DNA from: Planctomycetaceae bacterium
Lineage (GTDB): Bacteria; Planctomycetota; UBA1135; GCA-002686595
Direction: 5' to 3'
NCBI GenBank assembly: GCA_011525785.1
Contig: WYBT01000030.1
Coordinates: 310,001-374,000 of the forward strand
DNA length: 64,000 nt
Positions 1 to 64,000 of this stretch are shown here, piece by piece (within the stretch, counting starts at the first letter, position 1; each line of letters begins with the position of its first letter). A program made the position numbers and the translations under genes. Under the pieces are notes generated by a model. It saw nothing but the letters and a program-made list of their open reading frames with translations, ran no database searches and had not been told where the DNA came from.

Positions 1-1
1 C

Positions 2-142
2 GTGAAGCAGATCCTGCTCGAGCACGCGCGCAAGCGCTCGGACGCGGCCACCATCTCGCGCGCCATCGCCGAGGCGGCCTTCCAGTTCGCCGGCGGCAAG
101 CACGACGACGACATCACGCTGGTGGTGATCCGCAAGCTGTGA
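2..142 (+). CDS. PP2C/SpoIIE-type serine phosphatase, C-terminal fragment
   Basis: Only the last 46 codons lie in the window; the gene enters from the left edge. The tail reads ...AGGKHDDDITLVVIRKL. Its DDDITLVV block is the typical last metal-binding segment of RsbU/SpoIIE-like PP2C phosphatases, where the paired aspartates help bind the catalytic divalent metal. The family removes phosphate from serine or threonine of anti-sigma antagonists or other regulators. The stop TGA (140-142) overlaps the GTG start of the dihydroorotase gene by four bases, so the two are probably translationally coupled. The N-terminal domains, which would tell whether it carries GAF, PAS, HAMP or receiver modules, are not visible. 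Confidence 0.75.
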   Translation: MKQILLEHARKRSDAATISRAIAEAAFQFAGGKHDDDITLVVIRKL

Positions 143-1530
143 GCGCGCGCGGAGCGAGCCTGTTCGTCCGCGGAGCGCGCAGCTTCGCGTCGGTCGCGGG
201 CGCCGCGCACGAGCGCAGCACGCCGGCCTTCCTCGACGTGCGCATCGTCGACGGACGCATCGAGGCCGTCGGCCCCAACCTGGAGCGCGGCGAGCTCGAA
301 CTGCTCGACGCGGACGGCCTGTGCGTCATCCCCGGGCTGGTCGACGTGCACGTTCACTTCCGCGACCCCGGGCTCGAGCACGTCGAAGGCTGGGACCACG
401 GCTCGGCCGGCGCGCTGCACGGCGGAGTCACGAGCGTCGTCGAAGTGCAGAACAACGCGCCGCTGACGACCACGCGCGCGCTGCTCGAGGAGCGCATCGA
501 ACACGTGCGGCGTCGCTCGCGCGTCGACTTCGGGTGCCTGGCGAACCTGGTCGAAGCGAGTCTGCCCGAGCTGGCGGCGATGGCGCCGCTGACCCCGGCC
601 TTCAAGTGCTTCCTCGGCGGCTCGACGGGCGTCGGCGGCCAGGCCGACGAAGGCAAGCTGCGCGAGCTGTTCCAGGCCGCCGCGCGCGCCGGGCGCATGA
701 TCGTGGCCCACTGCGAGGACGAGACCACGCTGCAGCGCGACAAGGCGCGCCTGGTCGACAGCGATCCGCACGCGACGGTGGCGGTGCACCACCTGGCGCG
801 TTCGAGCGAGGCCGAGCTGCGCTCGATCGAGACCGCCATCGAACTGGCGCGCGAGAGCGGCGCTTTGCTGCACGTCTTCCACGTCTCGTCGCAGGTCGGC
901 GCCGACGCCGTGGCCCGCGCGCGCCGCAGCGGCCAGTGGGTGCGCGCCTCGACCGCGCCGCACTTCCTGCTGCTCTCGAACGAGGACGCGCCGCGCCTGG
1001 GCAACCTGCTCAAGGTCAATCCGTCGGTCAAAACGCCGGGCGATGCGTTGGGCCTGTGCGCCGCGCTGAGCGACGGCGCCGTGGACGCGATTGGCACCGA
1101 CCACGCGCCGCATCCGCTCGAGTTCAAGCAGCGCGCCTACGCCAAGGCGCCGTCGGGCATGCCGTCGGTGGACCTCCTGTGGCCGCTGACCTTCGAGCTG
1201 GTTCGCCGCGGCTGGCTCGACGCAGAGTGCGCGCTCGCGAGCGTGACCTGGCGCGCCGCCGAGTCGGTCCGCCTGCTGCGCAAGGGCCGGCTCGCGCGCG
1301 GCTTCGACGGCGATCTGGTGCTGTTCGACCCCGACGAGCGCCGGACAGTGCGCGGCGCGGCGCTGCCATCGCGCTCGAAGTGGTCGGCCTACGAGGGGCT
1401 CGAGCTCCACGGCTGGCCGCGCCTGGTCGTGCGCCGGGGCGAGATCGCCTGGCGCAACGGCGCCCCGACTTCGCTGGCCGGCGGGCGCCCGCTCGAGCTC
1501 GAACCGCCGCAGCCCGCGCGCGTTGGTTGA
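139..1530 (+). CDS. pyrC: Dihydroorotase (class I)
   Basis: Predicted cyclic amidohydrolase of 463 residues that interconverts carbamoyl-aspartate and dihydroorotate in pyrimidine synthesis in the cytoplasm. The amidohydrolase metal ligands are all present: the HxH pair in VDVHVHFRDPG (H71 and H73), the lysine that is carboxylated in other members (FKCFLGGSTG), histidines in VAHCED and HVFHVSS, and the catalytic aspartate in GTDHAPH. VDVHVHFRDPG is close to the classic dihydroorotase signature, which favours this over allantoinase or hydantoinase, although annotation within this superfamily is never fully certain from sequence. The GTG start was chosen because it forms a GTGA overlap with the upstream phosphatase stop. 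No aspartate carbamoyltransferase gene is adjacent downstream. Confidence 0.88.
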   Translation: MSARGASLFVRGARSFASVAGAAHERSTPAFLDVRIVDGRIEAVGPNLERGELELLDADGLCVIPGLVDVHVHFRDPGLEHVEGWDHGSAGALHGGVTSVVEVQNNAPLTTTRALLEERIEHVRRRSRVDFGCLANLVEASLPELAAMAPLTPAFKCFLGGSTGVGGQADEGKLRELFQAAARAGRMIVAHCEDETTLQRDKARLVDSDPHATVAVHHLARSSEAELRSIETAIELARESGALLHVFHVSSQVGADAVARARRSGQWVRASTAPHFLLLSNEDAPRLGNLLKVNPSVKTPGDALGLCAALSDGAVDAIGTDHAPHPLEFKQRAYAKAPSGMPSVDLLWPLTFELVRRGWLDAECALASVTWRAAESVRLLRKGRLARGFDGDLVLFDPDERRTVRGAALPSRSKWSAYEGLELHGWPRLVVRRGEIAWRNGAPTSLAGGRPLELEPPQPARVG

Positions 1531-1552
1531 GCGGACGCCGCCCGGCGCGCGC

Positions 1553-1581
1553 TTGCAGGCGCCGCAGGCGCGGCGTGCAAT
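1553..1581 (+). promoter_or_regulatory. Predicted promoter of the DUF58 gene
   Basis: TTGCAG and TGCAAT are separated by exactly 17 bases. The -10 element ends ten bases before the chosen ATG at 1592, so a transcript started here would have almost no 5' leader. Read by eye; the hexamers match the sigma-70 consensus only partly. Confidence 0.45.
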
Positions 1582-1591
1582 CGATTCCGCG

Positions 1592-2464
1592 ATGAGCCGC
1601 TTCGCTCTCCCCGACGCGCGCGTGTCCTTCGACGCGCTCTATCCGCAGCGCGTGCGCCGCCTGGCCGAGGAGTTCGCTGGCCGCCGCGCCCGCGCGCTCG
1701 AGGCCTTCGGCGCCGGACGGCGCGCGGGCGGCGGCGACGAATTCGTGGGCCACCGCCCGCTGCGCGCCGGAGAGGACGCGCGCGATCTCGACTGGGAGCT
1801 GTACGCGCGCCTCGAGCGCGCCTTCGTGCGCGAGCGGCGCGCGGAGGCGGGGGAGCGCTGGGCCATTGTGCTCGACGGCTCGCGCTCGATGTCGCTGGGC
1901 CAGCCCAGCAAGCTGCAGCGCGCGGCCGAGCTCGCGGGCGCGCTCGCGGCCTGCGGATTGCGCTGCGGCGCGCGTGTGGAGCTGCTGCGGCACTCGCCAG
2001 CGGCGCGGGGCGTCGAACAACTCAGCATCACTCGGACGAGCGAGCTTGCGCGCGCGCTGAGTTGGCTCGAGGGCGCCGCGGCGACGAGCGTCGCGCGAGT
2101 GTCGGTGTTGTGCGCGCAGCCCAGCCTCGCCGCCGCGCGCCGCGTCTTCGTGCTCGGCGATCTGTTCGACGTCCAGCCCGCCGAACTTCTGGCGCTGGCG
2201 CGGCGCGGGCGCTTCGTCAGCGCGGTCGCCATCCTGGCCCAGATCGAGTTGCACCCGCCGCGCTCCGGCGGCGTGCGCTGGGTGGACCCGGAGAGCGGCG
2301 CGTCCCTCGCGCTCGAACTCGATGAGCGCCTGTGCGAGCGCTACGCGGCGGCGCTCGAGCATCGGCTGGAGCTGTGGGCGCGTTCCTTCGCCCGCCACGG
2401 TCAGTCGTTCCTGGTCGCGCCGGGCGAGCGCGACTTCGAACAGCTCGTGCGAGCGTTGTTGTGA
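1592..2464 (+). CDS. DUF58 domain protein (VWA-like fold)
   Basis: Protein of 290 residues with the DUF58 hallmark GEDARDLDWELYAR, followed by a VWA-like metal-site segment LDGSRSMSLG. DUF58 proteins usually sit beside MoxR ATPases and BatA/BatB membrane proteins and are thought to help assemble or protect envelope complexes; the exact role is unknown. Here only the BatA-like partner follows, and no MoxR ATPase is in the window. The ATG at 1592 was chosen over an in-frame TTG at 1523 because the intervening residues look non-coding and a promoter-like element ends just before 1592. The stop overlaps the next gene's GTG by four bases. Confidence 0.82.
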   Translation: MSRFALPDARVSFDALYPQRVRRLAEEFAGRRARALEAFGAGRRAGGGDEFVGHRPLRAGEDARDLDWELYARLERAFVRERRAEAGERWAIVLDGSRSMSLGQPSKLQRAAELAGALAACGLRCGARVELLRHSPAARGVEQLSITRTSELARALSWLEGAAATSVARVSVLCAQPSLAAARRVFVLGDLFDVQPAELLALARRGRFVSAVAILAQIELHPPRSGGVRWVDPESGASLALELDERLCERYAAALEHRLELWARSFARHGQSFLVAPGERDFEQLVRALL

Positions 2465-3714
2465 GCGCCGGCCCGCAAGAGCTGGTCGTCGACGCGCCGT
2501 TGTGGCTCGCGCTGGCGCCGCTGGTGCTCGCGCTGTGGTGGTGGGCTTCGCGCTCCGGCGGCGCTCAGGAGCAGCCGACGGGCGCCTTCGAAGTGTGGCG
2601 CGAGCTGGCCGGCGCCGCGCCGCGCGAAGCTCGCCGCCGTTGGCGTTTCTCCCCGCGCGCCGCATGGATCGCGTTGGGGCTGTTTGCGGCGCTGCTGGCC
2701 CTCGCGCAGCCGAGCGCGCGCCGACTGGAGAGCCCGACGAGTTGGCGCGCGATCGTCGACGCGGGGCCCGCGATGCGGATCGAGGACGGCGCCTCTCGCA
2801 CGCGCGGCGACGCTGCGCTCGAACGCGCGCGAGAGCAACTCGCGAACTGCGCGCGGCCCGGCGACAGCGTCGAGTGGTGGCTCGTGTCGGGGACCGAAGT
2901 GCTCGAGCAGCGCGCAGAGTTCCCCGCGGACTGGCCCTACGTCGAGCAGGCGCGCTGGGGGCTGCGCTCGCCCGACTGGACCGTGTTCGACGCACCCGGG
3001 ACGCTGTGGGTGAGCGCGGAGTCGCTCGCCGTCGCGTCGCGCTTCGCCGGCGCCAGCGTGAGCGCGCGCTCGACGGCGGAAGGCGTCGTGGCTGCTTGGC
3101 CTGGACAGCGGCTCGCGCTGCGCGCGGGGCAACTCGCGCTCGAAGCCACGCGCTCCCCGCGGGTGTTCCTCGCGCCAGAGCTCGAGGGCGGCGTGCTCGC
3201 GCGCGGCCTGGACGCCTGGGCCCGCGCGCGAGGCGTGGAGCGCGTCGCGCTCGACGACGAGCTTCCCGGGGCGCTCGAGTTGCGCATCCTCGCCGCACAG
3301 GACGCAGCGCGCGCGCCCGCGAGCGGAGCGCGCGACGGCTGGCGACTGAGCGGCCCGGCGGCGAGTGTCCTTCCCGCGCGCGCGGGAGCATCGGTCTGGC
3401 TGAGCGACGAACGCGCGCCGGCAGCGGCGCTGGTGAGCGCGGGCCGTGGCTGGATCGTGTGCGGGCTCGACGCGCGGGCGCAACTCGAGGGCGACGGGGC
3501 CTCCTTCGCCATCGCCTGGGCCCAGTTGCTCGACCAGTGCCTGCTGCCGGTCGACGCGCTCGCGCCGCTGGATTCGCTGAAGGGCAGCGGCCCGGCCTTC
3601 GAGCGCGCGCCCACTGCGCCACAGGCCGCGGGCGTCGCCCCCAGGCGCTGGGCGCACGTGCTGGCGCTGGGCGCCGCCGTGTGCGCGCTCGCGGCGTTGT
3701 TCGCGCGCCGCTGA
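2461..3714 (+). CDS. BatA-like membrane protein (aerotolerance-type N-terminal domain)
   Basis: Protein of 417 residues. It begins with a hydrophobic segment (PLWLALAPLVLALWWW), has a second membrane helix about 45 residues later, a large soluble region, and a final helix close to the C-terminus (HVLALGAAVCALAALFARR). This two-helix N-terminus with a short loop is typical of the BatA / aerotolerance regulator N-terminal family found downstream of DUF58 genes. The central region resembles a degenerate VWA domain but shows no intact DxSxS metal site. The GTG start gives a GTGA overlap with the DUF58 stop, so the two proteins are probably made in a fixed ratio and act together at the inner membrane. 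Confidence 0.72.
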   Translation: MSAGPQELVVDAPLWLALAPLVLALWWWASRSGGAQEQPTGAFEVWRELAGAAPREARRRWRFSPRAAWIALGLFAALLALAQPSARRLESPTSWRAIVDAGPAMRIEDGASRTRGDAALERAREQLANCARPGDSVEWWLVSGTEVLEQRAEFPADWPYVEQARWGLRSPDWTVFDAPGTLWVSAESLAVASRFAGASVSARSTAEGVVAAWPGQRLALRAGQLALEATRSPRVFLAPELEGGVLARGLDAWARARGVERVALDDELPGALELRILAAQDAARAPASGARDGWRLSGPAASVLPARAGASVWLSDERAPAAALVSAGRGWIVCGLDARAQLEGDGASFAIAWAQLLDQCLLPVDALAPLDSLKGSGPAFERAPTAPQAAGVAPRRWAHVLALGAAVCALAALFARR

Positions 3715-3737
3715 GGCGTCGTCGACAGGACCCGCCG

Positions 3738-4775
3738 TCAGGACGCGTGCGACGCGTCGTCGGGCTCTTCGTCGACCTCGCCGAAACGGCGTGTGAACAG
3801 CGCCGTTGCGACGAAGCCGACGAGCACCGCGAACCACAGCGTGCACAGGCGCGCGAGGATCACGGCGCCGGCCGCGTGCGCGCGCGCGGCTTCGCGCGCA
3901 GCGTCTCCGACCAGGCCCAGCGTGCGCTCGAGCGCGGGCTGGTAGCGCGGACGCAGCAACGTGCCGAGCAGGCCTTCGGTGATCACCAGTCCGCCGGGCG
4001 CGATGATCGCCACGGCGCCGGCCACGGCGCTGAACGCGAACGCGAACACCGCGTACAGCCAGGGCGTGGAGTCGGGCACGACGGCGTTGGCGATGATCCA
4101 AAAGCCCGTGCACTCCAGGCCCCAGCCGAGCACGCTCACCAGCGTGGGCATGAGCACTTCGCGCGGCGCGAGCAGGATGCGCGTGCTCTTGAAGGCCACG
4201 TCGACGCGCGGCGCGAGGCGGCTCACCATCGGCGTGCGCGCGATGGCGGCCACGCTCGAGCGCGCAAAGCTCTCCGAGCCCGCGAGCGCGAGCGCCACGC
4301 CGCACACGGCGAGCATGGCCCAGAACATCCAGGCGTACTCGGGCGCAGTGTTCAGTCCGCCGACGGCGACGAGGATCAGATAGCCGAGCAGGTCGGTGAA
4401 GCGTTCGGCCACCACGATCGGGGCCGACTCGTGGATGCGCACGCCGGTGACCTTGCGCACCAGCCAGGACTTGAACACCTCGCCCATCTTTCCGGGCGTG
4501 ACGGACATCGCCAGACCCGAGAGGCTGATCAGGAACGAGGCGCCGAGCGGCAGTTCGATCTTCAGCAGCTCGCAGTAGCGCCGCCACTTCCAGAAGCGCA
4601 CGGTGTAGTTGGCCAGCGACAGCGCGCAGCAGGCCGGCAGGACCCACAGCGGCAGGTTGCGCAGCGTGGTCATCACCGCGCCGAGGTCGGCCCAGATCAG
4701 GATGGCGGCGTAAACCGCCACGCCGAAGAGCACGCCGAGCAGAAGTCGGCGACCGAGGGTCTGGGGGAGCGGCAC
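3738..4775 (-). CDS. UPF0104 / lysylphosphatidylglycerol-synthase-type membrane protein
   Basis: Polytopic membrane protein of 345 residues with about seven or eight hydrophobic segments. It carries the family's conserved stretches SVTPGKMGEVFKSWLVRK and AIIAPGGLVITEGLLG. The family includes the flippase domain of MprF and many stand-alone proteins of uncertain substrate, often near lipid or polyprenol-sugar genes. The C-terminus is acidic and cytoplasmic-looking (EVDEEPDDASHAS). The start is GTG, seven bases below the stop of the NhaC-type gene on the same strand, so the two are probably one transcript. It converges with the BatA-like gene across 23 bases. The substrate cannot be deduced from the sequence. 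Confidence 0.72.
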   Translation of the reverse strand: MPLPQTLGRRLLLGVLFGVAVYAAILIWADLGAVMTTLRNLPLWVLPACCALSLANYTVRFWKWRRYCELLKIELPLGASFLISLSGLAMSVTPGKMGEVFKSWLVRKVTGVRIHESAPIVVAERFTDLLGYLILVAVGGLNTAPEYAWMFWAMLAVCGVALALAGSESFARSSVAAIARTPMVSRLAPRVDVAFKSTRILLAPREVLMPTLVSVLGWGLECTGFWIIANAVVPDSTPWLYAVFAFAFSAVAGAVAIIAPGGLVITEGLLGTLLRPRYQPALERTLGLVGDAAREAARAHAAGAVILARLCTLWFAVLVGFVATALFTRRFGEVDEEPDDASHAS

Positions 4776-4781
4776 GGGACG

Positions 4782-6866
4782 CTAGACGGAGGCGGCCGGA
4801 GTCTTTCGTCCGAACACGAGCAGGATCATGAGCAGCGCCCCGCAGCCCGCCGGCAGCGCGACCCACGGGTCCCAGCCCATGAAGGCGCAGGGGAAGTAGC
4901 CCAGCACGATCGCCGTCGCCATGGTCGTGAGCGCGTAGACCATCTGCGTGCGCGTGTGGTCGATGTGGTCGGCGGCGCAGGCCGTGGAGGACAGGATCGT
5001 GGTGTCCGAGATCGGCGAGCAGTGGTCGCCGAAGATCGAGCCCTCGAGCACCGCAGCGATCGACATCACCATCAACGCGTGGCCGCCGAGCGGGATGAGC
5101 TGGCCCATGTTGAACGACAGGCCCACCACCAGCGGCAGCAGGATGCTCATCGTGCCCCAGGAGGTGCCCGTGGCGAAGGCGATGCCCGCGGAAAGGGCGA
5201 ACAGCACCGTGGGCAGCGCCGCGGGTGCGAGGTGCGGGCCGACCAGCTCACTGAGGAACGACGCGGTGCGCAGCGATCCGCACGCGTCGCCGATCATCCA
5301 GGCGAGGTACAGGATCCCAACTGCGACACCCATGTTGCGCAGCGTGACGAACACCGCGCGCGGGATGTGCGCGGCGGCGCCGGCCAACAGCGCGAGCACC
5401 GCGGCCAGCCCCAGTCCGCTGCACGCGCCGACCAGGATCGCACGCGTGCTCTCGCCGTCGGCGAGCACGTCGGTGATGGCGCGGAACTCGCTGAACAGCG
5501 CGACGAGCGAGTGCTCGGGATGCGCCGCGAGGCCCACGCGCACGATCTCGACCAGCGTCACCAGCACGAACGTGACCACGGGCAGGAGTGCGTTGATCGC
5601 GCGCGGCGTCACGCCGGGGGCGGGCTCGAGCGAGGTCGCCGCATCGCCCACCATGGGCTTGCCGCCCGGGCGCACGAGCTGGCCCGTGCTGCGCGCGCGG
5701 CGCTCGGCGGTGAGCATCGGCCCGAAGTCGCGGCCGGTCAGCACCAGCGCGCCCACGAAGAACAGCGTGAACAGGCAGTAGAAGCGATAGGGCAGCGTCT
5801 CCACGAACACCGCATAGCCGTCGCCGACGCTCAGGCCCGCGGCGGGCAGTTGCGGCGCGAAGGTCGAGACCTCGTAGGCGATCCAGGTCGAGAAGATCGA
5901 GATGCCGGCGATGGGCGCGGCGGTGCTGTCGACGAGGTACGAGAGCTTCTCGCGCGAGATGCGGAAGCGGTCGGCGAGCGGCCGCATCGTCGTGCCGACC
6001 AGGATGCAGTTGGCGTAGTCGTCGAAGAACACCGCCAAACCCATCATCCACGTGGCGATCTGCGTGCTCTTGACGCCGCGCGCCAACCGCGCGAGCGCGT
6101 CGACCATGCCGCGGATGCCGCCGCTCACGGTCATCACGCCGACCATCGCGAGCATGGCGACGACGAAGCCCATGATCATCTGCTTGTTCGTGTCGACCAG
6201 CTGCGGCCAGAGCATGCTGCTGGCGACGTCGAGCAGCCCCGCGCCCGCCGCCACCGCTGCGTTCGCGCCGCCGTCGAGCCGCATGAGGATCGCCGCGCAC
6301 CACACGCCGGCGAACAGCGCCAGGATCGGCTTGCGGAAGGCGATCGCGAGCGCGATGGCGAGCACCGGAGGGAGCAGCGAGCTGCGCTGCGGCGGCTTCC
6401 AGCCGTCGCGATGGACCGTCAAGGTCCCGTCCTGACGGTGCGTGTACTGCAGCGAGAGCCGCTCACCGTCGAGCATCACCGTGAAGCCCGCGCCGCGCTC
6501 GGCGTTGCTCTTGGAGGCGTCGAGTTCGCCTTCGAACTTCAGCTCCAGGCCCTTGTCCGCGGCGATCTTGCGCAGTCCGCGCACCAGGCTGCGCCGCGCG
6601 AGCCCGTGGACCTCGAGGTCGGCGCTGGGCGGGTCGGTGGCGAGGATGCAGCCGAACAGCGACAGCTCGAGCTGCGAGTCCGTGCGCGAGATGACCGCCG
6701 GACCTTCGAGGATCCGCTGCGCGATCGTCGGCCCGCCTTCCTCGACCGGCAACTCGAGCAACGTATAGGCGTCGAGCGCCGCCATGCGCGCGGGATCGCC
6801 GGCTGGCAACAGGAACACCAGCGCCGCCGTCGCGAGACAGGCGAGCGCAACCAGGACCCGCTTCAT
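4782..6866 (-). CDS. NhaC-family Na+/H+ antiporter with extra N-terminal domain
   Basis: Protein of 694 residues. Residues from about 160 onward form a polytopic transporter with the NhaC-family signatures FFDDYANCILVGTTMRPL and EGSIFGDHCSPISDTTIL, which contain the buried charged residues expected for ion exchange. Members normally exchange external protons for internal sodium, or carry small carboxylates or amines. Residues 1-25 look like a signal peptide or anchor, and residues about 25-160 form a soluble domain I do not recognise, probably periplasmic. The ATG at 6866 lies nine bases below a TTGAAG-N16-TACCAT element. The total length is well above the usual 450-550 residues because of this extension. 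Confidence 0.8.
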   Translation of the reverse strand: MKRVLVALACLATAALVFLLPAGDPARMAALDAYTLLELPVEEGGPTIAQRILEGPAVISRTDSQLELSLFGCILATDPPSADLEVHGLARRSLVRGLRKIAADKGLELKFEGELDASKSNAERGAGFTVMLDGERLSLQYTHRQDGTLTVHRDGWKPPQRSSLLPPVLAIALAIAFRKPILALFAGVWCAAILMRLDGGANAAVAAGAGLLDVASSMLWPQLVDTNKQMIMGFVVAMLAMVGVMTVSGGIRGMVDALARLARGVKSTQIATWMMGLAVFFDDYANCILVGTTMRPLADRFRISREKLSYLVDSTAAPIAGISIFSTWIAYEVSTFAPQLPAAGLSVGDGYAVFVETLPYRFYCLFTLFFVGALVLTGRDFGPMLTAERRARSTGQLVRPGGKPMVGDAATSLEPAPGVTPRAINALLPVVTFVLVTLVEIVRVGLAAHPEHSLVALFSEFRAITDVLADGESTRAILVGACSGLGLAAVLALLAGAAAHIPRAVFVTLRNMGVAVGILYLAWMIGDACGSLRTASFLSELVGPHLAPAALPTVLFALSAGIAFATGTSWGTMSILLPLVVGLSFNMGQLIPLGGHALMVMSIAAVLEGSIFGDHCSPISDTTILSSTACAADHIDHTRTQMVYALTTMATAIVLGYFPCAFMGWDPWVALPAGCGALLMILLVFGRKTPAASV

Positions 6867-6875
6867 GCGCGGCCA

Positions 6876-6903
6876 ATGGTAGGTAGGTCCAGGTGTGCTT
6901 CAA
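6876..6903 (-). promoter_or_regulatory. Predicted promoter of the NhaC-type gene
   Basis: On the minus strand TTGAAG (6903-6898) is followed after 16 bases by TACCAT (6881-6876). The ATG begins nine bases further on. Back to back with the promoter-like element at 6923-6951. Confidence 0.5.
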
Positions 6904-6922
6904 GCGCGGCGCTGGCGCTCGC

Positions 6923-6951
6923 TTGGGTTCGCGCGGACTCGCGCGTATCCT
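6923..6951 (+). promoter_or_regulatory. Predicted promoter of the coiled-coil protein / asnS unit
   Basis: TTGGGT and TATCCT with a 17-base spacer. The -10 ends 16 bases before the ATG at 6968, predicting a leader of only about ten bases. Confidence 0.5.
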
Positions 6952-6967
6952 CCGCGACTGGGGTCCC

Positions 6968-7557
6968 ATGCCGTCATTCCTCGAAACTCCTCTCGCCGCC
7001 GTCGCGTTTCCGGCCGCAGAAGCAGGAACTGCGCTCGTTCCGTGGCTCGTCGGTCTCGCGGCGCTGGCCGCAGTGGCTGCTGCGATCGGCGTGTGGGCCG
7101 TGCTGGAGCGTCTCGCGCGCCTGGAGCGCGCCGCCGCGAAGCTCGACGCCCTCGAAGAGCTGCGGGTTGCGCTCGGCGCGCTCGCCAAGGAGCGCAGCGA
7201 CCTCGACCTGCGCCGCATCGAACACGTGCTGATCGAGATGCGCGATGGCCAGCGACGCCTGGAGGACTCGATCCTGCGCGCGACGCAGGCGGCTCTGCGT
7301 CCTGCGCCCGCGGCCCAGGCCTCCGCCGATCCGGCTGATCCCGTCAGCCGCATCATCGCACGCGTGCTGGCGCAGGGCTTCGAGCGCGTGCAGCTCGTGC
7401 CGACGCGCGACGAACTCGAGCGTCTGCTCGCGGCCGAGGGCGCGCACGAGGTGCCGCTCGAGGCGCGCCGCAACGGCGTGCTGTGCAAGGGGCGCGTGCT
7501 GCTGCGCGACGGCGCCGTCACCGACGTCGAACTGTCTCCCGCCTACACGATGTTCCC

Positions 7558-7561
<4 letters not shown>
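6968..7561 (+). CDS. Membrane-anchored coiled-coil protein of unknown function
   Basis: Protein of 197 residues that I do not recognise. Residues about 20-48 form one hydrophobic helix ([20 protein letters not shown]). A charged heptad-like stretch follows, to about residue 105, that should form a coiled coil, then an Ala/Pro linker. The C-terminus is a compact domain of about 70 residues containing [13 protein letters not shown] and ending SPAYTMFP. The stop overlaps the asnS ATG by four bases, so it is translated together with a housekeeping gene. The ATG was chosen because it follows a promoter-like element; an upstream in-frame GTG at 6893 would lie inside the divergent promoter region. 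Confidence 0.6.
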
Positions 7562-8856
<1,295 letters not shown>

Positions 8857-8865
8857 GCGACTCAA

Positions 8866-8910
8866 CGCTCGCGAGCGCTCGCGGTCGTTCGCGGTCGTTC
8901 GCGCTCGTTT
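8866..8910. repeat. Degenerate 10-bp tandem repeat between convergent genes
   Basis: Two exact copies of GCGGTCGTTC (8881-8900) are followed by a near copy GCGCTCGTTT. They are preceded by a 12-base palindrome CGCTCGCGAGCG (8866-8877). The repeat fills the gap between asnS and the DUF4388 gene and runs into the latter's TAA stop. It may act as a bidirectional transcription-end structure or may simply be slippage. Confidence 0.6.
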
Positions 8911-11900
8911 AGGGCGAGAACGCGCGCAGGCCGTAGCCGTCGCTGATCCACAGTCGACCGCGCGGGGCGCGCGCGCGCGGCGCTTCCCAGGCGACGAAAT
9001 TCCACTCGCCGACGCGCTGCACGCCGAACTCCGGATCGCTGGCGTTCGAGCGCCGCACCACGAAGTCGCGCTCGGTGACCTCCACGATCCAGTCGCCCCA
9101 GGGCGAAGCCAGGCTCGAGTTGAGCGGGTTGCGGCGCAGGATCGCGAGCCCGGCGTCGTGGCCGCGGTCGGGGCCCGGCCGATCCGCTTGCGCCAGCGCG
9201 TTGTCCTGTTCCGGCGCGAGGCGCGAGGTCCACAGCAGCTCGCGCCCGTCGTTCAGCACTGCGCGCGCGCCGCTGGGGGTCGCGAGCGGCCCGCTGAGCG
9301 GCGCAGAGCGCAGCCCCTGCGGTCCCTCGATCTGTCCGTCGCTCGAGTCGATCAACCAGGCCGAGCCCTCTTCGCTCAGGGCCAGCAGGGTTCCGGGTTG
9401 CTTGGGCAAGAACACCGGCGTGCGGGCGATGCCGCCGATGGATTCGATCTGGCGCGCCCAGGTCACGTTGCCGGCGCGTCCCAGGCGCGCGATCCGACCT
9501 TGGCGGTCGCACACGATGTGTTCGTCGTCGACCGGCACGGGCGCGGCGAGCACGCTGGCGTTCGAGCTCCAGGCGCGCTCGGGCGTGCGCGAGAGCAGCA
9601 CGGTCACGTTCTCGGGTGAGTCGATCGAGATGCGCGTGGTCTCGAAGCCCTCGTACTCGAAGTGCAGCACGGTCGGCGCCCCGGGAGCGGTCTCGAGCAC
9701 GAAGGGCGTCACGCGCGAAGCGCCGTCGTCGAAGCGCGCGCGCGCGCCGTGCGGCAGCGAGTCGATGCGGCAGGGGAGCAGGTGCTCGCTGGGGTTGGAG
9801 CACTCCTTGCGCAGCGTCGCCAGCGCCTCGGCGTGCTGGCCCCGTTCCGCCAGCTCGCGCGCGGTGCGCACCGCGTCGCGGTGGCGCGTGACCGCGTCGA
9901 TCTCGCTCGAGAGGAGCTCCACCAGCCGTTGCGCGTCGTCGGTCGCGCTGATCCGCGCGTAGCTCTCGACCGCGCGCTCGAGGTCGCCGGCCTTGGCGTG
10001 TTCGCGGGCCGAGATCAGGAGTTGTTCCTGCTGCGCCAGGTTCGAGTCGCGCATCCGCTGTTCGCGCGCCTTCGCGCGCAACTCGCTGCGCGCGGACAGC
10101 GCTCCGGAGAGCGTGGCGATGCGCTCGCCGAAGCTCTGCAGCTCCGGAGAACCTGGGCTGGCCTCGATCAGCGCGAGCAGGTCGGCCACCAGGCGCGTCA
10201 TGCGCGCTTCGGTGTGCAGCGCTTCGCTGGAGTCGTCGCTGGCCTGACCCCAGGCCGCCAGTTGCTCCTCGAGTCCGGCGGCCAAGCCTTCGAGCAAGAT
10301 CTCGAGCTTGGGCAGCGCGCTCTCTCCCGCGCGCGGCGGCGGGGCCTGGGGCAGGGCGAGCGCGTTGCGCAGGCCGACCACCGGATCGCCGCTGGAGCAC
10401 TCCAGCTGGCACTGCTGGTAGCGCTCGAGCCACTCGGCTCGCACGGACTGCGCGCGGTGCTCAACCCGCGCTTGCAGCTCCGTGCGCAGCGCCGCGACCG
10501 CGCTGTCGTCCTCGTCGCCGAACAGCTCGTTCAAGCGCTGCAGCGCGCGTTCGGGGTCGGAGTGCAGCTCGCGCACCTCTTCGAGCTGCGCGTCGTGCGC
10601 CGAGTCAGCGCGCACCTTGACGAAGGCGATGCTCGAGAGCGCCAGCAGCGTGCTCAGCACGACCACCGAGTTGCGCCGCGTGCGCTTGCCCGTGACCGTC
10701 TTGCCGTGGGCGACGTTGAGCAGCGCCTTGGCTTCGCGGTGCGTCGGAACGGCCTCGAGCAGCTGGCGCAGCGGTGCGATGGCCTTGTCGGGCGCGTTGG
10801 CCAGCAGCAGCCCGCGGCAGGCTTCGACGACCCAGGCCGCGCCGTCTTCGCGCTCGCCGACCGCCATCAGGCGCTGGCCGATCTCGAGCCGCACCGAGGT
10901 GGTCTCCGGCCCGCGCGAGGCCGCCGTGCGCAGCAGGATTCCGGCGCGCCAGTTCTGGCCGCTCTCCTGGAACTTGCGCGCCACGCGCAGGATGTCGCCG
11001 ATCGCCGGCGCATCGGCGTCGTTCGTGCTGCGGTGCTGCCAGTGCAGCAGGCGCAGCTCGCAGATCGGGTCGTGTTTGTGGTGCTTGCGCGCTTCGCGCC
11101 AGCGCGCGACCAGCACGCTGGTGTCCGCGCCCGAGGCGTCGAGCCGGCGCAGCAGCGTGCGCGCGCTGCGCGTGTCCATGCTGGCCAGCGCGGCCGGCAG
11201 CTTGCCCTTGTCCCACTCGGCCAGCAGCAACTCGAGATCGCCCGGCGCCGTCGGCCCGGGGGCCGAGAAATCGCACCAGCCGCTGATGCGCGCCGCGGCG
11301 CGCGCGAGGCGATTGGAGGCGAGCTCCATCTGCGCCAGCGCCAGCAGTTCGCTGGGATCTGCGGCGCGGATCGCGCCGTGCTGGTAGAGCGCCGCGATGG
11401 CGCCGCGCACCTGGCGGAGCGGCCAGCCGAGTCGGTCGCCGATCTCGCGCAGCGTGCTCATCCCGTCGCACTCGTGCCAGATGCGCGTGAGCGACTTCTC
11501 GGGCGGCTTGTCGTCGAGCACGCACGGCACGAGCGTGGCCGGGATCGAGGCCGCGCCCGGCTGGCTGGCGAGTTCGTCGCACAGGCGCGCGTACTCGAGC
11601 AACACGTACTCGACCGAGATCGGCGGACAGGTCACCGGCGCCAGGCGCTCGAGCGTGTCGCCGCTGTTCACTCGCTCCAGCGCGCGGCCCGAATCGCCGG
11701 CCGCGGAGTCGCCGGGGTCGACCACGATCGGTCCGGGCTCGAAGCGGAAGTGCACGCCTTCGCAGTCGAGCAGCTCGAACATCACGTCCATGCGCGCGGC
11801 GTGGGCGATCTCGCTCATGCGCAGCGAGTCGATGCGCTGGTCGGGGTCCTTGACCCAGGCGCGTTCGCTGCGCCGCCGCCACTGCTCGGGATCCTCGCCC

Positions 11901-12055
11901 AGCTCGGGCAGCAGTTGCAGCTGACCCTCGCACACGCCCAGGCGCGCCGACAGAGCTCCGCCGCGCAGCGTCAAGACGCCTTCACGGCCGCCTCGAGCCA
12001 GGCCTTGGAGCAGTTCGCCCAGTCCAAGTCCGGCGACATCGCCTTGGAAGCTCAT
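8909..12055 (-). CDS. DUF4388 / winged-helix / PEGA / beta-propeller multidomain protein
   Basis: Large protein of 1048 residues. The N-terminus (MSFQGDVAGLGLGELLQGLA...) is a DUF4388 (PATAN-like) domain to about residue 130. A winged-helix-like segment lies near residues 195-240 (STLREIGDRLGWPLRQVRG), followed by helical repeat-like regions. A membrane helix spans about residues 463-481 (SVVVLSTLLALSSIAFVKV), followed by a long charged helical stretch. Near residue 790 a PEGA-like beta domain appears, and the last 200 residues resemble a PQQ/quinoprotein-type propeller. The DUF4388 and winged-helix parts should be cytoplasmic and the PEGA and propeller parts outside, so it may link regulation to the envelope. 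It follows the MocA-like gene by 57 bases in the same direction. The function is unknown. Confidence 0.7.
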   Translation of the reverse strand: MSFQGDVAGLGLGELLQGLARGGREGVLTLRGGALSARLGVCEGQLQLLPELGEDPEQWRRRSERAWVKDPDQRIDSLRMSEIAHAARMDVMFELLDCEGVHFRFEPGPIVVDPGDSAAGDSGRALERVNSGDTLERLAPVTCPPISVEYVLLEYARLCDELASQPGAASIPATLVPCVLDDKPPEKSLTRIWHECDGMSTLREIGDRLGWPLRQVRGAIAALYQHGAIRAADPSELLALAQMELASNRLARAAARISGWCDFSAPGPTAPGDLELLLAEWDKGKLPAALASMDTRSARTLLRRLDASGADTSVLVARWREARKHHKHDPICELRLLHWQHRSTNDADAPAIGDILRVARKFQESGQNWRAGILLRTAASRGPETTSVRLEIGQRLMAVGEREDGAAWVVEACRGLLLANAPDKAIAPLRQLLEAVPTHREAKALLNVAHGKTVTGKRTRRNSVVVLSTLLALSSIAFVKVRADSAHDAQLEEVRELHSDPERALQRLNELFGDEDDSAVAALRTELQARVEHRAQSVRAEWLERYQQCQLECSSGDPVVGLRNALALPQAPPPRAGESALPKLEILLEGLAAGLEEQLAAWGQASDDSSEALHTEARMTRLVADLLALIEASPGSPELQSFGERIATLSGALSARSELRAKAREQRMRDSNLAQQEQLLISAREHAKAGDLERAVESYARISATDDAQRLVELLSSEIDAVTRHRDAVRTARELAERGQHAEALATLRKECSNPSEHLLPCRIDSLPHGARARFDDGASRVTPFVLETAPGAPTVLHFEYEGFETTRISIDSPENVTVLLSRTPERAWSSNASVLAAPVPVDDEHIVCDRQGRIARLGRAGNVTWARQIESIGGIARTPVFLPKQPGTLLALSEEGSAWLIDSSDGQIEGPQGLRSAPLSGPLATPSGARAVLNDGRELLWTSRLAPEQDNALAQADRPGPDRGHDAGLAILRRNPLNSSLASPWGDWIVEVTERDFVVRRSNASDPEFGVQRVGEWNFVAWEAPRARAPRGRLWISDGYGLRAFSP

Positions 12056-12112
12056 GGGGATCGGTCGGCGGATATCGACTGCGCCCCAGCCGCGGCTGCA
12101 CCAAAAGCGGCT

Positions 12113-12718
12113 TTACTCGCCTCGCGCTTCGCGTTCGACGAGGCGCGAAAGATCTTCCGGCGTGTCGAGGTCGTCGAAGATGCGCTCGTCCGAGCACGGC
12201 GCGGAGTCGAGCGGGCGGGCGCGCGCGCGCAGGTCGCGCAGGTCGGCGTCGGGCGCGAGGCCGTCGAGCTGCGCCAGCAGCGCCGGGCCGACGATCACCG
12301 GATGGCCGAAGCGCGGCGGGCCGTGCGCGCTGCGAGGAGCGAGCCAGCCGCCCGGCGGGGCGCCGGACTCGAGCCAGCGCGCGAGCAACGCAGCGAACAC
12401 CGGCGCGCCCACCAGCGGAACGTCGACCGGCGCGAGGCACAGCGCGCGTCCAGCGCGGGCTTCGCGCGCCACGCGCACGCTCTCGAGCCGGCCGAGCTCC
12501 CAACGCCGGTTGTGCGCGAGCTGCGCGCCGCGCGGCGCGTGGGCGGCGATCTGTTCGTGATCCGCTCCGGTGACGATCAGCGGCGCGCACTCGTCGAGTT
12601 GCGCGCCAGCGGCGACCAGCAGCTCGAGCGTGGTTCCCGCGCGCCAGCGCACCAGCGCCTTGCAGCTTCCCAGGCGCCGACTCGCGCCGGCCGCCAGGAT
12701 CACCAGCGCCGGCTTCAC
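12113..12718 (-). CDS. MocA/MobA-like nucleotidyltransferase
   Basis: Protein of 201 residues with an N-terminal nucleotide-binding loop LAAGASRRLGSCKALVRW, matching the LAAGxSRRMGxxK signature of NTP-transferase-3 proteins, and CLAPVDVPLVG as the metal-site aspartate segment. Relatives include MocA (cytidylyl transfer to molybdopterin), MobA (guanylyl transfer), and sugar or alditol-phosphate nucleotidyltransferases. Its place directly downstream of a MoeB-type E1 gene (GTGA overlap at 12715-12718) supports a molybdenum-cofactor role. However, no moaA-E, moeA, xdh or formate dehydrogenase genes are in the window, so the substrate is open. The GTG start is fixed by the overlap; the upstream in-frame extension is only antisense shadow. 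Confidence 0.75.
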   Translation of the reverse strand: MKPALVILAAGASRRLGSCKALVRWRAGTTLELLVAAGAQLDECAPLIVTGADHEQIAAHAPRGAQLAHNRRWELGRLESVRVAREARAGRALCLAPVDVPLVGAPVFAALLARWLESGAPPGGWLAPRSAHGPPRFGHPVIVGPALLAQLDGLAPDADLRDLRARARPLDSAPCSDERIFDDLDTPEDLSRLVEREARGE

Positions 12719-13752
12719 GAGCCCAGGAAGCGGTCGTACAGCGCGCGCGCGCGCACCGCGTCGTCGAGCCCTTCGATCAGCGCACGGCCGTCGCGGAACA
12801 CGGTGAAGCGTTTGTCTTCCGCGCGAAAGCTCAGCACGCCGTCGCGCAGCGCGAGGTCGAGCACGCTGGCCGAGAGGCGCGCGGCCAAGGGCTCGAGCTC
12901 GACGTTCGCGCGCAGCGCCGGGCGCACCTGCACGGTGTTGCGGCCGCACAGCGAGACTGTGGCGCCGCCCGCGCCCGCGTCGAGGAACTCGAAGCGCCGC
13001 TCAGCGCAGCAGGGGCAGGCCGGGTCGCGCGCTGCGTCCAGCGTGTGGGACTCGAGGTTCCACACGTCCAGCTCGATCAGCCGGCTGCGGTGGGCGCGCC
13101 AGCTCTCGCGCGCCGCGGACAAAAGCCGCAGCGCAGCGCCGCACTGCAGAGCCGCGATGGCGGCGACGGCCGGCAGGATCACTCCGGCCGTGTCGCAGGT
13201 CGGCAGGCTGCCCGCCGGCGGCGGATCTGGGAACACGCAGCGCAGGCACGCGCTCGCGCCGGGCACGATCGGCAGCACCAGGCCGCTCGCGCCTACGACG
13301 CCGCCGTACACCCACGGCAGGCCGCGCTCGACGCAGAAATCGTTGACCAGGTAGCGCGTGGCGAGGTTGTCCGTTCCGTCGAGCACCAGGTCGACGCCGC
13401 GCGCCAGCTCGGCGATGTTGTCGGCGTCGAGGTGCTCGGCGCAGGCCTCGACCTGCGACGGACCGCCGATGCGCGCCAGCGACTCGCGCGCGGCCGCGGC
13501 CTTGGGACGACCCACGTGCCCGGGCTCGAACAGCACCTGGCGCGGCAGGTTCGTCAGCTCGACCACGTCGCGGTCGACCAGTCGGATGCGCCCCACGCCC
13601 GAGCGCACCAGCTGCAGCGCCAGCGCGCCGCCCAGCGCTCCGCAGCCGACGATCAGCACCGAACTCGCGCCCAGGCGCCGCTGGCCCTCGAGGCCCAGCG
13701 GCGCGAAGCGCACCTGGCGATCGAAGCGCGGATCGAGCTCGCTCTCGCTCAT
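12715..13752 (-). CDS. moeB: MoeB/ThiF-family E1-like adenylyltransferase
   Basis: Protein of 345 residues. The Rossmann ATP-binding motif VLIVGCGALGGALALQLVRS is followed by IRLVDRDVVELTNLPRQVLF, the classic start of MoeB/ThiF enzymes, which adenylate the C-terminal glycine of MoaD or ThiS so that sulfur can be added. Two CxxC pairs (CLRC and CPCC) provide the structural zinc site. The last 100 residues contain VFRDGRALIEGLDDAVRARALY, a C-terminal domain seen in several MoeB/ThiF relatives in place of rhodanese. No MoaD/ThiS carrier gene is nearby, so whether it serves molybdopterin, thiamin or another ubiquitin-like carrier is undecided. The ATG overlaps the zinc-ribbon gene's stop (ATGA). 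Confidence 0.82.
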   Translation of the reverse strand: MSESELDPRFDRQVRFAPLGLEGQRRLGASSVLIVGCGALGGALALQLVRSGVGRIRLVDRDVVELTNLPRQVLFEPGHVGRPKAAAARESLARIGGPSQVEACAEHLDADNIAELARGVDLVLDGTDNLATRYLVNDFCVERGLPWVYGGVVGASGLVLPIVPGASACLRCVFPDPPPAGSLPTCDTAGVILPAVAAIAALQCGAALRLLSAARESWRAHRSRLIELDVWNLESHTLDAARDPACPCCAERRFEFLDAGAGGATVSLCGRNTVQVRPALRANVELEPLAARLSASVLDLALRDGVLSFRAEDKRFTVFRDGRALIEGLDDAVRARALYDRFLGS

Positions 13753-14147
13753 GCCAGCCACCACCACACCAACGCCGCGAGCAGCCCCAATCCGGCCAAG
13801 CCCGCGGCGGCCAGCTTGAGCAAGGGCAGGAAATCGCTGGGCGGCGGCTCGTTGATCTCGACCCAGTTGAAGTAGCGCTTGACGTTCTCGTCGAAGGCCG
13901 CGCCGCAGTGCGGACAGGCGCCGCCGCCCTGCGTGTAGGCGATCACGCCGTCGCACTTCATGCAGTAGAAGTTGCGCTCGGCGCCGCCCTCGGCCACGCC
14001 CGGTGCGCGCGAGCGCTGGCGGTAGTACTCCAGCGCTTCGCGGTTGGAGTCGGCGCGCGCGCGCGACCAGTGGCGCTCGCTCATCGGCCCCCAGCTCGGG
14101 CCGCCGGGGTCGGGCTGGGGCTGTTGCGCGCGCGGGTCGGGGTTCAC
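13749..14147 (-). CDS. Zinc-ribbon protein with C-terminal membrane anchor
   Basis: Small protein of 132 residues that I do not recognise as a named family. Residues about 60-85 hold a zinc ribbon made by CMKC and CPHC. Residues about 110-130 form a single hydrophobic helix ending ALVWWWLA, so the protein is probably tail-anchored with its ribbon in the cytoplasm. The N-terminal 45 residues are Pro/Arg-rich. The GTG start at 14147 is supported by the GTGA overlap with the upstream lipoprotein stop; an internal ATG (MSERHWSR) would give a shorter protein. It lies between a lipoprotein and the E1-like enzyme in a tightly coupled operon. Confidence 0.62.
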   Translation of the reverse strand: MNPDPRAQQPQPDPGGPSWGPMSERHWSRARADSNREALEYYRQRSRAPGVAEGGAERNFYCMKCDGVIAYTQGGGACPHCGAAFDENVKRYFNWVEINEPPPSDFLPLLKLAAAGLAGLGLLAALVWWWLA

Positions 14148-14917
14148 AGCCCCAGTTGTAGCCCGAAGTACGGTCCGCTGAACGAAAGGTCCACGGCGGC
14201 GGCCGCGTCGCCGTCGTCGTACTCGACGTCGAGATCGATCTGGCGCCAGCCGACCACCAGCGAGCCGTTGGCCGAGCCGGGCGCCCCGAACAGCGCCAGC
14301 TTGGCGTTGAGGTCGGCCTCCAGGTACGTCGCTTCGTCGCCGTCGTAGTCGATGCTCATGCCCGAGAGCAGCGCCTCGAAGTCCAGGCGCCAGACGCGCA
14401 CGCCGGCGCGCAGCGCGAGCACCGGCAGCGGCGCGATCTCGTCGGCGCTCTCGGTCAGCGTGTTGCCCGAGTCGGTGACCTGCGCTTCGACGTCGGCGAC
14501 CGTCACGCCGAAACCCAGGCCTAGCTCGAACATGTCCGAGGGGAGCACGTCGAAGGTCAGCGCGAGGCGGTGCAGGGCGAGGTCGAGCTCGGTGTCGACC
14601 GCGGTGCTGGCGGGGATGCCGCCGAAGTCGGCGTTCAGCGTGCCGTTTCCGTCCCAGCTCGAGGCCTGAGTCGAGAGCGTCAGGTGCGGGAGGCCGAACT
14701 TGAAGTCGGCGCGCACGCCCAGCGTGTTCTCGCTCTCGGCGAGGTCCAGGTCCTCGACCGAGTTGTCGAGCGTGGCCGGCAGCGGCTGCGTGGTGTCGAT
14801 GTAGCTCACGTCGCCCTCGGGCTCGAAACGCCCCAGCGAGGGCGCGACGGTGAACTGCGGCGCGGAGCAGGAGGCCAGGGCCGCGCAGGCGAGCGCGAGG
14901 ACGAGGGATCGGTTCAT
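14144..14917 (-). CDS. Outer-membrane-barrel-like lipoprotein
   Basis: Protein of 257 residues starting with a lipoprotein signal, MNRSLVLALACAALASCSAP; the lipobox-like LASC would leave cysteine as the mature N-terminus. The rest alternates polar and hydrophobic residues in strand-length runs with many Asp/Glu/Ser turns, for example LALTFDVLPSDMFELGLGFG, and ends in the aromatic-rich GPYFGLQLGL, as expected for a membrane beta-barrel. No specific family is recognised. It is the first gene of the five-gene minus-strand unit, so the export protein and the E1/MocA-like enzymes probably share a transcript. About 195 bases separate it from tRNA-His. Confidence 0.6.
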   Translation of the reverse strand: MNRSLVLALACAALASCSAPQFTVAPSLGRFEPEGDVSYIDTTQPLPATLDNSVEDLDLAESENTLGVRADFKFGLPHLTLSTQASSWDGNGTLNADFGGIPASTAVDTELDLALHRLALTFDVLPSDMFELGLGFGVTVADVEAQVTDSGNTLTESADEIAPLPVLALRAGVRVWRLDFEALLSGMSIDYDGDEATYLEADLNAKLALFGAPGSANGSLVVGWRQIDLDVEYDDGDAAAAVDLSFSGPYFGLQLGL

Positions 14918-15028
14918 GGGAGTTGGGGACGGCGCGAGCGCCCGAAGGCGTTCGGTGGGGATGGGGAGCGTTAGACCAAAGCGCGCAGGCGCGAGCCAGC
15001 GACATCTCGCGCGCGGCGCGCGCCAAAC

Positions 15029-15057
15029 TTGACAACACCCGCTCGGCGGCCGATCCT
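15029..15057 (+). promoter_or_regulatory. Predicted promoter of tRNA-His
   Basis: A perfect -35 TTGACA (15029-15034), a 17-base spacer and GATCCT as a weak -10 that keeps the conserved A2 and T6. The tRNA begins about 50 bases below the predicted start of transcription. Confidence 0.5.
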
Positions 15058-15112
15058 TTCCGCCCCTCGCATTCGGGCGGGGGCGCGCGCGCTTTGGCGC
15101 CCGCGGCGGATC

Positions 15113-15190
15113 GGTGGGCGTAGCTCAGTCGGTTAGAGCACCAGGTTGTGGTCCTGGGGGTCGGGGGTTCGAGTCCCCTCGCTCACCCCA
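15113..15190 (+). tRNA. tRNA-His (anticodon GTG)
   Basis: A full cloverleaf can be drawn. The acceptor 15114-15120 pairs with 15180-15186 with one G-U pair. The D-stem GCTC/GAGC and the anticodon stem CCAGG/CCTGG surround loop TTGTGGT, with GTG at 15148-15150. The T-arm is GGGGG-TTCGAGT-CCCCT. The extra G at 15113 facing C at 15187 is the G(-1):C73 pair that identifies histidine tRNAs. The 3' CCA is encoded (15188-15190). Confidence 0.96.
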
Positions 15191-15218
15191 CCCGCTCCGC
15201 GAATTGCGGGCGGGTTTC
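15190..15218 (+). terminator. Possible weak terminator after tRNA-His
   Basis: ACCC...CCGC-GAATT-GCGG...GGGT forms a nested stem with an internal loop, ending in TTTCGG. The U-run is short, so readthrough toward cheA is possible. Confidence 0.35.
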
Positions 15219-15454
15219 GGCGCCGGTCGGGAGTTTCGGTCTCGGCGCCCGGTCTTGGCATCCGGACTTCGTGTCCGGCGTCGGACCTAGGTCGCGCGTG
15301 AGTCCGCGCCTGCGCGCCTCGTCCCGATTCCGAACTGCGCCGTCGGGCGCTGCGCTCGAGCGTCAAGTCTTTCCAGGGGCGCGCCGATGCGCCCCCCGCG
15401 CGCGCCGAGCCGTCCGTTGCGGCTGGGCGAGTGCGCACATGGAGGGCCTGCCCG

Positions 15455-17818
15455 ATGGGAGAGATGGACGACGTCGTCAAGGAGTTCCTGGTCGAGAGTC
15501 ACGAGAACCTCGACCGGCTCGACAGCGAGCTGCTGGCGCTCGAGAGCCACCCGCAGGCGCGCGAGATGCTCTCGAGCATCTTCCGCACGATCCACTCGAT
15601 CAAAGGCGCCTGCGGCTTCCTGGGCTTCTCGCGGCTGGAGTCGCTGACCCACGCGGGCGAGAACCTGCTCTCGCTCCTGCGCGATGGAAAGCTCGGCGTC
15701 GACGGTCAGATCACCACGGCCCTGCTCGAGCTGGTCGACGCGGTGCGCAAGATGCTCGCCAGCATCGAGGCCAGCGGCGCCGAGGGCGACGAGGAGTTCG
15801 TCGCGCTCAAGGCGCAACTCAAGACGCTCCAGGGCGGGGCCACAGGCGCTGCCGCGCCCAAGGCGAGCGCTGCTGCCGCGGCGAAGACGCCAGTTGCGCC
15901 CGCGGCGGCGAGTCCTGCTGCGGCGCCTGCTCCTGCGCCTGCTCCCGCGCCCGTGGCCGAGAGCGCGCCCCAGGCCGCGCCGGCTGTCGCGCCTGAAGTC
16001 AGACACCAAGCCACGCACGAAGCTGCACACGAGCTCGCGCCTGTCGCTGCGCCGCCCGCCGCCGCAGCGACGCCCTCGCACGCAGCTGCGCCCGCAGCTG
16101 CGCCCGAACGCGCCAAGCCCGCTGCGCCGAGCGCGCCCGGCGCGGGCGTGGCGGAGAACTCGATCCGCGTCGACGTCGGTCAGCTCGACAAGCTGATGAA
16201 CCTCGTCGGCGAGCTCGTGCTGGCGCGCAACCAGGTGCTGCAGCTCGCCTCGCACTCCAGCGACAACGCCTTCGTGGCGACGACGCAGCGCCTGAACCTG
16301 ATCACCACCGAGCTGCAGGAGAGCGTGATGAAGACGCGCATGCAGCCGGTCATGACCGTGTGGAGCAAGTTGCCGCGCGTCGTGCGCGACGTGTCCACCG
16401 CGCTGGGCAAGCGCATCCGCGTCGAGATGCAGGGCGAGGAGACCGAACTCGACAAGACCATCCTCGAGGCCATCAAGGATCCGCTGACGCACATCGTGCG
16501 CAACTCCTGCGACCACGGGATCGAAACGCCCGCCGTGCGCGCCGAGCGCGGCAAGCCCGCCGAAGGCCGGCTCACGCTGCGCGCGTTCCACGAGGGCGGA
16601 CAGGTGATCCTCGAGATCGACGACGACGGCGGCGGCATCGACGTCGAGCGCGTCAAGCGCAAGGCCGTCTCCAACGGGCTGATCACGCAGGAGCACGCCG
16701 CGCGCATGAGCGAGCGCGAAGCCTGCGGACTGATCTTCGCGGCCGGACTCTCGACGGCGCAGCAAGTCACCAACATCTCCGGCCGCGGCGTGGGGATGGA
16801 CGTGGTCAAGTCGAACATCGAGAAGATCGGCGGCCAGGTCGACATCTCCAACCGCTACCTGCAAGGCCTGACGCTGCGCATCAAGATCCCGCTCACGTTG
16901 GCGATCATCCCGGCGCTGGTGGTCACCGCGGGCGGCGAGCGCTTCGCCATTCCGCAGGTCTCGCTGCTCGAGCTGGTGCGCCTGGAGGGAGAGGCGCGAC
17001 AGCGCGCGATCGATTCGATCGAGGGCGCGCCGGTGTACCGCTTGCGCGGCCAGTTGCTGCCGCTGGTGCGCCTGGAGAGCGAGCTGGCCTTGAACTCGCG
17101 CGCGGCCGCCGACGATCCGCTCAACATCGTGATCCTGCAGGCCGAAGGGCGCCGCTTCGGGCTGGTGGTCGAGCGCATCTGCGACACCGAGGAAATCGTG
17201 GTCAAGCCGCTCGCCAAGTGGCTCAAGTCGATCCCGGTGTTCGCGGGCGCGACGATCATGGGCGACGGCCGCGTGGCGCTGATCCTGGACGTGCTCGGGC
17301 TCGCGCAGCGCGCCCACGTGCTCGCCGACGGGCCCGAGCGGCTCGTGGACAGCGGCGAGAGCGCCAAGAGCACCGCGAGCGCGACCAGCAAGCGCCTCCT
17401 GCTGTTCCAGGTCGGAGCGGACCTGCGCATGGCCGCGCTGCTCGAGGACGCCGCGCGCCTGGAGGAGTTCCGGCTCCAGGACCTCGAGGTCTCCGGCGAT
17501 CGACGCGTGGTGCAGTACCGCGACGAGATCCTCCCTCTGCTGCCACTCGCGCGCGCCTTCGGACGCACCAGCTCCCTCGACGAGCCCGAGCGCCAGAGCG
17601 TGCAGGCGGTGGTCTCGCGCGTCGGCGGGCGCAACTACGCGCTGGTCGTCGAGCGCATCCTCGACATCGTCGAGCAGGACCTGCGCGTGGGCGGCGGTCC
17701 GCGCCAGGGCCTGATCCAGGGCACGAGCGTGATCCAGTCCAAGGTCACCGACCTCGTGGACCTCGCCGCCGTCACCTGCCATCTCGACCCGTCCGCCAGC
17801 CGCGAGGTGTTCGCATGA
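15455..17818 (+). CDS. cheA: Chemotaxis histidine kinase CheA with two tandem CheW-like domains
   Basis: Protein of 787 residues that phosphorylates itself on an Hpt histidine and passes phosphate to CheY and CheB. Residues 1-110 are the Hpt domain with H47 in FRTIHSIKGACGFLGF. Residues about 127-230 are an Ala/Pro-rich linker in which no CheY-binding P2 domain can be seen. P3 begins near 234 (SIRVDVGQLDKLMNLVGELV). The ATPase core shows the N-box HIVRNSCDHG near 346, IDDDGGGID, and GRGVGMDVV near 443. A CheW-like P5 domain runs from about 478. A second, more divergent CheW-like domain occupies about 645-787. The ATG has GGAGGG (15441-15446) at good spacing; an ATG three codons later is the alternative. 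The stop overlaps cheW (ATGA). Confidence 0.93.
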   Translation: MGEMDDVVKEFLVESHENLDRLDSELLALESHPQAREMLSSIFRTIHSIKGACGFLGFSRLESLTHAGENLLSLLRDGKLGVDGQITTALLELVDAVRKMLASIEASGAEGDEEFVALKAQLKTLQGGATGAAAPKASAAAAAKTPVAPAAASPAAAPAPAPAPAPVAESAPQAAPAVAPEVRHQATHEAAHELAPVAAPPAAAATPSHAAAPAAAPERAKPAAPSAPGAGVAENSIRVDVGQLDKLMNLVGELVLARNQVLQLASHSSDNAFVATTQRLNLITTELQESVMKTRMQPVMTVWSKLPRVVRDVSTALGKRIRVEMQGEETELDKTILEAIKDPLTHIVRNSCDHGIETPAVRAERGKPAEGRLTLRAFHEGGQVILEIDDDGGGIDVERVKRKAVSNGLITQEHAARMSEREACGLIFAAGLSTAQQVTNISGRGVGMDVVKSNIEKIGGQVDISNRYLQGLTLRIKIPLTLAIIPALVVTAGGERFAIPQVSLLELVRLEGEARQRAIDSIEGAPVYRLRGQLLPLVRLESELALNSRAAADDPLNIVILQAEGRRFGLVVERICDTEEIVVKPLAKWLKSIPVFAGATIMGDGRVALILDVLGLAQRAHVLADGPERLVDSGESAKSTASATSKRLLLFQVGADLRMAALLEDAARLEEFRLQDLEVSGDRRVVQYRDEILPLLPLARAFGRTSSLDEPERQSVQAVVSRVGGRNYALVVERILDIVEQDLRVGGGPRQGLIQGTSVIQSKVTDLVDLAAVTCHLDPSASREVFA

Positions 17819-18267
17819 GCCCGGTTCCCACGACTCCCGCCAAGGTCGAGCAGTTCTGCACCTTCTATCTCGATCGGAGCCTGTTCGGCGTCGAGGTCGG
17901 GCGCGTGCAGGAGGTCATCCGCAGTCAGGAGATGACCGCGGTGCCGCTGGCGCCTTCGGTCGTGCGCGGCCTGATCAACCTGCGCGGTCAGATCGTCACC
18001 GCGCTCGACCTGCGCAGGCGGCTGGGTCGGCCGGACCACGCCGACGCCCGCGCGCCGATGAACGTGGTCGTGCGCAGCGAGGAGGGCGCCGTGAGCCTGC
18101 TGGTCGACGAGATCGGCGACGTACTCGAGGTCGACTCGCTCCAGCTCGAGCCGCCGCCGCGCACGCTCGTCGGCCGCAGCCGCGAATTGATCCGCGGCGT
18201 GGTGCAGCGCGAGCAAGGACTGCTGCTGGTGCTCGACATCGACCGCACGCTCGAGACCGGCGAGTAG
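17815..18267 (+). CDS. cheW: Chemotaxis coupling protein CheW
   Basis: Protein of 150 residues forming one CheW domain, which docks the CheA P5 domain onto receptor tips in the membrane array. The conserved features VEVGRVQEVIR, PSVVRGLINLRGQIVTALDLR and VDEIGDVLEV are all present, including the NLRGxIxxxxDLR core typical of functional CheW. The length is normal. It starts four bases inside the cheA stop, so CheA and CheW are probably made in a fixed ratio. A 113-base gap with a hairpin separates it from cheY. Confidence 0.92.
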   Translation: MSPVPTTPAKVEQFCTFYLDRSLFGVEVGRVQEVIRSQEMTAVPLAPSVVRGLINLRGQIVTALDLRRRLGRPDHADARAPMNVVVRSEEGAVSLLVDEIGDVLEVDSLQLEPPPRTLVGRSRELIRGVVQREQGLLLVLDIDRTLETGE

Positions 18268-18352
18268 CTCGCTCGCACAGCTCGCACGTCGCGCGCCGCT
18301 GCTTCAGTCCGGCGGATGCCAGCGTCGATACCTGCGCACCCTAGGCCCCCAG

Positions 18353-18373
18353 CTCCCCCGAACGGGGGAGGAG
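18353..18373 (+). promoter_or_regulatory. Hairpin overlapping the cheY ribosome-binding site
   Basis: CTCCCCCG (18353-18360), AA, then CGGGGGAG (18363-18370) is a perfect 8-bp inverted repeat. Its right arm is part of the purine-rich GGGGGAGGAG Shine-Dalgarno-like stretch in front of the GTG at 18381. Folding would mask the ribosome site of cheY. Confidence 0.55.
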
Positions 18374-18380
18374 AACGAGC

Positions 18381-18758
18381 GTGCTTGCATTGGTTGTCGA
18401 TGACTCGGCGGTGATTCGCACGGTGCTCACGCGCATCCTCTCGGGCCTGGGCTACGAGGTCTTGTCCGCGATCCACGGGCGCGACGCGCTGAACAAGCTC
18501 GAGGCCGGCGCGAGTCCGGCGCTCGCGCTGGTCGACTGGAACATGCCGGAGATGAACGGCTACGAGTTCATCCGCGCGCTGCGCACCGACGCCCGCTGGC
18601 GCAGCCTGCCGGTGATGATGGTCACGACCGAGACCGAGATCGAGCAGGTCGCGCGCGCGCTCGCCGCTGGCGCGAACGAGTATCTGATGAAGCCCTTCAC
18701 ACCCGAGATGGTGCAGGACAAGCTCGCGCTCCTGGGCCTCTCGCCGACGCAGGGCTGA
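18381..18758 (+). CDS. cheY: CheY-type response regulator
   Basis: Stand-alone receiver domain of 125 residues. The acidic pair is D7/D8 in LVVDDSAVIR, the phosphoacceptor is D52 in LVDWNMPEMNG, the conserved Thr lies in MVTTE, and the Lys in LMKPFTPE. All catalytic residues are present, so it should accept phosphate from CheA and carry the signal to an output; that output (flagellar motor, type IV pili or other) is not in the window. The GTG start is supported by the strong upstream SD-like GGGGGAGGAG. The stop precedes the cheB ATG by two bases. A second cheY lies 2.1 kb downstream in the same operon. Confidence 0.9.
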   Translation: MLALVVDDSAVIRTVLTRILSGLGYEVLSAIHGRDALNKLEAGASPALALVDWNMPEMNGYEFIRALRTDARWRSLPVMMVTTETEIEQVARALAAGANEYLMKPFTPEMVQDKLALLGLSPTQG

Positions 18759-18760
18759 AG

Positions 18761-19837
18761 ATGGCCTCGGCCAGTGTGCTGGCCCTCGCGGTCGGCGCGG
18801 CGCGGCGCCAGATGGTGCGGCATGCGCTCGATGTCGAGGGGCTCGAGCTGCTCGGCGTCGTAGCGACGCTCCAAGCACTCCGCGCCCGTGCGAGTTTGTT
18901 GCAGCCCACGCTGGTGGTGCTCGCCGGAGAGCCTTCGGGCGAGGGCTGGGCGCCGCTGCTGGCGCTCGTTCGAGCCGCGGCGCCGGAGTGCGTCGTGCTG
19001 GCCTGCGTGCCCGCTGACGAGGACTCGTCGGCGAACTCCCAGGCCGCGCGCCGGGCCGGGGCCGACTGCGTGATCGCCTGCGCCGAGGATCTGGCTGCGG
19101 GCGCGGCGCTCACGGCCAAGGTCCGCGAACTGCTCGGCGGCCTCGCGCCGCGCGAGGGCGATCCGGCGAGCGCGCCTCCGCGACCTGCGCCGGCGCTGGC
19201 GAGCACGTCGGTGTCGGCGCTCCTGCGCGCCGAACCGGTTTGCCTGGTGATCGGCTCGTCGACCGGAGGGCCGCGCGCCCTCGAGGTCGTGCTCAGCGCG
19301 CTGCCGGCCGACTTCGCACTGCCGATCCTGATCGTTCAACACATGCCCGCCGGATTCACGGCCAACCTGGCCCAGAGCCTGAGCGGCAGTTGCGCCTTCG
19401 ACGTGCGCGAGGCGCGCGGCGGCGAGGGCCTCGAGCGCGGCGTGGCGCTGGTGGCGCCGGGCGATCGACACATGCGCGTGGTCGGTCCGGCGCGCGAGGC
19501 GCGGGTCGAACTCGACCTGGGGCCGCCGCGCAACTTCTGCCGTCCGTCGGTCGACGTGCTGTTCGAGTCGGCGGCCGAGGTGTTCGGCGGCGCGACGCTT
19601 GCGGTGGTGCTGACCGGCATGGGGCAGGACGGACTGCTCGGCGCCGAGAAGCTGCGTGCGAACGGTGCTCGCGTGCTCGTGCAGGACGAGGCCACGAGCG
19701 TGGTGTGGGGCATGCCCGGCGCGATTGCGCGCGCGGGGCTGGCCGATGTGGTCGCGCCGATCGGAGAACTGGCCGGGCGCGTGGTGCAGGCGCTGTCGTC
19801 GAGCGCGCGTACCCGCGCGAGGAGTGAGCCTTCATGA
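18761..19837 (+). CDS. cheB: Chemotaxis methylesterase CheB with degenerate receiver domain
   Basis: Protein of 358 residues. The C-terminal esterase has its full triad: S167 in IGSSTGGPRAL, H194 in VQHMPAGFT and D290 in GMGQDG. It removes methyl groups from receptor glutamates, or deamidates glutamines. The N-terminal 120 residues align with a receiver domain but lack its chemistry: the acidic DD pair is replaced in LALAVGAARRQMVRH, and the phosphoacceptor region reads LVVLAGEPSGEG with no Asp. A Pro/Ala-rich linker (about 130-150) joins the domains. Activation by phosphotransfer from CheA is therefore unlikely. The stop overlaps cheR by four bases (ATGA). Confidence 0.9.
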   Translation: MASASVLALAVGAARRQMVRHALDVEGLELLGVVATLQALRARASLLQPTLVVLAGEPSGEGWAPLLALVRAAAPECVVLACVPADEDSSANSQAARRAGADCVIACAEDLAAGAALTAKVRELLGGLAPREGDPASAPPRPAPALASTSVSALLRAEPVCLVIGSSTGGPRALEVVLSALPADFALPILIVQHMPAGFTANLAQSLSGSCAFDVREARGGEGLERGVALVAPGDRHMRVVGPAREARVELDLGPPRNFCRPSVDVLFESAAEVFGGATLAVVLTGMGQDGLLGAEKLRANGARVLVQDEATSVVWGMPGAIARAGLADVVAPIGELAGRVVQALSSSARTRARSEPS

Positions 19838-20658
19838 GTGTGAGCCCCGAGGACTTCCGCTTCGTCAGCGCCTTCGTGCGCGACGCGGCAGCGATCGTGC
19901 TGGAGTCGGGCAAGGAGTACTTGGTCGAGACCCGCCTGGGGCCCGTGGCCGAGCGCTCGGGCCTCGACGGCATCCCCAGTCTCGTCCGCGAGCTGCGCCG
20001 CGACCGTCACGGCGCCCTGGCGCGCGCCGTCGTCGACGCGATGACGACCAACGAGACCTCGTTCTTCCGCGACGTCGGTCCCTACCAGCACCTGCGCCAG
20101 AGCGTGATCCCGGCGCTGATCGACGCGCGCCGCGCGGACAAGCGCCTGAGCATCTGGTGCGCGGCGGCCTCCAGCGGTCAGGAGCCCTATTCGCTGGCCA
20201 TGTTGCTGCGCGAGCACTTCCCGCAGCTGGAGTCCTGGACGGTGCAGTTCATCGCCACCGACATCTCGCAGGCCATGCTCGCGCGCTGTCGCAACGGCGT
20301 GTACAGCCAGCTCGAAGTCAACCGCGGCCTGCCCGCGCCTCTGCTGGTCAAGTACTTCCAGAAGAAGGGCCTGGACTGGCAGGTGGACGAGCGTCTGCGC
20401 AACTGGATCGAGTGGCGCGAGTTCAACCTGGTGGGGCGCGCCTGGAACAGCCTGCCCAAGTTCGACCTCGTGCTCCTGCGCAACGTGATGATCTACTTCG
20501 ACGTCGAGACCAAGCGCGGGATCCTGGCCAACATGCGGCGCGTGCTGCGACCGGACGGCTACCTGTTCCTCGGCACGGCGGAGACCACCGTGAACGTCGA
20601 CGAGGGCTTCCAGCCCGAGTCGGCGCACAGTTCCTGCTTCCGCCAGCGCGCGGCCTGA
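19834..20658 (+). CDS. cheR: Chemotaxis receptor methyltransferase CheR
   Basis: Protein of 274 residues that transfers methyl from S-adenosylmethionine to receptor glutamates. The N-terminal helical domain contains MTTNETSFFRD, a hallmark of CheR. The SAM-binding core shows IWCAAASSGQEPYSLAMLL, FIATDISQAML and VLLRNVMIYFD. The C-terminus ends soon after LGTAETT, with no TPR or pentapeptide-tether domain. It is translationally coupled to cheB, its opposing enzyme. No receptor gene lies in the window, so the substrates are encoded elsewhere. Confidence 0.93.
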   Translation: MSVSPEDFRFVSAFVRDAAAIVLESGKEYLVETRLGPVAERSGLDGIPSLVRELRRDRHGALARAVVDAMTTNETSFFRDVGPYQHLRQSVIPALIDARRADKRLSIWCAAASSGQEPYSLAMLLREHFPQLESWTVQFIATDISQAMLARCRNGVYSQLEVNRGLPAPLLVKYFQKKGLDWQVDERLRNWIEWREFNLVGRAWNSLPKFDLVLLRNVMIYFDVETKRGILANMRRVLRPDGYLFLGTAETTVNVDEGFQPESAHSSCFRQRAA

Positions 20659-20670
20659 GCGGCTGAGCTG

Positions 20671-20697
20671 CACGAACGGCGCGCGCCGGTCGTGTTT
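20671..20697 (+). terminator. Intra-operon hairpin between cheR and the second cheY
   Basis: CACGA-A-CGGC-GCGC-GCCG-G-TCGTG folds as a 5-bp plus 4-bp stem with one mismatch, followed by TTT. It lies 13 bases after the cheR stop. The short U-run suggests partial termination or mRNA-end protection rather than a full stop. Confidence 0.4.
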
Positions 20698-20818
20698 CAG
20701 TTCAAGAACGCCGGCTCGCGCGCTCGAAACAAGCGCTCGCTGTCGGAACCACCGCCGCGCGGGCGGATGGCGTCGCCGACGGTTCGTTCCTCCTCATCTC
20801 GAACCCAGCCGCACTGCC

Positions 20819-21193
20819 ATGAACAAGGTTTTGATCGTCGATGACTCCGCCACCATGCGCAAGATCATCACTCGCGTCCTGCGCCAGGCGGAGATCCCCG
20901 TCGGCGCCGTGGTCGAAGCAGGAAACGGAGTCGAAGGTCTCGAGCGGCTGCGCAGCGAGCCCGACATCGACCTGATCCTGTCCGACGTGAACATGCCCGA
21001 GATGAACGGCGTGGACTTCGTCAAGGCCGTGCGCACCAGCCACGCCAAGGAGGCGCTGCCGATGATCATGGTCACGACCGAAGGCGGCGAGGCGATGATG
21101 AAGTCGGCGCTGGACCTCGGCGCCAACGGCTACGTGACCAAGCCGTTCACGCCGGAGAGCATCCGGCGCGCCTTGGAGGCCTATCTTGGCTGA
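20819..21193 (+). CDS. cheY: Second CheY-type response regulator
   Basis: Receiver domain of 124 residues with D8/D9 in LIVDDSATMRK, phosphoacceptor D56 in LILSDVNMPEMNG, Thr in MVTTEGG and Lys in VTKPFTPE. It resembles classical CheY more closely than the first copy, for example in the DSATMRKII and MPEMNG segments. The 160-base gap before it holds a hairpin and the gap after it is negative: the next gene starts at a TTG eight bases inside this stop. The direct coupling to a CheX-like phosphatase gene suggests that this CheY is that phosphatase's substrate. Confidence 0.9.
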   Translation: MNKVLIVDDSATMRKIITRVLRQAEIPVGAVVEAGNGVEGLERLRSEPDIDLILSDVNMPEMNGVDFVKAVRTSHAKEALPMIMVTTEGGEAMMKSALDLGANGYVTKPFTPESIRRALEAYLG

Positions 21194-21767
21194 ACGGTCC
21201 GAGCCACTCGCGCAATCCGCGCCGACGCTTCCCAGCGATCGCGAGTTGGTCGATCACCTCGAGCGCGCCGTCGCGGAGGTCTTCGCGACCATGATCGGCG
21301 AGTGCGAGCGCATCGCGCGACTCGATGGCGCGTTGCCTGGCGAGGCGACGCGCGAGGAGGGCCGCGTCGAGTTGGACCTGCACGCCGGCGCGAGCGCTGC
21401 GATGAGCGTCGAGCGCGAGGCGGTGGTCGAGTTCCGCGGTCCGCTCGACGGTCGGCTGAGTCTGCGCACGGGCGAGCAGTGCGCCAGCGCGATCGCGCGC
21501 GGCCTCCTGATGAGCGCGCCCGACGATCCGCTCGCGCGCGAGGACGTCGAAGACGCGCTCAAGGAGTGCGCCAACATGCTCACGGGCTGGATCAAGAGCC
21601 AGGCGCTGGATCCGGTCGGGAGCTTCAGCATGAGCGTGCCGTTCATCGGCGCGGGGCAGCGTGAGCTGGTCGGTCCGCCGCTCGGCGCCCTGGTCTACCG
21701 CACGAGCGGCGGCCTGTTTGCACTCGAGTTGACGCGGCGCGAACTGCGCCGCGAGGCCGGGGGCTGA
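21186..21767 (+). CDS. CheX/CheC-like CheY-phosphate phosphatase (first copy)
   Basis: Protein of 193 residues. The segment EDALKECANMLTG fits the CheC/CheX/FliY active-site pattern D/S-x3-E-x2-N, with a proline about 22 residues later (MSVPF). In that family the Glu and Asn position water to hydrolyse phospho-CheY. Only one such motif is present, as in CheX, whereas CheC and FliY usually have two. The first 60 residues are a poorly conserved helical extension. The start is TTG inside the cheY stop, which suggests strict coupling. The stop TGA shares its A with the ATG of the second copy. Confidence 0.68.
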   Translation: MAERSEPLAQSAPTLPSDRELVDHLERAVAEVFATMIGECERIARLDGALPGEATREEGRVELDLHAGASAAMSVEREAVVEFRGPLDGRLSLRTGEQCASAIARGLLMSAPDDPLAREDVEDALKECANMLTGWIKSQALDPVGSFSMSVPFIGAGQRELVGPPLGALVYRTSGGLFALELTRRELRREAGG

Positions 21768-22351
21768 TGGCCGCGAGCGGGAACATCGCGGAGCAAGCCG
21801 ACCTCGCCTTGTGCGAGGCGCTCATGCGGCGCATCTGCGACGACTTGGGGATGCTGCTGGACCGGCCGCTGGAGCTCGAGCAGGTCACGGCCACGCGCAG
21901 CCCGCACAAGGTCGCGGGCGAGCGCAGCGTGCACATCGCCTTCAAGTTCGGCGTGAGCGTGGACGGCGTGGCGCAGCACGGGGCGATCCTCGTGCCGCTG
22001 GCCGACTCGATCGCGTTCGCGTGCTACCTGATGATGATGACCGACGAAGTCGTCACCACGCGCCGCAAGGACAAGGACCTCGACCGCGCGCAGAAGGACG
22101 CCATGGTCGAGGTGTGCAACCTCGTCGGCGGCTCGATCGACGGCGCGCTGCGCGACCAGTTCCAAAAGCGCGTGTCGGCGCGCTCCGAGGGCTGTCAGGG
22201 CATGCGTCCGGGCGCGGCGCCGGCCTTCGAGCGCATCCCGGGCGTCGAACTCGTGATCGCGCGCGCCAAGGTGAAGCTGCACACCTTCCCCAGCTTCGAG
22301 ATGCTGATGATGCTGCCCGCGATCACGCCCGCGGCGCCGCCGGCGACGTGA
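21767..22351 (+). CDS. CheX/CheC-like CheY-phosphate phosphatase (second copy)
   Basis: Protein of 194 residues with KDAMVEVCNLVGGSIDGAL, again matching D-x3-E-x2-N, so a second single-site phosphatase is likely. It is clearly divergent from the first copy. It has a longer middle part (KRVSARSEGCQG...) and a hydrophobic C-terminus ending MLMMLPAITPAAPPAT. It starts on the TGATG junction with the preceding gene and closes the chemotaxis operon. It converges with the GH31 gene across only 27 bases. An alternative role as a CheC-type adaptor without strong phosphatase activity cannot be excluded. Confidence 0.6.
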   Translation: MAASGNIAEQADLALCEALMRRICDDLGMLLDRPLELEQVTATRSPHKVAGERSVHIAFKFGVSVDGVAQHGAILVPLADSIAFACYLMMMTDEVVTTRRKDKDLDRAQKDAMVEVCNLVGGSIDGALRDQFQKRVSARSEGCQGMRPGAAPAFERIPGVELVIARAKVKLHTFPSFEMLMMLPAITPAAPPAT

Positions 22352-22378
22352 TCGCGGCCGCGCGCGATGTGCGCGCGC

Positions 22379-24547
22379 TCAGCTCTTGACCGGCGTCTTC
22401 AGCCCGTGCGCCACCACGCGCCAGGCGCGGTCGAGCACCTCTTCGCCGTCGACGAAGGCGTCGATCACCACGCGGCCGCGCAGGATCCGCGCCGAGAGCG
22501 TGGTGAGCTTGCCCTGCGCCCCGCGCGTGAGTCCGTCGTCCTCGTACAGGCTGCCGGTCGCGCGCATTCCCGAGTCGAAGAACACGTGCAGCACCGGGTC
22601 CTCGTCGGCCTGCGCAGCGGTGTGCAGCTTCGAGGGCTTGTTGACGATGATGCGTCCGGCGCGCGCGAACAGCGGCGTCTGGCCGAGCGGCGCGTCGACT
22701 GAGTAGCGGCCGGGCGGGAGCATGTCCTTCGAGCGGCCCTCGAGTTCGGCGGGGAACAGGTACCAGCCTTCGGCGTCGCGCGCCGGGAGCACCACGGTGC
22801 GTTTGCGCGCGCCGTCTTCGAGCACCGGCGCGACGATCAGATCGGGCCCGAACAAGAACTGGTCGTCGAGTTCGCGCAGCGCCCGATCGCAGGGATCGGC
22901 GAAGAACATCGGGCGCACCACGGGCAGGCCGGTGCGGCGCGCGAGCTCGAACAGCGTGTAGAGCGTCGGCAGGAACTGCATGCGGCGCTCCAGCGCGAGC
23001 TTGACGGCGCGCTCGCACTCGCCGCCGAAGGCCCAGGGCTCCTTGCGGCAGGCGCTCTTGTGGCTGTGCCCGCGGAAGAACGGCAGGAACGCGCCCAGCT
23101 CGAACCAGCGCGCGAACAACTCGGGACTGGGGTCGCCGTCGAAGCCGCCGACGTCGGCGCCGGCCAGCGGCTGGCCGCACAAGCCCAGCGTGAGCGTCAT
23201 TGCGATCGACCATCGCAGGTCCTCCCAGCTCGCCTGGTTGTCGCCGGTCCACTGCGCCGCGAAGCGCGCACCGCTGAGGTGGTTCGCGCGCGTCAACACG
23301 AAGGGCCGCTCGTGCGGCCGCGCGTTGAGCAGGCCCTCGCGCGTGGACTGCGCCATGAGCTGGCCGTAGAGGTTGTGGAACTTGGCGTGGTCGCCGCCGC
23401 CCAGGCCGCGGTGTTGCGCGCGCAGCGGCAAGCTGCGCGAGGGCGTGCGGAACACGCTGGGCTCGTTCATGTCGATCCACAGCCCGGCCACGCCGCACTC
23501 GACGTACTTCTCGACCTGCGCCGCCCACCACTCGCGCGTGCTCTCGCGCGTGAAGTCGGGGAAGCAGCACACACCGGGCCACACGCGGCCCAGGACCGGC
23601 GCGCCGCGCTCGTCGAGCACGAAGTGCTCGCCCTCCAGTCCGCTCTTGTGCGTCGGATAGCGCTTGGCGACGGCGATGCCCGGATCGACGATCGTCACCA
23701 CTCGCAGGCCCTGTTCGCGCAGCTCTTCGAGCAGCCGCTCGGGCTCGGGGAAGCGCTCCGAGTCCCAGGTGAAGCTGCGGAACTCGCGCAGGCAATCGAT
23801 GTCGAGCCAGATCGCGTCGCAGGGCATGCGCTTGGAGCGCAGCTTGGCGGCGAGCTCGCGCACTTCCTGCGCGCTGGAGTACGACCAGCGGCTCTGCTGA
23901 TAGCCCAGCGCCCACAGGGGCGGCAGCTCGATCGCTCCGATCAGCTCGGTCAGCGCGCTCATCAGCGCGCTCAGATCGGGCGCCTGCAAGAGCCACACGT
24001 CGAAGGGCTCGGCCTCGAAGGCGAACTCCACGCCGTCGGTGGCGAAAGCGAGGCTGCCGCGGCGCGGGCTGTCCGCCAGCACCGCCGCGCACGAGCCGTC
24101 GATGAACAGCGCCAGCGCGAGCGGATGCGACGAGTACAGCGCCGCGGTGCTCTCGCCGTAGCGCCACGCGTCGCTGTTCCAGAACTCGACGCTGCGCCCG
24201 TTGCGCAGCAGGCGGCCGGCGCTCGCGCCGCCGCCGTAGAAGCTCGCGCTCTCCTTGAACGCGACTTGCGCGCGCAGCGTGTGCCCGTCGAATTCGAAGC
24301 GTGCGCGCGGGCCGTCGTCGTCCTCCAGGCGCGCGGGCTCGAGCGGCGGAACGTGCGCGAGCGTGAGCGACTCGCCGGGTTGCGCGCCGCCCTCGAGCGT
24401 GGGGCGGAACACGAGCGCGCGCACGCGTTCCGTCGCGAGCTTGGCGCTCAGAACGGTCAGCTTCTTCACGCCTGCGCCGTCGAGCGGGAACGTCGCGAGC
24501 GACTCGAGGCCTTCGTTGGGGGAGCGTCGTGCGGAGCGTTGGGTCAT
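22379..24547 (-). CDS. GH31 alpha-glucosidase / alpha-xylosidase family glycosidase
   Basis: Protein of 722 residues with the GH31 plan: an N-terminal beta-sandwich (residues about 1-220), the catalytic barrel, and C-terminal beta domains. The catalytic nucleophile is D359 in LWIDMNEPSVF, the acid/base lies in WTGDNQASWEDL near residue 437, and LPPLWALGYQQSRWSY is the typical barrel entry. No signal peptide is seen, so it acts in the cytoplasm on imported oligosaccharides, releasing terminal alpha-linked glucose (or xylose; the family overlaps). It is the last gene of a four-gene minus-strand unit, 17 bases after the STT3-like gene, and divergent from a sugar ABC importer. Confidence 0.9.
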   Translation of the reverse strand: MTQRSARRSPNEGLESLATFPLDGAGVKKLTVLSAKLATERVRALVFRPTLEGGAQPGESLTLAHVPPLEPARLEDDDGPRARFEFDGHTLRAQVAFKESASFYGGGASAGRLLRNGRSVEFWNSDAWRYGESTAALYSSHPLALALFIDGSCAAVLADSPRRGSLAFATDGVEFAFEAEPFDVWLLQAPDLSALMSALTELIGAIELPPLWALGYQQSRWSYSSAQEVRELAAKLRSKRMPCDAIWLDIDCLREFRSFTWDSERFPEPERLLEELREQGLRVVTIVDPGIAVAKRYPTHKSGLEGEHFVLDERGAPVLGRVWPGVCCFPDFTRESTREWWAAQVEKYVECGVAGLWIDMNEPSVFRTPSRSLPLRAQHRGLGGGDHAKFHNLYGQLMAQSTREGLLNARPHERPFVLTRANHLSGARFAAQWTGDNQASWEDLRWSIAMTLTLGLCGQPLAGADVGGFDGDPSPELFARWFELGAFLPFFRGHSHKSACRKEPWAFGGECERAVKLALERRMQFLPTLYTLFELARRTGLPVVRPMFFADPCDRALRELDDQFLFGPDLIVAPVLEDGARKRTVVLPARDAEGWYLFPAELEGRSKDMLPPGRYSVDAPLGQTPLFARAGRIIVNKPSKLHTAAQADEDPVLHVFFDSGMRATGSLYEDDGLTRGAQGKLTTLSARILRGRVVIDAFVDGEEVLDRAWRVVAHGLKTPVKS

Positions 24548-24564
24548 GGGTGCGAAGTCTCGAG

Positions 24565-26439
24565 TCAGTCGAGCCGGTAGACGCGGTAGGCGCGCCCGTT
24601 GAGTTCGCGCGGGGCTTCGTAGACGAGCCGCAGCGCGCCGACGCGCCGGTACTCGCGCGGATCCTCGCTCATCAGGGCCAGGAGCGCACGGTCCCGCAGC
24701 TGCGGCAGATCGGTCGGCAGGATGCCGCCCAGATCGGTGGCGTTCCCGCCCAGGAAGGCGCGGTTGACGAGCAGCCAGCGCGCGCGGTTCTCGCGCAGGT
24801 ACTGCACCAGCGCCGCCGGCGAGCCCGCGTAGATCGCGCTGCAGAAGTCCGCGATGCGCTCGCGGCTGCGGCGCGTTTCGTACTTGGGCTGGTTGAGCAC
24901 CGGGCGGCGCGCGAAGGCCAGCACCGCGGCCGACGTGGAGTAGTCGCTCGCCACCGCTTCGCCCGCGGGCACGTTGGCCCCGATCCACTCGAGCACGTGC
25001 GCCGACTCGCGCCCGCTGGGCGGGATCTGGTACCAGGCGATGGCGTAGTGCGAGGGGAGGTAAACCAGGTGTGCGCCGTGCGCGAGGCAGGCCAGCGCCG
25101 CCGCGCCGAACGCGAGCTGCCTCGAGCGCCACTGCGAGAGCACCCACGCCGCCAGCACGGCGGACGACAGTCCCAGCAGCGGCGCGGTGCGCTCGATGAG
25201 CCAGCTCGCTGCCAGGCACGCGAGCGTGAACAGCGCTGCGACCGCGGCCTCGGCGCGGCCCTCTCCGCGCAGCCAGTCGCGCGCCGTGAGCGCCAGCGCT
25301 GCTGCGCTCGCGAGCAGCCCGGCGGCGACCAGCGGAACGAGTTCGGAGAGCTGCGCGGTGCGGAACGGTCCCTGCCACAAGAGGCGCACGTCGAAGTCAA
25401 GCGTGCGCGGGTCGGCCGGCGGCGCGCCGAGGTGGCGCAGCTTGGCCAGCAAGAGCGCGAAGACGTGGCTGAAGTCGCCGAGGCCGCCGCCCAGGGCCCG
25501 CGAGAGTTGTGTCGCGCCGAGCGCGAGCACGAGCAGCGCGCCGAGGGCGTGCGCGACGAGCTTCACGCGCCCGACGGCGCCGCGGCGCGCGATCCAAGCT
25601 GCGTAGACCAACGCGTAGCCGACCAGCATCGGAGCGGAGAGGGCGAAGTGCTTGGCGCGCAGCACGGGCACGGCCAGCGACAGCGCGGCAGGCAGTGCTA
25701 GCGCGATCCACGCGCGCGGCGCCGAGAACGGGTTCTGCCCCGAGCGCAGGAACCAGGCGAGCAGCGCCAGCGCCTCGATCAGGATCACGAACTGCGCCGC
25801 GTGCCAGAAAGCGCACGAGGCGAGCAGCGTCACGCCGGCGAGCGCGAAGTCGAGCGTCGAGCGCGTGCGTGCAGCGCGCAGCGCGAGCCACAAGTGCGCC
25901 GCGATCCACGGAAAGGCGAAGTCCTCGCGGATCAACACGAAGCCCAGCGTGCGGTAGTTCACCAGCATCGCGGCCCACAGCAGCACCGCGGCGGCGGCCC
26001 ACGAGGCGCGGCGCGAGAGCTCCCACGCGGCGCCGAACACGCCCACGGCGACCAGCGACGACCACAGCCCCATCACCCACACGGCCCACAGGTGCAGCGC
26101 CATCGGCTTGCCGGCCGCGAGGTAGGTCCAGGCGACGACGAATTCCTGTCCGAGGGTCTCGATGCTGGCGAGGTCGGTCAGCGCCGGCCACTCGACGTTC
26201 GGCTCGGCGCGCAGGTCGGCCGGCGCCGCTCCGCCGGCTTCGACGATGCGCTCGCTCACGTAGTAGAGGAAGGCGGGATCGGTGCGCAGCAGGTGCGCGG
26301 CGCTGGTTCCCTGAAAGGCCGGGTCGGCGAGCGTGAAGTGGATGCGGATCGTCGCCGACCAGGCGAACGCGACGAGCAGCGCGAGCAGCGCCAGCCAGCG
26401 CTCGCGACGCGTCTGCGGCTCGAGAGTGCTCGTGCTCAT
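24565..26439 (-). CDS. STT3-like GT-C membrane protein
   Basis: Protein of 624 residues with about twelve membrane helices and a C-terminal soluble domain of about 130 residues. The first external loop contains LLRTDPAFLYYVSERIVEAG, which resembles the acidic DP..YY loop of STT3/PglB-type oligosaccharyltransferases. The soluble part resembles theirs in position (HVLEWIGANVPAGEAVASDY), although the WWDYG motif is absent. GT-C enzymes use polyprenol-linked sugars outside the membrane. It could be a remote oligosaccharyltransferase or another GT-C transferase; the sequence alone does not decide. The ATG at 26439 overlaps the preceding stop (ATGA). It lies between glycosidase genes, which is unexpected. 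Confidence 0.6.
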   Translation of the reverse strand: MSTSTLEPQTRRERWLALLALLVAFAWSATIRIHFTLADPAFQGTSAAHLLRTDPAFLYYVSERIVEAGGAAPADLRAEPNVEWPALTDLASIETLGQEFVVAWTYLAAGKPMALHLWAVWVMGLWSSLVAVGVFGAAWELSRRASWAAAAVLLWAAMLVNYRTLGFVLIREDFAFPWIAAHLWLALRAARTRSTLDFALAGVTLLASCAFWHAAQFVILIEALALLAWFLRSGQNPFSAPRAWIALALPAALSLAVPVLRAKHFALSAPMLVGYALVYAAWIARRGAVGRVKLVAHALGALLVLALGATQLSRALGGGLGDFSHVFALLLAKLRHLGAPPADPRTLDFDVRLLWQGPFRTAQLSELVPLVAAGLLASAAALALTARDWLRGEGRAEAAVAALFTLACLAASWLIERTAPLLGLSSAVLAAWVLSQWRSRQLAFGAAALACLAHGAHLVYLPSHYAIAWYQIPPSGRESAHVLEWIGANVPAGEAVASDYSTSAAVLAFARRPVLNQPKYETRRSRERIADFCSAIYAGSPAALVQYLRENRARWLLVNRAFLGGNATDLGGILPTDLPQLRDRALLALMSEDPREYRRVGALRLVYEAPRELNGRAYRVYRLD

Positions 26440-28181
26440 CGCTTGCGCTCCAGCGCCGCCACGGCGTGCCGCGTGCCCGGCTCGAACGGGCGCTCGCGCG
26501 GGTCGAGGCTCCACAGCTTGGACGCGCGGTAGTTGCTCTTGACCCACTCCATCAGCGCCTGACCGTAGTCGCGCCCGAAGTACGGCAGGCCGTATTCCGT
26601 CGTGTCGCGGTGGACGAGCAGGATCACGTCAGGCGGCGAAGCGGCCAGCTCCGCGAGCATGGCCTGCTCGCCGAACATCACCAGCTCCGGCGGCATGAAG
26701 TTGAAGTGCCGCGTCGGACCGCGGCGGCGCGCGAGGTAGTTGAGCAGCGCCCCTTCGGGCAGCACGAGCAACGTGCCGCGCTCGGGGCAGTGCTCGTCCA
26801 CCCAGGTCAGCGCTTCGGGCAGGAACTGGCCGCGCGGGCTCACGAGCAGTCGGTCTGCGCCGGCGCCGAGCTCCAGCGCGTTCCAGCGTCGGCCCTGCGC
26901 CATCGCCAGCAGGTTGCCGATCAGCAGTGCGGCGACCAGCGGCGCGAGTCCTGCTCGCACGGCGCCGGCGCTGGCGCCGAAGTGCGAAGGGAGCCAGTCG
27001 AGCAGCGCGAGCACGAGCAGGACCAGGCCCGGAGCTGCGAGAACAAAGCCGTAGAACTCCACGCGGCCGTTCAGCGCCATGCGCAGGAGCAGCAGCAGCG
27101 CGAACGCGCACCAGCCCACGCGCAACGCGCCGCCGGGGCTGTGGGCGCGCGCGCGCACCGCAAGGACCAGCGCTGCGAGCGAGTACAGGCTCAGCGGGTA
27201 CAGCGCGTCCTTCAACTCGAGCGCCGCGACCGCGAGCGCGCCGACGGTGAATCCGAGCGCGAGCGCCGCGGCCCGGCCGAAGCGGCGCGCGCTCCACGCG
27301 ATCAGCGCGACGCACAACGTCGTCCCCGCGCTCCAGGCGGCGATGCGCCCGAGGTGGAAGCCGAGCGGCTCGAGCCCCATCGCGATGCGGTACAGCGGGA
27401 AGTCGCCGGCCTCGCCGCGCAGCGCATGCGGCCACGAGCCGAGCGCGCCGCGCAGCGCCTGATCGAACGGCATGGCGAGCGTCAGCAGTCCGACGGCCAA
27501 CGCGAACGGCGCCGCCGCGCCCGCCAGCGCGAGCAGCGCGTGCGGCAGCTTTGCGCGCAGCGGCTGCGGCGCGGCTGCGAACAGCGCGAGCAGGCCGCCG
27601 CCCAGCGCGACGGTGGTCTCGACCTTGGTCAGCACCACCAAGCCCAGGCATGCGCCGACGCCGAGGGCCAGCGCCGAGCGCGGCTGCTGGAGCCACGCGT
27701 GCGCGCACTCGAAGGCGATCAGCGACAGCGCGAAGGCCAGCGGCAGGTCCTGCGAGTAGGGCCAGATGAAGTTGTAGTTGCCCGCGCCCGAGTGCAGCGC
27801 GAACGCGCACAGCACGGTGAAGCTCACGCAGGCGGCGCTGGCGGCGAAGGGGTTCGCCAGTCGCGTGCACAGCCGGTGCAGCAGCACGAGCACGAGCGCG
27901 AGCTGCGCCAGGCCGGCCACGGCGACGGTGGTCAAGCTCACGCCGAACAGCTGCATCCACAGCGCCTGCGTGTACGACGCGAGCGGCCCGATGAAGTTGG
28001 CGAGGTCGCGGTAGAGCACGTCGCCCTCCGCCAGGCGCCAGGCGAGGTACGCCTCGCCGCCGAAGTCGACGAGCGGGTCGGCCCAGCGCCGCCAGGTCCA
28101 CAGCGCCATCAGCGCCGCGGCGAGCGCCACGGCCAGCGCGCCCAGCAGCGTGGAACGCCGCGAAGAATCGGCCGGACTCAT
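26436..28181 (-). CDS. GT-C (PMT/ArnT-like) membrane glycosyltransferase
   Basis: Protein of 581 residues with about eleven membrane helices. The first external loop after helix 1 contains WADPLVDFGGEAYLAWRLAEG, with acidic residues where GT-39/PMT-type enzymes bind the polyprenol-phosphate sugar. The C-terminal soluble domain (LVSPRGQFLPEALTWVDEHC...) is typical of planctomycetal members. It should transfer a sugar on the outer face of the cytoplasmic membrane; donor and acceptor are unknown. It is coupled by ATGA overlaps to the six-hairpin glycosidase above and to the STT3-like protein below, so the two GT-C proteins are likely to work on the same product. Confidence 0.6.
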   Translation of the reverse strand: MSPADSSRRSTLLGALAVALAAALMALWTWRRWADPLVDFGGEAYLAWRLAEGDVLYRDLANFIGPLASYTQALWMQLFGVSLTTVAVAGLAQLALVLVLLHRLCTRLANPFAASAACVSFTVLCAFALHSGAGNYNFIWPYSQDLPLAFALSLIAFECAHAWLQQPRSALALGVGACLGLVVLTKVETTVALGGGLLALFAAAPQPLRAKLPHALLALAGAAAPFALAVGLLTLAMPFDQALRGALGSWPHALRGEAGDFPLYRIAMGLEPLGFHLGRIAAWSAGTTLCVALIAWSARRFGRAAALALGFTVGALAVAALELKDALYPLSLYSLAALVLAVRARAHSPGGALRVGWCAFALLLLLRMALNGRVEFYGFVLAAPGLVLLVLALLDWLPSHFGASAGAVRAGLAPLVAALLIGNLLAMAQGRRWNALELGAGADRLLVSPRGQFLPEALTWVDEHCPERGTLLVLPEGALLNYLARRRGPTRHFNFMPPELVMFGEQAMLAELAASPPDVILLVHRDTTEYGLPYFGRDYGQALMEWVKSNYRASKLWSLDPRERPFEPGTRHAVAALERKR

Positions 28182-30778
28182 CGCGCGCTCGCCTGCTCGA
28201 GTGCAATCGCGCGCAGCCGCAGCTCGCTGAACTCGCGTTCGGCCGCGGGGAACTCGAGCTCGAGCTCGCGCGCGCCGCTCGAACGGGCCCCTTCGAAGCG
28301 CAGCGCGAGGTCCGAGCGCCACGCGATGCGGTAGCGGCGTCCGGCGCGGCCCCACAGCGTCCACGTGACGGCCTGCTCGTCGAACTCGACGGCGCACACG
28401 CGCAACTGCTCCGAGCGCGCGCCCTCGCGCAATTCGCAGCGCTCGAGCAGCAGCTCGGGGCCCGCGCGGTGCTCCAGGCGCCAGACGGCCTCGCGTTGCA
28501 CGTCGACTCCCATCAACTGCGCCTCGAGCGCGCCGGGCAGGGCCTTGAGGGCCACCTCGCGCGAGCCCTCGCGCGCCGCGCGGGTGAGCGGCGGGAGCAG
28601 CGGCCGCACGAGGAGCTTGAGCGCCGGCCCTTCGAGCTTGCGCACGCGCACCGTGAGCACGCTGTGGACGCCGTGCTCGCGCTCGACTTCCAAATCGAAG
28701 CTCGCCGCGCCGACGCGCACTCCGCGCAGGGCCGAGCGCTGGCTGTTCGGCGCCAGTTGCACGCGCAACACCGCGCACGAGTCGGGCGCGGCCGCGACCA
28801 GGCCGAAGGCGCCGTGCGTCGTGGACTGCGCGATCGTGCTGGAGCTGAAGATCTGATGCGGCACACCGCGCGCCGGCGTCTCGCAGCGCTCGGCGTACAA
28901 GTGCTCGGGCACGAAGCCCAGGCCGCTGAAGCCGTGCAGGGCGAGCTGCGAGTCGAGCAACTGGTGGCCCGCGAGCGTGAAGCCGTGCGCGAACTGGGCC
29001 AGGATCGCGAAGTTGGTGGTGTAGGGGAACACCGAGCCGGTGTTGTAGCTCGCGCCGTCGAACACGCTGGCGTCGTCGGCGAACAGTCGCACGCCCCAGT
29101 CGGCGGCCAGCGCTGGGTGGTTGAGCGCTGCGGCGTTGCGCGCAGAGCGCTGCGGATCGAGCAGTCCGCGCGAGAGCGCCAGCGCCTGGTACGAGGTCGA
29201 GTCCTCTTGCAGCGAGCCGTCGTCGAGCCGCGCGAAGGCGTAGCGGCCAGCGCGCTCCGACCACAGGCTCTCTGCAGCCGCTCGCGCCCGCTCGCGCTCG
29301 GCGCGAACCTGCGCGAGGAGTTCGCCGTGGCCCAGCGCTCCGGCGAGTTGCTCGAGGCCGCGCAGTGCGCTCAGCCAGATGCCCTGCAGGTAGATGTCGC
29401 TGCGGATGCGTCCGACCAGCTCACCGGCCTCGAGCGCCGCGATGCCGAGCTTGCGGTTGGAGAGCAACCCGTCGGGCTCGAAGCAGCGCCGACAGCACTC
29501 CCACGCCGCGAGCACCACCGGCCACAGCCGCTGCACGAGTTCTGCGTCGCCGCTCGCCTGGTAGTAGTCGTGCAGGCAGGCGATGAACCCGGGCGTGATC
29601 TGCGCTTTGTAGTAGGCGTAGGGATAGTCCTCGCGCCAGCGGCACAGGCCCGCGGAGAGCACCAGCTCGTGCGCCAGCTTGCCGTCCTCGCGCTGCGTGT
29701 TCGCCACGAACTCGAGCGCCGCGCGCGCGCCGGCGAAGTCGCCGTACGCGCACATGGCGCGCGAGGCGCTGAGGGCATCGCCGCCGAAGAACCAGCCGAA
29801 GCCCGGCCGCTCGCTCGCGCCGCTGCGGGCCAGTCCGGCGACCAGTCCGCGGCCCAGGCCGTCGACTTCGACCCAGGCCTTCTCGATCGCGATCTTGGCC
29901 CACGCAAAGGCCTCCGCGTGGCGCGCGTCGTCGCTCTCGAGGCGCGTGGTGCGCGCGAGGAAGCGCTGCCAGTGTTGCGCGAGCTCGCGCGCTTCATCGG
30001 CCCAGTGGCGTGCGATCCAGCGGTATTCCGCGCGCGCGGCGTCGAGCACGGCCGCCAAGCGCGAATGGCCGCGCGCGGCGCCCTGCTCTCCGACGCGGGC
30101 CTGTTCAGTCAGCGCTTGCGGCGCGCGCTCGGCGCCCGCGATGAAGAACACGAGCGGACCGCGTGCGGCGCGCGCCACGCTGCACGGCATGCGCACGACC
30201 AGCGGCTCGCGCGGAGCGGCGTGGTCGGCGTCGATCTCGCAGGGCTCGGCCTCGGGGCTGCCCAGCAACGCGGCGAAGCGCCCGAGCTCTTCGCTCAGCG
30301 CCACGGCGCCCGTCTCGTCGTCGCGCAGCGCGAGTCGTCCGCCGAGTCCCGCGGGCCACATGGGCTCGATGCGCGGCGTGAAGCGCACTTGGAGTTCGAG
30401 CGCGCTGCTGGTCTGCACGTCGAAGGTCATCCACGCCGCGCGCCGCGTCCGCGCGACGAACAGGCGCTGGATCACGCGCAGGCCGGGCGCGACGTACTCG
30501 ACCTCGACGTGGTCGGGCTGCACGGCCACGGCGCGGGCCAGATCGCGGCCGCGGTGCAGGCGCTCGGTCTGGAACCACGGCTCGAGCTCGCGCACCAGCG
30601 CCAGCGGCCACATCCAGCACTCGAAGCGCCCCAGTTCGTCTCCCAGCAGCGCCATGCGCTCGCCGCCGGCCTCGAGGAAGCGCCGCCACGAGCGGCCGTC
30701 GACGCGCCGCTCCAGGCGCGGCAGTTCGTCGAGCGAGCGGTGGGCTGCGGTGGGGGACGGACGCGCGGAGGGGCTCAC
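28178..30778 (-). CDS. Six-hairpin (alpha/alpha)6 glycosidase, debranching-enzyme-like
   Basis: Protein of 866 residues with no signal peptide. Residues about 1-230 form a beta-rich N-terminal domain. The central region is an (alpha/alpha)6 barrel with GFGWFFGGDALSASRAM and FVANTQREDGKLAHELVLSA, matching the substrate-binding region of amylo-alpha-1,6-glucosidase (GDE C-terminal) and GH63/GH15-like enzymes. A C-terminal beta domain follows. It probably trims branched or short alpha-glucans in the cytoplasm together with the GH31 enzyme. The GTG start at 30778 is nine bases from a TAGCTT -10-like element on the minus strand. It is divergently paired with the sugar importer across 69 bases, suggesting shared regulation. 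Confidence 0.68.
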   Translation of the reverse strand: MSPSARPSPTAAHRSLDELPRLERRVDGRSWRRFLEAGGERMALLGDELGRFECWMWPLALVRELEPWFQTERLHRGRDLARAVAVQPDHVEVEYVAPGLRVIQRLFVARTRRAAWMTFDVQTSSALELQVRFTPRIEPMWPAGLGGRLALRDDETGAVALSEELGRFAALLGSPEAEPCEIDADHAAPREPLVVRMPCSVARAARGPLVFFIAGAERAPQALTEQARVGEQGAARGHSRLAAVLDAARAEYRWIARHWADEARELAQHWQRFLARTTRLESDDARHAEAFAWAKIAIEKAWVEVDGLGRGLVAGLARSGASERPGFGWFFGGDALSASRAMCAYGDFAGARAALEFVANTQREDGKLAHELVLSAGLCRWREDYPYAYYKAQITPGFIACLHDYYQASGDAELVQRLWPVVLAAWECCRRCFEPDGLLSNRKLGIAALEAGELVGRIRSDIYLQGIWLSALRGLEQLAGALGHGELLAQVRAERERARAAAESLWSERAGRYAFARLDDGSLQEDSTSYQALALSRGLLDPQRSARNAAALNHPALAADWGVRLFADDASVFDGASYNTGSVFPYTTNFAILAQFAHGFTLAGHQLLDSQLALHGFSGLGFVPEHLYAERCETPARGVPHQIFSSSTIAQSTTHGAFGLVAAAPDSCAVLRVQLAPNSQRSALRGVRVGAASFDLEVEREHGVHSVLTVRVRKLEGPALKLLVRPLLPPLTRAAREGSREVALKALPGALEAQLMGVDVQREAVWRLEHRAGPELLLERCELREGARSEQLRVCAVEFDEQAVTWTLWGRAGRRYRIAWRSDLALRFEGARSSGARELELEFPAAEREFSELRLRAIALEQASAR

Positions 30779-30810
30779 GGCGCGAGCAAGCTAGCGGCCC
30801 CGGCCGGCTT

Positions 30811-30839
30811 TTGCGCGCCCTCTCGCGCGCTGCTACAAA
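30811..30839 (+). promoter_or_regulatory. Predicted promoter of the sugar ABC importer operon
   Basis: TTGCGC, a 17-base spacer and TACAAA. The -10 ends eight bases before the ATG at 30848, predicting a leaderless message. It lies in the 69-base divergent gap with the six-hairpin glycosidase gene. Confidence 0.55.
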
Positions 30840-30847
30840 CCCTGGCG

Positions 30848-33127
30848 ATGGCGCTGCTCGTGCTCGCGACCCTGGCGCTGAATTGTCTCGGTGGCGAGCC
30901 GAGCGCGGCGCGGGTCGGCGAGCCGCGGCGACTGGTGGTGATGGTCGACGAGCGCGGCTTCGAGTCGTGGCCGGGGCTGTACGAGCTCGAGCGCGAGTTC
31001 GAAGCGCGCCACGCGGGCCTGGACGTAGTGCTGCTGGAGCAGGGCGGCGCAGTGGGCCAGCAGGACAAAGCGCGCTTCCTGCTCGCCGGCGAGCTGCAAC
31101 TCGACGTCACGCGCATCGACGTCACCGAGTTCGGTGCCTACCTCGCCGAGGGCGCGCTGGTGGACCTCGAGCCGTACCTGCGAGCTGACCCGAGCTGGAG
31201 CGCCGAGGAGTACCTGCCCGTGATCGACGGCTTGCGCGACGCGCGCGGCCACCTGTACGGGCTTCCGTCGACCTTCACGCCGTACGTGATGTACTTCAAC
31301 CGCGACCTCTTGCGCGCGGCGGGCCTCGACGCGCCTCGCGCGGGCTGGACCTGGGATGAGTTCCTGGCCGCGGCGCGGGCCACCACGCGCGACAGCGACG
31401 GCGATGGCCGGATCGATCAGTGGGGCGTCTCGCTGACGCAGTGGCTGCAGGCGCTCTCACCGTGGATCTGGCAGAACGGCGGCGAGTTGCTCGACGAGCA
31501 CGGCGAGCGCGCGCTGTTCCACGAACCGCAGACCGTGGCCGCGCTCGAGTTCGTGCGTTCGCTGCTGCACGTCGAGCGCGTCGCTTCGTTCGACGCGAGC
31601 TTCGAGGTCACCTTCAGCCAAGGCCTGTTCCAAGCCGGGCGCGCTGCGTTCTACGGACCGGTGGGCTACTGGGAGACCTACCGTTTCAAGTACATCGACG
31701 CCTTCGAGTGGGACGTCGCGCCGCTGCCGCGAGCCGCGCGCGAGGCGACCGCGATCGCGATGACGGCTTACGTCGTTCCGCGCACGTCACGCGAACCCGC
31801 GCTGGCCTGTGAGTTCGTGCGCGCGCTCGCCGGCCCGCGCTTCCAGGGCTTGCTCGCGCGAATCGGCAACGGCGCGCCCGGCCTGCGCAGCGCGGCCCTG
31901 AGCGCCGACTTCCTCGATCCGCAGCGCCCGCCGCGCAGCGAGCAGGTGTTCCTCGATGTGCTGCCGACGGCGCGCTTCCTGCCGCCGCTCGCGAACTGGC
32001 GCGCGATCGCCGACCTGTGCGCCGCCGAACTCGCGCAGGTGCTGCTGGCCGAGCAGTGCGACGTGGCGCAGGCCTGCCAGAGCATGTCGCGCAAGGTCGA
32101 TCAATTGCTCGCGCGCGAGCGGGAGCGCGCGGGCCTGGTGCGACTGCGCGCCGGTTCGCTGGAGGCCTCGTTCGCGCTCGCGCTCGCCGCGGCCGCAGCG
32201 CTGGGCCTGGCCCTGTTCGCGCGCTCGCGTGGCCGCCTCGAACGCGGTGAGCAGCGAGCGGCGCTGGTGCTGCTCGCGCCCTGGTCGCTGGGCGCGGCGC
32301 TGTTCTTCGTCGGACCGGCGGCCTGCACCGCGCTGCTCGCGCTGTGCGACTGGTCGCCGCTGCGACCGCTGTCCGACACGCGCTGGGTCGGCGCAGCCAA
32401 CTTCGCGCGGCTGCTCGAGGATCCGAGCTTCCACGCTTCGCTGCGCGCGAGCGTCGCGTACGCCGCGACCAGCGTGCCGGTCGGGCTGGTGCTCGCGCTG
32501 GCCCTCGCGCTGCTGCTGCGCGAGCACAGCCGCTGGTCGGTCCTGACCCGCACGCTGGTGTACGCGCCCTCGCTGCTCTCGCCGGTGGTGGTGGCGGTCG
32601 TGTGGCGCTTCGTGCTCGATCCCGATCAGGGGCTCTTGAACGAGGCGTTGCTGAGCATGGGGTTGGATGCGATCCCCTGGACGCGCAGCGCAGACGCTGT
32701 CCTCCCGGCCTTCGTGTTGATGAGCTGCTGGAGCGTGGGCGGGCAGATGCTCGTGTTCCTGGCCGCTTTGCAGGCGCTCGATCCCCAGCTCGAAGACGCG
32801 GCCCGCATCGATGGGGCCGGCTGGTGGCGGCGGCTCTTGCACGTCACCTTGCCTCAGCTCTCGCCCGTGCTGCTGTTCAACCTCGCGATCGGCCTGCTCG
32901 GCGCGTTCAACGTCTTCGCACAGCCCTATCTGCTCACTCAGGGCGGTCCGGGCGATGCGACGCGCTTCGTGGCGTTGTACCTGTACGAGTCCGGCTTCCG
33001 GCGCCTCGACATGGGCTACGCCTCGGCCATCGCGGCGGTGGTGTTCACGTTGCTGGGCCTCTCGACCTGGCTGTTGCTGCGCGCGTCGCGACGCTGGGTG
33101 CACTACGCCGCACGGAGCGCACGTTGA
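30848..33127 (+). CDS. Sugar ABC transporter: substrate-binding protein fused to MalF/UgpA-type permease
   Basis: A single reading frame of 759 residues joins two normally separate subunits. Residues 1-20 are a signal peptide or anchor (MALLVLATLALNCLGG). Residues about 30-430 are a family 1 solute-binding protein with the characteristic YGLPSTFTPYVMYFNRDLLRA, GWTWDEFLAAAR and DGDGRIDQWG. Residues 440-458 are a membrane helix (ASFALALAAAAALGLALFA), which carries the chain back inside. Residues about 470-759 are a full permease with the EAA loop EDAARIDGAGWWRRLLHVTL near 647, where the ATPase docks. The binding protein is thus permanently tethered to the channel. The next permease starts at a TTG four bases inside the stop. 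Confidence 0.85.
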   Translation: MALLVLATLALNCLGGEPSAARVGEPRRLVVMVDERGFESWPGLYELEREFEARHAGLDVVLLEQGGAVGQQDKARFLLAGELQLDVTRIDVTEFGAYLAEGALVDLEPYLRADPSWSAEEYLPVIDGLRDARGHLYGLPSTFTPYVMYFNRDLLRAAGLDAPRAGWTWDEFLAAARATTRDSDGDGRIDQWGVSLTQWLQALSPWIWQNGGELLDEHGERALFHEPQTVAALEFVRSLLHVERVASFDASFEVTFSQGLFQAGRAAFYGPVGYWETYRFKYIDAFEWDVAPLPRAAREATAIAMTAYVVPRTSREPALACEFVRALAGPRFQGLLARIGNGAPGLRSAALSADFLDPQRPPRSEQVFLDVLPTARFLPPLANWRAIADLCAAELAQVLLAEQCDVAQACQSMSRKVDQLLARERERAGLVRLRAGSLEASFALALAAAAALGLALFARSRGRLERGEQRAALVLLAPWSLGAALFFVGPAACTALLALCDWSPLRPLSDTRWVGAANFARLLEDPSFHASLRASVAYAATSVPVGLVLALALALLLREHSRWSVLTRTLVYAPSLLSPVVVAVVWRFVLDPDQGLLNEALLSMGLDAIPWTRSADAVLPAFVLMSCWSVGGQMLVFLAALQALDPQLEDAARIDGAGWWRRLLHVTLPQLSPVLLFNLAIGLLGAFNVFAQPYLLTQGGPGDATRFVALYLYESGFRRLDMGYASAIAAVVFTLLGLSTWLLLRASRRWVHYAARSAR

Positions 33128-33951
33128 AGCTCGGAGCGAAGTTCTGGCGGCGCGTGGCGATGGCGCTGTGCGCGTACGCCTTCCTCGCGCCGCTGTTCTA
33201 CATGCTCTCGGTCTCGCTCCAGGCCGAAGGCCACGGCCTGGGCGGATCGTGGCTCGCCGCGGCGCGCGATCCGCACTGGGAGAACTATGTGCGCGCGCTG
33301 GAGCGCATGGGCGACTGGCGGCGGCTGATCGCGAACACGCTGCTCGTCAGCGTGCTGTGCGTGGGCGGCCAGTTGTTCACCTGCTCGCTCGCCGGCTACG
33401 CCTTCGCGCGGGTCGAGTTCCGCGGCCGCGAGCTGCTCTTCGCCGGCGTGCTCGCGACGCTCATGGTTCCCGAGCAGGCGACCGCGATCCCGCGCTTCCT
33501 ACTGTTCCGTTCGCTGGGGCTGGTCGACAGCTTCGCTCCACTCGTGTTGCCCAGCGTGCTCGGCGGCTCGCCCTTCTTCGTGTTCCTCTTCCGCCAGTAC
33601 TTCCTCGCGCTCGGACCCGAGCTGGGCGAGGCGGCGCGCGTCGACGGCTGCGGCCACCTGCGCGCGTGGTGGAGCATTTTCCTGCCGCTGGCGCGGCCGA
33701 TGCTCGTCACCGTCGGCCTGTTCACCTTCCTCGCCGCCTGGAACGACCTGTGGACGCCGCTGATCTACTTGATGAGCCCGGAGAAGAGCACGCTCACGCT
33801 CGCGCTGGCGAGTTTCAACCGCAGCTACAACACCGCCGTCGAGCTCATGCTCGCGGCCTCGGCCATGGTCCTCGCGCCGTGCCTGCTGGCATACTTCTCG
33901 CTGCAGCGCCTGTTCCTGCGCGGCATCGCGATCGCGGCCGCCAAACGTTGA
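33124..33951 (+). CDS. Sugar ABC transporter permease (MalG/UgpE type)
   Basis: Protein of 275 residues with six membrane helices and the permease EAA loop GEAARVDGCGHLRAWWSIFL. The start region LAPLFYMLSVSLQ and the middle segment FLLFRSLGLVDSFAPLVLPS are typical of the second permease of carbohydrate importers. It pairs with the permease half of the fused protein to form the channel. The TTG start is chosen because it makes a TTGA overlap with the upstream stop and begins just before helix 1. The ATPase gene follows after 13 bases. Confidence 0.88.
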   Translation: MKLGAKFWRRVAMALCAYAFLAPLFYMLSVSLQAEGHGLGGSWLAAARDPHWENYVRALERMGDWRRLIANTLLVSVLCVGGQLFTCSLAGYAFARVEFRGRELLFAGVLATLMVPEQATAIPRFLLFRSLGLVDSFAPLVLPSVLGGSPFFVFLFRQYFLALGPELGEAARVDGCGHLRAWWSIFLPLARPMLVTVGLFTFLAAWNDLWTPLIYLMSPEKSTLTLALASFNRSYNTAVELMLAASAMVLAPCLLAYFSLQRLFLRGIAIAAAKR

Positions 33952-33964
33952 AGGGGAGCGGAGC

Positions 33965-35019
<1,055 letters not shown>

Positions 35020-35023
<4 letters not shown>

Positions 35024-36186
35024 GCTCGCCCTACCGGACGCTGTTGCGCGCCGACCTGCGCGCCGTGCTGGAGGCGGGGCCCTTCGCGCCCAGTGAGCGC
35101 GGCTACCAACTCGAGTTCGAGGTGCTGGTGCGCCGCGAGTCCGCGGGTGGCGCGGCGGAAGCCTGGAACGACGAGCCTGCGGAGTTGAGCGCGGTGCGAG
35201 CGGCGCTTGCATCGCTCGCGGGCGTTTCGATCGCCGCGCGCGGCATCGCGCGCATCGCCGGCGGCGAGCACGCTTCTCCCGCCGACGCGTTCGAGAGCTT
35301 CGAGCGACGCTGGCGTGCACTGGAGGAGCGCGTCGCAGCCTGGGGCTTCGAAGTTGTGGCCTGCGGCGCCGATCCGTGGTCGGCGCAGGGCGCCGCGCTC
35401 GAGACAGTGCTGCGCGCGCCCTTCGGCTCGCCGGCCAGTGCGCCCAAGCGTTGGGCCGCTGCACAGGCTCTCGCGCCGCTCAGCGAAGCGATCTTCGCCT
35501 GTTCGCCGCTGCGCGAGCAGGCCAGTCACGGCCAGCGCTCGCTGGGCGCGGCGCAGCGCCGCGCGACCCGCAGCCGCGGCTGGATGCGCACGGATTCGCC
35601 CGCGACGCTCGAGCGCTTCCTCGACTGGGCGCTCGAAGCCCCGGCGCGCAACGGCCGGCCGTTTGGCGAGTGGTTGGAGCGCGGCGAGCATGGGCAGTGG
35701 CCCGACCGCGCGGACTTCGCCGCCCACGTCGCGGGTTTGCGCTCGCACGTCCTGCCCGAGCGCGGGTTCGCGGTGCGCGCCTTCGACGCCTTGCCGCTCG
35801 AACTTTCCTGCGCGCCGCTGATCTGGTGGAGCGTGCTGCTCGACGACGCGCGCTGCCTCGAGGAGCTGGCCCGCTGGGCGCCGCCGACCGTCGCGCGCCT
35901 CGAACTCGCCTCGAGTGCGGCGCTGGCCGACGCGGAGTTCGCGCGGCTCGCCAAGCGTTCCTTCGCGCTGGTCGCCGAGCGCCTGCTCGAGCGGCCCGCT
36001 CGCTTCGCCACGCCGGCGATGCTCGCCGCCTTCGTCGCGTTCGCCGAACGCTTCGCGCTGCGCGGACGGACTCCGGCGGACGAGGTGCTGGCCCACTTCG
36101 CGCGGCGCGGCAGCTTCACGCTCGCCGACTGGGCCGCGTTGCGCGCGAGTTGGCGCGTGCTCGGCGGATCGCGCTGCGCCGCGTGA
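35020..36186 (+). CDS. GCS2-family (glutamate-cysteine ligase-like) carboxylate-amine ligase
   Basis: Protein of 388 residues resembling type 2 glutamate-cysteine ligases (plant GshA, bacterial EgtA/YbdK). Supporting segments are an N-terminal acidic strand (YQLEFEVLVRRE), a Gly-rich stretch ARGIARIAGGEHAS, FEVVACGADPW, AIFACSPLREQASHGQRSLG and ERGFAVRAFDALPLELSC. These align in order with family blocks. The family ligates glutamate, or another carboxylate, to an amine using ATP. Individual active-site residues could not be confirmed by eye and several family positions look changed, so the substrate may not be glutamate plus cysteine. The GTG overlaps the ATPase stop, placing it at the end of the importer operon. 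Confidence 0.6.
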
Positions 36187-36196
36187 GGTGCGCCGC

Positions 36197-37336
36197 TCAG
36201 GTCTGCGCTGCGATCGCGACCACGAGCGCCACCAGAGCCAGCGCCGCGAGCACCGCGAGCAGGATCTTGGCCCACGACAGCGGAGCTCGACCGTGCACCT
36301 TGCCCGTCACGCCGTGCACCAGCACCGGCCAGCTCTTGCCGTTGAAGCGATAGCTCAGCGACCACATCGGCAAGAGCACGTGCTTCCAGCGCACGTCCTC
36401 GATTTCGTTGTGGACGCGCAGGTTGCGCTGCGTGTCGCCGGGCACGTCGCCAGAGCAGCGCTGGCGCTGGAGGGCCGCGATCTCCTCGCGGGCGGCGTTC
36501 CACGCTCCCTCCAGATCGAGCTGGTACTCCTCGGCGACGAAGCCCGCGAGGTACTCGGGCCGGTAGGGCACGAGTTGTTTCGTGTCGTAGGGACCCAGCG
36601 CGCGCGCGAGTTCGGGGCTGACGCCGCGCGAGGCGTGGATCAACAGGTCGTCGTAGCGGTCGTCGCGCTCGCCCCAGGCCGGAACCCAACGGATCTTGCG
36701 CACCTGGCGCGGCTGCAGCGTGGTGCGCCCGTTGCGCGTCACGGGAACCATCACGGTCACGTAGTAGTAGTAGCCCGCGTCGGCGGACCACTGCGAGTGC
36801 ACGCGCGCGTCGAAGGTCCAGTAGGGCACGTACACGCCGACCGCCTCGAAGCTGCGCACCGCCTTGAGTGCGTTCGGGCGGAACCACAGGCCCGCGAGCC
36901 AGCGCCGGAAGTTCTGCTCGACGCTGGCGCGGCCGACGTCGAGCGGCAGGATCGACTCGGGGCGGATCAGGTTGCGGTTGGCGGCCTGGGGCAGCACGCT
37001 GGCCGAGCCGCAGAAGGGACACAGCGTCGCCGTGCGCGCGTCGGCCAGTTCGACGGTGGCGGCGCAGTTCGAGCAGCGCAGCGCCCGCTGCTCGCCGCCC
37101 AGGCCGCGCGCCGCCGCGCCCGCGTCCTCGAGCGCGCGTTCGACGATCTGTCCGTCCGCGCGCGGCACTGCACGCTTCGCGCCGCAGTGACCGCAACTCA
37201 GCGCGTCCGTGTCGGGATCCCAGGTGAGCTTCGCGCCGCACTCACCGCACGGGAAGTCGACCTGCGTGGGTTGCGGCGGGTCGCTCTGCGCCTCGTCGGG
37301 CGCTTGGGAGTCGGGCAACTCGTCGTTGGCGCTCAA
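36197..37336 (-). CDS. YdjG-like double zinc-ribbon membrane protein
   Basis: Protein of 379 residues. Two N-terminal zinc ribbons are formed by CGECG/CGHCG (about residues 30-53) and CSNC/CPFCG (about 88-110). The middle contains strongly aromatic segments such as YVPYWTFDARVHSQWSADAG and a second conserved block LLPMWSLSYRFNGKSWPVLV. One C-terminal membrane helix ends AALALVALVVAIAA. This matches the Bacillus YdjG type, often mislabelled as a primosomal or helicase-related protein, which works with YdjI (SPFH) and a PspA-like protein at the membrane. The divergent neighbour is YdjI-like. The start is TTG with no Shine-Dalgarno match and is uncertain. Confidence 0.68.
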   Translation of the reverse strand: MSANDELPDSQAPDEAQSDPPQPTQVDFPCGECGAKLTWDPDTDALSCGHCGAKRAVPRADGQIVERALEDAGAAARGLGGEQRALRCSNCAATVELADARTATLCPFCGSASVLPQAANRNLIRPESILPLDVGRASVEQNFRRWLAGLWFRPNALKAVRSFEAVGVYVPYWTFDARVHSQWSADAGYYYYVTVMVPVTRNGRTTLQPRQVRKIRWVPAWGERDDRYDDLLIHASRGVSPELARALGPYDTKQLVPYRPEYLAGFVAEEYQLDLEGAWNAAREEIAALQRQRCSGDVPGDTQRNLRVHNEIEDVRWKHVLLPMWSLSYRFNGKSWPVLVHGVTGKVHGRAPLSWAKILLAVLAALALVALVVAIAAQT

Positions 37337-37524
37337 GGAGGAAAGGACTTCGCAGCCTGCGGGACAATCGCGCGCCGAGCGCGTACCCCGCGCCGAGCGG
37401 CCCGTTACCCTAGCGTCCGCTTGTCGAACAAGAACGACTTGCGCGCGGGCGGTCGACGCCGAACGGCGCAGCGAGCCGACGGTTCTGCAACCTTTCTACT
37501 CGAACGATCAGGAGCAACGAGCCC

Positions 37525-38613
37525 ATGGGAGTGATGGACTGGATCAAGCGCGGTGTCGGCGAACTGATGATCGCCCGCCCCGACGAAGCCAAGGGCTTCG
37601 TCGTCTGGAAGCACCCCGATCCGACGATTCCGATGAAGTCGCAGCTCACCGTCGAGTCCGACGAGCGCTGCGTCTTCTTCCGCGACGGCAAGGTCGTCGC
37701 GACGCTGGGCCCCGGCCGACACACGCTCGACAGCGCCAACCTGCCCTTCCTCTCCAACCTGGTGGACTCGTTCACCGGCGGGCGCGTGTTGATCGCCGAG
37801 GTGTTCTTCGTCACCACGCGCGACTTCACCGGGCTCAAGTTCGGCGGACGCATCGGCGCGGTGGAGGACCCCAAGAGCGGTGTGCCGGTCGAGACGATGG
37901 TGCACGGCGAGTTCTCGTTCCGCGTGACCTCGCCCGAGGCGTTGGTGATCGGGCTGGCGGGCATGGGGCGGCACGAGGCCGACCCGGTCGGTCCGTGGAT
38001 GCGCGAGCAGGTGCTCAAGGTGATCCGCGACCGCATCGCGGAGCTGATCGTGCGCAACAAGTGGCCGCTCCTGGACGTGACCAGCGGCGCCTACACCGAA
38101 GAACTCGAGAAGTCGGTCCTCGAGGGCATGGCCGGGCACGTCTCGAGCTATGGCGTGATGATTCCGCGCCTGGGCAACTTCGTGATCGCGATCAACGAAG
38201 CGGACGCGGCCAACTTGAAGAAGCTGTACACCGACGCGGCTTACCTGCGCGCGGTGGGCGGGGTCGACGCGTACCAGCGCTTCGCTGCGGGCAAGGCCAT
38301 GCTCGGCGCCGGCGAGGGTATGGCCAAGGGTGGCGGAGACGGCAGCGGCGGCGGCGGGGGCCTGCTGGGCGGCGCGGGCCTGGGCGTGGGGCTGGGGATG
38401 GCCCAGATGCTGATGGGCGCACAGGCCGCTGCGGCGCAAGGCGGCGCGGGCCAGGCCGCTCCGGCCGCACCGGCAGCTCCGACGGGCGGTCAAGCGCCGG
38501 GCGCCGGAGCCGCAGCGGCAGTTCCCGCCGGCGCAGCCTTCTGCACCGCCTGCGGCGCCGCCTTCCCGGCGGGCGCCCGCTTCTGCGGGCAGTGTGGAAC
38601 CAAGCGCGCGTGA
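37525..38613 (+). CDS. YdjI-like SPFH-domain protein with C-terminal zinc ribbon
   Basis: Protein of 362 residues. Residues about 30-240 form an SPFH/band-7-like domain of the virion-core-protein/YdjI type (KSQLTVESDERCVFFRDGKV, LPFLSNLVDSFTGGR). A Gly/Ala-rich low-complexity region (about 265-335) follows, ending in a zinc ribbon with CTAC and CGQC. Such proteins form membrane-associated oligomers that help phage-shock-type responses; YdjG recruits partners. AGGAG (37510-37514) sits ten bases before the ATG. It is divergent from the YdjG-like gene across 188 bases. A PspA homologue, present in the Bacillus ydjFGHI operon, is not seen here. Confidence 0.8.
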   Translation: MGVMDWIKRGVGELMIARPDEAKGFVVWKHPDPTIPMKSQLTVESDERCVFFRDGKVVATLGPGRHTLDSANLPFLSNLVDSFTGGRVLIAEVFFVTTRDFTGLKFGGRIGAVEDPKSGVPVETMVHGEFSFRVTSPEALVIGLAGMGRHEADPVGPWMREQVLKVIRDRIAELIVRNKWPLLDVTSGAYTEELEKSVLEGMAGHVSSYGVMIPRLGNFVIAINEADAANLKKLYTDAAYLRAVGGVDAYQRFAAGKAMLGAGEGMAKGGGDGSGGGGGLLGGAGLGVGLGMAQMLMGAQAAAAQGGAGQAAPAAPAAPTGGQAPGAGAAAAVPAGAAFCTACGAAFPAGARFCGQCGTKRA

Positions 38614-38619
38614 GGTGCG

Positions 38620-38637
38620 GGGATCTGGGGAGATCCC
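38620..38637 (+). terminator. Hairpin after the SPFH gene
   Basis: GGGATCT-GGGG-AGATCCC is a perfect 7-bp stem six bases after the stop. No U-run follows, so it may act as an mRNA 3' end or a weak terminator. Confidence 0.4.
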
Positions 38638-38886
38638 ACGGGAAAGTGAAGGGCCCCCTTTCGCACGGTGAAGCCTGTGGTACGTTTTTGTACGAGGTTG
38701 CGTTCGAGCGCGGTCCCGCGTGGGCCGCGAATCGAGCGAAACCCCGTCCAGGGGGGAACCCTTGGGCGCGCTCTGCTCTCCAACAACTACGGCCAGACTC
38801 CCGAGGGCGGCGCTCCGCGCGTCGTAGCGCGACTTCGAGGAGTCCGATGGTTCTCTCCCTTCACTCTACTTTTCAGGAGAAAGTAC

Positions 38887-40308
38887 ATGCTTCGTTCGTC
38901 TCTGATCGTCGCCGCTGCCGGCCTGCTCTGCAGCGTTGGCACTGCCCAACAGCAGATCAGCTCCAGCGACATCCACGCTGTTCCGGGCCAGATCAAGCAC
39001 GCCGGCACCTACGACGTGACCATGAAGCGCTGGCTCAGCAAGGACCGCGCTGAAGCGGCCCGCGCGAACACGCTGATGGTCTACGACAACACCTGCACCT
39101 GGACCGGCGGTGCGTTCTACACCGGCACCGGCGACTGCGAGGACTACTACGGCGACGGCCGTATCCCCGGCGGCATCGGCAATGCCAACAACCCGCTCGG
39201 ATCGACCGCCGACAACCTGATCAACTTCTTCGAGTTCGGCTACTGCACGGCCGTCCTCACGGGTGCGGTTGACATCAAGGTCGGCTTCTACGACTCGCTC
39301 GGCGGCACGTGCCTCGGCGCGATCGCACCGACCCCGCCGGCTCTTTCGACGCAGGCCAACGCCTACTTCGACTTCGGCGCTGCCGCGGGCTTCCCGCTCC
39401 CCGGCGCCACCACCGCGGGCGTTCTCGCCTGCTGGCTGGTGAACTTCACCAACTTCGGCTTCTGCCTCCAGTCGGACGCGGATGGCTTCTTCGACAACTC
39501 GGCCGCTCTCGACAACTTCAACTGGTCGTTCGAGATGGAGAACCCCTCGGGCGCTCCGGCCAACGGCATCATCCTCTCGGGTGAGCCGGGCACCTCGCCC
39601 GTCGGTGGCTGCACCTACAACATCCCCTGCGGCACGGACGCGATCGGTGGCAACCCCTGCGGTCACGGCCTCGGCCAGGATGACGCGTTCTGGGTGAACG
39701 TCGACAACGACCTCACCGGGGACGGCACCAACACGGGCGTCGCTTGCGTGAGCGCTCCGGGTGGTGGTTCGGGCTGCTACTGGTTCGGTGGTCACCCGGG
39801 CAACCCGTACGCCGGCTTCTACATGAAGATCGGCTCGGCTGGCGAGTGCGCCGGCTGCGACGGCAACCCGGTCAACTACTGCACGCCTGGCACGACGACC
39901 AACGGCTGCCTCTCGACCCTCGCGCTGACGAGCGGTGTGCCTTCGCCCAAGCCGAACGCCGGCCCGGCGATCATCACCGCCAGCAACGTCGAAGGCGCCA
40001 AGCAGGGCCTGATCTTCTTCGGCTACGCTCAGTCGGCCACCCCGTGGGGCCTGGGCAGCACGAGCTTCCTCTGCGTCAAGTCGCCGACCCAGCGCGCTCC
40101 GGTCGGCAACTCGGGCGGCACCTTCAATCAGTGCAACGGCACCCTGTCGGCTGACATCAACGCGCTCGTCGCCGCTGGCGGTGGCACGCTGCTCGGCCAG
40201 CAGGTCTTCGCCGGCACGGTCGTCAACGGCCAGGCTTGGTTCCGCGACCCGGCCGCGCCGAAGTCGACCTCGCTGTCGAACGGCTTGGCCGTCACGTTCT
40301 GCCCCTGA
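38887..40308 (+). CDS. Secreted Gly/Asn/Cys-rich protein of unknown function (paralogue 1)
   Basis: Protein of 473 residues with a signal peptide (MLRSSLIVAAAGLLCSVGTA, cleavage near AQQQ). I do not recognise the family. The mature part begins with a conserved block IHAVPGQIKHAGTYDVTMKR and continues with a beta-rich region holding paired cysteines, Asp/Asn-rich loops such as DSDGxFDNSAAL and many Gly, Thr and Phe residues. It ends ...VTFCP. The make-up suggests an extracellular, possibly disulfide-linked and calcium-binding structural protein. AGGAGA (38875-38880) at good spacing and a more uniform codon choice than neighbours suggest strong expression. The downstream hairpin-plus-T terminator makes it monocistronic. 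A close paralogue follows. Confidence 0.7.
   Translation: MLRSSLIVAAAGLLCSVGTAQQQISSSDIHAVPGQIKHAGTYDVTMKRWLSKDRAEAARANTLMVYDNTCTWTGGAFYTGTGDCEDYYGDGRIPGGIGNANNPLGSTADNLINFFEFGYCTAVLTGAVDIKVGFYDSLGGTCLGAIAPTPPALSTQANAYFDFGAAAGFPLPGATTAGVLACWLVNFTNFGFCLQSDADGFFDNSAALDNFNWSFEMENPSGAPANGIILSGEPGTSPVGGCTYNIPCGTDAIGGNPCGHGLGQDDAFWVNVDNDLTGDGTNTGVACVSAPGGGSGCYWFGGHPGNPYAGFYMKIGSAGECAGCDGNPVNYCTPGTTTNGCLSTLALTSGVPSPKPNAGPAIITASNVEGAKQGLIFFGYAQSATPWGLGSTSFLCVKSPTQRAPVGNSGGTFNQCNGTLSADINALVAAGGGTLLGQQVFAGTVVNGQAWFRDPAAPKSTSLSNGLAVTFCP
39961..40059 (+). repeat. Near-identical tract shared by the two secreted paralogues (copy 1)
   Basis: This 99-base stretch equals 41631-41729 except for one third-codon base (40029 versus 41699). 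Flanking coding sequence differs at many synonymous sites, so the tract stands out as a possible gene-conversion tract. Confidence 0.8.
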
Positions 40309-40327
40309 TTCACGGGCCTGAACGCGG

Positions 40328-40404
40328 GCTCAGGTCGAACGACCTGAGCGCGTGAGAAAAGCGCGGCGCTCCTCGATGACGAGGGGCGCCGCGCTGTTTT
40401 GTTG
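40328..40404 (+). terminator. Double hairpin terminator of paralogue 1
   Basis: First a 10-bp perfect stem GCTCAGGTCG-AA-CGACCTGAGC (40328-40349). Then a 15-bp stem with one wobble (40361-40375 against 40380-40394) is followed by TGTTTTGTTG. The second hairpin with its T-run is a convincing intrinsic terminator. Confidence 0.8.
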
Positions 40405-40559
40405 CCGCGCGTCGTCCGGCCGACGAACGACGGTAGTGCGCCTGCGCAAGCGCGGGTAGAGTCGAGGAACGGGCGGAACGATGGCGCGCAGCTGCTGGCG
40501 GGCGGCTGCGCATGGGCGAGGGCCGAACTGGCGCCTCGCCACGTTCAAGGAGAAGGCAC

Positions 40560-41978
40560 ATGCAGCGTTCGTTCCCGATCTTCGCCGCCGCCGGTTTGCT
40601 GTCCGCGGTGAGCTTCGCTCAACAGCGGATCAGCCCCAGCGATATCCACGCGGTTCCGGGCCAGATCAAACACGCCGGGTCGTACGACGTGACCATGAAG
40701 CGCTGGCTCAGCAAGGACCGGGCTGAAGCGGCTCGCGCAAGCACGTTGCTGGTGTTCGAGAACACGTGCGCCTGGACCGGCGGCGCGTTCTACACCGGAA
40801 CTGGCAACTGTGAGGACTACTACGGCGACGGTCGCATCCCCGGCGGCGCGGGCAACCCGAACAACCCGCTCGGATCGACGACCGACAACCAGATCAACTT
40901 CTTCGAGTTCGGCTACTGCACGGCGGTGCTGACCGGCGCCGTCGACATCAAGGTCGGCTTCTACGACTCGCTCGGCGGTACTTGCGTCGGCGTCGTGCCG
41001 CCCACGCCGCCGCCGCTCACGACGCAGGCGGCCGGCTTCTTCGACTTCGGCGCCGCGTCGGGCTTTCCGCTGCCGGGCGCGACGACTGCCGGTCTGCTCA
41101 GCTGCTGGCTCGTGAACTTCACCAACTTCGGCTTCTGTATGCAGTCGGACGCGGACGGCGTCTTCGACAACTCGGCCGCACTCGACAACTTCAACTGGTC
41201 GTTCCAGATGGAGAACCCTTCGGGTGCGCCGGCCAACGGCATCATCCTGGCCGGCGAGCCCAGCGTCTCCGTGGCGGGCGGCTGCACCTACAACATCCCC
41301 TGTGGCGGGGGCCCGTTCGGGAATCCCTGTGGCCACGGCCTGGGACAGAACGACTCGTTCTGGATCAACGTCGACAACGATCTCACCGGAGACGTCACCA
41401 ACACGGGCGTGGCTTGCGTCAGCGCCCCGGGCCTGGGCACGGGCTGCTATTGGTTCGGTGGTCACCCCGGCAATCCGTACTCGGGGTTCTATCTCCGGCT
41501 CGGTTCCGCTGGCGAGTGCTCCGGCTGCGACGGGAGCCCGGTCAACTACTGCACGTCCGGTACGACGTCGAACGGTTGCCTCGCGACGCTGGCGCTGACC
41601 AGCGGCGTGCCCTCGCCCAAGCCGAACGCTGGCCCGGCGATCATCACCGCCAGCAACGTCGAAGGCGCCAAGCAGGGCCTGATCTTCTTCGGCTACGCGC
41701 AGTCGGCCACCCCGTGGGGCCTGGGCAGCTCGAGTTTCTTGTGCGTCAAGTCGCCGACGCAGCGCGCTCCGGTCGCCAACTCGGGCGGCACGTTCGCGCA
41801 GTGCGACGGCTCGCTCTCGGCGGACCTCAACGCGCTGGTCCAAGCCGGCGCAGGAACGCTGCTCGGGAGCCAAGTCTTCGCCGGCACGGTCGTCAACGCT
41901 CAGGCCTGGTTCCGCGATCCGCCGGCGCCGAAGTCGACCTCGCTGTCGAACGGACTGTCGGTCACGTTCTGCCCCTGA
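40560..41978 (+). CDS. Secreted Gly/Asn/Cys-rich protein of unknown function (paralogue 2)
   Basis: Protein of 472 residues, collinear with paralogue 1 over its whole length and very similar, including the signal peptide (MQRSFPIFAAAGLLSAVSFA) and every visible cysteine block. Small differences cluster in surface-like loops, for example the segment after NIPCG, which is two residues shorter. AAGGAGA (40547-40553) precedes the ATG with six-base spacing, matching the first copy. The terminator downstream is also a copy. Separate promoters and terminators imply that the two genes can be expressed independently. The function is unknown; a cell-surface or matrix protein is the most natural guess. 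Confidence 0.7.
   Translation: MQRSFPIFAAAGLLSAVSFAQQRISPSDIHAVPGQIKHAGSYDVTMKRWLSKDRAEAARASTLLVFENTCAWTGGAFYTGTGNCEDYYGDGRIPGGAGNPNNPLGSTTDNQINFFEFGYCTAVLTGAVDIKVGFYDSLGGTCVGVVPPTPPPLTTQAAGFFDFGAASGFPLPGATTAGLLSCWLVNFTNFGFCMQSDADGVFDNSAALDNFNWSFQMENPSGAPANGIILAGEPSVSVAGGCTYNIPCGGGPFGNPCGHGLGQNDSFWINVDNDLTGDVTNTGVACVSAPGLGTGCYWFGGHPGNPYSGFYLRLGSAGECSGCDGSPVNYCTSGTTSNGCLATLALTSGVPSPKPNAGPAIITASNVEGAKQGLIFFGYAQSATPWGLGSSSFLCVKSPTQRAPVANSGGTFAQCDGSLSADLNALVQAGAGTLLGSQVFAGTVVNAQAWFRDPPAPKSTSLSNGLSVTFCP
41631..41729 (+). repeat. Near-identical tract shared by the two secreted paralogues (copy 2)
   Basis: Partner of 39961-40059, with one mismatch in 99 bases. The bases just before it differ from copy 1 roughly every ten positions. 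Confidence 0.8.
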
Positions 41979-42046
41979 TGGTTCGATGCCCGCAGCGCGG
42001 GCCTGAACGCGGGCAGCGGTCCGGCGGCCCGAGTGTGTGAGCACGT

Positions 42047-42089
42047 GCGCGGCGCTCCTCGGCAGCGAGGGGCGTCGCGCTTGTCGCTT
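42047..42089 (+). terminator. Terminator of paralogue 2
   Basis: A 15-bp stem (42047-42061 against 42066-42080) with two G-U wobbles, followed by TTGTCGCTT. It is homologous to the paralogue 1 terminator. Both changed positions keep pairing. Confidence 0.65.
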
Positions 42090-42203
42090 CGAAGGCGCGC
42101 AGCGCAGCGTCAGGACACGGAGAGCGCGCCGAGAGCGCGCCGAACGCGGGCCCGAAAATGTGCGCGCCGGAGAGCGGAGGCTGCTGGCTACGCTGGGCCG
42201 CGC

Positions 42204-43595
42204 ATGAGTGCTTCCGATGGGCACGCTGGGCCGCCGGGCGCTGGGCAGTTGCGTCGCGTGCTCGGCAGCTTCGACGTGACCATGCTGGTGATGGGCTCGA
42301 TCATCGGCGCGGGCGTGTTCAACACGCCGCAGTCGATCGCCGCAGGCATGGGCTCGCTCGGCGGCGTGCTGGCCATTTGGGTGTTCGGCGGACTGGTGGC
42401 GCTGACCGGCGCGCTGGTCTTCGCGGAGTTGGGCGGGATGATGCCGCACGCCGGGGGCCAGTACGTGTTCGTCCGGGCCGGCGCCGGCCCTCTGGCGGCC
42501 TTCCTGTTCGGCTGGATCTCGCTCACCGCGATCATCTCCAGCGCCATCGCCTTCGTCGCACGCGTATTCGTCGAGCACCTGGGTGCGCTGCTCGAGTTCG
42601 CTGGCCGCGAGCCGTTCGACGAGCCGACGCGCAGAGCTCTCGCGCTCGTGTTGATCGCAGTCCTGTGCGCAGTGAACGCGCGCGGAGCGCGGCTGGGGGC
42701 GAGCGTTCAGAACTTCGCCATGGCGGCCAAGGTCCTCGGGATCCTGGTCGTCATCGCGCTCGCGGCTGGCGCAGCGCTGGGCGTGTTGACGCCGCGCACG
42801 ACTCCGAGCGCGCCGCTCGCGGACGCGCCGGCGTGGAGCTGGGACGGCATCGGCGCGGCGCTGTTCGGGATCCTGTTCACCTACGGCGGCTGGCAGAACG
42901 TCGCCTCGGTCGCCGGAGAGATCCGCGAGCCGGGCCGCAACCTTCCGCTCGGCACGCTGCTCGGCACGGCGGCGGTCGTGGTGCTGTACCTCGCGCTCAA
43001 CCTGGCGCTGGTGGCCGTGCTGGGCGTGGAGGGGGTGGCGGCGACGCGCACGCCGGTGGCGAGCGCCGCGGGCGCCCTGGTCTCGTGGGGCGAGCCGCTG
43101 GTCGCTGCGCTGGTGATGCTCTCGACCTTCGGCATCACGCAGGCGCTCCTGATGCTCGCACCGCGCATCTACTTCGCGATGGCGCAGGACGGCGTGTTCC
43201 TGCCCTTGTTCGCGCGCGTGCATCCGCGCTTCGGCACGCCGGTCGCGGCGATCGCCCTGCAGGGGCTGTTCGCGGCCGCGCACCTGTTCCTGGCCGAGGA
43301 TCTCAGCGAACTGGTGGAAGTCTGCTCGATCTGCGACTGGGTCTTCTTCCTGTTGTGCGGCGTGACCCTGTTCGTGCTGCGCCGCCGCGCTCCCGATGCG
43401 GAGCGACCCTATCGCGCGTTCGGTTACCCCTGGCTGCCCGGCGTGTTCGTGCTCGCCTCGGCAGCCTCGCTGGTCCGCATGGCGATGAGCGCCCAGCTCT
43501 CGCCCTTGCTCCAAGCGGCCGGGTTGTTCGCGCTCGGTCTGGTGCTGTACGCGCTGTGGCGCCGCCGCTCACCAGCGCCGCGCGATGCGCAGTAG
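42204..43595 (+). CDS. APC-superfamily amino-acid permease
   Basis: Protein of 463 residues with twelve membrane helices. The first helix carries VMGSIIGAGVFNTPQSIAA, the unwound GxG substrate-binding motif of APC transporters. FAELGGMMPHAGGQYVFVR is the classic helix 2-3 segment, and FTYGGWQNVASVAGEIREP lies in helix 6-7. It resembles LAT/SteT-type exchangers and probably moves neutral amino acids across the cytoplasmic membrane. The ATG at 42204 is preferred to an upstream start at 42033 because the extra residues would be Arg-rich shadow and a TACGCT -10-like element ends nine bases before it. The last 27 bases overlap the convergent GGDEF-EAL gene. Confidence 0.87.
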   Translation: MSASDGHAGPPGAGQLRRVLGSFDVTMLVMGSIIGAGVFNTPQSIAAGMGSLGGVLAIWVFGGLVALTGALVFAELGGMMPHAGGQYVFVRAGAGPLAAFLFGWISLTAIISSAIAFVARVFVEHLGALLEFAGREPFDEPTRRALALVLIAVLCAVNARGARLGASVQNFAMAAKVLGILVVIALAAGAALGVLTPRTTPSAPLADAPAWSWDGIGAALFGILFTYGGWQNVASVAGEIREPGRNLPLGTLLGTAAVVVLYLALNLALVAVLGVEGVAATRTPVASAAGALVSWGEPLVAALVMLSTFGITQALLMLAPRIYFAMAQDGVFLPLFARVHPRFGTPVAAIALQGLFAAAHLFLAEDLSELVEVCSICDWVFFLLCGVTLFVLRRRAPDAERPYRAFGYPWLPGVFVLASAASLVRMAMSAQLSPLLQAAGLFALGLVLYALWRRRSPAPRDAQ

Positions 43596-45332
43596 GTGCT
43601 GGCAGGCCGGTCCGTCGATCGGCTTGGAGAAGAAGTAGCCCTGCGCGAAGTCGCAGCCCACGTCGCGCAGGAGCTGCAGTTGGTTGGCGGTTTCGACGCC
43701 CTCGGCGATGACTTGTTTGCCGAGGTTGCGGCCGATCATCACGATCGCGCGCACGATGCGCGCGTCGTCGCCGTCGATGGCGCGCTCGACGCCCAGGTGT
43801 TGGACGAACGAGCGGTCGATCTTGAGCGCGTCGATCGGAAAGCGCTGCAGGTACGAGAGCGAGGAGTAGCCCGTGCCGAAGTCGTCGATCGAAAGGCGCA
43901 CGCCGATCTGCTTCAAGCGCTTGAGCGTCGTCGCCGCCGCTTCGGGATGCTCGAGGATCGCGCTCTCGGTGATCTCGAGCTGGAGCAACTCGGCCGGCAG
44001 GCCCGTATCGGCGAGCACCTCGGCGATCACGTTCGCCAAGTCGGGCTGAGAGAGCTGCTTGCTCGAGAGGTTGACGCTCAAGCCGCATCCCGGGCCGCCC
44101 GCCTTGCTGCGCCAGCGGTTGGCTTCGCGGCAGGCTTCGCGCAGCACCCAGCGTCCCAGCGGCTGGATCAGGCCGGTTTCCTCGGCCACGGGGATGAACT
44201 CGGACGGCTCGACCAGCCCGCGCTCGCTCGAGCGCCAGCGCGCCAGCGCTTCGACACTGCTGATCGCGCCGGAGTCCAGAGCGACGATCGGCTGGTACTG
44301 GACGAACATCTCGTCGCGCTCGACGGCGCGGCGCAGCTCAGCCTCGATCTGGAGTTGGCGCAGCACGTGCGCGTGCATCGCGGTGTCGAACAGCGCGTGG
44401 CGCGCGCGGCCGTGGGCTTTGGCGCGGTACATCGCGGTGTCGGCGTCGCGCAGCACGTCTTCAGGGCGCTGGTAGCCGGTCGTCGAGCAGGCGATGCCGA
44501 TCGAGGAGCTGGTGAAGATCTCCTGTCCGCCGATGTCGAATGGGGCCGAGAGTTCCTTCTGGATGCGCTCGGCGACGGTGGTGGCGTCGGAGATGTCCTT
44601 GATGTCGTCCAGCAGCACGGTGAACTCGTCGCCGCCCAGGCGCGCCACGCTGTCGCCCGGCCGCAGCGAGATCTCCAGCCGCCGTGCGACCATCACGAGC
44701 AAGCGGTCGCCGGCCATGTGCCCGAGGCTGTCGTTGATGACCTTGAAGCGGTCGACGTCCAGGAACAGCACCGCGAAGGCGTAGTCCTTGCGCCGCGTCG
44801 CGCGCCGCAACGCGTGGCGCAAGCGGTCGAGGAACAGCGCGCGGTTGGGCAGGTTGGTGAGCGGGTCGTAGAAGGCGCGGTGCGCCAGCTGTTCTTCCGC
44901 GACCTTGCGGTGGGTCACGTCGGTGAGCGAGCCGCCGAACTCGAGCGCCTTGCCGTGCTCGTCGCGCGCCGCCAGGCCCCGGCACACAACCCAGCGGTAC
45001 ACGCCGGTCTCGTGCATCACGCGGTGCTCGTTCTCGAAGTGGCTGGTCAGACCCTCCAGGTGCGCGCGCAACGCCGAGAGCACGCGCTCGCGCTCCTCGG
45101 GATGGATGCGGTCGAGCCACTCGTTGATGTTGTTCTCGATCTCGTGCTCGGCGTAACCGAGCAGCTCTTTCCAGCGCGGCGAGAAGCGCACCTTGTCGTT
45201 GACGATGTCCCAGTGCCACAGCCCGTCGTTGGCTGCGTGCTCGACCAGGGCGTAGCGGCGCCGCTCGGCCGCGAGCGCATCACGCAACTCGCGGTCGTCC
45301 TGCGCGGGAACAATGGGGGGGCTTTCGCTCAT
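43569..45332 (-). CDS. PAS-GGDEF-EAL cyclic-di-GMP enzyme
   Basis: Protein of 587 residues, apparently soluble. Residues about 25-150 form a PAS domain (ANDGLWHWDIVNDKVRFSPR ... RKVAEEQL). Residues about 155-320 form the GGDEF domain with an intact RLGGDEFTVLL. Residues about 325-587 form the EAL domain with SSVEALARW, EITESAILE, DDFGTGYSSL, KIDRSF and EGVET, all metal and catalytic positions present. It can therefore in principle both make and break cyclic-di-GMP, with the PAS domain sensing a signal. Such a protein could link to surface attachment or motility, as could the chemotaxis genes at 15-22 kb. A TTGCTC-N16-TAGGGT element lies upstream. Confidence 0.92.
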   Translation of the reverse strand: MSESPPIVPAQDDRELRDALAAERRRYALVEHAANDGLWHWDIVNDKVRFSPRWKELLGYAEHEIENNINEWLDRIHPEERERVLSALRAHLEGLTSHFENEHRVMHETGVYRWVVCRGLAARDEHGKALEFGGSLTDVTHRKVAEEQLAHRAFYDPLTNLPNRALFLDRLRHALRRATRRKDYAFAVLFLDVDRFKVINDSLGHMAGDRLLVMVARRLEISLRPGDSVARLGGDEFTVLLDDIKDISDATTVAERIQKELSAPFDIGGQEIFTSSSIGIACSTTGYQRPEDVLRDADTAMYRAKAHGRARHALFDTAMHAHVLRQLQIEAELRRAVERDEMFVQYQPIVALDSGAISSVEALARWRSSERGLVEPSEFIPVAEETGLIQPLGRWVLREACREANRWRSKAGGPGCGLSVNLSSKQLSQPDLANVIAEVLADTGLPAELLQLEITESAILEHPEAAATTLKRLKQIGVRLSIDDFGTGYSSLSYLQRFPIDALKIDRSFVQHLGVERAIDGDDARIVRAIVMIGRNLGKQVIAEGVETANQLQLLRDVGCDFAQGYFFSKPIDGPACQHLLRIARRW

Positions 45333-45362
45333 GCGCGTCGGGGGCGAGCGACTGCGTGAACA

Positions 45363-45390
45363 ACCCTAGCGACAGCAGCGCGCCGAGCAA
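45363..45390 (-). promoter_or_regulatory. Predicted promoter of the GGDEF-EAL gene
   Basis: On the minus strand TTGCTC (45390-45385), 16 bases, then TAGGGT (45368-45363). It lies between the methyltransferase stop and the GGDEF-EAL start, so the latter can be expressed separately. Confidence 0.45.
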
Positions 45391-45413
45391 GCGCGCGCAC
45401 TCGATCTAGCGCT

Positions 45414-46091
45414 TCACTTCACGCGCTCGAAGCGCGCTCGCCAGTGGCGCGTGGGCGGATCGCCAGCGCTGGTGATGTCCTCGAACGCGCGTTGGGCAAG
45501 CCCCAGTCGCCCGAACTGCGCCAGCTCTTCGCGCGTCAGCGGCCAGGGCAACTCGCCGGGCGGATCCGTCGCTTCTCGCGCGCGGGAGATCGCGAGGATC
45601 TGGCCCCCCGGCGCGAGGGCCGCCGCCATCGCCGCCATGCCTGCCGCGCGGAACTGTGCGGGCAGCGCCTGCAGCGTGTAGATCTCGAGCACGAAGTCGA
45701 ACGCGCCGCGCCATTGCGGCGGCAGCGCGAACAGGTCGCCGACCTCGTAGCGCACCGACGTTCCCGGCCAGAGCTTGCGGCACCAATCGACCGCCGTCGG
45801 CGCGACGTCGAAGGCCAGCACCTGCGCGCCCGCCCGTGCCAGCTGTTCGGCGTCTTCGCCCAGCCCGCAGCCCACGACCAGCGCGCGCCGGCCGGCGACG
45901 CGCGCGGGGTCGAGCGCGAGCCACTCGACGAGCAGCGGATGGCCCTCGCCGTCGGCCCAGGGCACGTTGCCAACTTGTCCTGCGGCCTGCTGGTAGAGCT
46001 CCTCGAACCAGCCGGTCGCGTCGCCGCGCGCGATGGCCGCCCGGGCCAGGGCGCGGGCCCGCTCGCGCGCGTCGTAGCGCTGCGCATCCAT
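45414..46091 (-). CDS. SAM-dependent methyltransferase (TPMT-like)
   Basis: Protein of 225 residues with a class I SAM-binding core: ALVVGCGLGEDAEQLARAG (motif I), VLAFDVAPTAVDWCRK (acidic strand 2), and FDFVLEIYTLQALP. The N-terminal GWFEELYQQAAGQVGNVPWA and the overall length resemble thiopurine methyltransferase/TPMT-like detoxifying enzymes, which act on small thiols or other soft nucleophiles. The acceptor cannot be named from sequence. Its ATG shares one base with the TGA of the TlpA-like gene, so it is the last member of a CHAD-sixA-TlpA-like-methyltransferase operon. Confidence 0.75.
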   Translation of the reverse strand: MDAQRYDARERARALARAAIARGDATGWFEELYQQAAGQVGNVPWADGEGHPLLVEWLALDPARVAGRRALVVGCGLGEDAEQLARAGAQVLAFDVAPTAVDWCRKLWPGTSVRYEVGDLFALPPQWRGAFDFVLEIYTLQALPAQFRAAGMAAMAAALAPGGQILAISRAREATDPPGELPWPLTREELAQFGRLGLAQRAFEDITSAGDPPTRHWRARFERVK

Positions 46092-47398
46092 CACTTCGCC
46101 TCCGCGAGCAGCGTCTCGATCAAACGCTCGAAGTCTTCGCGCAGCTTCTTGTGCGCCGAGCCCGTCGCCGGTCCGCTGAAGCCCTGGTGCACAGCGCGCA
46201 CGACGCCCTTCGAGTCGACGAACAGCGTCGTGGGGTAGGCGCGCACCTTGTCGAGCAGCGGAAAGCGCTCTGAGGCCTTCTTTTTGTCGGACACGCCGGC
46301 CACCAGCAGCGGGTAGCGGATCTGGTGGTGCGCTGCGTACTTGCGCACTTGGCCCGCGTCGCGCGCGAAGTCGCCGGTGAGCTCGAAGGCCAGGCCGAGG
46401 ATCGACAGTCCGCGCGCGCCGTAGCGCTCGTGGAGTTCGGCGAGGTAGCGCGTCTCGTCGTTGCAGTTGGGGCACCACGTGCCGAAGAGCTGCACGACGC
46501 GCGCCTTGCCGGCGAACTGCGCGTCACCCAGCTTGCGCACCACTCCGTCGAGGTCAGGGAAGGCGAGCTCGTCGAGCTTCACGCCTTCACGTGTCGCCGT
46601 GAGCGCGAACGGATCGGGCAGCGCCGCGTCGTCGTCGCGCACGGCCGTCCACGTGTCGTGCCACGTGTCCCCCGACCAGAAGTCGCCGGCGAGCGAGCCG
46701 TCTTCGAGCAGCTTCGCCTTGAACAGGAACGCATGCGCGCCGTCGAAGCAGGAGAACTCGATCTGCTCGCTCTCGAACGCGAACCTCCCCGAGAGGTAGC
46801 GATAGTCGCCGAGCGTGGTGAGGATGGTTCCGGCGAAGCGCTTGCTTGGGGCGACCGGGAATCCGCAGCTCACGTACACCGGGTCGAACGTCGCGACAGC
46901 GGGCGTCGGATCAGACGCGAAGCTGACGGCCCAAGAGCCGAAGAATCCGCCGTTCGCAGGCTGAATCTCGCCGCAAGCGGCATTGAGCCGACTGTCGACG
47001 GGGACTCGATCGTCATCGTGCTCGGTGGGGCGAACCGCGCTCGCGCCGAAGCGCAACTCAGTCCACTTGTCCGGGCCTCGGCGTTTGCGCCACAGACCCT
47101 CGAGCGAGACGCCGTCCTCTGCGGCGGTCGCCGTGATGCGCGAGTCGTACGGATCGAAGTCGAGCACCAACTCGCGCTTGTCGCGGGACCAGCTCACACG
47201 CGTCACAGGCAGCCGCTCTTGGTCGTTCAGGACGGCTGCGGTCGTCGCAGTGTTCGCGTCGACGCCGAGCTCGAGTTCGAATCGAAGTCGGCCTCCGCGA
47301 GTCTCCAACCACGCTGACCATGGACCGTTCGGAAGGTGCGTCCACTCCGGTGACTGCGCGCCCTGCGCCATCAGCGCCGCCAGTGCGATCTTGAGCAT
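46091..47398 (-). CDS. TlpA/ResA-like thioredoxin-fold protein with N-terminal beta domain
   Basis: Protein of 435 residues. A short hydrophobic start (MLKIALAALMAQGAQS) looks like a signal peptide. Residues about 20-270 form a beta-rich domain that I do not recognise; it contains paired acidic turns and two separated cysteine blocks. The last 165 residues are a thioredoxin fold of the TlpA/ResA type, with FGTWCPNCND (active-site C309 and C312) and the cis-Pro segment YPTTLFVDSKG. It should act as a membrane-side or periplasmic thiol-disulfide reductase. It lies ten bases after sixA and overlaps the methyltransferase by one base. Confidence 0.78.
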   Translation of the reverse strand: MLKIALAALMAQGAQSPEWTHLPNGPWSAWLETRGGRLRFELELGVDANTATTAAVLNDQERLPVTRVSWSRDKRELVLDFDPYDSRITATAAEDGVSLEGLWRKRRGPDKWTELRFGASAVRPTEHDDDRVPVDSRLNAACGEIQPANGGFFGSWAVSFASDPTPAVATFDPVYVSCGFPVAPSKRFAGTILTTLGDYRYLSGRFAFESEQIEFSCFDGAHAFLFKAKLLEDGSLAGDFWSGDTWHDTWTAVRDDDAALPDPFALTATREGVKLDELAFPDLDGVVRKLGDAQFAGKARVVQLFGTWCPNCNDETRYLAELHERYGARGLSILGLAFELTGDFARDAGQVRKYAAHHQIRYPLLVAGVSDKKKASERFPLLDKVRAYPTTLFVDSKGVVRAVHQGFSGPATGSAHKKLREDFERLIETLLAEAK

Positions 47399-47408
47399 CC
47401 GGCAGAGA

Positions 47409-47891
47409 TTACTTCTTCTTGCCGATCGCGCGCAGTTGCGCGGGAGTCAGCATGCTCGCCAGGAACATCTGTCCCGGCACGGGCTCGCCCTCGAGGAACG
47501 CCACGCCGCCCTTGCGGAACGGGAAGGCGCGCGCGAGTTGGCGCTCGCCGGTGACGAGCCAGGCCACCAGCTCCGACACGTACGGCTCGTGCCCGACCAG
47601 CGCGACGCGCGGCTCGTCCAGCGCTTCGATCAACGCTTTGGTGGGCGCGCGCGCGAGCAGGCTCGTGACGCGCGCCTCGCCTTCGACCAGCGCGTTCATC
47701 AGGTCCGCCGTCTCGACCGCGCGCAGGAGCGGGCTGTGCAGCAACAGGTCGAGCTTCACGTCCAGGCGCTTGAGTCCGCGCACGACGCCTTCGAACTTGC
47801 GCTTGCCGGCCGAGGTCAGGGGACGCGCCGAGTCGCGCTGACCTTCGACCGGATCGGCGGCGATGGCGTGGCGGACGATGAGCAGTTTCAT
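47409..47891 (-). CDS. sixA: SixA-like phosphohistidine phosphatase
   Basis: Protein of 160 residues of the histidine phosphatase superfamily. LLIVRHAIA contains the catalytic histidine (H8) with R7, and ALVGHEPYVSELV contains the second histidine. SixA proteins remove phosphate from phosphohistidine in Hpt or phosphotransferase proteins. Several relatives instead act on other phosphoesters. The ATG overlaps the stop of the CHAD gene (ATGA), a pairing that is common among bacteria and suggests a link to polyphosphate or phosphate metabolism. The C-terminus ends in a basic run (GKKK). Confidence 0.8.
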   Translation of the reverse strand: MKLLIVRHAIAADPVEGQRDSARPLTSAGKRKFEGVVRGLKRLDVKLDLLLHSPLLRAVETADLMNALVEGEARVTSLLARAPTKALIEALDEPRVALVGHEPYVSELVAWLVTGERQLARAFPFRKGGVAFLEGEPVPGQMFLASMLTPAQLRAIGKKK

Positions 47892-48655
47892 GCAGGGATC
47901 TCCAGGATTTCGCGGCGCGCGTGGCGCCAGGCGCGCAGTGCGGCGGCGCTGAGGGACTGGACACGGTCGGACGGCGGCGAGGCGGCGGCGTGGCTCGCGT
48001 CCGGCGGAGCGCCGCGCGCGCGTTCGACCCAGGCCTCGAGGACCAGGGCATCGTTGAGCGCGCCCAACTCGTCCTGGAGCGCGCGAATCGCAGCGCAGTC
48101 CAGTTCGAGCCACTCGCGGGCGTAGCGCAGCCGTCGGAGCGCGCGCCGCAGCGCGTGGAAGCGCTCGAACTCCTGGGGTGCGTGGGTCAACTGCTCTCCG
48201 CGCTCTCGCACGCGCTCCACCAGCCGCTCGAAGGGCGGACGGGCGGCGCGCACCGAAACCTGCGGCGTGTTCTCGAGCGCCTCGAGCAGCGCCTGGCAGC
48301 GCTCGTGCTCCAACGTCGAGCGGAACTCGGCCCGCGCCGACTCTCGCGCGCGCTGCAGCGTGTCTACGAACTCGGTTCGGGCCGGGGCGGCGCTTTCGCC
48401 TTCGAGCAGCACGTCCAGGTCGCGCACACTCGAAGCGGCGCGACGCAGCCAGCGCAGGTCGCCGCGCAGGACGCTCCAGCGGGCGAGGCGAAGGAACACC
48501 TCGAGCCGCGCACAGGTGACGCGCAGTCCGTGGACGGCGGTCGGATCCTCGGCGGAGCGGGCCCGTTCGACGTGAGCGCGCAGCGCGGCGCGCACGGCGG
48601 CGCACTCGACCGTCTGCGGTCCGGCGGCGGCGGAGATCGAGTCCATGCGGCTCAT
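47888..48655 (-). CDS. CHAD domain protein
   Basis: Protein of 255 residues made almost wholly of Arg/Glu-rich helices. It has the conserved histidine pattern of CHAD domains: VHGLRVTCARLEVFLRL near the start and FHALRRALRRLRYAREWLE later, followed by LQDELGALNDALVLEAW. CHAD domains bind inorganic polyphosphate along a basic helical groove and often sit with SixA or CYTH/VTC-type proteins. The start is taken at MSRMDSIS; a further in-frame upstream start would extend into the divergent promoter. A TATTCT -10-like element lies 11 bases upstream on the minus strand. Confidence 0.83.
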   Translation of the reverse strand: MSRMDSISAAAGPQTVECAAVRAALRAHVERARSAEDPTAVHGLRVTCARLEVFLRLARWSVLRGDLRWLRRAASSVRDLDVLLEGESAAPARTEFVDTLQRARESARAEFRSTLEHERCQALLEALENTPQVSVRAARPPFERLVERVRERGEQLTHAPQEFERFHALRRALRRLRYAREWLELDCAAIRALQDELGALNDALVLEAWVERARGAPPDASHAAASPPSDRVQSLSAAALRAWRHARREILEIPA

Positions 48656-48903
48656 CGAGGGCGACCAGAATAGTCGCGTCCGAAATCTTTGCGGTTCGGG
48701 ACGGCGCTGTAGGCGAGGGTGTGAAGATCGCATAAGGAGCGCACGGACCGCGCTCGGCGCCGCGCGTCACTCCGGCGCCTGCGCCAGCCCTCGAGTTCCT
48801 TCGCGGGGACCCCGCTTGCGCAGGCTATCTTGGTCCGCGCCGGGCGCCCGCGGCCGCGCCGCCCTCGGCGCCCGCCCGACTCACCACGCTCGCCCACGGA
48901 TCG

Positions 48904-50481
48904 ATGCTGCTGCAACCAAGCGCCCCCAACCCCGCGCCCCGCGCCCTGCGCGCCGTCCAGCGACTCGCGCTGCTCTTGCTCACGCTCGCGTGCGCGCTGA
49001 ATCCGGCCGCGGCCGCCGCGCAGGAAGACACGATCGCGTACTTCAAGAAGTACTTCAAACAGTACAAGGACGCGCCCTCGCGCGTGGAGGCCGTGCGCTC
49101 GCTCGAGGGCGTGGAGTCCGCGGCCGTCGTCGAAGTGCTCGCGCCGGTGCTCAAGTTGCCCGAGCCCGACGTGGTGCTCGCGGCGATCACCGTGCTCTCG
49201 CGCTTCAAGAGCGACGAGCCGCGCGCCGCGCTGTTCGCTGCGCTCGGCGCCAGCGCCGACGAACCCGTGCGCTCGGGCCTGCTGCAGGCTGCGACGATCG
49301 GCAAGTACGCGGGCGGCGAGGAAGTGCTCGCCAAGCTGCTGGTCGACAAGTCGTGGGAAGTGCGCCGCCGCTGCGTCGAAGCACTGTGTGCTACCGCCGC
49401 GACTGGAGTGGATGCGCAGATCGCGCCGAGTTGCCTCGACACCGAACCCGCGGTGCGCTGCGCCGCGCTCGAAGGTCTCGCCGGGCTCAAGAGCCCGCTG
49501 GTGCTCGAGCCGGCGCGTGCAGCACTGGCCGACGAAGTCTGGCAAGTGCGCGCCAGTGCGATCCTCGCGCTCAAGCGCGTGCGCCACCGCGACTCGATCG
49601 AGCCGCTCCTGGCGCGCCTGGCCGTCGAAGAGGGACGGCTGGTGGCGGACATCGGCGACGCGCTCAACGAGATCACCGGCCGCAGCTTCGGCGCGCGCCT
49701 GGAGGGCTGGCAGCAGTTCTGGGGGCAGTACAAGGACCGCTTCCAGATCCCGACCGACGAGGAACTCGCCAAGCTGCGCGAGCGGCAGAAGGCCGAGGCG
49801 GCCAAGTACAAGCCGCAGGGCGGTTCGACCAACTACCACGGCATCGACACGCCCAGTCGCCGGATCGTGTTCGTGATCGACTGCTCGGGCTCGATGGAGA
49901 ACCTGGTGGTCGAAAAGGAGCGCTTCCAGGACGGCGGCTATCCCTCGCTGCTGCGCATCGACATCGTCAAGACCGAACTGGCGCGCACCATCGAAGCGCT
50001 CGAGCCTTACGTCGAGTTCAACATCATCTCCTTTGCCACCGCGGTGAAGCCCTGGAAGAAGGAGTTGGTCAAGGCCAACGTGCTGAACAAGTCCGGCGCA
50101 GTGGACTGGGTGCGCAAGCTCGAAGCGATCGGCGGCTCGTCGAAGGAAGACCTCGCGCAGGCGGGTTTGACGGCTTCGGCCAACCTCGACGCGGGCAAGA
50201 CCAACACGCACGGCGCGCTCGTGGCCGCGCTCGACGCCGGTGGGCGCGGGACCAAGGACAAGAACTACGCCTGCGCCGTCGACACGATCTTCTTCCTCTC
50301 CGACGGCCGGCCGACCGTGGGCGACTACGTCGATCCCAAGGACGTGCTGCGCGAGGTCCGCAACGCGAACTCGCTGCGCAAGGTGGTGATCCACACCATC
50401 GCGATCGGCGAGTTCCAAAAGGACTTCATGCTGCAGCTCGCGCAGGAGAACGGCGGCGTGTTCGTCGACCTCGGCCGCTGA
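48904..50481 (+). CDS. Secreted HEAT-repeat / von Willebrand A domain protein
   Basis: Protein of 525 residues. An N-terminal signal peptide is followed by HEAT-like helical repeats to about residue 260 (VEVLAPVLKLPEPDVVLAAI, VLEPARAALADEVWQVRASA). A VWA domain runs from about 318 to the end, with the metal site FVIDCSGSMEN, the threonine in GKTNTHGAL and the aspartate in FFLSDGRP, so it should bind a divalent metal and a partner protein. This architecture is common in Planctomycetota, where its role is not established. It is alone between the divergent CHAD gene and tRNA-Pro. A TATCTT -10-like hexamer (48827-48832) lacks a good -35. Confidence 0.8.
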   Translation: MLLQPSAPNPAPRALRAVQRLALLLLTLACALNPAAAAAQEDTIAYFKKYFKQYKDAPSRVEAVRSLEGVESAAVVEVLAPVLKLPEPDVVLAAITVLSRFKSDEPRAALFAALGASADEPVRSGLLQAATIGKYAGGEEVLAKLLVDKSWEVRRRCVEALCATAATGVDAQIAPSCLDTEPAVRCAALEGLAGLKSPLVLEPARAALADEVWQVRASAILALKRVRHRDSIEPLLARLAVEEGRLVADIGDALNEITGRSFGARLEGWQQFWGQYKDRFQIPTDEELAKLRERQKAEAAKYKPQGGSTNYHGIDTPSRRIVFVIDCSGSMENLVVEKERFQDGGYPSLLRIDIVKTELARTIEALEPYVEFNIISFATAVKPWKKELVKANVLNKSGAVDWVRKLEAIGGSSKEDLAQAGLTASANLDAGKTNTHGALVAALDAGGRGTKDKNYACAVDTIFFLSDGRPTVGDYVDPKDVLREVRNANSLRKVVIHTIAIGEFQKDFMLQLAQENGGVFVDLGR

Positions 50482-50499
50482 TCCGCGCGGCAATGCCGG

Positions 50500-50528
50500 T
50501 TGACCGGAGCTGGCCCCCGCCGTATCTT
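50500..50528 (+). promoter_or_regulatory. Predicted promoter of tRNA-Pro
   Basis: TTGACC, a 17-base spacer and TATCTT. It is the best sigma-70-like match in the window and starts transcription about ten bases before the tRNA. Confidence 0.7.
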
Positions 50529-50545
50529 TTCCGGCCCTCTAGGGT

Positions 50546-50622
<77 letters not shown>

Positions 50623-50701
50623 CTTTCGGCTGCCGCGGCGGCCCTTTTCGGCCCAGCGCCTGATGCAGCGCGCGCCGTAGGACGAGCGTCAATCGGCCCG
50701 C

Positions 50702-51133
50702 TCAACTCTCGGAGGGCTCGGTCTGCGGGCGGGCGACGACGGTCGGCAGCCGCCAAACGAACCAGGCCCCGTAGGCCGCCGCCGCGAGCACCAGCAACTG
50801 CAGTGGCCAGGTCAGGCGGCCGAGCAAGAGGCTGATCGAAACCCCGATGACGATGCCCGCCAGCGCCAGTCGCTTGGCGCCGGGCCGCAGGCCGCGCTCG
50901 CGTTCCCAGTCGTTCAGCAGCGGTCCGAAGAGCTTCGACGAGCGCAGCCGCGCGTCGAGCCGGGGCGACGAGCGAACCAGGCACCAGCTCGTGAGCAGAA
51001 CGAAGGGCGTCGTCGGCAAACCCGGCAGCGCCACGCCCGCCACGGCGAGCGCGAAGAACAGACCTGCCAGCGGCAGGTAGAGCGGGTTGAGGGGCTGGGC
51101 CAAGCTCACAGGTTGTAGTCGCGACTTCCCCAC
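50702..51133 (-). CDS. DUF454 (YbaN-like) inner-membrane protein
   Basis: Small membrane protein of up to 143 residues with three or four hydrophobic segments and the DUF454 hallmark VALPGLPTTPFVLLTSWCLV. YbaN-type proteins are widespread inner-membrane proteins without a proven function. The start is uncertain: GTG at 51133 gives eight residues before a second GTG at 51109 that could also serve. It is transcribed toward tRNA-Pro and is divergent from the outer-membrane-barrel-like gene. It stands alone with no operon partner. Confidence 0.78.
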   Translation of the reverse strand: MGKSRLQPVSLAQPLNPLYLPLAGLFFALAVAGVALPGLPTTPFVLLTSWCLVRSSPRLDARLRSSKLFGPLLNDWERERGLRPGAKRLALAGIVIGVSISLLLGRLTWPLQLLVLAAAAYGAWFVWRLPTVVARPQTEPSES

Positions 51134-51284
51134 AGATCGAGCGCAGAACCCGGGGGCTGAAGTCGCGAGCTGAGCGCGGCCCCGCCATGGGACCCGCGCC
51201 GGCGCTACAGTTGCCGCGCCGCGTGATTGCGACGTGCCGCGCGCGCCACGACGACTTCCCCGCCCGGCTGTCCGCCTCGCTCCG

Positions 51285-52283
51285 ATGACTCGCTCGCGCC
51301 GACACTCACTGGCCAGCGTCGTGGCAACTGCGCTGCTGTGGAGCGCCGCCGCGACTTCCGCGCGCGCCCAGGCGGACCTCGAAGATCTGCGCGACGAGTT
51401 GCGCCAGGCCGCGAGCGCAGCGCGCTATCCGGCCTTCCTGAGCGCGCTGATCGGTCTCAACAGCGAAGCGGAGCTCTCGGGAGCGAACCTGCGCGACGAG
51501 TCCGATCCGGCGACCGAGTTCAGCCTCTTCACCTTCCCCTGGCGGCGCGATCTGGGCCAGGGCTGGCTCGGCGCGCGCTGGCAGATCGAGGGCACGCTGG
51601 GCTACTCGACGGCGCGCACTTCGGCGCGCGGCCTGTTCGCGGACCTGGACCCGCAGGACTCGACCGACCTCGATTCGCGCTTCGAGATCTTCGGCGCAAC
51701 CCTTGGTGTGGGCCCGCAGCTCGCGCTGGGCGAGCATTTCGAGCTGCGTCCGAGCCTCGAGGTGGGCCTGGCGTACGTCGAGAACGACACGCGCTACGGC
51801 GGCCCGGGCGGACCGGCGCTGGCCGCGCTGGCCGACGGGATCGTGTTCAACTGGCAGGCGACGTACTCGCTGGTCGGAGCGGGCCTCGCGCTGGTGCGTG
51901 AGCCGTGGCTGTGGCGCGGCGTGGCCTTCGAGCCGCTCCTGCGCGCCGACGTGCGCGTGTCGAGCGCGCTCGACACCGACGATCGGGCCCAGGAGGGCTC
52001 GGAGTGGACCGGCTGGACGGTCGCGCAAGTGCGCGCGCGCGGAGCGGTCCCCTGGCGCGTTCTCGACGCGCCGCTCGAGTGGAGCACGCACCTGGCGTAC
52101 AAGCGCTTCGCGGCCGAGACGGCTGAACTGCTCGATTTCGCGGACTACTTCGAGTTGGGCCTGGAGCTCACGGCGCTCGAACTCGAGTCGCTGCCGCTGG
52201 TTTCGAGCCTGGGCCTGCACGGGGCGCTGATCGCGGGCGAGGACCTCTCCGGCTGGTCGCTGGGCGTCGGCGCGTCGTTTTGA
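51285..52283 (+). CDS. Outer-membrane beta-barrel-like protein
   Basis: Protein of 332 residues with a signal peptide (SLASVVATALLWSAAATSARA, cleaved near AQA). The mature chain has strand-length alternation with aromatic girdles, for example FSLFTFPWRRDLGQGWLGAR, LGVGPQLALGEHFELRPSLE and SLVGAGLALVREPWLWRG. It ends SGWSLGVGASF, with a terminal Phe as expected for barrel insertion. It may belong to the solitary autotransporter-type barrels, but I cannot assign a family. The start at 51285 is chosen over GTG at 51234 because it directly precedes the signal peptide. A TACAGT element lies about 75 bases upstream. Confidence 0.55.
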   Translation: MTRSRRHSLASVVATALLWSAAATSARAQADLEDLRDELRQAASAARYPAFLSALIGLNSEAELSGANLRDESDPATEFSLFTFPWRRDLGQGWLGARWQIEGTLGYSTARTSARGLFADLDPQDSTDLDSRFEIFGATLGVGPQLALGEHFELRPSLEVGLAYVENDTRYGGPGGPALAALADGIVFNWQATYSLVGAGLALVREPWLWRGVAFEPLLRADVRVSSALDTDDRAQEGSEWTGWTVAQVRARGAVPWRVLDAPLEWSTHLAYKRFAAETAELLDFADYFELGLELTALELESLPLVSSLGLHGALIAGEDLSGWSLGVGASF

Positions 52284-52335
52284 GCGGCCGTCCGAGCGCT
52301 GTGCCCGTGCTGGGGGACCGCGCTAGGTTGAGCCG

Positions 52336-54915
52336 ATGCTCCCCATGCTCCTCACGGCGCTCGCGCTCCTGCCCGGGGCGCGACTTGCTGCGCTCCAAAC
52401 TCCCGGCGCGACGGACGAGCGCCAGATCCACTGGCAGCGCTCCCTCGACGACGCGCTCGAACTCTCGCGCACGCTCGAGCGGCCGTTGCTGGTCGCGATC
52501 AACGCCGACGGCGAGTCCGCCAGCGAGCGCATCGTGCGGGAGCGCTACCGCGATCCGCAGTGGATCACGCACACGCGCTCGTTCGTGTGCGTCGTGGCGA
52601 GCGTGTTCCGTCACACGCCGCGCGATCACGCCGACACGGGCGAGCGCATTCCCTGTCCGCGCTTCGGCGAGGTCACGTGCGACGAGCACATCGCGCTCGA
52701 GCCCGCTGCGCACGGGCGCTGGCTCGCGGGCAAGGTGATCGAGCTGTTCGGCGAGACCACCGAGCGCATTTCGCCGCGCCACGTGCTCGTTTCGCCGCAG
52801 GGCGAAGTGCTGTTCGATCGCTACCTGCTGTTCGAGATGAGCGAGCTTGACGCCGAACTCGCGCACTGGGCCGCGCGCTTCCCGCCGCGCCCGCGCGCCG
52901 AAGTGAGCGCCTGGGAAGGAGTCGGCGCCTTCGATCCCAGCGCGCGCTCTCGGCTTGCGTTCGAGGACGCTCTCGCGGCGGGGGAACAGTTTCCGCGTGC
53001 GTATCTGGAGCGCGTCCGCGCCGCACGCACTTCGGCGCCGCGCGGGGCAGTGGAGTGGCTGTGGCGACTGGGTCCGAGCGCGCCCGCGGCCGAGCTCGCA
53101 GAGCTGGCGTTCGTGCTCAGCGCGCCGCACGGCGAGCTCGAAGCTGGGCGCGCCTGGCTGCGAACGCTGGTGCGCGACGGCGGCCCGCAGCGAGCGGCTG
53201 CCCTGGGAGCCTTCGGGCGCGTGGGCGCGGGCCGCGCGGGCGATCGAACTCTGTTCCGGAGCTTCGTCGGCCTGGGCCGCGAGAGCGAGCGACTCGCCGC
53301 TCGCCAAGCGCTTGCCGCAGTCGAAGGCGAACTCAGCGCCGAGCGACTGCGCGAGGCCGACTTCGGGGTCGGCGCGTTCGCGTTCGACGACTTCCTCGAG
53401 CAACTCGCGAGCGCGACGCCGCAGCCCTCGCGCCGCGTGCGCGAGCGTGCTCCGCTGCCGCCGGTCGAAGCGCTCGAGACGCGCCTGGCAGCGTTGGAGC
53501 CGCTGTTGCGCGCCGAACCTGCTTCCACTCAGCATCGCGCCGAGGCCGGTCGCGCCCTGCTCGCGCTGGCGCGTGTCCGCATCGCCGAGGGCGCGGCCGC
53601 CGGAGTGGACTTGATGTTGAACGACGCGAGCGAGCACTTGGCGCGCGCCTGGGACGGCGCGCCCGAGGACCTCGAGCTGCTGCACGAGCGCGCGCGCGCG
53701 GCGAATCTGCTCTCGCGCTTCGACGAGCAGGAGCGCCTGGCGCTGATCGCGCTCGAGTTGCGCGCCGCGAACGGCGATCGCGGCTTTTCCAGCGCGAACT
53801 CCGAGAGCCTGCGATGGCTGGCCGACGCGTGTGCGCGACGACTCGCGCAACGCTCCGGAGGGGACGTTGCGGAGGAAATCACCTCGCTCACGCGCGGCGC
53901 CGCGGCCTTCGCGCTCGCGGCCCGGGCCGAGGATTGCGACGACGGCGACTGGGTCAGCCTCTCGTCCTACTTCGGCGCGCTGGGGCGCGGCGCAGAGAGC
54001 GAGCAGCTCGCCTTCGAAGGGCTGCGTCGCTTCCCGGCCTCGCCGGCGCTGTGGGCGCAGCTCTACGAGGCGTGCGCGAGTCTGGGGCGCCCCGCACGCT
54101 ACGCGGAACTCGCCGAGCAGATCGCCGACGCCTCGCCCGACTGGCCCGAGCCGCGCTGGTACGCGGGGCAGGCGCGCCTGTGGCTCGCGCAGTGGGACCG
54201 CCGCGGCGAGGCGCCGGAGCGGGCGCTCGAGAACTACGGCCTCGCCGAGGGCCACTTCGCGCGCGCGCTCGAACTTGCGCCGCACTTCCGCGAGAGCTGC
54301 GAGCACTACCTCGCGATGGGCGCGCTCGGGCGCGGCTTCGCGCACTTGATGGCCGATCGGCGCGCGCGGGCCGCGGAGTGCGTGGTCGAGGCCGCGCGCA
54401 TCCGGCCGCAGGCCCTGCTCCAGCGCGACGGACTCGAGCGCGAAGGCGTCGATTTGATCGACGGCGTGCTCGAGCTGCGCGCCAGCGGACGCACGCCAGT
54501 GGATTCGCAGGCCTGGCTCGCGGAGCTCGAGCGCGCCGATCCGGGCAACGCGTACTGGGCGCGCTCGATCGGCGACGCGCAGTTGCGCGAGGCGATCCGC
54601 GCCTACGAGCGCAAGCGGCTGGAGCTGGGCGACTGGCACATCGCGCGGGGCATCGAGGCGGCGCGTTCGGCGCGCGCCATCGCGGCGGGCGCGGAGTCCG
54701 ATGCCGCCCTGGCCCAGGCCCTGACCGTGTTCGCAGAGCGCCTCGACGCGCACGGCGGCGATTTCGCGGAGCAGCGTCGAGCGCTCGAGGAAGCGGCGGG
54801 TGCACTGGGTCTGGAGCGTCCGTCGGACGCCGGGCCCGAGGCCTGGCGACGCCTGCGCGAGGAGCTCCGCGCGCGGCTCGGACCGGCTCGACCGGTGTTC
54901 CGCGCCGGCCGCTGA
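52336..54915 (+). CDS. Secreted thioredoxin-fold / TPR protein
   Basis: Protein of 859 residues. A short signal peptide is followed by a thioredoxin-like domain (residues about 30-180) with SLDDALELSRTLERPLLVAI at the usual start of the fold but no CxxC motif; an isolated pair of cysteines lies in CPRFGEVTC. The rest is Ala/Leu/Arg/Glu-rich helical repeat, mostly TPR-like, such as LALIALELRAANGDRGF and ALENYGLAEGHFARALELAP, typical of protein-binding scaffolds. It probably acts outside the cytoplasmic membrane. The ATG lies six bases below a TAGGTT -10-like element, suggesting a leaderless message. It is followed by the long rho leader. Confidence 0.65.
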   Translation: MLPMLLTALALLPGARLAALQTPGATDERQIHWQRSLDDALELSRTLERPLLVAINADGESASERIVRERYRDPQWITHTRSFVCVVASVFRHTPRDHADTGERIPCPRFGEVTCDEHIALEPAAHGRWLAGKVIELFGETTERISPRHVLVSPQGEVLFDRYLLFEMSELDAELAHWAARFPPRPRAEVSAWEGVGAFDPSARSRLAFEDALAAGEQFPRAYLERVRAARTSAPRGAVEWLWRLGPSAPAAELAELAFVLSAPHGELEAGRAWLRTLVRDGGPQRAAALGAFGRVGAGRAGDRTLFRSFVGLGRESERLAARQALAAVEGELSAERLREADFGVGAFAFDDFLEQLASATPQPSRRVRERAPLPPVEALETRLAALEPLLRAEPASTQHRAEAGRALLALARVRIAEGAAAGVDLMLNDASEHLARAWDGAPEDLELLHERARAANLLSRFDEQERLALIALELRAANGDRGFSSANSESLRWLADACARRLAQRSGGDVAEEITSLTRGAAAFALAARAEDCDDGDWVSLSSYFGALGRGAESEQLAFEGLRRFPASPALWAQLYEACASLGRPARYAELAEQIADASPDWPEPRWYAGQARLWLAQWDRRGEAPERALENYGLAEGHFARALELAPHFRESCEHYLAMGALGRGFAHLMADRRARAAECVVEAARIRPQALLQRDGLEREGVDLIDGVLELRASGRTPVDSQAWLAELERADPGNAYWARSIGDAQLREAIRAYERKRLELGDWHIARGIEAARSARAIAAGAESDAALAQALTVFAERLDAHGGDFAEQRRALEEAAGALGLERPSDAGPEAWRRLREELRARLGPARPVFRAGR

Positions 54916-55794
54916 GGGCCCGGTGCGGGCGGCGGAAAATGAAAAAAAGCCTTCGCAGGACGCCGGGAATGAGTCATGCTCCTCCAGTCGTCCAAAGGTT
55001 CGCGCGCGTCGCGACCGACGACTGTGCGGTCCGGGTTCAGTCTGGCGTTGGTTGCGCCGCCCGGGTCGTCACCGCCACCAAGGCCAGGCGAGGGCTTCCA
55101 GCCGGGAACTTCGGGCAGGCGTTTTCCGCGGGGTCAGCGGCCGGTGCTCTACGGGGCGTTCGGCGCGCAGCGGCCGCGCGGAAACCTGCACAAGAGCGCG
55201 GAGGGCAGGACCTCGAGCAGGGGCTTGTGCGACGCGGGGCCGCGGGTGCTGCCCGCGCGCGTCGAACGTAGTTGCGCCACGGAATCCGGACGGGTCGGCA
55301 CGGCCGACGCGCTGGCTCGCTCCCGGGCTGTCCGGGGCTGCGTGCGTGGCTTGGGTCTGGTGGTGGGCGCGGGCCGGTCTCGACCGGTTCGCCCCGAGGG
55401 CGTTTCGCGCCTTCGTGCGACGACCGGGACGGGAGGGCGCGTGCGACGACTCGGGCGCACGCAACGCGGCTTTCGCGGGCCACGGGCGCAAGCGCCCGTG
55501 GCGCCGGCGTGGCCACGGGCGAGCGCGCTCGACGAACTGCACTGCAATCCGACGCGGACAGCACCCCGACATGACGCGGACACGACGCGGACCACGGGCG
55601 AGGGCTCCAGGCGAGCACCCCGCGCGAGGAACGCCCGAACCCGATCTTCCCCCGCCCCGGCGCACTCCGGATGCGGCGCTGCGCAGCCTGCTCGCGCGGC
55701 CCGTGCCTGCGCCCGCCGGACGCGACCCCGCTGGCGTGTGCTCGAGCGAGCGCGCACCGCGGAACACAAGTCTCTGAACAAGAGCCTGCTCAAC
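54916..55794 (+). other. Long non-coding region, probable rho leader
   Basis: No convincing gene is seen in these 879 bases; codon choice in every open frame is irregular, with AGG, CGA and TCA codons and mixed third positions. Near its left end an A-rich island (54936-54949) precedes TTCGCA (54952-54957), a 17-base spacer and CATGCT (54975-54980), a plausible promoter with an UP-type element. Transcription from there would give an untranslated leader of about 800 bases before rho. One frame from ATG 54976 stays open into rho, but that ATG overlaps the putative -10. Confidence 0.55.
55479..55502 (+). promoter_or_regulatory. Strong hairpin in the rho leader
   Basis: GCCACGGGCGC-AA-GCGCCCGTGGC is an 11-bp perfect inverted repeat about 290 bases before the rho start. 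The left-arm core GCCACGGGCG recurs at 55512-55521, so two alternative foldings with the same right arm are possible. Confidence 0.5.
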
Positions 55795-57672
55795 GTGACT
55801 GAACGACCCTCCGACAAGGACTGGCAAGAGCTTCCCTTCGGCGCCTTCGAAGCGCCGCCTGGCTACACGCCGCCGATGCCCAAGAAGGCGCCGACGGCCG
55901 TGGACAAACCGCCGGTGCTCCTCCCGGTCAGCGAGCCCACGCTGCTTCCGCCGCGCCGCGACGAGCGCCCGGATGCGGGCCGTCCCGATGGCCAGCGCGG
56001 CGACCGGCGCGGCCGGCGCGGGCGCTGGCGTGACCGCGAACGTCCCGCGGGCCAGGAGCGCGAAGGTGGGGGCCACAAGAACGACAGTGCGGGCGCAGAG
56101 CGCGGAGCGACGCCGTCCGGCGCCGCGCCGAACTCGAGCGACGCGCCCCGCGCGGATGGAACTCGTCCGGATGCGTCTGGCCCCGCCGACGGCGCGCGTT
56201 TCGAGCGCGACGGCCGGCGCCGCCGGCATCGACGCCACCGTCGCCACCGCGACGACGCCGGGGCGCCCGCGGGGGAGTTCGCCTCGCGCGAGGGCGACGC
56301 TCCTGGCGCGGAGGCTGGCGCCGCGGGTGCGGAGCACGGCGAGGAGGCGGCCGATGGTGGCGCCCAGTCCTTCGACTCGCGCGCCGAGGGCGACGTGGCG
56401 CTCGAGGCGGTCAACGGCGGCCCCGCGGGCGAAGCGCGCGCGCGGCAGTACGAGTCCGACGGGGATCGTTCCCAGTCGTGGCGCAAGCGCCGTCACGAGC
56501 GCGGCCCGCGTCCGCAGGACGTCGGCCCCGCTGCCCGGCCCGCTGCGCAACTGCTCGAGGGCTGGTTCGTGGCCGAGAAGGGCGGCTTTGGCTTCCTGCG
56601 GCGCGCCGAGGCGCAGTACCTCCCCAGCAAGGAGGACATCTTCGTCCCGCAGCACCTGGTGCAGCGCTTCAAGCTCCGCGACGGCTCGCTCGTCAGCGGT
56701 CCGTGCGGCAAGGGCAATCAGAGCAAGCACCAGCTGCTCAACGTCGAGACCGTCGACGGCAAGGACCCGCGCGAAGTCGCGAACGTGGTCCCGTTCAAGA
56801 AGCTCACCAGCATCGACCCCGACTTCCACTACGCAGTCGGCGACATCCCGGTCGACGGCCAGAGCGGCGACGTCTCGATGCGCGTGCTCGACGTGATCTG
56901 CCCGGTGGGCCGCGGCTCGCGCGGACTGATCGTTGCGCCGCCGCGCTCGGGCAAGACGATCCTGATGCGCAAGTTCGCGGCCGCGATCACCGAGGGCTAT
57001 CCCGACGTGCACCTGATGGTGCTGTTGATCGACGAGCGCCCCGAGGAAGCGACCGAGTGGAAGCGCACCACCAAGGGCCAGGTGTTCGTCAGCACCAACG
57101 ACGAGGACACCAAGAACCACGTCGAGCTCGCGGAGATCGTGTTCAAGCGCTGCCAGCGCCTGGTCGAGCTCGGCCAGGACGTCGTGCTCTTGCTCGATTC
57201 GATCACGCGCCTGGCGCGCGCCTACAACAACCACGCGGGCACGAGCGGCAAGACCATGTCGGGCGGCCTCGACTCGCGCGCCATGGAGCGGCCGCGCGCC
57301 TTCTTCGGCATGGCGCGCAACACCGAGACCGCGGGTTCGCTGACGATCCTCGGCACGACGCTGGTCGAGACCGGCTCGCGCCTCGATCAGATGGTGTTCG
57401 AGGAGTTCAAGGGCACCGGCAACATGGAGATCGTGCTGTCGCGCAAGCTCGCCGACCGGCGCATCTTCCCGGCCATCGACATCGAGCGCTCGGGCACGCG
57501 CAAGGACGAGAAGCTGCACAGCGCCACGCGCCTGCGCCGCATCCACACGCTGCGCCGCGTGCTGCTCAAGATGAACTTCGTCGAGGCCATGGAGCTGCTC
57601 ATCAGCAAGCTCGAAGACGTCGACAAGATCGACGACTTCTTGAAGCGCTTCGAGACCGATCCCGAAGCCTGA
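55795..57672 (+). CDS. rho: Transcription termination factor Rho with long N-terminal insertion
   Basis: Protein of 625 residues forming the hexameric RNA helicase that ends transcription. Residues about 50-240 are a low-complexity Arg/Gly/Asp/Ala-rich insertion, as in Rho of several high-GC phyla, where it adds RNA binding. The cold-shock-type RNA site follows (LLEGWFVAEKGGFGFLRRAE). The ATPase core has IVAPPRSGKTILM (P-loop near 380, with RSGKT where many Rho proteins have KAGKT), VVLLLDSITRLARAY (Walker B), the Q-loop KTMSGGLDSRA and the R-loop EEFKGTGNMEIVLSRKLAD. The GTG start is uncertain because an open frame continues 273 codons upstream. The next gene follows after 19 bases. Confidence 0.93.
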   Translation: MTERPSDKDWQELPFGAFEAPPGYTPPMPKKAPTAVDKPPVLLPVSEPTLLPPRRDERPDAGRPDGQRGDRRGRRGRWRDRERPAGQEREGGGHKNDSAGAERGATPSGAAPNSSDAPRADGTRPDASGPADGARFERDGRRRRHRRHRRHRDDAGAPAGEFASREGDAPGAEAGAAGAEHGEEAADGGAQSFDSRAEGDVALEAVNGGPAGEARARQYESDGDRSQSWRKRRHERGPRPQDVGPAARPAAQLLEGWFVAEKGGFGFLRRAEAQYLPSKEDIFVPQHLVQRFKLRDGSLVSGPCGKGNQSKHQLLNVETVDGKDPREVANVVPFKKLTSIDPDFHYAVGDIPVDGQSGDVSMRVLDVICPVGRGSRGLIVAPPRSGKTILMRKFAAAITEGYPDVHLMVLLIDERPEEATEWKRTTKGQVFVSTNDEDTKNHVELAEIVFKRCQRLVELGQDVVLLLDSITRLARAYNNHAGTSGKTMSGGLDSRAMERPRAFFGMARNTETAGSLTILGTTLVETGSRLDQMVFEEFKGTGNMEIVLSRKLADRRIFPAIDIERSGTRKDEKLHSATRLRRIHTLRRVLLKMNFVEAMELLISKLEDVDKIDDFLKRFETDPEA

Positions 57673-57691
57673 GTGCTCAGCGAGCGCGCCG

Positions 57692-59407
57692 GTGAACTCC
57701 GCTCGGATCGTCGCGCTGATCGTCGCACTGGCGCTGCTGGTGCGGCTCGCGCCGGTCGACCACGGCGCGCCGCGCGGCTACGTGCCCGACGGGCACATAG
57801 TACGCAACGCGCTCGGCATGGCGCAGGAGAAGGACCCTGTCCCGCCGATCGCCAAGTACTCGACCTATCCGTACCTCGTGCCGTACGTGCTGCTGCCGGT
57901 CTACGGCGCGCAGTACGTCGCGGGCCGGGCCACCGGCGCCTGGAGCGGCTCGGGCGAGTTCGCGATGCGCGCGAAGGAGCGGCCGTCGCTGGTGCAGATC
58001 CCGGCGCGCGCGCTGATGGCGGTGTTCGGCGCGTTGACGGCCTGGGTCGTGTATCAAGCCGCGCGCGCCGCCGGGCTCGGGGTCGGCGCACTCGCGGCGA
58101 GCTTCCTCGCAGCGACGTGCCTGCTCAACGTGCAGATCTCGACGCACGAACGCCCGTGGTCGGCGCTCGTGTTCTTCGGCGCGCTCGCGACGTGGCGCTG
58201 CGTCGAGTACGCGCGCAGCGGCGCGCGGCGCGAGCTGTTGTTCGCCGGCCTCGCCGCGGGCGCGAGCTTCTCGTGCCACCAGGCGGGCCTCGCGTTCCTC
58301 GCGTTGCCCGGACTCGCGTGGCTCTTCGGTCCGCGCGGCTGGAGCGGCGGCGAGCTGCGCGCGCGCTTGCTCGACGGCGTCGTGTGCGTCGCACTCTTCG
58401 CGCTCGTCGCGCTGCTCGTCGGCCATCCCTACCGCCTGCGCTACGGCGCCACGCCCGCCGAGAGCATCATCGGCGGCGGACAGTCGGGCACGCTGAGCCT
58501 GGGCGCGCAGCCGCTGCGCCTGGGCGTGTCGTTCGAGTCCGCGCAGCGACTCTCTGTTTGCTTCTTCGGCTACGACCCCGCGTTGGTGCTGCTCGGACTC
58601 GCCGGGCTCTGGATCGCGCTGCGGCGGCGCGAGCTGTGCGTTGCAGCCTGCGGCGCGGTAGTGATCGGGCTGTTCGCGCTGTTCAACCCGAGCGATCACG
58701 TGCGCTATCTCCTGCCTGCGGCGCTGCTGCTCGCGCTGTGCGGCGGAGCGCTCGTGGAGCAACTGTGGCCGTCGAAGCCGCTGCGGGCAGTGAGCGTCGT
58801 GCTGATGGTGCTCGCGCTCGCGCAGGCCGTGCGTTTCGACCTCGTGCTGCGCGCCGAGGACACTCGCAACGAGTTCGAGCGCACACTCGCGGCGTTGCCC
58901 GCGACCTCCGTCATCGCGATCGATCACTACGGCCCCACGCCGGAGCGTTCGCGGGCCGCGCTCGAGCGCATAGCGAAGCTGCGCGAGCTCTACGGCCGCG
59001 AAGCGCACCGCATGGCGTACTTCGAGGCCGGAGTCGAGCCGCCGGGCGGCGCGGGGCTCGACGCGCTCGGCGCTGAAGAGCTGTTCGGCGTCGACGCGCG
59101 CACGCTCGAGTACGGCGTGAAGGACGACGAGCGCGTGCGCGCGCTCGGGCTAACGCCGCGCGAGGTGCTTGCGGCGCTCGGCGTCACGCACCTGGTGCTC
59201 GCCGAGCGCCGGCCGGGCCGCGAAGAGCGTCCTCTGGCGGGACTGGTCGCGGGTGAGGCGCCGCTCGCCGTGCTCGATCCCTCCGCGGACGAGGACGATC
59301 CCTGCGACGAGGCCTTCCTGCCGACCGAGATGGACTTCCCGCTGCGCGCGCTGTGGCAGGTGCGCCGCCCAGGTCCGCGCCTGGAGCTGTACGCGCTCCC
59401 GCGCTGA
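57692..59407 (+). CDS. GT-C (PMT-like) membrane glycosyltransferase
   Basis: Protein of 571 residues with roughly ten membrane helices and a C-terminal soluble domain of about 180 residues. The first periplasmic loop contains GAPRGYVPDGHIVRNALGMA, with an aspartate placed as in GT-39/PMT catalytic loops. A second conserved patch is ISTHERPWSALVFFGALATW. It probably transfers a polyprenol-linked sugar; donor and acceptor are unknown. The GTG start lies 19 bases after the rho stop, so it may be cotranscribed with rho. The soluble C-terminus (GVTHLVLAERRPG) resembles the C-terminal domains of the other two GT-C proteins in the window. Confidence 0.6.
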   Translation: MNSARIVALIVALALLVRLAPVDHGAPRGYVPDGHIVRNALGMAQEKDPVPPIAKYSTYPYLVPYVLLPVYGAQYVAGRATGAWSGSGEFAMRAKERPSLVQIPARALMAVFGALTAWVVYQAARAAGLGVGALAASFLAATCLLNVQISTHERPWSALVFFGALATWRCVEYARSGARRELLFAGLAAGASFSCHQAGLAFLALPGLAWLFGPRGWSGGELRARLLDGVVCVALFALVALLVGHPYRLRYGATPAESIIGGGQSGTLSLGAQPLRLGVSFESAQRLSVCFFGYDPALVLLGLAGLWIALRRRELCVAACGAVVIGLFALFNPSDHVRYLLPAALLLALCGGALVEQLWPSKPLRAVSVVLMVLALAQAVRFDLVLRAEDTRNEFERTLAALPATSVIAIDHYGPTPERSRAALERIAKLRELYGREAHRMAYFEAGVEPPGGAGLDALGAEELFGVDARTLEYGVKDDERVRALGLTPREVLAALGVTHLVLAERRPGREERPLAGLVAGEAPLAVLDPSADEDDPCDEAFLPTEMDFPLRALWQVRRPGPRLELYALPR

Positions 59408-59503
59408 CGCTGTGCGGTCCGCGGCGCGCCGTCGCCGCTCGCGCGCGAATTTGCGCCACAATCCTGGAGTCGCCCGGCCGCCCCGTTTGGAGTCTGCGCG
59501 GCC

Positions 59504-62500
59504 ATGAACGCGCCCGAGCAACCTCCTTCGCGCTCCCCCGATGCCTGCTGGAGCGAGTTTCGCCGCAGCGGGTCTCCGCAGGCGCTCGGCGAGCTGTACG
59601 ACGCGCTCGCGCCTGAACTGCTGCGGTTGGCGACGCACCTGACGCGCGACGTGGCGAGCGCCGAGGACGCGCTGCAGGCGACGTTCCTCGCTGCGATGAA
59701 GCGCTCGGGGTCGTTCGCGGAAGGTGCGCGCGTCACTCCGTGGCTCGTGGGCATCCTGCACAACGAGGTCCGTCGCCTGCGGACGCTCGAGCGCCGTCAG
59801 CCGGACCCCGAGCGCCTGCTCGCAGAGCCAGCGAACTCCCCGGCGAGCGAACTGGAGCGCGCGGAGTTGCTCGAACAGCTCGAGCGCGCCCTCGAACGCC
59901 TGCCGGCGGAGCACCGGCCCGTGCTGACGCTGCGCGTGCGCCATGGCTTGAGCGCGAGCGAGATCGCCGCCGCGCTGGGCCGGCCGAGCGGAACGGTGCG
60001 CTCGCAGATGCAGCGCGGGCTCGAGGAGCTGCGGCGCCTGCTGCCCGCGAGCCTCGCCGGCGCTCTCGCGGGTCTTGGATTCGCACCGGCGCGCGGGCTC
60101 GCGTCCGTGCGCGAGGCGTTGCTGGAACAGGCGGCCGCGCGCGCCGCGGTCGCGTCCGCCGGAGTGGCGCAAGGAGTCCTGATGGCCCACAAGTTCGCGT
60201 TGTCGATCGCTGTGCTCGCGGCCTCGCTCGCCCTGTGGTGGGGCTGGCCTTCGAAGTCGGCGGCCCCTTCGATGCCGGCGGCGGCGCCAGTCGCAGCGAC
60301 GCTCGCAATGCCCAAGGCTGAGTCACCCGCGCCCGACTCCACGAACGCCGCGCAAGAGCGCTCGGCCACGTCCGTCGCTCCGCCGCGCGCGCTCGAAGAG
60401 CGCGTCGAGTCTGCAACTGGTCCCACCGGCGCCGAGCTGGCGGTCACGGTGCGGGCGCCCGACGGAGCGAGCGTCATCAGCGGCGAGGTGGTGCTCCTGC
60501 GCGGCAACGTCGCAGAGGCGCCGCTCGTCGCGCGCAGCGACTCCGAGGGGCGCGCGCTGTTCGAGCAGCTCGAGCCCGGCGCCGCGTACGTGCAGTTGCT
60601 GCGCGGCGGCGGTGCGACGGCGCACTTGCGCCGCGGAGAGCGCACCGAGCTCGAACTGCGATTGGAGCGCGGCGTCGAGGTCCTCGGCCAGGTCGTCGAC
60701 GCGACCGGCGCGCCGCTCGCGGGCTGCGACATCTGGCTCTCGGAGCGCTACCGCGCCAACGTCGGCCACTTCGTGACGCGCAGCGACGCGGACGGGCGCT
60801 TCGCGCTCGAGCACGCGCAGCCGGAGCAGCTGCTGTGTGCGTTCGCTCGCGCGCACGCTCCGTCGCGGATGGCGTCGATCGGCGGCGCAGCGGGCGGACG
60901 CGCCAACGTGCGGCTCGTGGTCGACACGCCCGGCCAGACGTTTCGCGGACGCGTGCTCGACGACGCGGGCGCTGCGATCGCGGGCGCGCGGCTCTTGATC
61001 GGCGACGAGCAGCCCGCGCGCTCGCACCGCGAAGGCGACGGGGGCAGCTCGTTCGCAGCGCCGCCGTTGCGCGCGACCAGCGACGCCGAGGGCCGCTTCG
61101 AAGTCGCGCACGGAGAGCCGGGGACGCGGCGTGTGCAGGTGCGGGCTGCGGGCTTCGCGCCCTTCGACGAGTTGCGCGACCTCGCGCTCGGAGGCGCCGA
61201 GTGCGAGTTGCGGCTCGTGCGAGAAGCGCGGGTCGAAGGCTCGGTGCTCGACGCAGCGGGCGAGCCGGTCGCGGGCGCCGCGGTGCGCCGTGGCGAGTAC
61301 GGCAGCTTCTCCGGCGCGCTGGCCTTCACCGGGCGAGACGGCTCGTTCGCGCTCGCCGGGCTGCCCCCCGGTCGCTTGCAGCTCAGCGCCGAGCTGCGCC
61401 AGTCCGGAAGCGCGGAGATCGAACTCGCCGTGGCGCCGGGCGAAACGGCGCGGGCCGACTTCGTGCTCCGCGAGCAGAGCGCTCTGCGCGGACGCGTGAC
61501 CGACGCGCTCGGCGCCGCACTCGCGGGCTGGGGCCTCCTCGTGGCGCCGGCCGGAGAGCTCGTCGCGGCCACGCACAGCACGCAGACCGACGCCGCCGGC
61601 GAGTTCGCGCTGCTCGGCCTCGACCCCGCGCGCGCGTACACGCTCTCGCTGCACGCTCCCGGTGCGTGGCGCGGCTTTCCGGCGCTCGTGCGCGAGAACG
61701 TCAGCGCTTCGAGCGACGCGCTCGAGCTGGTGGTCGACGACGCGCGCGCGCGGACCGCTCGCGTGGTCGCGCAGGTGCACTTCCCCGACGGTCGGCCGGC
61801 GCAGGGCGCGCGGCTCCAGCTCTGGCACACGCAGAGCCGTCGCAGCTGCGAGGCGGACGTCGACCCCGTCAGCGGCGCCGTCGAAGTCCCGTTCGTGCCC
61901 GCGGGGGAGCTGATGCTCGAAGTGCGGCACCGCGATCATCCGTGGATGCGGCTCGAGCCGCGCACGGTGCGGGCCGGCGAGCTCGCTGACCTCGGGCTGG
62001 TCGTGCTGCGCGAAGCGGCGCGGCTGCGCGTCGAGCTGCGCGGAGCGGACGAAGCGTTGTTGCGCGCCGTCAGCGTGCTGCTCACCGACCGCTCGGGCCG
62101 CGAGAGCGGCGTGCTCGAGCGCGAGGGACTCGCCTTCGTCAGCGGACCGCTCGGCCCGGGCGGCCACGTCCTGCTCTTGCAGGGCGACGGCGTCGCCAGC
62201 GTGCGGCGCGAGTTCGAGCTGCGCGAGGGCGAGCTGGCGCGCCTGGAGTTGGCTCTCGAACCGGCCGGTGTGCGCGAACTCGAGTTCGTGCTGCCTCCCG
62301 GAGCGGCGCCGATCGAGTGGCTCTCGTGCACGCTCGTCGACGCGTCGGGCGCGCTGGTCTGGACGCCGCCGTGGCAGGTGCGCGAGACGCTGCGCGCGCG
62401 GCTGAGTGCGAAGCCCGGCGAGTACCGCCTCCACGCGAGCACGAACAGCGGGCTCTCGGCGAGTCTCGCGCTGCGCGTCGAGTCGCTCGAGCACGGCGGC

Positions 62501-62533
62501 CCGCCGCTGCGCGTCGAGCTGAAGCCGCACTGA
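59504..62533 (+). CDS. ECF sigma factor fused through a membrane helix to carboxypeptidase-regulatory-like domains
   Basis: Protein of 1009 residues. Residues about 20-90 form sigma region 2 (LLRLATHLTRDVASAEDALQ, FLAAMKRSG). Residues about 125-185 form region 4 with its helix-turn-helix (SASEIAAALGRPSGTVRSQM). Residues about 229-246 are a membrane helix (KFALSIAVLAASLALWW). After an Ala/Pro/Ser linker (about 250-305), the remaining 700 residues contain at least five carboxypeptidase-regulatory-like beta-sandwich units (VEVLGQVVDATGAPLAGCDI, EGSVLDAAGEPVAGAAVRRG, LRGRVTDALGAALAGWGLLV). The sigma half should face the cytoplasm and the repeats the outside. No anti-sigma gene is adjacent. The ATG follows a CACAAT -10-like hexamer by about 40 bases. 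Confidence 0.85.
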   Translation: MNAPEQPPSRSPDACWSEFRRSGSPQALGELYDALAPELLRLATHLTRDVASAEDALQATFLAAMKRSGSFAEGARVTPWLVGILHNEVRRLRTLERRQPDPERLLAEPANSPASELERAELLEQLERALERLPAEHRPVLTLRVRHGLSASEIAAALGRPSGTVRSQMQRGLEELRRLLPASLAGALAGLGFAPARGLASVREALLEQAAARAAVASAGVAQGVLMAHKFALSIAVLAASLALWWGWPSKSAAPSMPAAAPVAATLAMPKAESPAPDSTNAAQERSATSVAPPRALEERVESATGPTGAELAVTVRAPDGASVISGEVVLLRGNVAEAPLVARSDSEGRALFEQLEPGAAYVQLLRGGGATAHLRRGERTELELRLERGVEVLGQVVDATGAPLAGCDIWLSERYRANVGHFVTRSDADGRFALEHAQPEQLLCAFARAHAPSRMASIGGAAGGRANVRLVVDTPGQTFRGRVLDDAGAAIAGARLLIGDEQPARSHREGDGGSSFAAPPLRATSDAEGRFEVAHGEPGTRRVQVRAAGFAPFDELRDLALGGAECELRLVREARVEGSVLDAAGEPVAGAAVRRGEYGSFSGALAFTGRDGSFALAGLPPGRLQLSAELRQSGSAEIELAVAPGETARADFVLREQSALRGRVTDALGAALAGWGLLVAPAGELVAATHSTQTDAAGEFALLGLDPARAYTLSLHAPGAWRGFPALVRENVSASSDALELVVDDARARTARVVAQVHFPDGRPAQGARLQLWHTQSRRSCEADVDPVSGAVEVPFVPAGELMLEVRHRDHPWMRLEPRTVRAGELADLGLVVLREAARLRVELRGADEALLRAVSVLLTDRSGRESGVLEREGLAFVSGPLGPGGHVLLLQGDGVASVRREFELREGELARLELALEPAGVRELEFVLPPGAAPIEWLSCTLVDASGALVWTPPWQVRETLRARLSAKPGEYRLHASTNSGLSASLALRVESLEHGGPPLRVELKPH

Positions 62534-62709
62534 TCTGCGCGCGGCCGCGCCGATCCGCCGCGCACGTCGCGCGTCCACATGCTGGACCGTCGCTGCGCGT
62601 TGGAGCCCATGGCGGCCCGGCGCGGGCCGTGGACCATGGCTTGCGCTCGGATCGCAAGTCGATCCACTCCTGCGCCGCGGCCACGGCGGGAGCCAGAGCA
62701 CCTCACGCC

Positions 62710-64000
62710 ATGCACAGCCTCCGCACGCGGGTTCTCGCCGCGATTCTCGCCCCGGTCCTTCTCTCCGTCGCAGTCCGCGCCGATTGCCTGACCGCCTGGC
62801 CGGTGGGCGCGAACGCGAACGACACCTGGGGCGCGAGCTACATCAACTCGAACCCCAGCTTCGCCTTCCAGCGCGAGGTCGCCGACGACTTCGACTTCAC
62901 CGGGCCGATCACAGCGCTGTACGTGTCGGGCTTCAACGGAGGTCCGTTCGGTTCGCCCACGCCGGTCGACGGCGTGTGGGTGCGTTTCTACGAATGGACC
63001 GCGAGCGGACCGGGTGCGCTGCAGTCGGCGACCTTCATCGCGGGCACGGACCCCGCGCTCGGTCTCGATGAGCGGCCGTCGGCGGTGCAAGTGACGCTCG
63101 CGACGCCGTTCTTCGCCACGGGCAAGCACTTCGTCTCCGTGCAGGTCGACTTCACGGACTACGGGATCTGGGAGCCGTGGCGCTGCAACGACAACGCGCC
63201 GCGGCTCTCGACGGGCTACGTGCGCGTCAACGGCGGCGCGTGGGGGCTGTTCACGCCGCTGTTCGCGACGCAGCCGTTGATGGCGGATGTGGCGCTCGAG
63301 CTGTTCACGACTCCCGCGAGCGCCTGCGCGCCGTGGAGCGCGTTGAGCGTGCCGACGCCCGGCCTCGACGCGGGGCTGGTCGACGTCGCCGTGCTGGCGA
63401 GCGGCGAGGTGTGGGCCTTGGGCAACAACTCGGTGACGAGCGGCGCCACGTTGAACAGCTATCCCTTCGCGCTGCGACACAGCGGCGGGGCCTGGAGCAT
63501 CGTCGATCTGCCGCCCGCGCCGACGGCGGGCACAGCGGGTTCGCGCACGACGCTCGAGGCGCTCGAAGCGCGCGCGCCGAACGACATCTGGGCGGCGGGC
63601 GCGCACAAGATCGTGGTTCCCGGCGGCTGGTACGGCCACCAGATCCGCGTCGATCACTTCGACGGAGCGAGCTGGAGCACGCTGAACACGCCGCTCCCGC
63701 CGACCAGCGGCAGCGCGGGCTACTCGGGCTCGCGCATTACCGGCATCAAGGCCTTCGGCGCGAACGACGTGTGGTTCGTCGGCGAGTGGGTTGGGCCGTA
63801 CCCCGGCACGCCCTCGACGAAACCGGCGCTCGCGATGCACTGGGACGGCTCGAGCTTCACCCTCGCGCCGACGCCGAGTGTCGGGCCGTACTTCGAGTTC
63901 GGCCTCGAGGCGCTCGACGGCGTCGCGCCGAACGATGTGTGGGCCGTGGGCGGAGGCAGCGACGGCGATCTCTCGGCGATCTCCTACGTCGTGCACTGGA
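62710..64000 (+). CDS. Secreted repeat protein, N-terminal part (runs off the window)
   Basis: At least 430 residues, with the 3' end beyond the right edge. A signal peptide is present (ATG at 62710; VLAAILAPVLLSVAVRA). Residues about 30-200 form a beta-sandwich-like domain found in planctomycetal secreted proteins (REVADDFDFTGPITALYVSG, HFVSVQVDFTDYGIWEPW). From about residue 215 repeated blocks appear with the motif NDIWAAG / NDVWFVG / NDVWAVG, spaced about 50-60 residues apart, as in Kelch or galactose-oxidase-like beta-propellers. It is probably exported to the surface or medium. The gap to the sigma-factor gene is 176 bases and holds nothing recognisable. Confidence 0.7.
   Translation, partial: MHSLRTRVLAAILAPVLLSVAVRADCLTAWPVGANANDTWGASYINSNPSFAFQREVADDFDFTGPITALYVSGFNGGPFGSPTPVDGVWVRFYEWTASGPGALQSATFIAGTDPALGLDERPSAVQVTLATPFFATGKHFVSVQVDFTDYGIWEPWRCNDNAPRLSTGYVRVNGGAWGLFTPLFATQPLMADVALELFTTPASACAPWSALSVPTPGLDAGLVDVAVLASGEVWALGNNSVTSGATLNSYPFALRHSGGAWSIVDLPPAPTAGTAGSRTTLEALEARAPNDIWAAGAHKIVVPGGWYGHQIRVDHFDGASWSTLNTPLPPTSGSAGYSGSRITGIKAFGANDVWFVGEWVGPYPGTPSTKPALAMHWDGSSFTLAPTPSVGPYFEFGLEALDGVAPNDVWAVGGGSDGDLSAISYVVHW

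Follow-up and report, generated by a model that had tools for sequence, protein, structure and literature searches.

Among the genes in a 64,000-nucleotide stretch of a Planctomycetaceae genome (hereafter the window), one open reading frame on the forward strand (59504-62533) encodes an ECF sigma factor that is joined through a membrane helix to a large repeat array outside the cell, all in a single polypeptide, and carries, exactly where the helix begins, a second in-frame start codon preceded by a Shine-Dalgarno (SD) sequence. Codon choice across the family shows that selection acts on the nucleotides of this internal signal, which looks like a translation start and is conserved as one, not merely through the amino acids it encodes. 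The internal start is probably in use, and we consider it likely that the gene gives rise to two membrane proteins, a tethered sigma-receptor and a sigma-free receptor of 783 residues. Annotation sees one protein where probably two exist.

A sigma factor with its own membrane anchor

The reading frame begins with an ATG at 59504 and runs without an internal stop for 1009 residues, which are laid out as ECF sigma domain, linker, transmembrane helix, stalk and beta-sandwich array. Pfam places, with scores passing its thresholds, sigma region 2 at residues 31-94 (59594-59785; Sigma70_r2, PF04542, 5.5e-10), with the conserved residues D33, D55, Q58 and W80 in invariant columns, and sigma region 4 at residues 124-176 (59873-60031; Sigma70_r4_2, PF08281, 6.3e-13), with its helix-turn-helix intact. 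As in ECF (group 4) factors, sigma2 and sigma4 are the only sigma regions, with conserved core-binding and helix-turn-helix residues, and the PDB matches of the protein found by phmmer are ECF sigma factors only (best 1.7e-12). The sigma domains of the window's subgroup look functional, since the core residues D33, D55, Q58, W80 and R171 (window numbering) are invariant across it. Beyond region 4, AlphaFold2 predicts cytoplasmic linker helices at residues 182-192 and 199-218 (60047-60157), upstream of a single transmembrane helix at residues 227-246 (MAHKFALSIAVLAASLALWW, 60182-60241). Hydropathy finds one hydrophobic segment in the whole protein, at residues 225-243, with a 19-residue mean of 1.84. 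A disordered stalk rich in Ala, Pro and Ser follows (residues 248-305, 60245-60418, pLDDT < 50), and then a tandem array of CarboxypepD_reg-like beta-sandwiches (60419-62530). This external part spans ~700 residues and shows about nine units by eye from the strand pattern, of which Pfam recognises five as separate stretches of CarboxypepD_reg (2.1e-48); a FecR-type periplasmic domain is absent from the Pfam matches of the protein.

A sequence-only reading of this DNA had already placed both sigma regions, a single helix and some 700 residues of repeats in one frame, so that an intact ECF core, its tether and the putative sensor form one polypeptide. Pfam, the conserved residues, hydropathy and structure prediction all agree with it. 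The AlphaFold2 model, built with a 40-sequence alignment (mean pLDDT 83), yields the topology sigma2, sigma4, linker helices, one helix at 227-246, disorder over 248-305 and strands to the C-terminus. In Foldseek, the N-terminal part has mycobacterial sigma E and H as neighbours, and the C-terminal part has pilin, Cna-B and adhesin-type repeat proteins.

The same layout is frequent in the phylum. The window genome gives 49 matches, about 25 of which are distinct sigma-TM fusion ORFs, and a wider collection drawn from 40 relatives and from 294 Planctomycetota genomes brings the total to 173 distinct fusions across the phylum. We treated these as two sets: set 1 contains 104 distinct fusions from the genome itself and its order-level relatives, and set 2 contains 69 further fusions, most of them from other Planctomycetota families, which were collected after the rule for the internal site had been fixed. 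A scan of contigs with the single window protein did not find relatives; with an alignment, the scan matched named Planctomycetota MAGs, its lower matches being mostly generic ECFs. Since the fusion recurs in about 25 intact paralogues of the same genome and in 173 ORFs overall, it is neither a product of chance nor of a sequencing error joining two frames, an explanation that we consider ruled out. The helix is likewise conserved: it went undetected in only 2/107 and 3/72 distinct sigma ORFs of the two collections, at least two of these five cases being explained by an ORF or contig that ends early. In the 173 fusions, the helix lies a median of 43 residues downstream of sigma4.

The lack of a neighbouring anti-sigma gene, also claimed from the sequence, holds for the neighbouring genes scanned with Pfam, where neither an anti-sigma gene nor an obvious partner was found; upstream lie rho and a PMT-like transferase, and the downstream ORFs that were scanned are devoid of anti-sigma domains. 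A zinc-finger anti-sigma domain hidden in the linker was considered and rejected, with the CxxC signature found in 0/173 linkers and no anti-sigma Pfam domain in the linkers of the 43 members scanned. Judged by its neighbourhood, the window protein is not a canonical ECF factor with a separate, adjacent anti-sigma factor.

A probable translation start at the membrane helix

In the window, the site reads AAGGAG-TCCTG-ATG (CAAGGAGTCCTGATG), with the SD hexamer at 60171-60176 (forward strand), 5 nt before an in-frame ATG at 60182. The predicted second product (60182-62533) starts at M227 and retains signal-anchor, stalk and repeats, with no sigma domain. Homologues show a recurring G-x-L-M-x-x-K motif ahead of the helix, whose DNA form is GGAG followed by ATG.

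The rule of an SD followed by a start codon is satisfied in 50/104 homologues of set 1, against 10% of control windows. When amino acids were kept and codons redrawn, the synonymous recoding null gave 14.0 +/- 2.9 sites of 84 (maximum 23 in 500 redraws) versus the 50 observed, and in the out-of-sample phylum set 42/69 fusions carry the site versus 11.2 +/- 2.8 under the null (maximum 20). Codon choice is equally telling: of the 38 Gly codons at the position four codons before the start, 33 (87%) are GGA (background 0.15), and where Val replaces Met at the same offset from the in-frame GGA, it is encoded by GTG in 31/32 (background 0.405, p = 1.3e-11). Pairing with the anti-SD is stronger at the site ATGs, with a median duplex energy of -6.9, than at the 637 remaining internal ATGs of these ORFs (median -3.3; p = 9e-14). 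Moreover, the mRNA is weakly structured at this point, with a 40-nt folding energy of -7.9 kcal/mol, compared with -12.4 at the corresponding position of site-less homologues and about -14 on either side. Near-identity of sequence does not account for the shared motif, since 169 of the 173 fusions are less than 50% identical around the helix and the site-bearing ones have a median ungapped identity of 13% there. A nucleotide logo was also drawn, and it was set aside as proof because its sites had been picked by the SD rule; the proof rests instead on the redrawn codons, the phylum set collected afterwards and the test of Val codons. Selection at the nucleotide level is thus argued by the recoding null, the GGA and GTG codon choice, the weak mRNA structure, the diversity of the sequences and a contrast with membrane kinases given below, and it embraces the three elements of a dual-product gene: an SD, a start codon and low mRNA structure.

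SD-like elements before membrane segments have been proposed to cause translational pausing, and the element in this family does lie directly upstream of the helix, so that it could serve as a pause aiding membrane insertion and not as a start. We regard this as very improbable. Pausing would not require a start codon, yet near the helix 66/102 in-frame GGAGs have ATG or GTG at a distance of 12 nt, vs 18/555 elsewhere, and Val is GTG almost without exception. The mRNA is also locally unstructured, and the Ser/Thr kinases of the window genome that have a membrane helix show a site-like element in only 1/23, vs 11/25 of its sigma fusions (Fisher p = 0.002).

The identity of the ATG/GTG codon also disfavours a programmed frameshift, where the SD would stimulate a +1 shift at an overlapping TGA (ATGA or GTGA) and release a soluble sigma factor free of the helix. 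An A follows the start codon in 60% of sites vs 18% of other ATGs, creating ATGA or GTGA, and with it a TGA in the +1 frame at the start, in 55/92 sites, and the median distance to the +1 stop is 0 codons, as a frameshift would have it. However, such a stop is missing in 40% of the sites, including that of the window (ATGG), no slippery codon was noticed in the sites listed, and the A at +4 is explained by the Lys, Thr, Ser or Asn that comes after the start. A shift would also leave both the start-codon identity and the weak mRNA structure unexplained, and we give this possibility very little credence.

A third alternative is that the protein is strictly a one-piece sigma factor, and that the internal SD and ATG are an unused relic of a free sensor gene which was fused together with its own ribosome-binding site. 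Free sensors of this kind do exist: five sigma-free homologues with the helix and repeats are complete, free-standing genes with similar N-termini (L098 at G037:C180, L118 at G037:C79, L122 at G025:C228, L135 at G025:C257 and L075 at G040:C13). Unfused ECFs occur as well (L327, L328, L329 and L332), and no unfused pair of sigma and sensor genes ending in ATGA was found for this sensor type, the downstream genes of those four ECFs lying outside the search. The patchiness of the site, absent from about half of the homologues, would also suit a relic. But a relic would have decayed, and the SD is instead kept at synonymous positions, although each end branch of the tree carries ~0.5 amino-acid changes per site and the median identity is low; Met and Val are exchanged only as ATG and GTG, and the dip in mRNA structure is retained. 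An unused relic therefore seems improbable to us. As for the claim of a one-piece sigma factor made from the sequence, the fused frame is real, and the protein is probably not strictly one-piece in the many members, about half, that have the internal SD and ATG or GTG.

How widespread the internal site is

The second product appears to be common in the family, and it is neither universal nor essential to the design, since 81/173 fusions lack the site when the rule is applied strictly and its distribution on the sigma-domain tree is patchy, with about 45 changes between presence and absence (many forks being weakly supported). Within the window genome alone the excess is smaller, with the 11 site-bearing fusions of 25 counted above.

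In the window genome, an SD precedes 22% of 119 ordinary ORF starts vs 21% of internal windows, and 3/12 ABC ATPase starts, so that ordinary starts show no clear SD enrichment (L031-L055, L347-L376). This positive control failed because the genome hardly uses SD sequences, and the internal SD stands out for the same reason. These figures agree with published work (PMC5397173), in which few genes of the Planctomycetes studied had an SD. Given such little use at ordinary starts, SD-led initiation may be weak in this genome, although initiation inside a gene cannot be of the leaderless kind. Two related genomes (G016 and G236) have a 16S-type 3' end that contains CCTCC, and that of the window genome was not found in its assembly. 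If the internal start is used as proposed, the family would be a plain example of selection maintaining SD-led initiation where SD sequences are otherwise hardly used.

Two probable products, and how the sigma domain might be released

Translation from the ATG at 59504 would give a receptor with a cytoplasmic ECF end (sigma2-sigma4, linker and one helix, N-terminus inside) and the stalk and beta-sandwich array outside, while translation from the internal SD and ATG (60171-60184) would give the same receptor minus the sigma domain. We infer that both are made in the cell. The short form would begin at the helix and have a Lys close to its N-terminus, as ordinary signal-anchor proteins do, and the full-length form would be the transducer, held at the membrane and presumably inactive while tethered. 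The sigma domain would be freed most simply by external cleavage followed by intramembrane cleavage of the site-2 type, as in IutY, and site-2-protease (M50) homologues are present in the window genome; by this analogy with IutY, release by proteolysis, possibly of the Notch-like kind raised in the sequence-only reading, is the reading towards which we lean.

The alternative is that the sigma factor works while still tethered, either at the membrane or by changing its conformation and with no proteolysis, the linker helices controlling access to RNA polymerase, an idea compatible with either view of translation. The conserved linker motif GLxxVRxxVL, common upstream of the helix in the window's subgroup, would fit such a gate, and some soluble ECFs with C-terminal extensions do work by conformational change (PMC8999054). 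On the other side, IutY, the one membrane-fused sigma factor with an experimentally worked-out activation, uses proteolysis (PMC8999054, PMC5411451), and the M50 proteases noted above are at hand in the genome; we hold action without cleavage to be unlikely.

The short form, in turn, would dilute the tethered sigma in mixed oligomers, or compete for ligand and protease; in its simplest role it could thereby fix the proportion between receptor and tethered sigma, a suggestion that we put forward with some reserve. Still more tentative is the wider idea that the sigma-free receptor replaces the anti-sigma factor across the phylum, as a built-in decoy or mixed-oligomer partner limiting the sigma that can be released. 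If two proteins are indeed made, dozens of paralogues in some Planctomycetota genomes would tune sigma signalling by translation and not by a separate anti-sigma gene.

One-piece membrane sigma factors were already known, namely IutY and ECF48/52/53 (PMC8999054, PMC5826349, PMC5411451), and the fusion described here is a new family of a known kind and not a new principle. IutY of Pseudomonas putida is an ECF243 sigma/anti-sigma hybrid that Prc and RseP cut to free the sigma domain (PMC5411451), so that the sequence-only reading went too far in calling the release of a membrane-fixed sigma factor unsettled. Like the window protein, IutY combines a sigma domain, one transmembrane helix and an external domain in one polypeptide without a separate anti-sigma gene, but it has 374 residues and no CarboxypepD array, and its periplasmic anti-sigma domain, which is coupled to a receptor in the outer membrane, belongs to the cell-surface-signalling type. 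The passages of PMC5411451 consulted here make no mention of an internal start. ECF52 (SCO4117 of Streptomyces coelicolor; also ECF48 and ECF53) resembles the family in joining an ECF sigma domain, a helix, a proline-rich stalk and an external module, which is carbohydrate-binding; it differs in having a cytoplasmic zinc-finger anti-sigma domain and in being restricted to Actinobacteria (PMC5826349), whereas the window family lacks CxxC. Closer in lineage are the planctomycetal ECF57 and WD40-bearing ECFs, with many paralogues and long C-terminal extensions in the same phylum, although the extensions described are WD40-like (PMC8999054, PMC8567305) and not a single helix with an external CarboxypepD-type array.

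For the internal start itself, the nearest parallel is a two-product gene such as cheA of E. coli, whose long and short products come from one gene through an internal in-frame start. Both genes have an in-frame SD and start codon leading to an N-terminally shortened protein; unlike in cheA, the start in the window would remove a whole transcription factor and leave a membrane receptor, and it recurs in a paralogue family throughout the phylum. A full-text literature search, with the main ECF classifications lying outside it, returned no report of an internal start in sigma factor fusions. The family may already be classified under a group number. What distinguishes it from the known fusions is the lack of a cytoplasmic zinc-finger anti-sigma or FecR-type domain, the CarboxypepD-type array and the internal start.

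The surroundings of the gene offer some minor observations. The stretch 54976-57672, named rho from its sequence alone, has a long, highly charged N-terminal extension of low complexity, and ARAGORN calls a tRNA-Thr inside this gene on the reverse strand (57048-57131), possibly a false positive. Downstream, the ORF at 62746-64000 and beyond (L031) seems to encode a signal peptide and matches no Pfam family, and a kinase-TPR gene follows further on, on the other strand. Ser/Thr kinases account for 88 matches in the window genome as a whole, and many of them have a membrane helix, which amounts to a strongly expanded repertoire of membrane signalling.
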